Assembly (NCBI GenBank): GCA_009691185.1 | Contig: SHVD01000006.1 | Span: forward strand, 1-35,139 | Length of the DNA stretch: 35,139 nt | Reading direction: 5' to 3' | Source: Candidatus Nanopelagicaceae bacterium | GTDB lineage: Bacteria > Actinomycetota > Actinomycetes > Nanopelagicales > Nanopelagicaceae | The notes under the pieces: generated by a model | Told to the model about the DNA's origin: nothing | The model's database searches: none | What the model saw: only the letters and a program-made list of their open reading frames with translations | Part shown: positions 1-35,139 of the stretch, piece after piece | Numbering within the stretch: the first letter of the stretch is position 1 | Layout of the letters: the number at the start of each line of letters is the position of its first letter | Position numbers and translations under genes: made by a program

Positions 1-216
1 ATCATGACAGTTGCAGTCTTCACCTGTAAGCCAGAGGCAAGTGTGGCTGAGATTATGTCGATGATGACTGAAAAGCGGATAAGGCATGTGCCGGTAGTTG
101 ATGAGAAAGGTAATCTACTTTCAATAGTCTCAATTGGTGATGTGGTTAAACACCATTTAAGTGAAATCTCATTAGAAAATCAAACTCTTAAAGAGTATCT
201 ATCTACTGCTCGTTAG
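1..216 (+). CDS. CBS domain protein, C-terminal part (5' truncated by window edge)
   Basis: Frame open from base 1; IMTVAVFTCKPEASVAEIMSMMTEKRIRHVPVVDEKGNLLSIVSIGDVVKH is a typical CBS motif. Confidence 0.85.
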   Translation: MMTVAVFTCKPEASVAEIMSMMTEKRIRHVPVVDEKGNLLSIVSIGDVVKHHLSEISLENQTLKEYLSTAR

Positions 217-291
217 CAGATGTGCACCTTATAAATCTTAGTATTTTGTGGCTTAAATCATCCATGCCACTTTATCAACTACACTTAGCAT

Positions 292-774
292 ATGAATAAA
301 TTACTTAGCATGACCAGGTATGCGGTAGTTGTGCCTGCCCTGGCATCCATCTTAGGAGCACTGCTGCTGATGGCCCAGGGCTCCATTGAGATGGTGATGG
401 TGGTAATCCAGGCGATCTCAAATGAGTTAACCTTAAAAGAATCAATTGTGGATGTATTAACTGCAATTGATGCAATCTTGCTGGGAACAGTACTTTTAGT
501 AATTGGTTATGGCATATATGAGTTATTTATTGATGCTGAGATTGATGTGCCAACCTGGCTTAGGGTGGATGATCTAGATGATTTAAAATCAAAGCTAATT
601 GGTGTGGTAGTTGCCATTATTGCAGTGGTATTTGTCGGTGTATTTGTTGATACTGATCGATCAGATGATGTGGTTTCTTACGGCCTTGGAGCAGGAGCGA
701 TAGTGGCAGGTCTTGCTATTTTTGCCTTTGCAACTAAAAAGGATCGAAGTAACTCTAGAACTGGAAAAAGTTAA
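292..774 (+). CDS. YqhA/UPF0114-like small membrane protein
   Basis: Multiple hydrophobic segments; MTRYAVVVPALASILGALLL...LLGTVLLVIGYGIYELFI resembles the UPF0114 family. Confidence 0.7.
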   Translation: MNKLLSMTRYAVVVPALASILGALLLMAQGSIEMVMVVIQAISNELTLKESIVDVLTAIDAILLGTVLLVIGYGIYELFIDAEIDVPTWLRVDDLDDLKSKLIGVVVAIIAVVFVGVFVDTDRSDDVVSYGLGAGAIVAGLAIFAFATKKDRSNSRTGKS

Positions 775-1457
775 GCTTTAATCTGTTTAGGTATTAAACC
801 CTCTAGTGTGAGAACTGGCTTACTCTTTGCTGCATCTTTTATCTCAGTATTAATTGCTTTAATCGTTGCCGGGACTCCCTTTTCATATGCGTGCAGGGCT
901 AGTGCAAATAAATGCGCGAAGGCGAAGCCACCTTGGGGTGAAAACCTTATGCCAGATGATTTCTGTCGGTTTGAGACGCCAAAGATAAAATCAGTCCGCT
1001 CTAGGTTTGAAAAAGATGAGAGCAGTTTGGCAAATGCCCACTCAGTACTTGCAATTGGACCAGAGAAGATAAGTCTTTGATTGGTTAACTTCACCATGCC
1101 AGAGTCTTTATCAAGCTGCATTACCTCACCTGGGACTACCTGACCCTTAAAGGAGCCGACTCGATATCTAATACCTGCTACCAATGGAAAAGAAAAACCT
1201 TGGGAGCCACCAACATACTTAGATGCTGTTCTGCCCGCTTCATGGAAAACTCCAGAGCCGGTCCATAAAACTAACTCACCTTTTTTCTGCGTCAGTGAGT
1301 GATCATCAGGTTCATTGCCACTGGCGGCGTTATTGAAGATTTCAAGTGCGGTGGCCAGTACTTCATTCTCTTGATTCCATTGATGCATCTCTAACTCAAA
1401 GATATTTTGTGCTCGCTTAGCAGCGCGCTTGCTTTTAAAGTTTGCAATAAATCCCAT
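771..1457 (-). CDS. Hypothetical protein (possible PH-like/SHOCT-type domain)
   Basis: 228-aa ORF; the segment GMVKLTNQRLIFSG resembles bacterial PH-like domains. Confidence 0.65.
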   Translation of the reverse strand: MGFIANFKSKRAAKRAQNIFELEMHQWNQENEVLATALEIFNNAASGNEPDDHSLTQKKGELVLWTGSGVFHEAGRTASKYVGGSQGFSFPLVAGIRYRVGSFKGQVVPGEVMQLDKDSGMVKLTNQRLIFSGPIASTEWAFAKLLSSFSNLERTDFIFGVSNRQKSSGIRFSPQGGFAFAHLFALALHAYEKGVPATIKAINTEIKDAAKSKPVLTLEGLIPKQIKA

Positions 1458-1552
1458 GGGTTAATCATAACTACTTAGAGTGACAATGTGGATAGTCAAA
1501 GCGCGGGCAGTATTGATTAATCCAAGATGCGCAGGTGAAAAAATTTAAATAA

Positions 1553-1783
1553 TTAAAAGCAGCTATTTTCTATAGATTACTCACATCAAATCCGCTAAAT
1601 TATCGACTTGGTAAAAACAAAGGTGGATCACATAAAACCTTGGTGGCAGCAGGCAGATTGCCAATAAACTTTTCCTGGCACACCAGCGTTGAAGTATCAG
1701 GGTATAAAGTAAGACAAGTTTTGATGGAAAGAGCATTACTTACTGAAGAGGAGGCATACAAATTAGTACACAAAATAAAGTAA
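1553..1783 (+). pseudogene. HicA-like toxin/mRNA interferase ORF without a canonical start (relic or non-ATG start)
   Basis: Open frame after TAA at 1550: LKAAIFYRLLTSNPLNYRLGKNKGGSHKTLVAAGRLPINFSWHTSVEVSGYKVRQVLMERALLTEEEAYKLVHKIK*; GSH motif and overall HicA-like pattern. Confidence 0.5.
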
Positions 1784-1974
1784 AGGTTGTTGTTGATTTC
1801 TATAGAGATGGTGCAAATTGGGATGCTGATTGCGAAGAGGTTGGCCTGGTTGGATATGCAGATCCGGATATTAATGTTGTGCGAGAAAATGTCTTTGATT
1901 CAATTAGATTCTTTTTAGAAACTGATGATATTGAGTTTTTAGAGCGGATTGTTTCGATAGAGGATCTTGGGTAA
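1762..1974 (+). CDS. HicB-like antitoxin (putative ATT start)
   Basis: Frame (I/M)STQNKVKVVVDFYRDGANWDADCEEVGLVGYADPDINVVRENVFDSIRFFLETDDIEFLERIVSIEDLG*; AGAGGAGG at 1747-1754 lies 7 nt before ATT at 1762; overlaps the HicA-like stop. Confidence 0.5.
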   Translation: MSTQNKVKVVVDFYRDGANWDADCEEVGLVGYADPDINVVRENVFDSIRFFLETDDIEFLERIVSIEDLG

Positions 1975-1995
1975 TTAATCTAAAGAGTAACAAGC

Positions 1996-2409
1996 TCAGA
2001 TCTTTATCACTGAGTGAATTATGTACTCAGGTGTGATCACCTTGCCAGATGCGGTATCAATCTGAGTTGGGATGCCATTAATGGTGGCGGTAGTAAGCAG
2101 TGCTAACTGGCAGGCGATATCAGTCATAAAGTAAAGGCCATTAGCACCGGTGCGATCGATGATCTTTTGTCCCCAGGCAAGCTTTTCATCTGAGTACTTC
2201 TCTCGATCATTTTTATCATCATCAAGGACAGCAAGTAGATATCGTTTTATCTCAGCGCCCATACTGGTTGGATCATCAGAGTTAGTAAGCAGATCGGTGA
2301 GCTGGGCATCTAGATCACTATCTTTAATCTTTGCACGCTTGCGCTCTTTTTTCTTCTCTCGATAGTTGAGATAGAAATAGATTGCAAAACCAAGTAGTAG
2401 ATACTCCAT
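1996..2409 (-). CDS. Hypothetical protein with N-terminal TM segment
   Basis: 137-aa ORF; MEYLLLGFAIYFYLNYREKKKERKR; upstream AAGGGGGAGATCA looks like an RBS. Confidence 0.65.
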   Translation of the reverse strand: MEYLLLGFAIYFYLNYREKKKERKRAKIKDSDLDAQLTDLLTNSDDPTSMGAEIKRYLLAVLDDDKNDREKYSDEKLAWGQKIIDRTGANGLYFMTDIACQLALLTTATINGIPTQIDTASGKVITPEYIIHSVIKI

Positions 2410-2472
2410 TGATCTCCCCCTTAAGTTACTGGAGGTAAACCTATTACTACCTACTGACGGTGGGAATAACCC

Positions 2473-2703
2473 TTACAGCAGAGCCAGGGCAATGTAGGCA
2501 AAGAGCTGGCCTAGGAGATAACTAAAAATAAGCAGGGTGGTGTGAAAACTTCGTACCCATGGCTTAGGGAGCTTTTTTGGGGAGTCACTGCCAAACTTCA
2601 CTCTTCTGATCTCATCAAGAACTGGTTTTTCTAGCACCTCGGTGAAAACAATTAACAAAATAGTGCCGATCACAAAACCTAAGGCAAAAATGATCGGTGT
2701 CAT
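2473..2703 (-). CDS. Small membrane protein
   Basis: 76-aa ORF with two hydrophobic segments, tightly spaced with upstream gene. Confidence 0.6.
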   Translation of the reverse strand: MTPIIFALGFVIGTILLIVFTEVLEKPVLDEIRRVKFGSDSPKKLPKPWVRSFHTTLLIFSYLLGQLFAYIALALL

Positions 2704-2707
2704 TTGC

Positions 2708-3175
2708 TTATTTATCTCTTTCTAAGATTGGCACCAGCTTGCTGCCTACCACCATGGCAGCGCCAATTAATACTAAGTTTTTGATGATGTACTGACCCTC
2801 CAGGGTGAGAACAAATGGAAAATCAATAAAGCAGATTTCAGGGCGCAGGATAAGTGGCAGAAAGGTGCCGGGCATTTGTAGCGCTAACAAAAAAAGTCCA
2901 ATTCGAATCAATGGGGTGTAGAGCAGGCAAAGGCCAATTAGCATCTCCCAAACTCCAAGAGTTGGGATAAATATTGCTGGATCAAACCAGTAAATAGTTT
3001 TAGTTATTACATCATTAGCTGCTGAATTACCAAAGGGCTTAAGAGCGCCAAACCAGATAAAAACTATTCCCAGTGAGACTCTAAGTACTGGCAGTGAGAT
3101 CTTACTTAGGTAGTTGATAAGTAAGGTATCAAACTGCTTTAGATTAAAGTTTTTAAAATCGGTAAGGTTTTTCAA
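2708..3175 (-). CDS. DoxX/DUF417-like membrane protein
   Basis: Four hydrophobic segments; LRVSLGIVFIWFGALKPFG and WEMLIGLCLLYTP motifs. Confidence 0.65.
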   Translation of the reverse strand: MKNLTDFKNFNLKQFDTLLINYLSKISLPVLRVSLGIVFIWFGALKPFGNSAANDVITKTIYWFDPAIFIPTLGVWEMLIGLCLLYTPLIRIGLFLLALQMPGTFLPLILRPEICFIDFPFVLTLEGQYIIKNLVLIGAAMVVGSKLVPILERDK

Positions 3176-3268
3176 ACATCTCCTTGTAATAAATAACTCC
3201 CCTAATCCTAGTTTATAAATTTGGCTAGGCTAGGATTTAACTATGATTTGTGATGAGATAAGCCACAT

Positions 3269-3622
3269 ATGAGCGGGATTACTGTTATTTATGATGGTAA
3301 TTGTCAATTGTGTAGCAACTCAATTAATTGGCTCACCAAAAAACTTAGCTTTGATGCGATCAGCTATCAAAGTGCACCACTTGCAAAATTTGACTTATCC
3401 CTGGCAGAGTGTGAAAAACAGGTTTACGCCATATCTGGTGGTAAAAAATATGGCGGGATCACTGCGGTAATCTTTTTACTTAAAGCACGTGGCAACAAGG
3501 TGAGTGCTTTTTCACTTCAAGTATCTGGACCAATTGGCGCACTTGGCTACAAAATGATTGCCACAAATCGGCAATCTATTGTTGTTAAGGGGTTGTCTAG
3601 ATTTATTAAAAGAATTACTTAG
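3269..3622 (+). CDS. Thiol-disulfide oxidoreductase, DCC family (DUF393)
   Basis: N-terminal VIYDGNCQLCSNSINWL (DxxCxLC signature). Confidence 0.85.
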   Translation: MSGITVIYDGNCQLCSNSINWLTKKLSFDAISYQSAPLAKFDLSLAECEKQVYAISGGKKYGGITAVIFLLKARGNKVSAFSLQVSGPIGALGYKMIATNRQSIVVKGLSRFIKRIT

Positions 3623-3713
3623 CAGGCTCAAGTGCGGGTACTGGAAGGGCTGGTGAGATTGCTGGCTCACGCTCACGGCGCACCACTCGATCTGGTTGCC
3701 CAATCTCAGCCAT
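3615..3713 (-). CDS. Small Pro-rich peptide (32 aa)
   Basis: MAEIGQPDRVVRREREPAISPALPVPALEPAK*; minus-strand upstream AAAGGAAAAATATG is a good RBS; not in the ORF track. Confidence 0.4.
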   Translation of the reverse strand: MAEIGQPDRVVRREREPAISPALPVPALEPAK

Positions 3714-3840
3714 ATTTTTCCTTTGTTTGAATATAAAAATCTTACTTCTTAATTTCACCGATGTAAATGAAGGGGGTAGGTAGAAAAGGTAGATCTAGAT
3801 CACCTCACCTTGCTCTTAAAGTAGGTGTTTAATTACAGGT

Positions 3841-4620
3841 ATGAGTTATGTGCGAAACCGGCAACGGTTGATCAGATTAATTCGTATTTATCCAGTAATC
3901 GCCATCGCTGTCTTGGCAGCTGCTTATCTACTTGGTGGTTTTACTGATCAAGTTGATCCACTTATTCCACAAGAGGTAATTATCACCGCTTTGTATTTAT
4001 TTGTGGGCGCAGTGCCACTTGTGTTTATCATTGCATTTCTAATCATTGGCAGAGTTGGTGATAAGGCAGCTTTAAAAAATAATAACCATACTGATAAGTT
4101 AAATTATAAAAGTGGCTTTGATCTGCCAGTTGAGCAGATGCATGGTTATAAGTTGGCGTTAATTACCGGGCGCATTCCTACCCTTACTGGATTAACCGGG
4201 GACACATACCTTTCAGATTCATCTGCAAAGTGCAGTATTAATCAGGAGCATGTGCCACCAGTTGCGCAGTGTGAGTGCGGCTTCTATGCATACAGTGATA
4301 TTGATGAGGCAAGGTTTGAAGGCTCAATTAATCCTGGCGCTTTTCTATTAGATGTTGATCTTTATGGGGTTGGCTTTAAATATGCCAGAGGGTATCGAGC
4401 TGAAACCCAGGTAGTAAATGAGTTGATAACACCAAGTCGATGTCAGTTTTGCAGGATCTTGCCGGCAAAAGTTTTTGTTACCACCTACAAATTAGGTTAT
4501 GACGATATCTCTTGGTGGCAGTGGCAAATAAGATGCCTACTTTGTAGTAGCAGCTTTAAAGAGGTGGATAAGTTAAGTATTGATGAAATGAGTCAAAAAT
4601 TAAGGTTGCTAATTACCTAA
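3841..4620 (+). CDS. Hypothetical membrane protein with Cys-pair motifs
   Basis: Two N-terminal TM segments, then CECGFY, CQFC and CLLC motifs. Confidence 0.65.
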   Translation: MSYVRNRQRLIRLIRIYPVIAIAVLAAAYLLGGFTDQVDPLIPQEVIITALYLFVGAVPLVFIIAFLIIGRVGDKAALKNNNHTDKLNYKSGFDLPVEQMHGYKLALITGRIPTLTGLTGDTYLSDSSAKCSINQEHVPPVAQCECGFYAYSDIDEARFEGSINPGAFLLDVDLYGVGFKYARGYRAETQVVNELITPSRCQFCRILPAKVFVTTYKLGYDDISWWQWQIRCLLCSSSFKEVDKLSIDEMSQKLRLLIT

Positions 4621-5205
4621 AAGTTTCTGCATTTGATCAATCTCAGCTTGCTGGGCTGTGGAAATTGCTGTGGCAAAATCACGAAGGGCTGCCACTTTAC
4701 TATTTTCAATCATCCCGACCATTTGCAGCGCCCCTTGGTGATGCTCAATCATGTTATTTAAAAATAACTTATCAAAGCCGCCACCTTTACTACTTTTAAG
4801 AGTATTAAGTTGGGAGTCATTTAACATCCCACTCATGCCCGCCATTGAATGGCCAGCATCTGTGCCTAGGCCATCATCTGTCAGCCACTTTTTCATCTGT
4901 GTGATCTCACCTGCCTGATCTGATTTTATTTGTTTTGCAATCTTTAGTACCTGCTCATTTTTAGAGTTGGTTAATGCGTACTCAGCAATAACAACTGCTT
5001 GGGCATGATGTGGAATCATCATCTGTAAAAACATTGCATCATCAGCTGAAAGAGTTTGAGCTGCCGTAGATGAGTGAGAGCTGCCATGATCCATTGCGCC
5101 CATCTGCATTGGATTATTTGGATTAAGCAGTGCGTATGCAAAAAAGCCAGAGGTAATTACTAGAACCAAGGCTAATATCCCGGCGCTTTTTTTGCTTATA
5201 TTCAT
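4609..5205 (-). CDS. DUF305 family protein
   Basis: N-terminal TM; FLQMMIPHHAQAVVIAEYAL and FLNNMIEHHQGALQM paired HH motifs. Confidence 0.9.
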   Translation of the reverse strand: MNISKKSAGILALVLVITSGFFAYALLNPNNPMQMGAMDHGSSHSSTAAQTLSADDAMFLQMMIPHHAQAVVIAEYALTNSKNEQVLKIAKQIKSDQAGEITQMKKWLTDDGLGTDAGHSMAGMSGMLNDSQLNTLKSSKGGGFDKLFLNNMIEHHQGALQMVGMIENSKVAALRDFATAISTAQQAEIDQMQKLLGN

Positions 5206-5240
5206 AACGGTAAAAATACCATTACTTACTGAGAGGAAAG

Positions 5241-5660
5241 TTAGCCCTTAACTGATTTTTTAGTGAGCCTAATAACATTTGTACTCCATAACGCCCAACC
5301 CAGCAAGAGAGGTTGGAAGAATAATCGTATTAGCCGCTTTTGATCAGTATCCAAGCCAAAGGCATCAATTTTATTTACATACTGATTGATATTACCTGGA
5401 AAGATGAGAATGAAAAATACTGCAACCGTAATACCGACCTGCCTGCGATATTTGGTAAAAATAAATGTGGTGGTAATTAACGAGATACCAAGTGCTATCT
5501 CAACCAGACCAGAGGCGATAACTACAAAATCTGCATTTAAGGGTAACCAGGTGGGTACTTGGGCTAGGAACTCTTTTCGGTTTGAGCCAAGGTGGGAGGT
5601 GCCGGCTGAGGTAAGGAAAACACCTAACGCTAGGGCGCTAATCCTCTTGAATATCAACAC
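5241..5660 (-). CDS. DoxX-like membrane protein
   Basis: ALGVFLTSAGTSHLGSNRKEFLAQVPTWLPLNADFVVIASGLVEIALGI. Confidence 0.7.
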   Translation of the reverse strand: MLIFKRISALALGVFLTSAGTSHLGSNRKEFLAQVPTWLPLNADFVVIASGLVEIALGISLITTTFIFTKYRRQVGITVAVFFILIFPGNINQYVNKIDAFGLDTDQKRLIRLFFQPLLLGWALWSTNVIRLTKKSVKG

Positions 5661-5713
5661 GGAGTAAGTAAAGCGTAGAAAATCTTAGATTTATCAAAAA
5701 ATAAGCATATTTA

Positions 5714-6397
5714 TTAGTGATCTTTGTGGATGAGCAAAAGTGCGGCATCTTCGGCGCCAATTCTAAATTGCCAATTTAACTTAGCTGCGCACTCTGATGC
5801 CGCACTTTTGCTCATCCCTACCAAGGTGGCAGCTTCACCAATACTGATATCCCCTGCTGCTCTGCCAGTAAGACAAGTAGCTGCGGCAAGCACCTCACCT
5901 CTGATCTCTTGTTGACCAATTGCCACAGTTATCTTGGCAGCACTCTTTGATTTAATACTTATTTTATATATACCAGCCTCGGCGGTTTCAGTAAATCTGC
6001 CAAGGTATAGGTAGCTTGTTCTGCTGTAAGGTTCAAAAAAAGTTGTACGCTCATTTAATTTCACCACCACCTGCTTACCTGATGGATAGGTAATTGTGGC
6101 GATGGGTAATTTACTCATTGCATATTTATTCTCAGGTGCCTTATCAATAATTAGATACTCAAAATTAAGTAGCTCAGATGCCTTCAGCACCGCTCTAAAG
6201 CCTCTGGTTTGATTAGCTTTAGTAAAATTTGCTCTAATTGCAAAAGACACGGTGGCATCTGCCAAGATTGGTCCTTGGTCGGCGGTAGTATTTTTTAACC
6301 CCAAATCCACTGGCTGGTGGGCGTAAACTCTCTGTGGTTGCATTAATACCGTAGCAATAACTAAAAGTGTAACTAGGCTCTTTGTTCGCACCTTCAC
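5714..6397 (-). CDS. Secreted protein with possible C-terminal I78/PASTA-like segment
   Basis: N-terminal signal-like segment; C-terminal AATLVGMSKSAASECAAKLNWQFRIGAED. Confidence 0.6.
   Translation of the reverse strand: MKVRTKSLVTLLVIATVLMQPQRVYAHQPVDLGLKNTTADQGPILADATVSFAIRANFTKANQTRGFRAVLKASELLNFEYLIIDKAPENKYAMSKLPIATITYPSGKQVVVKLNERTTFFEPYSRTSYLYLGRFTETAEAGIYKISIKSKSAAKITVAIGQQEIRGEVLAAATCLTGRAAGDISIGEAATLVGMSKSAASECAAKLNWQFRIGAEDAALLLIHKDH
5728..5817. repeat. 22-bp perfect inverted repeat with 46-bp spacer inside a CDS
   Basis: GGATGAGCAAAAGTGCGGCATC (5728-5749) and its exact reverse complement GATGCCGCACTTTTGCTCATCC (5796-5817). Confidence 0.95.
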
Positions 6398-6494
6398 CCA
6401 AGGATTTAACCATATATTTCTTAAAAACAGGTGTGAGTAAATTAGATATTTACTCTAGGATTTTCCCATGTCAGTAATCTATCGAGGTTAATAG

Positions 6495-7511
6495 ATGATA
6501 GAGGTAGTAAGTGCCCATGCCGAGGGTGAGGTCGGGGATGTAATTATTAGCGGGGTCAAACCAATACCTGGAAGCACAATTTGGGAGCAATCTAGATACA
6601 TCGCTTCCAATCAATCTTTACGAAAATTTGTCTTAAATGAACCACGAGGTGGTGTTTTTAGACATGTGAATTTATTAGTTAAACCAACAGATCCAAAAGC
6701 TGATGTGGCATTCATAATTATGGAGCCAGAGGACACTCCCCCAATGTCAGGATCTAACTCAATCTGTGTGGCAACGGTGGTACTTGAAACTGGAATTGTG
6801 AAGATGGTCGAGCCCATCACTGAGTTAGTAATGCAAGCACCTGGTGGGCTGGTTTATGTGAGTGCAAAGTGTAAAGATGGCAAGGTAACTCAGGTTAAGG
6901 TAAAAAATGTTGCATCCTTTGCTGGTCCGCTCAATCAAACTCTTGAGGTGCAAGGTGTTGGTACATTAAAGGTAGATACAGCATTTGGTGGCGATAGCTT
7001 TGTAATTGTGGATGCAAATGCAGTTGGTTTTGAGATAAAACCAGATGAAGCAGCTGATCTTGCAAAGATCGGTATGAAAATTACAGCTAGTGCCAATGAA
7101 CAATTACAGTTTGTGCATCCGACTAACCCAGATTGGCAACACTTCTCCTTTACCCAGATTGCAAAGCCAATTTTTTATGAAAATGGGATTGCGATAAGTA
7201 AAAATGCAGTGGCAATACAACCCGGCAAGATTGATCGATCCCCAACTGGCACAGGCTGCTCTGCCCGTCTTGCTGTTCTTCACAAAAAAAGTGAGCTTAA
7301 AGTTGGAGATGAGATGATTGGTAGATCAATTATTGACTCTCAGTTTTTCTGCAAGATTGAGGAGGAGGTTTTAATTGGAGATAAAAAAGGAATTATCCCT
7401 TCAGTCGCAGGACAGGCTTGGATTACTGGAAAACATATTCACACCCTAGATCCAACCGATCCTTGGCCACTTGGTTATAAATTAAGTGATACTTGGCCAA
7501 ATAAGTTATAA
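6495..7511 (+). CDS. Proline racemase / hydroxyproline epimerase-dehydratase family protein
   Basis: GGVFRHVNLLVKP, PMSGSNSICVATVVLETG, GGDSFVIVDA, RSPTGTGCSARLAVLH. Confidence 0.85.
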   Translation: MIEVVSAHAEGEVGDVIISGVKPIPGSTIWEQSRYIASNQSLRKFVLNEPRGGVFRHVNLLVKPTDPKADVAFIIMEPEDTPPMSGSNSICVATVVLETGIVKMVEPITELVMQAPGGLVYVSAKCKDGKVTQVKVKNVASFAGPLNQTLEVQGVGTLKVDTAFGGDSFVIVDANAVGFEIKPDEAADLAKIGMKITASANEQLQFVHPTNPDWQHFSFTQIAKPIFYENGIAISKNAVAIQPGKIDRSPTGTGCSARLAVLHKKSELKVGDEMIGRSIIDSQFFCKIEEEVLIGDKKGIIPSVAGQAWITGKHIHTLDPTDPWPLGYKLSDTWPNKL

Positions 7512-7541
7512 CTTACTAATTGATTAATACTTAGATACTGT

Positions 7542-8756
7542 ATGCATATGAGTTATCAGGTTGATCGAATTCGAAAAGATTTCCCATCTTTAAACACCGG
7601 CCTTGCCTACTTTGATGGCCCTGGTGGAACCCAAACACCGAAAGTTGTTGGGGATGCGATTGCTAAAGCGATTACAGAGCCATTATCTAACCAAGGAAGG
7701 ACCACTGCCTCTGAACAAAACGCTGAAGATTGCGTCATTGGATATCGAAATGCTGTTGCTGATTTATTAAATTGTGATCCCAAGGGTGTGGTCTATGGCA
7801 GAAGTTGGACCCAATTAACCTATGACTTCTCTAGAACTTTAGCGAAGAGTTGGAGTAAAGGGGATGAAATAATCATCTCGCAATTAGATCATGATTCAAA
7901 TATCAGGCCGTGGGTGCAGGCAGCAGAGGCGAAGGGTGTAACAGTTAAATGGGCGAAGGTAAATACCCAAACATCAGAGCTTGATACATCATCGGTTACC
8001 GATCTTTTAACAGCCAAGACAAAGTTTGTGGCGGTCACTGGAGCTTCAAACACACTTGGCACGAGGCCTGATACCACCGCAATTGGCAAAGCGGTTAAAG
8101 CAAATGGCTCGCTATTTTTAATAGATGGTGTTCACCTAACACCACATGCTTTGATTGATTTTAAAAATATGCCAGCAGATTTTTTTGGTTTTTCATCCTA
8201 CAAAATCCTAGGACCACATTGCGCATCATTTATAGCAGATCCAGCCCTGCTGGAAACATTGAGTAATGACAAGCTACTGCCCTCCACCATGGTGGTTCCG
8301 GCTCGGTTTGAGTTTGGCACCCTGCCATATGAGTTAATGGCAGGAGTCAGCGCAGCTATAGATTATGTAGCAGCACTTGATGATCAAGCATCTGGCACAA
8401 GACGTGAGCGATTGGTGAAATCACTAACCTGCCTGGAGGAGTATGAACAATCACTCTTTGATTACATGCTGAAAGGTTTAGCAAACTTGCCTGCAATTAC
8501 AATTTACTCAAAGGCAAAGCATCACACCCCAACTGCTTACTTTAATTTTAAAGATGTCGTTGCAGCTGATTTATATAAATTTATGGCCACCAAAAAGGTA
8601 AATCTGCCCGCTGCTAATTTTTATGCTCTAGAGGTCTCACGTGCTTTGGGTTTAGGTGATGCTGGGGCGCTCAGAGCAGGAGTTGCTCCTTACTCAACTA
8701 AGGATGATGTTGATCGCTTGATCTCGGGGCTAGAAGAGTATTTAGCAAGAAAATAA
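7542..8756 (+). CDS. Cysteine desulfurase-like (class V aminotransferase) protein
   Basis: YFDGPGGTQTPKVV, DHDSNIRPWVQAA, DGVHLTPHALIDFKNMPADFFGFSSYKILGPH (PLP-Lys region). Confidence 0.85.
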   Translation: MHMSYQVDRIRKDFPSLNTGLAYFDGPGGTQTPKVVGDAIAKAITEPLSNQGRTTASEQNAEDCVIGYRNAVADLLNCDPKGVVYGRSWTQLTYDFSRTLAKSWSKGDEIIISQLDHDSNIRPWVQAAEAKGVTVKWAKVNTQTSELDTSSVTDLLTAKTKFVAVTGASNTLGTRPDTTAIGKAVKANGSLFLIDGVHLTPHALIDFKNMPADFFGFSSYKILGPHCASFIADPALLETLSNDKLLPSTMVVPARFEFGTLPYELMAGVSAAIDYVAALDDQASGTRRERLVKSLTCLEEYEQSLFDYMLKGLANLPAITIYSKAKHHTPTAYFNFKDVVAADLYKFMATKKVNLPAANFYALEVSRALGLGDAGALRAGVAPYSTKDDVDRLISGLEEYLARK

Positions 8757-8761
8757 TTTAG

Positions 8762-9319
8762 ATGGCAATAACCAATACTGACCGCACCTCTTATTTTCCG
8801 CTAATTGAAAAACGTTATGGGGAGGAGATGAGTTACTGGTTTACGGTAATGAAAAAACTAGAAGACAAAAAGTATCCAGAGCAGATATCTCATCTAAAGG
8901 AGAATTACGGCTTCTCCCAAGCCCATGCCAATGCTTTAGTTATGTATTCAAGAGGCTCCAAATCTGCCGCCAGATTTACATCAGTTTCTGATTACTACAA
9001 ATCACTAGATCCAAAGCAGACAAAGTTAGTAAAAGCAATCTTTAGTGTGATTAAGAAAAAACACCCTAAGTTAACTTTGGTAATCGCTTGGAATCAGCCG
9101 ATGCTTAAAAGTGGGGATAAGTATGTATTTGGAGTCTCAACTGCTAAAAATCATATTTTGATCGCACCTTGGAGTGCGAAGGTGTTAAAGAAGTTTGCAC
9201 CGCACTTTAAAGAGTATCGGGTTAACAAAAAGACGATTGCACTACCTAATGGCTGGAAGGTAAATGGAAAATTACTTTGCGATATGGTCAAAGCTGGTTT
9301 GGAGGAGAAATCAATCTAG
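8762..9319 (+). CDS. DUF4287/DUF1801-type domain protein
   Basis: N-terminal DUF4287-like segment (SHLKENYGFSQAHANALVMY) and C-terminal DUF1801/5655-like segment. Confidence 0.65.
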   Translation: MAITNTDRTSYFPLIEKRYGEEMSYWFTVMKKLEDKKYPEQISHLKENYGFSQAHANALVMYSRGSKSAARFTSVSDYYKSLDPKQTKLVKAIFSVIKKKHPKLTLVIAWNQPMLKSGDKYVFGVSTAKNHILIAPWSAKVLKKFAPHFKEYRVNKKTIALPNGWKVNGKLLCDMVKAGLEEKSI

Positions 9320-9904
9320 TTTATAGATCTGACCCGTCTGCTTTCCTAAGATAGATTTCACATACGCATCCGCCACAGATTGGGCGCTGACCTGGTGATA
9401 GCCAGCAAATTTTGCGTGATAACTTGTTGCCTCAATTAATACATTTGGGCTTACTGTGTTAATCCGTAATCCTCTTGGCAGATCAATGGCTGCAGCTAAG
9501 GTGAAGGATTCAATTGCGCCATTGGTCAAAGCCGAAGCAGAGGCGGTAGGAATTGGATCTCTTGCTAACACTCCAGTCATAAGGGTGAAAGAACCACCAT
9601 CATTTAGGTAATTAATACCTGCTCTTACTAACTCCACCTGTCCCAATGCTTTATCTTTAAAACTATTTAAATAATCCTCATAGGTTATCTCGGTGATTTG
9701 CTTATAAACCACCTTGCCAACACAAGAGGCGACTGCGTCAACCTTGCCCACCTTCTCATACATAGCTTTTATTGAGGCAGGATCTTTCACATCAACAGAA
9801 ATTTGAGTAGTTCTAGAGACGCCAATTACGGTGCCGTGCTTGCTTAATGTTTTTGCCACATAGGAGCCGATTAAGCCAGTTGAGCCAACCACCAAGAACT
9901 TCAC
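9311..9904 (-). CDS. Short-chain dehydrogenase/reductase
   Basis: FLVVGSTGLIGSYVAKTLSKHG Rossmann start; NTVSPNV. Confidence 0.85.
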   Translation of the reverse strand: MKFLVVGSTGLIGSYVAKTLSKHGTVIGVSRTTQISVDVKDPASIKAMYEKVGKVDAVASCVGKVVYKQITEITYEDYLNSFKDKALGQVELVRAGINYLNDGGSFTLMTGVLARDPIPTASASALTNGAIESFTLAAAIDLPRGLRINTVSPNVLIEATSYHAKFAGYHQVSAQSVADAYVKSILGKQTGQIYKLD

Positions 9905-10020
9905 TTTAATTCTCCTTTGTTGAACCTACCTGCATTAATCCTATCGCTCAACTTGCAGTAGAGGATATCCAAGTAAGTTTGGGTATTGCTCCCGGCAATA
10001 ATCAGGTCTAGCCTCGTTGT

Positions 10021-10395
10021 ATGTATCAACACGGTGTAAAGCAAACCTTAAAGGCAGGAAGTGCTGTCTTTGGCGCCTCTGCAATATTTTTACTCATCGC
10101 ACCTGAATTGTTTTTAGATCTACTTAATTTAGAGGGTAATGATCAAATGGTTTGGTCAATGCGAATGATTGCAATTACATTAATTGCCTTAGCTGGCAAT
10201 ATGTGGCAAAACTCTAAGTTAAATAACAACGCCTTTGGGCTTAGATTTGTGGCTCTGGTGATGTTATTTTCAGCCACATCCCTTGGTCTCTTGACCTTGT
10301 TAATCCCGGCAAAGATAACCATTTTCACAGGTGTCTACGCTGTGATTGGCTTTTTGTTTGCAATCTCATATCTGGTTAATCTGACTAGAAAGTAG
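10021..10395 (+). CDS. Hypothetical membrane protein
   Basis: 124-aa ORF with four hydrophobic segments. Confidence 0.65.
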
Positions 10396-10415
10396 CCCCC
10401 TTCTACTATTGCCCT

Positions 10416-10538
10416 ATGCGAGCAAAGGTGAAAAATGGTTTTCAGCCAAAGGTTTGTGTGACATGTAAATTGGAGTTTGAGTGGCGCAAGAAATGGGCAA
10501 AGAATTGGGAAAATGTAAGGTATTGGTGTAGTTGGTGA
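10416..10538 (+). pseudogene. DUF2256 domain protein, apparently truncated at C-terminus
   Basis: [40 protein letters not shown]; CxxC and [15 protein letters not shown] match DUF2256, but the terminal Cys motif is incomplete. Confidence 0.65.
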
Positions 10539-10640
10539 GATATTCCAATTACTTGGTGTGATTGCAAAATTGGCATTACCTGCTGCAAACTCAACCGCTA
10601 AATCCTCACCAGAGATATTTAATGCATACCTGCCACACAT
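10510..10640 (-). pseudogene. N-terminal fragment of SRAP (YedK/HMCES-like) protein
   Basis: [43 protein letters not shown]; homology stops where the DUF2256 antisense begins. Confidence 0.75.
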
Positions 10641-10653
10641 CTGCTAATTCTAA

Positions 10654-11286
10654 CTAATTTATTGGCAGTAGTTGAGATTTACAGCTTACTAATATCTTAC
10701 TCATCGCACTTTTTTCTGGCGCAGTGAGCCAAAGTGAGTACTTAATCTTTACTGCAATCTGACGAGCCACATACTCACATCGATAGGATTTTGCTGGGGG
10801 TAACCAGGTGGCAGCGTCGCCATCTCCTTTTTGACGGTTTAATTTGGCATCAACTGCCAGTAAATTAAGTGGATCATTAGCAATTTGACTCCGTTTTGTC
10901 TTATCAAAGTAGGCAGCCCCAGTTTGCCAAGCATTGGATAATGCCACTATATGATCAATATCAACAGTAGATTTTTCACTACTAAAAATTAGAGTCTCAC
11001 CGCTAAATGGATCCAGCAATTGCCCTGCTATCACCTTGCAATCTCTGGTCCCCACTTTGTAGGTAATATTTGTTAAATCTCGTTTTAATGTGTCATTTCT
11101 AGCATCACAACCATTTCGATCAGGATCAGACCAGTGGGGAAATTGGGCGCGGGTGTAACCAGTTTTAGCTGCCCGTCCCTTCACCTGCAAAGCATTTAAA
11201 CCCTCGATCGCAGTTTCAGGTTGGGCAGCAAATGAATCAGGAGCCAGAGCTGTTGCTACCAGAAGTAATAAAACAATCCGTCTCAT
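10654..11286 (-). CDS. Secreted HNH/DUF1524-type nuclease
   Basis: Signal peptide; DRNGCDARNDTLKRDL and STVDIDHIVALSNAWQTGA. Confidence 0.85.
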   Translation of the reverse strand: MRRIVLLLLVATALAPDSFAAQPETAIEGLNALQVKGRAAKTGYTRAQFPHWSDPDRNGCDARNDTLKRDLTNITYKVGTRDCKVIAGQLLDPFSGETLIFSSEKSTVDIDHIVALSNAWQTGAAYFDKTKRSQIANDPLNLLAVDAKLNRQKGDGDAATWLPPAKSYRCEYVARQIAVKIKYSLWLTAPEKSAMSKILVSCKSQLLPIN

Positions 11287-11325
11287 ACGATAATACTCTT
11301 AGTAATAGATAGATAAGGCAAGTAT

Positions 11326-12123
11326 TTAAATTACGAAGCTGCCAATCTTTGAGTTTGTCGTATTTATTAACAAAATTACATCAATAATCACGGTGACCAT
11401 TAAAGACTTAAAGATTACTGAGTCAGGCGCCACACTAGTTATTACCGCAGCGCCTAAGCCAAGTATCAGTAAGGGGGTATTGGCAACAGTTGCGTGTAAT
11501 AGCAAGGTAGCTAATATCAATATGCTGGCACAGATTATTCGCGAAGGCTTTTTTCCTAGCCGCTGCGGCAATCCTTTTATGCCAGAGGTTAAATCCTGAT
11601 CTAAATCTTTAAGCACATTGGCAAAGTGTGCTGCAACACCAAGTAATGCTCCTGCTGTAATTAACCAGATTGGCACTGGGCGATCAGTTGCGATTACCAA
11701 AGATGAGACAAGGGCTGAGAAGGCCAATGCATATGGCAAAGGTGATAAAAGGGTTGATTTGAAGTAAAAGTTATAGGCAACACCCATTCCTACTCCAAAC
11801 AAATAAAGTAGCCCACCTTTTATGCCCAGTGGTCCAAGTAGGTTAAGTAGAAGTGTAGCTGGGGCGGTGATCTTAACTGCCCGCAGTAATTGATCTGCAG
11901 TAATTACCCCAGCAACTAATGGTTTATTGGTGCGATTATGTTTTAAATCATCCTGGTAATCATTTAAATCATTAGACCAACCAACTAATAATTGACCAAG
12001 AAAAATACCAAATGCAATAATTAAGGCAGGTCCCTCCCACCATAATTCAGTCGCAAGTAAGAATGAGACAAAAGTTACTGCGAAAGTGGGTCCAAAATGG
12101 CTGGCTCGCAGCAGAGCACGCAA
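11326..12123 (-). CDS. UbiA family prenyltransferase
   Basis: NDLNDYQDDLKHNRTNKPLVAG and LKDLDQDLTSGIKGLPQRLG motifs with many TM segments. Confidence 0.85.
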   Translation of the reverse strand: MRALLRASHFGPTFAVTFVSFLLATELWWEGPALIIAFGIFLGQLLVGWSNDLNDYQDDLKHNRTNKPLVAGVITADQLLRAVKITAPATLLLNLLGPLGIKGGLLYLFGVGMGVAYNFYFKSTLLSPLPYALAFSALVSSLVIATDRPVPIWLITAGALLGVAAHFANVLKDLDQDLTSGIKGLPQRLGKKPSRIICASILILATLLLHATVANTPLLILGLGAAVITSVAPDSVIFKSLMVTVIIDVILLINTTNSKIGSFVI

Positions 12124-12125
12124 GA

Positions 12126-12668
12126 TTACTTATTCCCGATCGCTCTCTTCAAATCCAAGTACTCTTCACAATTAACACCACACAAGCTCTTCAGTTTGGC
12201 TAGGTTTTTCTTAGCATCCGCTGTTTTCTTAGTGAGCATAAATAACTCACCTTGATACTCCAGAGCGCCTAGATGTTTTGGATCAATTTTCAAAGCTTTG
12301 GTGTAGTAAGTAGCGGCTGGCTTATATTGCTTTAAATTTCTTGCGCTATACCCCAGCAGGTTATTTACATCAGCGTTATTTGGAAAATCTTTATCAGCGA
12401 TCTTTAAAGCTGCTAGTGCAGCAGTGAAATCTTTTTTTGCAATCAAAGCTCTAATTGTTGCCAACTCGCCACTTAAAGTTTTAGCTACTGCAGCTGGGGT
12501 AGTTGGAGATGGAGTTGGAGATGGAGTTGGAGTTGGGGTTCTTGTGGCAGTAGGTGCTGGGGCAGTTGTCGCTGCAGGTGCTGGATTAGATCCCCCAGTA
12601 TCTGCAGCATATGAAGACGGCATGCTAATTACCAGTAAGAAAGTCAAGGCCAACTTTTTCATCTTCAA
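12126..12668 (-). CDS. TPR protein with signal peptide and Pro/Thr linker
   Basis: PTPTPSPTPSPTTP linker; TPR-like YTKALKIDPKHLGALEYQGELF. Confidence 0.75.
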   Translation of the reverse strand: MKMKKLALTFLLVISMPSSYAADTGGSNPAPAATTAPAPTATRTPTPTPSPTPSPTTPAAVAKTLSGELATIRALIAKKDFTAALAALKIADKDFPNNADVNNLLGYSARNLKQYKPAATYYTKALKIDPKHLGALEYQGELFMLTKKTADAKKNLAKLKSLCGVNCEEYLDLKRAIGNK

Positions 12669-12713
12669 ATTCTAACCTTTAAAAAAAGTAATCAGTAGCG
12701 AAGTGGGTGTAAT

Positions 12714-15170
12714 TTAAACCACGAAATTTACTAATTTAGGCGCAACGGTAATCACCTTGCTAACCTTCAATCCGGCTAAAGCACTCTTAATTTCAGCATT
12801 CTCCTTAGCTAGTTTTTCCAGATCTTCTTTTGAAATATTTGGTGAAACTTCAATACGATCTTTAATCTTGCCATTTATCTGCAAGATTGCAATTACATCA
12901 TCAGCACCAAGCAATGATTTATCAATCTTCGGCCAGCCAGCATTGGCGATGGCAGGTTTATGGCCAAGTTTTTCCCACATATCCTCAGCGGTATAAGGAG
13001 CAACAAGTGAAAGGCAGATCGCAATCGCCTCACTCGCCTGCCTTACCGCTGGATCACCTGCGCCACATCCTGAGTCAATTGCTTTGCGTGTGGCATTTAC
13101 TAACTCCATAACTCTTGCAATTACTACGTTAAATCGAAATGATTCAACTGCAACTTCAATATCAGATACCGCCTTTGCTACTACCTTGCGAAGTGTGAGA
13201 TCTCCTTTGAAAAAATCAACCCCCGGCTTACTTGTCACCTCTTGGCTGATCTTCCAAGCACGATTTAAGAACTTTAATGAACCAGCTGGTGAAACATCAG
13301 ACCAATCAATGTCATCTTCAGGCGGGCCAGCAAATACTAAGGAAACCCTGATTGCATCAACGCCATGCTTATCTAGCTCATCTGATAATTTAACAAGATT
13401 GCCTCGGCTCTTACTCATTGCCGAACCATCCATAAACACCATTCCTTGATTTAATAATCTGGTAAATGGCTCGTTAAAGTTGAGCAGGCCAAGATCATTT
13501 AATACCTTGGTGAAAAATCTTGAGTAAAGAAGATGCAAGATCGCATGGGTTACACCACCTACATATTGATCAACTGGTAACCAAGTTTCAACAGCTTTCT
13601 TATCAAAGGCTAGATCATGGTTATTAACAGAGGTGTAGCGAAGGAAGTACCAAGAGGAGTCCACAAATGTATCCATGGTGTCGGCATCTCGTTTTGCAGG
13701 AGCATTACATTTTGGACACTTAACATTGACCCAATCAGAGGCTGCGCCCAGTGGTGATGAACCTTTTGGTTTCAGATCTAAGCCTTTGGCATCTGGTAAT
13801 TTCACTGGAAGTTCTGCCTCTGGTACTGGCACTAAACCACACTTATCACAATGAATAATTGGAATTGGTGTCCCCCAAAATCGTTGACGGGATATCAGCC
13901 AATCACGTAGCCGGTAATTCTTAGTTGCCTTACCTAACTTCTTTCCTTCAATCTCTTTAATAATCTCAGCAATGGCATCATCTTTTTTTAATCCAGAAAT
14001 AGAGCCAGAGTTAATTACCAGACCATCACCATCGGTTGCGATCCCCGAGGTGTTTGGATCATCAAGGCCAGTATCAATAACTACCCGAATTGGTAATTTC
14101 ATTGCTTTGGCAAAATCTAAATCTCGCTGATCATGTGCTGGAACTGCCATGATGGCACCTGTCCCGTAATCAGCTAAAACATAATCAGATGTCCAGATAG
14201 GAATTTTTTCATTATTAACTGGGTTAATTGCGTAGCGATTTAAAAATACCCCAGTTTTAACTCGATCAGTAGCCAGGCGATCAATATCAGTAGAGGACTT
14301 TACGGTCTCTAAATACTTTTTAAACTCTGCTTCAACTGGTGTATTTGCAACTAAATCTGCTGCCAGCACCGAATCTGGTGCTACCACCATAAATGTTGCA
14401 CCATATAAAGTGTCTGGACGAGTGGTGTAGACAGTTATTTTCTTGTCAACGCTATCAACTGCGAAATCAACTTGGGCGCCAGTTGATCTGCCAATCCAGT
14501 TGCGTTGCATAAGCAAGACTTTCTCTGGCCACTTACCCTCCAATTGATCCATGTCATCAAGTAGGCGGTCTGCGTATTCAGTGATCTTTAAATACCATTG
14601 GTTTAATTTCTTTTTTGTGACAGTGCTATCACACCTTTCACAAAGACCTGCAACTACCTGCTCATTAGCTAAAACAGTTTGGCAATCAGGACACCAGTTA
14701 ACTGCTGAATCTTTGCGATATGCCAACCCCTTTTCAAACATTTTAAGAAATAACCATTGATTCCATTTGTAATACTCAGGATCACAGGTGTGAAGTACTC
14801 GATCCCAATCAAAGGAGCAGGCATACCTGCGCATAGATGCTTTTTGAACATCAATATTTTCATAGGTCCACTGCCTTGGGTCAGCATCCCTTTTTATCGC
14901 AGCATTCTCAGCCGGTAATCCAAATGCATCCCAACCAATTGGGTGCATTACATTAAATCCTTTTTGAATCCAATATCTAGCAATTACATCACCTAATGCA
15001 TAAGCCTCAGCATGACCCATGTGTAGGTCACCTGATGGATAAGGAAACATATCCAAAACATATTTTTTAGGTCGTGAATCTTTATCATTGCCAGTTTTAA
15101 ATGGTGCTAACTTGTCCCAAACTGGCAGCCACTTATCCTGTACCGCTTTAAAGTCATAAGCCTCATGCAT
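12714..15170 (-). CDS. leuS: Leucyl-tRNA synthetase
   Basis: [27 protein letters not shown], full-length 818 aa. Confidence 0.98.
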
Positions 15171-15265
15171 AGCAAGGCCAGCTAAGTATGGCGATTACTT
15201 TACTTGCCATCATCGCTCCTCTTATCTCTTTAACCTAAATGATAAATCCAGATAGATAAATCTTG

Positions 15266-15338
15266 TGGAGCTGAGGGGAGTCGAACCCCTGACCCCTTGC
15301 ATGCCATGCAAGTGCGCTACCAGCTGCGCTACAGCCCC
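15266..15338 (-). tRNA. tRNA-Ala (GGC)
   Basis: Minus strand GGGGCTGTAGCGCAGCTGGTAGCGCACTTGCATGGCATGCAAGGGGTCAGGGGTTCGACTCCCCTCAGCTCCA; anticodon loop ATGGCAT; no encoded CCA. Confidence 0.95.
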
Positions 15339-15443
15339 GCTTGTTTACAGGTGCTGACCCTATCTAATTAGTTGGGCATCTTCTAAATTTGTGCCTCACA
15401 TAGTTGCCTTCCTCACCTTCATTTTCAGTGGTAGATTTTCGAT

Positions 15444-16367
15444 ATGAGCACACCTACTGTGAAGATCAGTAAAGACCAACATGTTTGGGCATTTAAAGCC
15501 GACATGCAACCAGTTATAACAGTTGATCCAGGAACCGTAATTGAAATAGAGACTTGGGATTGCTTTACCGGTCAGGTGCAAAGTGAGAGTGACACATTAG
15601 AAAAATTAGATTTAACAAGAATTAATAGTGCTACCGGTCCAATTGCAGTTAAAGGTGCGATGCCTGGTGATTCAATTTCAGTAACTTTGATTGATATCAA
15701 GCCTGGACCACAAGGTGCTGGCATGGTAATTCCTGAGTGGGGCCAATTAATTGATAAGGCAAAATCACCAATAACAAGAATTTTTAAAGTTGCAGGTGAC
15801 ACAATTACCATGCAATCAAATGGTGTTACATTTCCAAAGCGACCAATGTTTGGAGTGATTGGCGTAGCACCTGCAAGTGGTGAGATTTCAACCTTTGCTG
15901 CTAATCGTCATGGTGGAAATATGGATGATAATCAAAATGGAATTGGTGCAACTATTCATTTACCTGTTTTTCAACCAGGTGGTCAGTTAGCAATTGGTGA
16001 TATGCATGCATCAATGGGTGATGGTGAGATCTCTGGTACTGGTGTTGAAATTGGCGGTACTGGAATTATTAAAGTTGATTTAATAAAAGGAAAAGCTGCT
16101 GGTTGGCCAGTTACTGAAACAAAAGATTCTTGGATAACTCATGGCACAACCGCTGACAGTATTGATGGTGCATTAAAAAATGCAGCAGAGGAAGCAGCTA
16201 AGTTATTAGTTGATGAGTGGGGCTTTACGATGGAGGATGCTTTTATATTTTTATCAGTTGCCGGTGATCTTGGAATCGCCCAATACTGTCATCCCTCACC
16301 AGGCAGTGTGATCGCAAAAATGCGAGTGCCTAAGATTTCCCGTGCGCCTAAACCTTTTAGAATCTAG
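15444..16367 (+). CDS. Acetamidase/formamidase family protein
   Basis: ANRHGGNMDDNQNGIGATIHLPVFQPGGQLAIGDMHASMGDGEISGTGVE. Confidence 0.92.
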   Translation: MSTPTVKISKDQHVWAFKADMQPVITVDPGTVIEIETWDCFTGQVQSESDTLEKLDLTRINSATGPIAVKGAMPGDSISVTLIDIKPGPQGAGMVIPEWGQLIDKAKSPITRIFKVAGDTITMQSNGVTFPKRPMFGVIGVAPASGEISTFAANRHGGNMDDNQNGIGATIHLPVFQPGGQLAIGDMHASMGDGEISGTGVEIGGTGIIKVDLIKGKAAGWPVTETKDSWITHGTTADSIDGALKNAAEEAAKLLVDEWGFTMEDAFIFLSVAGDLGIAQYCHPSPGSVIAKMRVPKISRAPKPFRI

Positions 16368-16468
16368 CAAACAAATATAAAAATACTCAGGAGTAACTGA
16401 GAAAACCTGTAAGACTTCTTCTAATGCTTTCAGGCATAGGTCTGAAACACTATGAAAGAGGTTGAGCT

Positions 16469-17905
16469 TTGGCACAACTAGAACGTAATGCGGTTGGACT
16501 ACGCGAAGTAGCTTTCCAATCAATCTGTTGTATGGCACCGGCTGCTGCAATTGCAGCATCCATTCCATTTGGTTCCCCATTAGCAGGTGGCGCACTACCA
16601 CTTGCAGTTGTCTTTGCGTTTATTGGAATTTTCTTCACCGCTTCCAGCATTGGGCAACTTGCAGCTCACATCCCATCAGCAGGCTCTGTTGCAACTTATA
16701 GCGCAGTTGGGCTTCGTCCGTGGGTTGGATTCTTAGTCGGCTGGATATATGCAGCAGTTGAAATCTTGATTGTGCCACTTGTTATGTTGCAACTTGGTTA
16801 CACAGTTGCAGGTGAGTGGAACTCTGAGAATTCTTCATTCTCTACCGGAAATTGGTGGATCTTTACCACCCTTGGTATTTTGCTAGTTGGTTTCTTGGTT
16901 TACCGTGGAATTCGTACCTCAACTAAAGCTGGTGTAATCCTTGGTGCTGTTGAAATCATTGTGTTCGCGCTATTCGGGCTTTATTTAATTGTTAAAGCTG
17001 GTGGAAATAATGACCTTGCAGTATTTTCAACAAAATATGCAAATGCTGAAGGTTTCACTGGCTGGTCAGGTGTTATTGCTGGATCTGTTTTCTGTCTTTT
17101 AGCATTTGCTGGCTTTGAAGCAGCAGCTCCACTTGCTGAAGAAACTAAGAATCCAAAGAAAAATATTCCTAAAGCAGTAATGATTGCAACAGTTTCAATT
17201 GGTGCACTTTATGCACTAACTACATATGCTGCTGCGATTACATTTGGTCCAGATAAGTTCAAAGATTTCGCTGGTTATAACAATGGCGTGCCTTGGAGTG
17301 GTTTAGCAAAGGGTGTTGGAACCATATTCTGGTTACTAGTCCTATTTGCGATTATTAACTCAACAATTGCAAATGCAAATGGTGGCGCTAACGTGTTCAC
17401 CAGAACTGCATATGCTTTTGGCCGTGCTGGAGTTTTCCCAGGTAAATTGGCTGAACTTGATCCGAAATACAAGTCTCCACGTAATGCTGTTCTACTTCAG
17501 TTAGCTGTTGGTCTTGCACTAGCCCTTGGGCTTGGTTCAAAGTACACACCACAAACTGCATTTGGAATCGTTGCTACTGGCTTAGTGGTAGCAATTGTTC
17601 CGGTTTATATGATTGCAAATCTTGCATGCATTGGATATTTCTCAAAGCATCGCAAAGAAGAGCGTCATCCATTACTTCACATCATCGTTCCAATTATTGG
17701 ATTCCTATTCTTAATTCCTGGCTTCTTTAACGCAGCTGGAATTACTGGAGTTCCTGGTCTGAAGTTTATTGTGGCACTTTCTTCACCACTAACTCTTGGT
17801 GCATACGCAATGGGAGTTTGGATACTTCTTGGATTTGTCGCACTTGCTTATCTAAATAAAAATAAGCCTGAGGCAATCAAGGCGGTAGCAACAGTTCACG
17901 AATAA
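16469..17905 (+). CDS. APC family amino acid permease (TTG start)
   Basis: 12-TM-like profile; LAFAGFEAAAPLAEETKNPKKNIPKA; GAGG upstream of TTG. Confidence 0.9.
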   Translation: MAQLERNAVGLREVAFQSICCMAPAAAIAASIPFGSPLAGGALPLAVVFAFIGIFFTASSIGQLAAHIPSAGSVATYSAVGLRPWVGFLVGWIYAAVEILIVPLVMLQLGYTVAGEWNSENSSFSTGNWWIFTTLGILLVGFLVYRGIRTSTKAGVILGAVEIIVFALFGLYLIVKAGGNNDLAVFSTKYANAEGFTGWSGVIAGSVFCLLAFAGFEAAAPLAEETKNPKKNIPKAVMIATVSIGALYALTTYAAAITFGPDKFKDFAGYNNGVPWSGLAKGVGTIFWLLVLFAIINSTIANANGGANVFTRTAYAFGRAGVFPGKLAELDPKYKSPRNAVLLQLAVGLALALGLGSKYTPQTAFGIVATGLVVAIVPVYMIANLACIGYFSKHRKEERHPLLHIIVPIIGFLFLIPGFFNAAGITGVPGLKFIVALSSPLTLGAYAMGVWILLGFVALAYLNKNKPEAIKAVATVHE

Positions 17906-17920
17906 CTAATTACTTAAAAG

Positions 17921-17953
17921 GCCCGTTCACTAGAAATAGTGGGCGGGTTTTTT
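17921..17953 (+). terminator. Rho-independent terminator
   Basis: CCCGTTCACTA-GAAA-TAGTGGGCGGG followed by T6, between convergent genes. Confidence 0.85.
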
Positions 17954-18614
17954 AATTTACCGCGTCATCTCCAAAAACCGGCTCAGGTAATGAACCAGCG
18001 TTGTGCTCTGCCAAATACCACTTACTTCCAGTGTGATGTTTTGTTAATTCCAATATTGACCAACATGCATTTGATAACCCGCCAATTACGCCCCATTGTG
18101 AGATCGGTAATTTAAGAATTGAACCTAAAACACTTCGAACAGTTCCGCCATGTGTTACAAAAACTATTGTGCCGGAGAAATTAGTAGTTTCTTTCTCAAT
18201 TACTGCAACCGCACGCTTTGCCACATCACTTCGCCGCTCACCAGTTACCCCTGCTGCTTCATCTCCACCCTCATACCAATTAGCAAATAATTCACCATGA
18301 GATGCTCGATTTTGCGATGCAAGCTTTCCCTCCCACAATCCACCATCGGTCTCGCGCAGATCTGCATTAATTTCAACCTTTATCTTTGTTATTTCAGATA
18401 ATGCTACTGCTGTGGATTGCGCTCTAATTAAATCACTTGAGATTATTCGATCAGGGTTAAGTGCTGCTAATACTTTGGCGGCTGCCTTTACCTGATACTC
18501 CCCTACTTTATTTAGGGCGATATCAGAGTGGCCTTGGAAGCGGTTCTCCACATTCCAATCAGTCTGGCCATGACGCCAGAGCACAACTCTTATTGGAGAA
18601 TTTAATTCACTCAT
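17952..18614 (-). CDS. Histidine phosphatase (phosphoglycerate mutase-like)
   Basis: VVLWRHGQTDWNVENRFQGHSD and FVTHGGTVRS. Confidence 0.92.
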   Translation of the reverse strand: MSELNSPIRVVLWRHGQTDWNVENRFQGHSDIALNKVGEYQVKAAAKVLAALNPDRIISSDLIRAQSTAVALSEITKIKVEINADLRETDGGLWEGKLASQNRASHGELFANWYEGGDEAAGVTGERRSDVAKRAVAVIEKETTNFSGTIVFVTHGGTVRSVLGSILKLPISQWGVIGGLSNACWSILELTKHHTGSKWYLAEHNAGSLPEPVFGDDAVN

Positions 18615-18988
18615 TACCTATTCACCTTTGCAATCTCTAAATCAATAGTCGGACAATCATTCCATAGGCGGTCTAACATGTAGTAATTACGCAGTTCAGC
18701 GCTTTGAATATGTACCACCAAATCTGAGTAATCAAGCAAGACCCAGCCGCCACTTCCCTCTTTACGTATGGGTTTCTCACCAACTTCGGCAAGTTTTTTC
18801 TGCACCTCATCTGATAATGCTTGCAATTGAGGTTCATTATTACCGGTCACAAGTAGAAAGACTTGGTTTAGAACTAATTGCTCTGAGAGATCAATTGCAA
18901 CAATCTCACTACCTAACTTATCTGATAGAGCTATTGCTGCAATTTTGGTTAGCTCAATAGTGCGGTTAGCGAGAGCCATATAAGCCAA
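18614..18988 (-). CDS. rsfS: Ribosomal silencing factor RsfS
   Basis: GSGGWVLLDYSDLVVHIQSAELRNYYMLDRLW; location next to nadD. Confidence 0.93.
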   Translation of the reverse strand: MAYMALANRTIELTKIAAIALSDKLGSEIVAIDLSEQLVLNQVFLLVTGNNEPQLQALSDEVQKKLAEVGEKPIRKEGSGGWVLLDYSDLVVHIQSAELRNYYMLDRLWNDCPTIDLEIAKVNR

Positions 18989-19547
18989 ACTCTCTGATAA
19001 AGGTAACTACCTTTGGTGGTAGCAAATTACTCACACTCTCCCGCTTTGAAATCGATTCTCTAACAGCAGTTGATGAGATATTTAATGCTTTTATATTAAT
19101 CTCATCATAATCAGTTGCCCTGCTTCCAGGTCGACTTACCACTAATACCGCCACCTGCTTTAGCAATTCATCTGATCTATGCCATTTATCAAAATTATTT
19201 GCTGCATCTGATCCTAAAACTAATGTGAAGTTTGCATCTGGATATATCTTTTTAAGCTCGGTAACAGTGTCAATTGTGTAACTATTACCAGCTCTCCTTA
19301 TTTCAACTGGCAGCACCTCAACTTTAGGGCTTAATCCCATCGCGGTAATAGCTAGATCTACCATTTGAAATCTCTGTTCAGCACTTGCAACCGGTTGATA
19401 CTCTTTAAGCCAGGGATTCCCAGTTGGAATTACTAATACCTTTTCAAATTTATTTGAGATCTCTTTTATTAGATGCAGATGCCCTAAGTGGATTGGATCA
19501 AATGTGCCGCCAACGATGGCAATCTCTTTACTTACTGATTGAATAAT
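18966..19547 (-). CDS. nadD: Nicotinate-nucleotide adenylyltransferase, extended 5' beyond the ORF track (putative ATT start)
   Basis: Frame upstream of the ORF-track Met encodes KEIAIVGGTFDPIHLGHLHLIKEISNKFEKVLVIPTGNPWLKEYQPVASAEQRFQ; no ATG/GTG/TTG between in-frame TGA (19557-19559) and this motif. Confidence 0.88.
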   Translation of the reverse strand: MIQSVSKEIAIVGGTFDPIHLGHLHLIKEISNKFEKVLVIPTGNPWLKEYQPVASAEQRFQMVDLAITAMGLSPKVEVLPVEIRRAGNSYTIDTVTELKKIYPDANFTLVLGSDAANNFDKWHRSDELLKQVAVLVVSRPGSRATDYDEINIKALNISSTAVRESISKRESVSNLLPPKVVTFIREFGLYGSR

Positions 19548-19666
19548 TAATCCCGGTCAATTCGAAGGGTTAAATAAAGCAGGAGTGAAAGAATCGCGAA
19601 TGCAGTAATACCGAAGAAGGCAGGTGCCATAGGCAACTGTCTAGTTGGCTCTTCGAGTAAATTCAT
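19547..19666 (-). CDS. 39-aa single-TM membrane peptide upstream of nadD
   Basis: MNLLEEPTRQLPMAPAFFGITAFAILSLLLYLTLRIDRD*; stop overlaps proposed nadD start; absent from ORF track. Confidence 0.75.
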   Translation of the reverse strand: MNLLEEPTRQLPMAPAFFGITAFAILSLLLYLTLRIDRD

Positions 19667-19670
19667 GAGG

Positions 19671-22785
<3,115 letters not shown>

Positions 22786-23940
22786 TTACTTCACCATCGC
22801 CGCTCGTGATTTGGTAACAATACTTGAGATTACTGCGCCAAGCTTTGCGATCTCATTTACCGTGTTTGTGTAACTTAAAGAAAATCTTAATGTAGATGTG
22901 GTCTCATCCTCTGTTAATCCCATGGCAAGTAGCACATGGCTTGGACGCTGCACACCAGCACTACAAGCAGAGCCAGTTGAACATGCAATGCCCTCTGCAT
23001 CTAAAAGTAAAAGTAATCCTTCAGAGTCTGTTTTTGGGAAGGTAATTGAAACAATTCCAGGAAGGCAATTTTCTTGACTGCCATTAACCCAAATATTTGA
23101 GACATTTTTCTTAACTGTATTAACTAACTCCTGCTTTAACTGCCTAATCTTTATGTCTCGCTCTTTTTTATTGGCAACCGCATCAGTTGCAGCGGCGGCA
23201 AAGGCGACAATACCTGGTGCATTAAATGTGCCACTTCGAATATCACGCTCTTGTCCACCACCATGCAAGATTGGTTCAATATCTAAGCCTTGCTTTAATA
23301 TTAAAGCAGCTACACCAAGTGGGCCACCAACCTTATGGGCGCTAATTGTGGCAGCGGTAACTCCAAGTTTTTTAAAGGATAGATCAACCTTGCCAAAGCT
23401 CTGCACACAATCTGAGTGAACTGGAATATCCCCAGCAATCTTTACTATCTGCGCAATATCTTCAATTGTGCCAACCTCATTATTTGAATGCATAATTGAG
23501 ATTAAAGCAACTTTACCTTTATGTTTTTCAACCGCCTCTTTTAACTCAGTAAGGTCAATAAAACCTTTTCGATCAACTTTTATTCCAACTATCTGCGCCC
23601 CCTCATGCTCTGCCAACCAAACAATTGAATCCATCACTGCATGGTGCTCAAAGGTTGAGGTAATAATTACTTTCTTATTATCTTTAGCACCCTTCCAAAA
23701 TAAGCCTTTAATTGCCAGATTATTTGCCTCAGTTCCAGATGCGGTAAAGATAACCTCACTTGGTGCGCAATCAATTGCTAATGCAATCTCCTCTCGACCT
23801 TGTTCTAAATCTTTGCGAACAGAACGACCAGCTGAGTGCAGAGAGGATGCATTACCTAATTTTTTTAATTGATTATTAAGAGCGGTGATCGCAGGCTCCA
23901 CCATTGGGGTGGTAGCGGCGTGATCAAAGTAAGCAAGCAT
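22786..23940 (-). CDS. Cysteine desulfurase (IscS/NifS family)
   Basis: YFDHAATTPM, SAHKVGGPLGVAAL, CSTGSACSAGVQRPSHVL. Confidence 0.95.
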   Translation of the reverse strand: MLAYFDHAATTPMVEPAITALNNQLKKLGNASSLHSAGRSVRKDLEQGREEIALAIDCAPSEVIFTASGTEANNLAIKGLFWKGAKDNKKVIITSTFEHHAVMDSIVWLAEHEGAQIVGIKVDRKGFIDLTELKEAVEKHKGKVALISIMHSNNEVGTIEDIAQIVKIAGDIPVHSDCVQSFGKVDLSFKKLGVTAATISAHKVGGPLGVAALILKQGLDIEPILHGGGQERDIRSGTFNAPGIVAFAAAATDAVANKKERDIKIRQLKQELVNTVKKNVSNIWVNGSQENCLPGIVSITFPKTDSEGLLLLLDAEGIACSTGSACSAGVQRPSHVLLAMGLTEDETTSTLRFSLSYTNTVNEIAKLGAVISSIVTKSRAAMVK

Positions 23941-23976
23941 CTGCTAAGTCTAAAGGTTGGCCCTGATACTTACTTA

Positions 23977-24921
23977 CTACCCCTTACGGGCAATAATCCG
24001 CGCGGTAGCCTGCGGCAGAACATTAAAAAGATCACCTACTACTGCAAAATCAGCAAGCTCTAGAATTGGCGCCTCTGGATCTTTATTAATGGCCACAATT
24101 GTCTTACTAGTTTGCATGCCTGCTCGGTGTTGAATAGCACCAGAGATCCCAGCAGCAACATAAAGTTGTGGTGAAACAGTTTTACCAGTTTGGCCAACTT
24201 GATGAGAGTGTGGATACCAACCAGCATCTGTTGCGGCCCGTGATGCACCAACTGCAGCACCTAATGCATCTGCTAATGCCTCAACTGGTTTGAAATCTCC
24301 ATTAGTTCCTCGCCCACCTGAGACCACAATTGCCGCCTCAGTTAAATCAGGACGCCCGCTTTTAACAACAGGAGTTGCACTAGTTATGGTGGAAAGTTTT
24401 GCTGAATCTGAAATAGTTGCTGCAAACTCCTCAATTGTAGGTGTTGAGGTGGCAGCAACCGGTTCAATTGAATTAGCTCGCAATGTAATAATCGGTACAC
24501 CAGTTGTTACCGCAGCATGTACGGTAGTTGATCCACCAAAAACAGATTGAGTGGTAATTAAATTCTTATCTACCCCAATTGCATCGGTAATAATGCCAGA
24601 GCCAGTTTTTACTGCAACTCGGCCAGCGATCTCTTTACCAGAGGCGGTTGAGGTAATTAAAAACGCAGCAGGTTTCTTGGCAGCAATTATTTGTGCAACT
24701 CCCTCTGCAACCGCAGCAGGTCCATTCTTCTCCCATTCACCACTTACAGTTATAACCTTATCTACTGGAAAATTATTTAATTGAGTAACAATCTCAGCTG
24801 GATTTGCCGCAAAAACAACTGCTACTGATTCACCAATTGTTTTAGCAAAAGTAGCAAGCTCACCAGTTGCCTTTGCAACCTTGCCGCCGTTGTGATCTAC
24901 TAAAAATATAACGGTGCTCAT
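23977..24921 (-). CDS. etfA: Electron transfer flavoprotein alpha subunit
   Basis: [57 protein letters not shown]. Confidence 0.95.
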
Positions 24922-25727
24922 GCCAGCCGCTTCTCAACTAAAAACTCCACAAGTTTTTCACCGCCATGACCATCATCGGTAAATTTAACTCCAGCACCCC
25001 GTGCTGGCCGAGGCAGTGCATCTTTAACTGCACTCCATGCAGCAGATGCACCTACATTTGAAGCAGCAAGACCAGTATCTGCAAGTGACATAGTGGTAAT
25101 TGTTTTCTTCTTTGCCGCCATAATTCCTTTAAAAGATGGATACCTTGGTTCGTTTATCTTCTCAATCACCGAAAGTACTGCTGGAAACTTCGCACTCATT
25201 ACTTGATTGCCAAACTCAGTAACTCTTTCAATCTCAACACTGCTAGCTGCTAGATCAACCTTAACCTTGCCGGCAAATGTTAATTGCCCCCAAGAAAGCC
25301 GCTCAGCAATCATCGCTGGCACCACACTCATTCTGGCATCTGTGCTCTCTGTTCCACAAAGCACTAAATCATAATTACCTTTTTTAATTACCTCAGATAA
25401 AACTAATGAGGTGGCGAGCGCGTCAGAGCCTGCCAAAGATGCATCACTTATCAAGATCGCATTATCAGCGCCCATTGATAAGCCTTTTCTTATCGCCTCC
25501 GTAGCTCGCTCTGGTCCCATAGAAATTAATGTGATGCTATGACCACTTGCCTCACCCGCTTCTTTAGTTGGTGAGTTCGCCTCGACAATACGAAGTGCTT
25601 CTTCAACTGCATACTCATCCAAATCATTTAAAACTGCATCAACATTGGCACGATCTAAAACCTGACCAGCCATCTTTTTCTCAGCCCAAGAGTCAGGGAC
25701 CTGTTTGATGCATACGGCGATCTTCAT
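24918..25727 (-). CDS. etfB: Electron transfer flavoprotein beta subunit
   Basis: KIAVCIKQVPDSWAEKKM, NDLDEYAVEEALRI, overlaps etfA. Confidence 0.95.
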   Translation of the reverse strand: MKIAVCIKQVPDSWAEKKMAGQVLDRANVDAVLNDLDEYAVEEALRIVEANSPTKEAGEASGHSITLISMGPERATEAIRKGLSMGADNAILISDASLAGSDALATSLVLSEVIKKGNYDLVLCGTESTDARMSVVPAMIAERLSWGQLTFAGKVKVDLAASSVEIERVTEFGNQVMSAKFPAVLSVIEKINEPRYPSFKGIMAAKKKTITTMSLADTGLAASNVGASAAWSAVKDALPRPARGAGVKFTDDGHGGEKLVEFLVEKRLA

Positions 25728-25776
25728 ACCAAGATGTTACTGGAAGGTAATATCTTTTACCAACCTCTTTGATCCT

Positions 25777-26520
25777 TTAATCCGTTTTAAAACTTGCAGA
25801 TAGTGTGACATTAACCGTCTTCTCAATTGTTGAAACATCATAAAAACCACCAGCTGAGCGCTCCAATGAATCCTTAGTTGTAACTTGGGTCGGACCAGAT
25901 GAAACTGAAATCAGTGAACCTACCTTGCCCCCAACCGCTTCAGTGATTGCCTGCGCCCTAGCTTTGGCATCTAACATAGCGGCAGCTAATAATTTTGCCC
26001 GCATTTGATCTAAAGTTGAAAGATAGTAGGAAGGTCCATAATTTCCCACATTAACTCCGGTGGCAAGTAAGGAGCCGATTTCATTACTTAGCTTTGAAAC
26101 TAACTTAACATCTTTGGTTCTAACTGTTACGGTGCGATAAGCCTGATAGGAAAGTACTCGCCCAGTTGGATTTCCATTTATGTACTCCATTAATGGATTG
26201 CTATTAATTGGTCCAAGTTCAATTTGATCTGCTGTGACCCCACCATTTAAAAGATAGTTTTTTAGAGCATCACCTGAACCATCAATCTTTTTTACCGATG
26301 CCGCTAAGGTTTGTTGGGATTTATTTAAGTTTAAGGTCCAAACTGCATTATCAGCAGTTGCATTCTCTGAAGCGGTTCCGGTGACGGTAATTGCATTACC
26401 AGCACGGGAGGCAAGACCTGAGCCGACCTTATAAAGACCAAGTGTTAAACCAGAGGATAAAATTGCAGCGGCTAAAATACCGGTGGCAAATTTAATTCGA
26501 TCAGAGGCTTCAATATTCAT
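25777..26520 (-). CDS. SIMPL domain (DUF541) protein
   Basis: ITVTGTASENATADNAVWTLNLNKSQQTLAASVKKIDGSG, ARAQAITEAVGGKVGSLISVS. Confidence 0.85.
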   Translation of the reverse strand: MNIEASDRIKFATGILAAAILSSGLTLGLYKVGSGLASRAGNAITVTGTASENATADNAVWTLNLNKSQQTLAASVKKIDGSGDALKNYLLNGGVTADQIELGPINSNPLMEYINGNPTGRVLSYQAYRTVTVRTKDVKLVSKLSNEIGSLLATGVNVGNYGPSYYLSTLDQMRAKLLAAAMLDAKARAQAITEAVGGKVGSLISVSSGPTQVTTKDSLERSAGGFYDVSTIEKTVNVTLSASFKTD

Positions 26521-26529
26521 ATCAATGGC

Positions 26530-27033
26530 CTAGCCAATGTTGGAAAAAATTTCAGGAGATCCCCCTGCTAGTGATAATCGATATGGCTCTAACTCAATCT
26601 CCCACTGATTACCCAGAGCATTCTCAAGCTCTAACTGTAATTTTTTGTGAGAAACTGCATTTTTAATTAAGTGATTTACCTGGTGTTCATTTAAAACTAC
26701 ATCACCATTTGATGCTAGTGATGCCTGGTGTAAACCAAGATCTGGTGTAACGCGATATAAAGTTGCATCCCCAGTAGCACTACATTGCTCAGTAATCTCA
26801 AACCGTAAATAGCGCCACTTAATTAATGCCTTAGCGATCTTTGCCGCCACACTCAGATCGCAGGTGTAGGAAACCTCAGCCGCTTTGCCACCTGGGGTAA
26901 GAGGTTGATTGACCCAATTTGCCACCACCTGGTAGCCAAGATTTTGATTTAACGCCCACTCGATATGTTGAGTTAGAGCAGCTGGTGTGGAATAAATAAG
27001 TATCCGCCCAGCATAAATTGGAGATTTACTCAC
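26530..27033 (-). CDS. DUF3145 family protein
   Basis: GRILIYSTPAALTQHIEWALNQNLG...WRYLRFEITEQCSATGDATLYRVTPDLGLHQ. Confidence 0.85.
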   Translation of the reverse strand: MSKSPIYAGRILIYSTPAALTQHIEWALNQNLGYQVVANWVNQPLTPGGKAAEVSYTCDLSVAAKIAKALIKWRYLRFEITEQCSATGDATLYRVTPDLGLHQASLASNGDVVLNEHQVNHLIKNAVSHKKLQLELENALGNQWEIELEPYRLSLAGGSPEIFSNIG

Positions 27034-27266
27034 TAGTACCTGCCTTTAGATCACTCGGTGTGACCTTCCCCAGCCCACCAGCGCCTATTGCAGTAAGAGA
27101 TTTATACATCTCTTTTCGCAATTAGCCAATAGCAGGGTAAACTTTGCTTTAGTCCGACGCTTGGCAGTACCCGTTCCACTGATTGTTGATTGGGATTCGC
27201 TGTAAGAATAAAGACCGGCGCTTGTTATATTGCAAGAGTCCAACATAATCAAAGGAAAAAAGCTAA

Positions 27267-27470
27267 ATGGCAAAAGGTACAGTTAAGTGGTTCAACTCTG
27301 AAAAGGGTTTTGGTTTCATTGCAGTTGATGGTGGCGGACAAGATGTTTTTGTTCACTACTCAGCAATCCAAGGAAACGGTTACAAATCACTAGAAGAGGG
27401 TCAAGCAGTTACATTCGAAGTAGTCCAAGGTCCAAAAGGTCCTCAGGCTGACGCTGTAAATCCTGCTTAA
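27267..27470 (+). CDS. Cold shock protein
   Basis: [35 protein letters not shown]. Confidence 0.97.
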
Positions 27471-27509
27471 ATAACCATTAACCTTTCGAGTAACTCTCGA
27501 AAAAGAATT

Positions 27510-27543
27510 AAGGTCTGCTAGAAATAGCAGGCCTTATTTTTTT
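27510..27543 (+). terminator. Rho-independent terminator downstream of csp
   Basis: AAGGTCTGCTA-GAAA-TAGCAGGCCTT then A and T-run. Confidence 0.9.
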
Positions 27544-27546
27544 ACC

Positions 27547-28164
27547 CTATTTCTTTGGCTCTGCCGGAATTGTGGCTGGAGTTACTACCTTAGGTTTTAA
27601 ATCCTTGCCCGTCTGCCATGCTTGCAAATACTTCCACGGTGATGTTTTACCTTTTGTCTCTAAGCCAACTCCGCGCTTGACCCACCAAATGCCTTTTTCA
27701 GTTGGATATGAAATACCAAAGTGTAAATGTGGTGCGGTTCCTCTAGCACTGCCAGTTGATCCAATCTCACCTAACTTCTCACCTGTTGCTACTTTATAAC
27801 CTGGCACAATCGCAGCCTCTATTTTTGAAAGGTGGCTACCGTAATATCTATTTCCATCATCGCCAATTATAGAAACTGATAGCCCGCCTCGATCTGCACC
27901 TTTATTTGTTTTACCACTCCACTTATCAACGAGTGCTACCTCATCGATTACACCTGCAACGGGTGAGACAAATGCGCAACCTTTTTTTGCTTGAATATCT
28001 GTAGCCGGATAATCATGGTGATACTTTCCATAGGTTACGGTGCAACCTGCAACTGGGAAGGTGTAGATGGGGGCGGCGGCAGCAGTTGTTAAAGTTGTGA
28101 ACATAAAAGAGGTAGTGAGTATTACCACCTTAATTTTCATACTTTGATTATCCAGTGTGAGCAT
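27547..28164 (-). CDS. M23 family metallopeptidase (secreted)
   Basis: HHDYPATDIQAKKGCAFVSPVAGVIDEVA and APHLHFGI. Confidence 0.9.
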   Translation of the reverse strand: MLTLDNQSMKIKVVILTTSFMFTTLTTAAAAPIYTFPVAGCTVTYGKYHHDYPATDIQAKKGCAFVSPVAGVIDEVALVDKWSGKTNKGADRGGLSVSIIGDDGNRYYGSHLSKIEAAIVPGYKVATGEKLGEIGSTGSARGTAPHLHFGISYPTEKGIWWVKRGVGLETKGKTSPWKYLQAWQTGKDLKPKVVTPATIPAEPKK

Positions 28165-28232
28165 GTGAATAACGGGAATTAATACTTAGTGTTGGAATAG
28201 ATGTAAGGTATGACACTAACTCCGTAAATAGC

Positions 28233-28309
28233 GGGGCGGTAGCTCAGTTGGTTAGAGCCCCGGACTCATAATCCGGTCGTCGTAGGTTCGAGCCCTACCC
28301 GCCCCACCA
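28233..28309 (+). tRNA. tRNA with CAT anticodon (Met elongator or Ile2)
   Basis: GGGGCGGTAGCTCAGTTGGTTAGAGCCCCGGACTCATAATCCGGTCGTCGTAGGTTCGAGCCCTACCCGCCCCACCA; CCA encoded. Confidence 0.95.
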
Positions 28310-28363
28310 TTAAAGTTTGAAATCTATGTGGTAATAGCAGGTGATTAAAGATATCTTTGCCGT

Positions 28364-28657
28364 ATGAGCAAAGTATTTTTATTTGTCGAAGTTAGTGTTA
28401 ATCCTGGAAAAATGGATGAGTTTATTAACAAAATTAAGGCTCACGCAGCAGTTATCCGTACTGAGGTTGGGTGTGAGTTTCTGGAGATCTACCGCAATAC
28501 TCAAAAATTAGATGTATTAAATGTCTGGGAAATTTGGAGTGATCGCCCAGCTTGGGATGCGCATATGGTTAATGAAAATAGCAAAGCGTGGCAGAAGGTT
28601 GCAACAAATTATGTCTTTGGCGAAAGCATTACTGTGATGAAAACCTTGGATAAATAA
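28364..28657 (+). CDS. Antibiotic biosynthesis monooxygenase (ABM) domain protein
   Basis: VEVSVNPGKMDEFINKIKAHAAVIRTEVGCEFLEIYRN; WEIWSDRPAWDAHM. Confidence 0.85.
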   Translation: MSKVFLFVEVSVNPGKMDEFINKIKAHAAVIRTEVGCEFLEIYRNTQKLDVLNVWEIWSDRPAWDAHMVNENSKAWQKVATNYVFGESITVMKTLDK

Positions 28658-28677
28658 GGTAACAACGCCAGGTAGAG

Positions 28678-29157
28678 ATGGATAGAAAATTAATAGCAGG
28701 TGTTGACTCCTCAACCCAATCGGTAAAAGTTGTAATAAGAGATGCCGATACCGGTGAATTAGTAAGGCAGGGCAAAGCCTCCCATCCAGATGGTACTGAG
28801 GTTGATCCAGCGCACTGGTTAAGCGCCTTAGATAAAGCAACTGAGGCAGCTGGTGGATTCTCTGATGTGTCAGCAATCTCTGTTGCAGGTCAGCAACATG
28901 GTTTTGTTGCTATCGATAAAGATGCCAAAGTAATTAGACCAGCTCTACTTTGGAATGATCTGCGATCGGCAAAGGCTGCTGCAGATTTAAACCAAGAGTT
29001 TGGTGGACCAAATGAAACTGCAAAGGCAATTGGATCAATTTCACCTTTGGGAAAAAGCATTAAAAAATCTTCCGACCAACTTAAGGTTCTTGGCGGCTTA
29101 TTTATGGTTATGAGCGCTTTTAATTTTGTTATACTTTTACGATATCTGAGTATATAA
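28678..29157 (+). pseudogene. Xylulokinase (FGGY) N-terminal fragment
   Basis: [47 protein letters not shown]...[12 protein letters not shown]...[17 protein letters not shown] homology ends near 29036, then unrelated hydrophobic tail. Confidence 0.85.
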
Positions 29158-29194
29158 AAATCTTAATTTAGTTGACTCTGTTAACTGCCATAAA

Positions 29195-30127
29195 TTAAAG
29201 CCCAGAAACAACCAGGGCTGGATGTTGTGCCCTAAACTCTTCAATACTTTTTAGATTAGGCCTGCGGTCAGCACCATGTGGTCGTACTGCAACAGATGCT
29301 GCAGCCGCACTTGCAAACCGTAACTTCTCAATAGGATCCATTCCTTTTAACACCCCGTATGCGTATGCGCCATGGAAAATATCACCGGTGCCATTTGTAT
29401 CAATCGCCTCAATTACATATGCATTTATATGTTGCACCTTATTCGCACCTTTAATCTGAAAGTAACAGCCGTTAGCACCATCAGTTATCACAACTGCGTT
29501 TCGCGTTTGATTCCACAACCAATTTACTATCTCAGCAACCTCTGCTTTACCTGTAACTGCCTTAGCAAAATTAAGCGGCAAAATTGGATCAGAAGCAAAT
29601 GAAATCATTTGAAGCAGTAAGGACTTCTCAACAAAGAATTGTTCAGCATCTAATACAACTGGAATTTTTAACTCAGCACACTTTTTAATTACATCTAAGG
29701 TACCTGGTGGACATATTCCAGCATCAACCATTAATAACTGCGCTAGGGAGATCGCTTGGGCAACTTTTTGCGCACTTGGTAGTTTGATGTGGTGCAGTGG
29801 CTCATCGTCATAAACAATAAATCGCTCACCATCTCCAGTTAATACGATAGTTGCCTCAGCTGGATGAGATTTATCATCAAAATCAACAAACTCTGTGCTG
29901 ACACCATTCTCTGCAAAATCATCTAATGCAGATTTCCACCGCGCCTGAGCGCTCATAGTGCCGACATATGCAGTTTTAATACCGAGTGCAGATAAAGCAA
30001 CTAATGAGTTTCTGACATTTCCACCAAAACGATTTTCACGTCTGATTATTTTGCCTTTTTCATCTTTCCACTTTGCATTGGTGACTAAGATTTGATCAGA
30101 TGCAATACACCCAACGCCGATAATCAT
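29195..30127 (-). CDS. PfkB family carbohydrate kinase (ketohexokinase/ribokinase-like)
   Basis: RFGGNVRNSLVALSALGIKTAYVG and IDTNGTGDIFHGAYAYGVL. Confidence 0.9.
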   Translation of the reverse strand: MIIGVGCIASDQILVTNAKWKDEKGKIIRRENRFGGNVRNSLVALSALGIKTAYVGTMSAQARWKSALDDFAENGVSTEFVDFDDKSHPAEATIVLTGDGERFIVYDDEPLHHIKLPSAQKVAQAISLAQLLMVDAGICPPGTLDVIKKCAELKIPVVLDAEQFFVEKSLLLQMISFASDPILPLNFAKAVTGKAEVAEIVNWLWNQTRNAVVITDGANGCYFQIKGANKVQHINAYVIEAIDTNGTGDIFHGAYAYGVLKGMDPIEKLRFASAAAASVAVRPHGADRRPNLKSIEEFRAQHPALVVSGL

Positions 30128-30134
30128 TAATTAC

Positions 30135-30953
30135 TTAAGCAGTTGGTGGTAAGCCAGCATCTTTAAGAGCGTCTTCAGCATTTAAACCATCATGAATTAC
30201 GGTGTAATAAGCACGTGATGCTTTTTGCACATCTGTCGCGCCCCAAACATTTCTGCCAACCACTGCACCCTTTGCACCAGCATCAATTGCATCTCTAGTG
30301 CTTGCTAATGCTGCGCCAAGTGTTGGCTCCTTTGGGCCACCTGCAATCACAATTGGCGCTGGGCAGGAAGCGATGATCTCAGCAAATGCTTTTTTATCCC
30401 CTGGATAGCCAACCTTAATTACATCAACACCTGTCTCAATTCCACATCTAACCGCCCAGGCAATCTCATCTGGAGTAAAAACAATCTCGCCATCTTTATT
30501 TTTTGAGTAATTCCGTGGATAGATGTGAGCAATAATTGGAATATTAAACTCGGTAGCCTCTCGAACTGAATCGGTTAGCCACTTTAAATACTTACCCTCA
30601 GTTTTACCTCTAACTGGAATTGCTACTGCAAGAGCATCTGCGCCAAGGCGGACTGCATCAATTGGCCGAGCTAGTAACTCTGAGATTCGATCATCAACTG
30701 TAAAGCAGCCGCCTTGAATTATTAGTGCAGCTTTACCGGCATATGGCACCCATAGATTCTTTGCTGTGCCAACTTGAATAGTTACTGAATCTGGCTTACC
30801 AGCCATAGTTGCAGCAAGTGCCTTTGGCAGATTTGCTAAGCCACCAGAGACCGCATTTCCATAACCAACAAAGTGATCAACAGCTACACCAAATAGATTG
30901 CCAGATGGATTAGAAAATATTCGCCTAAGTCTGACTTCACGTCCAATACTCAT
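30135..30953 (-). CDS. DeoC/LsrF/FbaB-type class I aldolase
   Basis: GNLFGVAVDHFV, VDVIKVGYPGD (Schiff-base Lys region), VIAGGPK, GAVVGRNVWG. Confidence 0.85.
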   Translation of the reverse strand: MSIGREVRLRRIFSNPSGNLFGVAVDHFVGYGNAVSGGLANLPKALAATMAGKPDSVTIQVGTAKNLWVPYAGKAALIIQGGCFTVDDRISELLARPIDAVRLGADALAVAIPVRGKTEGKYLKWLTDSVREATEFNIPIIAHIYPRNYSKNKDGEIVFTPDEIAWAVRCGIETGVDVIKVGYPGDKKAFAEIIASCPAPIVIAGGPKEPTLGAALASTRDAIDAGAKGAVVGRNVWGATDVQKASRAYYTVIHDGLNAEDALKDAGLPPTA

Positions 30954-31283
30954 GCATCCCCTTGGGTTAAGTTAGAAACATTGCCAACTATAGTGGCGAT
31001 AAATTAATACCCTAATTTTAACATCTATTTTTCAAATAGTGAGCAGAGTAAATTTAAGAATTAGGTTTAGCATATTTACTAAAGGGTGAGTTAAAGCGGT
31101 ACTTTTATCAGTTGCCATACAACCATTGAGAAATTACAAGTATCAACCTGTTATTTAGAGTCTGCGGGGGGGGGTATAACGTTTAGGTAACAAGGTAATT
31201 TGGGGTTAATTAGGAGTTGTCTAATTGATTATGGCAGTGTAGAAATGGGGGTGAAGTTCCGACCTATAGGAGGAAATATAAGT

Positions 31284-32369
31284 ATGAAGAAACTCTTCTC
31301 ACGTCGCACCATTGCTGCTGTTGCAGTACTTGGTGCTTCGTCATTACTGCTTTCTGCTTGTTCATCATCATCTGATGATGCAGGTGGAGAAGCTAAGGTA
31401 GGCGTATCGCTTATCCTAAAAAATGATACAAACCCATTCTTCGTCGCAATGACTAAGGGTGCAAAGGCTAAGGCCGCTGAACTTGGCGTAGACCTAAGCG
31501 TTGCAGCTGGAAAAGACGAGACTGATGATGCTGGACAGGTTGCTGCAATTGAAAACGCAATCTCAAAGAAAGATGCTGGAATTTTAATTACCACTATCTC
31601 TGGCGGAGTTTACGCTGCAATTACTAAGGCTCGCAAAGCTGGTCTTTTCGTAATCGCACTTGATACCCCAACAGATCCTGCAGATATCGTTGACATTACA
31701 TTTGCAACTGATAACTGCAAGGCTGGCGAGTTAATTGGACAATGGGCTGCTGCAAAGATGAATGGTAAGAAGGCAGTTATTGCTCTTCTTGATATCTTCG
31801 CTGACAAGAACGTTCCAACTGATTACTGCCGTGATAATGGCTTCCTAAAGGGAATGGGAATTCCACTAGGAGATCCTAAGAAGCTTGCAGATGAGCCAAA
31901 GACTGGTAAGTACACAGGTGGTAAGGGTGGTGCATACCAGATCGTTGGTAACGTAGCCACACTTGGCGCTGAAGATGGTGGACGTACTGGCATGGAGCAA
32001 CTACTTGCTAAGAATCCAAACATCAACCTTGTTTACACCTTGAATGAGCCAGCTGCTGCTGGTGCTTATGCTGCGCTTAAGGCTGCAGGTAAAGAGAAGG
32101 GTGTAGTTATCGTCTCTGTTGACGGTGGCCGCGCAGGTGTTGAGAATGTTAAGGCTGGCGTCATTGGTGCTACTTCACAACAGTATCCACTATTGATGGC
32201 AGATCTTGGCGTTCAAGCCATTTTCGACCTTATTACAAAGGGAGTAAAGCCACAGCGTTCAGCTGGACTTGATTTCTTTGATACCGGAGTTAAGTTGATT
32301 ACTGATGACCCACAAGAGGGAGTTCCATCAGAGTCAGTTCAATACGGACTAGATAACGCCTGGGGTTAA
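31284..32369 (+). CDS. Sugar ABC transporter substrate-binding lipoprotein (CUT2/RbsB-like)
   Basis: MKKLFSRRTIAAVAVLGASSLLLSACSS lipobox; AGGAGG before ATG at 31284, so the ORF-track start at 31200 is too early. Confidence 0.93.
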   Translation: MKKLFSRRTIAAVAVLGASSLLLSACSSSSDDAGGEAKVGVSLILKNDTNPFFVAMTKGAKAKAAELGVDLSVAAGKDETDDAGQVAAIENAISKKDAGILITTISGGVYAAITKARKAGLFVIALDTPTDPADIVDITFATDNCKAGELIGQWAAAKMNGKKAVIALLDIFADKNVPTDYCRDNGFLKGMGIPLGDPKKLADEPKTGKYTGGKGGAYQIVGNVATLGAEDGGRTGMEQLLAKNPNINLVYTLNEPAAAGAYAALKAAGKEKGVVIVSVDGGRAGVENVKAGVIGATSQQYPLLMADLGVQAIFDLITKGVKPQRSAGLDFFDTGVKLITDDPQEGVPSESVQYGLDNAWG

Positions 32370-32417
32370 AAACTTCAAATCTATTGGTTAATAGCCAGTA
32401 GGTAAGGTGTAAAAAGA

Positions 32418-32449
32418 ATTAAGGCGGCTGATGATTCAGTCGCCTTAAT
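32418..32449 (+). promoter_or_regulatory. Intra-operon stem-loop between SBP and permease genes
   Basis: ATTAAGGCGGCTGA-TGAT-TCAGTCGCCTTAAT (14-bp stem, one G-T pair), no strong T-run. Confidence 0.75.
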
Positions 32450-32504
32450 CTTTACAAGTAGTGATAAATTTATGATCGCAGGTAAAAACAATGGAGGGTT
32501 ATAA

Positions 32505-33530
32505 GTGAGTAAATCAAACCTAGTAACCGATGCCGCTGCAGAGTTTAAAGGGCGAGCCACCAAGAAACAGAAGTTACAAGCAGTCTTACATAAATACCCT
32601 TGGGTTAGCTCAGCTGTAGTACTTGTATTTGCCATATTTATCTTTAGTTTTGGAAATGAAAACTTTTTAACACCAAATAATCTTTCACTAATCTTGCAAC
32701 AGACAGCTGTAATTGGAGCAATCGCAGCCGGACAAACCTTAATAATTCTCACCGCCGGTATTGATCTATCTTGTGGTGCAATCGCAATCTTTGCTTCAAT
32801 GGTTATGGCTAAAACTGCATTTGTTAATGGCTGGCCAGGCTGGGCCGCATTTATGCTCGGAATCGCAGTTGGAACTGGAGCTGGCGCGTTTAACGGTTGG
32901 TTAATTACTAAGATAAATCTGCCACCATTTATCGTAACTTTAGGAACATATAACGTATTTTCAGCTTTAACACTTTTTTATGCAACAGGTCGAACCATTA
33001 TGGATAAGGAGCTAGAGCCGTTTTTCCTATATTTAGGAAACCCTATTCCGCTTGGCGAATTTAGGATTACCTACGGCGTGCTTTTAGTAATAGTTATGTA
33101 TTTAATTTTAGCCTTCTCTCTTCGCTACACCGGCTGGGGACGGCATGTCTATGCTGTTGGTGATGATATTGAGGCAGCTCGATTAGCTGGAATTCAAGTA
33201 AAGCGAGTACTAATGAGCGTCTATGTAACTGCAGGTTTTATCTTTGCAGTTACCTCTTGGGTAATCATCGGCCGAGTGGCTGCTGCCAGCCCTAACTCAG
33301 GTAGTAATCTAAATCTTGACTCAATTACCGCTGTGGTAATTGGTGGCACGAGCCTCTTTGGTGGGCGCGGTGCGATCTTTGGTTCGCTAATCGGAGCGGT
33401 GATCGTAGGTGTATTTCGTAATGGTCTTACGCTGGCTGGTGTGGATCTTTACTACCAAACCTTTGCAGTGGGAGTTTTAATTATTACCGCAGTCTCAATT
33501 GATCAGTGGATTAGGAAGGCGGGAGTATGA
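32505..33530 (+). CDS. Sugar ABC transporter permease (RbsC-like), GTG start
   Basis: GQTLIILTAGIDLSCGAIAIFASMVMA; DSITAVVIGGTSLFGGRGAIFGSLIGA; GGAGGG before GTG. Confidence 0.95.
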   Translation: MSKSNLVTDAAAEFKGRATKKQKLQAVLHKYPWVSSAVVLVFAIFIFSFGNENFLTPNNLSLILQQTAVIGAIAAGQTLIILTAGIDLSCGAIAIFASMVMAKTAFVNGWPGWAAFMLGIAVGTGAGAFNGWLITKINLPPFIVTLGTYNVFSALTLFYATGRTIMDKELEPFFLYLGNPIPLGEFRITYGVLLVIVMYLILAFSLRYTGWGRHVYAVGDDIEAARLAGIQVKRVLMSVYVTAGFIFAVTSWVIIGRVAAASPNSGSNLNLDSITAVVIGGTSLFGGRGAIFGSLIGAVIVGVFRNGLTLAGVDLYYQTFAVGVLIITAVSIDQWIRKAGV

Positions 33531-34327
33531 GTAAATTAGTTGCGCCAGTACTAGAGGCTAAAAATTTAGTAAAGACCTACGGACGTGTTGTTGCAATTGA
33601 TGGCTCAGACTTACAACTTTTCCCAGGTGAAATACTTGCAGTTGTTGGCGATAACGGTGCTGGTAAATCCACCATGATTAAATGTTTATCAGGAGCTGAG
33701 ACTCCAGATAGCGGAGTAATGGAGTTAGATGGCAAACCAACTACCTTCCGTCGCCAGAAAGATAGTCGTGATGCAGGTATTGAAACTGTCTATCAAACTT
33801 TAGCGGTCTCTCCTGCGTTAGATATTGCTGCCAATCTATATCTTGGTCGTGAGATTCGTAAGAAGGGTCCACTCGGGAGTATTTTTAGAATGCTAGATAA
33901 CTCTGGCATGAAAAAAAGTGCTAAAGAACATATAACCGCATTGGGCATTGGAACTATCCAAAATATGAGCCAAGCAGTTGAAACTTTATCTGGTGGTCAA
34001 CGCCAAGCGGTTGCAGTTGCTAGAGCAGCTGCCTTTGGGCAGAAAGTAATTATTATGGATGAGCCAACTGCTGCACTTGGTGTTCGTGAGTCTGGCCAGG
34101 TACTTAAGTTAATTCAAAGTCTGCGCGCGAGAGGCTTACCTGTTATTTTAATTAGCCACAATATGCCACAGGTTTTTGAGGTTGCAGATCGCATTCACAT
34201 TCAACGGCTTGGTAAGCGAATTGCTGTAGTAACGCCTAAGAGCCACACTATGAATGAGGTTGTAGCGGTTATGACTGGTGCATTAATTTTGGATGTAAAA
34301 GATCAAACTTTAGGACCAGTTCGCTAA
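33527..34327 (+). CDS. Sugar ABC transporter ATP-binding protein (single ABC domain)
   Basis: VVGDNGAGKSTMIKCLSG, LSGGQRQAVAVARA, VIIMDEPTAALG. Confidence 0.95.
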   Translation: MSKLVAPVLEAKNLVKTYGRVVAIDGSDLQLFPGEILAVVGDNGAGKSTMIKCLSGAETPDSGVMELDGKPTTFRRQKDSRDAGIETVYQTLAVSPALDIAANLYLGREIRKKGPLGSIFRMLDNSGMKKSAKEHITALGIGTIQNMSQAVETLSGGQRQAVAVARAAAFGQKVIIMDEPTAALGVRESGQVLKLIQSLRARGLPVILISHNMPQVFEVADRIHIQRLGKRIAVVTPKSHTMNEVVAVMTGALILDVKDQTLGPVR

Positions 34328-35139
34328 AGAACCTCTAAGAGTCTTTTTCGCATTACTACCGGATCAACAACCACCCCAGTCCAATACTTAATACCTAATA
34401 CCGCCTGATTAATTACCATTCCTAATCCATCTATAATTTTACAACCTCTAGATTGAGCATCTTTTAATAAATTTGTCATAGGTGGATTAACTATTACATC
34501 TGCTACTACTACCTCTGCCCTGATTGAATTGATATCTACATTAATTCGAGCATCAATATCAGGTGCCATTCCAATTGAGGTGGCATTTACTAAAATATCT
34601 ACATCGCTAGGCACTTCATACTTGCTATCCCAAAGTTTAAATTCAGCCTTAGATTTGGTTTTACTATTTAGCAAATCAACTAAACTCTCACCACGTTTTT
34701 GATCACGATTTACAATTGTAATTCTACTAACATTCTCAAGTGCTAGTTCTACTGCAATTGCTCTGGCAGCTCCCCCTGCTCCAAGTAGTGCAACATTTTT
34801 ACCGCTAGGAGAAACTACAGCTTTAAGAGATTGCAAAAAACCCTTACCATCGGTGTTCTCGCCAATATATTTACCATCTCGCAGAACTACACAATTGACT
34901 GCGCCCATTAATGCAGCAGATTCACCAAGTCCATCTAAATACTTTATTACCTCTACTTTATGTGGCAGTGAACAATTAAAACCAACCCAATTCATTGCTC
35001 TAGCACCCATAACTGCAGCCGCTAAATCCTTAGGCAATACTTCGCAATTTAGATATCTAAAATCAAGTCCATGATGTTTATATGCTGCCTCAACCATAGC
35101 AACAGTTGGATTACCAGCCGATGGAGTTGAAAAACTACC
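34324..35139 (-). CDS. AroE-like shikimate/quinate dehydrogenase family protein (5' end beyond window)
   Basis: FNCSLPHKVEVIKYLD, MGAVNCVVLRDGKYIGENTDGKGF, LLGAGGAARAI; frame open to window edge (GSFSTPSAGNPTVAM...). Confidence 0.88.
   Translation of the reverse strand, partial: GSFSTPSAGNPTVAMVEAAYKHHGLDFRYLNCEVLPKDLAAAVMGARAMNWVGFNCSLPHKVEVIKYLDGLGESAALMGAVNCVVLRDGKYIGENTDGKGFLQSLKAVVSPSGKNVALLGAGGAARAIAVELALENVSRITIVNRDQKRGESLVDLLNSKTKSKAEFKLWDSKYEVPSDVDILVNATSIGMAPDIDARINVDINSIRAEVVVADVIVNPPMTNLLKDAQSRGCKIIDGLGMVINQAVLGIKYWTGVVVDPVVMRKRLLEVL

Follow-up and report, generated by a model that had tools for sequence, protein, structure and literature searches.

Phase-variable invertible DNA modules consist of a short segment flanked by inverted repeats, and FoSTeS/MMBIR rearrangements produce deletion junctions that carry a short templated inverted insertion together with microhomology. 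Template switching between short inverted repeats has been described both in E. coli and beyond (PMC7202029, PMC6357072, PMC8604942, PMC8794818), as have the homogenisation of repeat arms and the inversion of the spacer between them (PMC8604942, PMC8794818, PMC7202029). A literature search on deletions in bacteria that carry a templated inverted insertion gave no paper that combined all of these elements. Here we examined a 35,139-nucleotide stretch of a draft genome from the family Nanopelagicaceae (the window), in which a perfect inverted repeat lies at the end of a gene for a putative secreted protein. We consider it likely that this repeat marks the junction of a microhomology-mediated template-switch deletion, which arose during replication and left an inverted patch behind, and most likely it is not a reversible genetic switch.

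The sequence at 5728-5749, GGATGAGCAAAAGTGCGGCATC, is the exact 22-nt reverse complement of 5796-5817 across a 46-bp spacer, and both arms lie in the 3'-terminal part of an open reading frame on the minus strand (5714-6397, 227 aa). This bears out the original prediction of a 22-bp perfect inverted repeat within a coding sequence, and the peptides that it gave for this frame can likewise be derived from the sequence. Random expectation for a sequence of the window's length is ~4e-7 such repeats (spacer ≤200 bp), and a search of the whole window for exact inverted repeats (arms ≥12 nt, spacer ≤200 bp) turned up no other. RNA folding of the region gave -58.9 kcal/mol (z = -7.7). An off-centre inner palindrome near 5764-5778 belongs to the ancestral gene and is found in the relative G009 without the outer repeat. 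That the frame stays open in both orientations had been called unexpected, a view that we do not share: upon inverting the inner 46-bp segment of in-frame 90-bp stretches taken from the window's own genes, 66% remained open.

Comparison with relatives showed the gene to be truncated. A protein search covering 25 genomes of the genus, the genome itself included, found matches in 12; a scan of genome contigs returned only the G009 record and one more distant genome. The closest relatives, G009 and G002 (81-82% protein identity), carry the gene intact and longer; their versions run on past the truncation as ...GAEDDQQFALTKDYRLDRVTVTIKNN..., and the G009 gene ends in ...GMSKSAAAECAAKLNWQFRIGAEDDQQFALTKDYRLDRVTVTIKNNFITQSLPG. 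In the window, the C-terminal domain is shortened and the protein finishes with a non-native tail, DAALLLIHKDH. Its N-terminus, judged by eye, resembles a signal peptide, making it a putative secreted protein. The C-terminal domain of the relatives gives a weak, sub-cut-off match to PF00280, potato inhibitor I (E 0.03-0.09), and scores of 13.9-15.3 bits for a potato inhibitor I / I78-like domain lie below the curated cut-off of 24.5. A KDH/KDY protein match past the second arm was considered as residual gene homology and dropped, as the DNA fits a heliorhodopsin/DoxX intergenic region better. On its other side, the truncated gene and a 404-aa gene enclose a 338-aa gene (6495-7511) that G009 shares and that is missing at this place in G002, where homology skips from 6473 to 7554 (6474-7553 unmatched).

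The same two relatives tell the arms apart. The arm at 5796-5817, which on the minus strand is internal to the gene and encodes part of GMSKSAAS, occurs in both in a diverged form (GGATGAGTAAGAGTGCGGCAGC at the G009 position), and the arm at 5728-5749 is missing from both; with only one arm in the relatives, 5796-5817 is ancestral and 5728-5749 is new. The spacer (5750-5795, minus strand), which holds the older palindrome, matches G009 at 45 of 46 positions and G002 at 41 of 46, as opposed to 25-28 of 46 when flipped. Since it lies the same way round in both relatives, the present orientation is the ancestral one. The arm departs from G009 in having AGCAAA for AGTAAG and CATC for CAGC, which may reflect ordinary divergence or later homogenisation between the arms. 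The locus has two of the features expected of a template switch: the new sequence repeats an ancestral one close by as its reverse complement, and relatives preserve the pre-event state, here in the intact genes of G009 and G002.

The new arm sits precisely where homology to the gene ends. BLAST homology to both G009 and G002 has its limit at exactly 5746, and homology to G002 restarts at 5624, the two ends being 3.3 kb apart in G002. In this complete relative, next after the gene come a DUF4864 gene, a PsiE gene, an unknown protein, a heliorhodopsin, a putative toxin-antitoxin pair, a DoxX-like gene, and a DUF305 gene; the block contains a PF18761 heliorhodopsin (E 7.8e-97), PsiE-family and DUF4864 proteins, a small ORF, and an RHH antitoxin-like ORF. 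In the window, the gene for a DoxX-like small membrane protein (5241-5660, minus strand; the name is our own label, as it has no Pfam match) comes directly after the truncated gene, and the DUF305 gene (4609-5205, minus strand) continues the conserved order past the deletion. A block that stands between conserved flanks in the relatives is therefore missing from the window. In G009, one contig breaks off within heliorhodopsin and another opens with the rest of it, which agrees with this gene order. Neither block DNA nor a heliorhodopsin was found in the window's own assembly (80.65% complete, 71 contigs), in which the syntenic place itself is covered, and the same heliorhodopsin query found matches in 14 of the 25 genus genomes. 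The deletion spans about 2.5 kb or more (2,545 bp in G002 coordinates), and the loss would be larger by the 0.7-kb putative toxin-antitoxin insert if the lineage ever carried it. Both G002 and G009 have an insert between heliorhodopsin and DoxX (the putative toxin-antitoxin pair in G002), and the window lineage is without it, so its ancestor can be only partly reconstructed from these closest relatives. What the comparison does show is which arm is ancestral, how the spacer was oriented, and that the block is deleted relative to the relatives. The insert itself is a gene pair of patchy occurrence: in G002 (L018:15713-16281) a small ORF and an RHH antitoxin-like ORF separate heliorhodopsin from DoxX, similar sequence lies upstream of DoxX in G022 and G006, and heliorhodopsin and DoxX are adjacent in seven other members of the genus.

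The new arm can be parsed as GG + ATGAGCAAA + AGTGCGG + CATC. The CATC (5746-5749; GATG on the minus strand) comprises the last bases collinear with the ancestral gene, ending at the homology limit, and would be the second switch point with a 4-nt microhomology. The AGTGCGG (5739-5745, plus strand) is accounted for by neither flank and is exactly what comes after ATGAGCAAA in the ancestral arm, so it reads as an inverted patch templated by that arm. The nine bases at 5730-5738 (plus strand) are probably the remnant of a heliorhodopsin start (Met-Ser-Lys) and the microhomology of the first switch, and the GG at 5728-5729 could be either heliorhodopsin leader or copied sequence. Of the 22 bases in this arm, 13-15 can be traced to the retained flanks, and the other 7-9 are an exact match to the gene. 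Microhomology at the switch points would consist of CATC, present on both sides, and of ATGAGCAAA, which depends on the proposed heliorhodopsin start.

Several lines of comparison point to that start. Heliorhodopsin genes of the genus begin ATGAG[T/C]AAA in 12 of 14 cases, exactly ATGAGCAAA in G014 and G017; of a sample of 22-mers drawn from the window, only 0.7% matched ATGAGYAAA with one mismatch or fewer. In seven members of the genus, a heliorhodopsin with this start is directly divergent from the DoxX-like gene, and most of the intergenic regions have GTAAGTAAAGC or near variants beside DoxX and ATCTTT before the heliorhodopsin start. The window has the same layout, with GTAAGTAAAGC upstream of DoxX, then ...GATCTTTGTGG, then ATGAGCAAA, making 5661-5727 the probable intergenic region between the lost heliorhodopsin and the DoxX-like gene. 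Against a profile of the seven relatives, this region had the top score among 2,000 shuffles; pairwise scores against relatives were modest (p 0.0025-0.32), and beyond GTAAGTAAAGC and ATCTTT the resemblance to heliorhodopsin/DoxX intergenic DNA is weak. When 5628-5727 was compared with the G002 block and with the sequence following the gene in G009 and G001, no possible source scored clearly above shuffles, and a DNA search with 5600-5735 across the genus returned only the window itself and short chance matches. A 61-codon ORF (5730-5915, plus strand) opens with the remnant ATG and crosses the truncated gene in antisense (MSKSAASSAPILNCQF...), its beginning being the peptide that had been read as the flipped version of the protein tail. 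Heliorhodopsin leaders of the genus (L036-L050) have a TATNNT-like box a few nucleotides ahead of the start codon, as in TATCTTTAAACT-ATG, a pattern suggestive of leaderless transcription.

From this anatomy we infer the following steps and their direction. A nascent strand within the heliorhodopsin start (ATGAGCAAA) would have annealed to an identical nine-base stretch of the opposite strand in the GMSKSAAS segment, ~2.5 kb away, copied AGTGCGGCATC (7-11 nt) inside the secreted-protein gene, and gone back to its own strand via CATC. By a mirror route to the same product, the nascent 3' end of the gene, ...GATG, would fold back on CATC, copy the arm, and rejoin at TTTGCTCAT. Either way, the heliorhodopsin, PsiE, DUF4864, and one unknown gene would be lost and the inhibitor-like C-terminal domain truncated, with the 22-bp repeat as the scar. 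The pre-event sequences should then have been ATGAGCAAACC... at the heliorhodopsin start and ATGAGCAAAAGTGCGGC inside the gene. A fold-back or template-switch event had been the second option of the original prediction, and the position of the second arm at the junction of a deletion of ~2.5 kb or larger supports it.

Among the other explanations, the one that survives best, though improbable, is a chimeric read or assembly error, in which two parts of the genome became linked through a fold-back chimera formed when the library was prepared or the whole genome amplified. The junction is seen in this one incomplete draft only and in no second genome among the 296 of the family; yet its two sides come from one locus and are ordered and oriented as in G002, a simple fold-back would run on into the reverse complement whereas here the original direction resumes after 7-22 inverted nucleotides, an assembler joining by k-mers would typically need longer shared stretches than the 4-11 nt present, and no second exact inverted repeat (≥12 nt, within 200 bp) occurs in the window. 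A simple deletion at the GATG microhomology, with a heliorhodopsin N-terminus that already encoded MSKSAAS and a merely coincidental repeat, would fit the MSK start of most relatives, but it is very unlikely: the MSK-starting heliorhodopsins of the genus all go on with P/Q/A-[LI]-T and none with SAAS, and chance identity over a further 7-11 nt is improbable. We give scant credence to the idea that the repeat is now a template-switch hotspot whose occasional spacer flips give low-level variation of the protein tail in the population, with a surviving heliorhodopsin promoter driving the 61-codon antisense ORF. That the repeat serves the gene as a transcription terminator, or as a hairpin stabilising its mRNA, is highly improbable in spite of the very stable stem, given that the stem is missing in the orthologs and has no immediate U-run (the nearest T6 lies ~25 nt downstream); secondarily, it could still have a terminating or stabilising effect. 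Least credible of all, despite the perfect arms and the frame open either way, is the originally proposed programmed inversion of the 46-bp module to switch the C-terminus of the secreted protein, because the second arm, absent from relatives that show one orientation only, is located at the junction of a deletion, open inversions are common background, and no serine recombinase was found in the 80.65%-complete assembly, which yielded only two tyrosine recombinases on other contigs and none nearby (open frames of ~310 aa, the typical size of XerC/XerD).

The template-switch deletion is an ordinary type of mutation with a neat and instructive anatomy. If it occurred as proposed, a bacterium with a small genome could lose a photoreceptor-like gene along with the adjacent ones through one replication error between nine-base sequences identical by chance, and the scar would still be legible. 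Before a perfect inverted repeat in a gene is taken for a switch, relatives should be examined for signs that it marks a deletion junction. Relative to the described systems, the locus resembles template-switch and quasipalindrome-associated mutations (PMC8794818, PMC7202029, PMC8604942) in that a perfect inverted repeat would arise in one event by copying nearby sequence as its reverse complement, with short matches at the switch points; it differs in that the return point is ~2.5 kb away, such that a multi-gene deletion results as well, and more than a local cluster of substitutions. With invertible DNA modules it shares a short segment between inverted repeats, but neither a nearby recombinase nor an alternative orientation was seen, and its arms would stem from a one-off event. 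With FoSTeS/MMBIR rearrangements it shares a deletion junction that combines a short templated inverted insertion with microhomology, the difference being that the present case is read from one bacterial draft genome rather than from an observed process.
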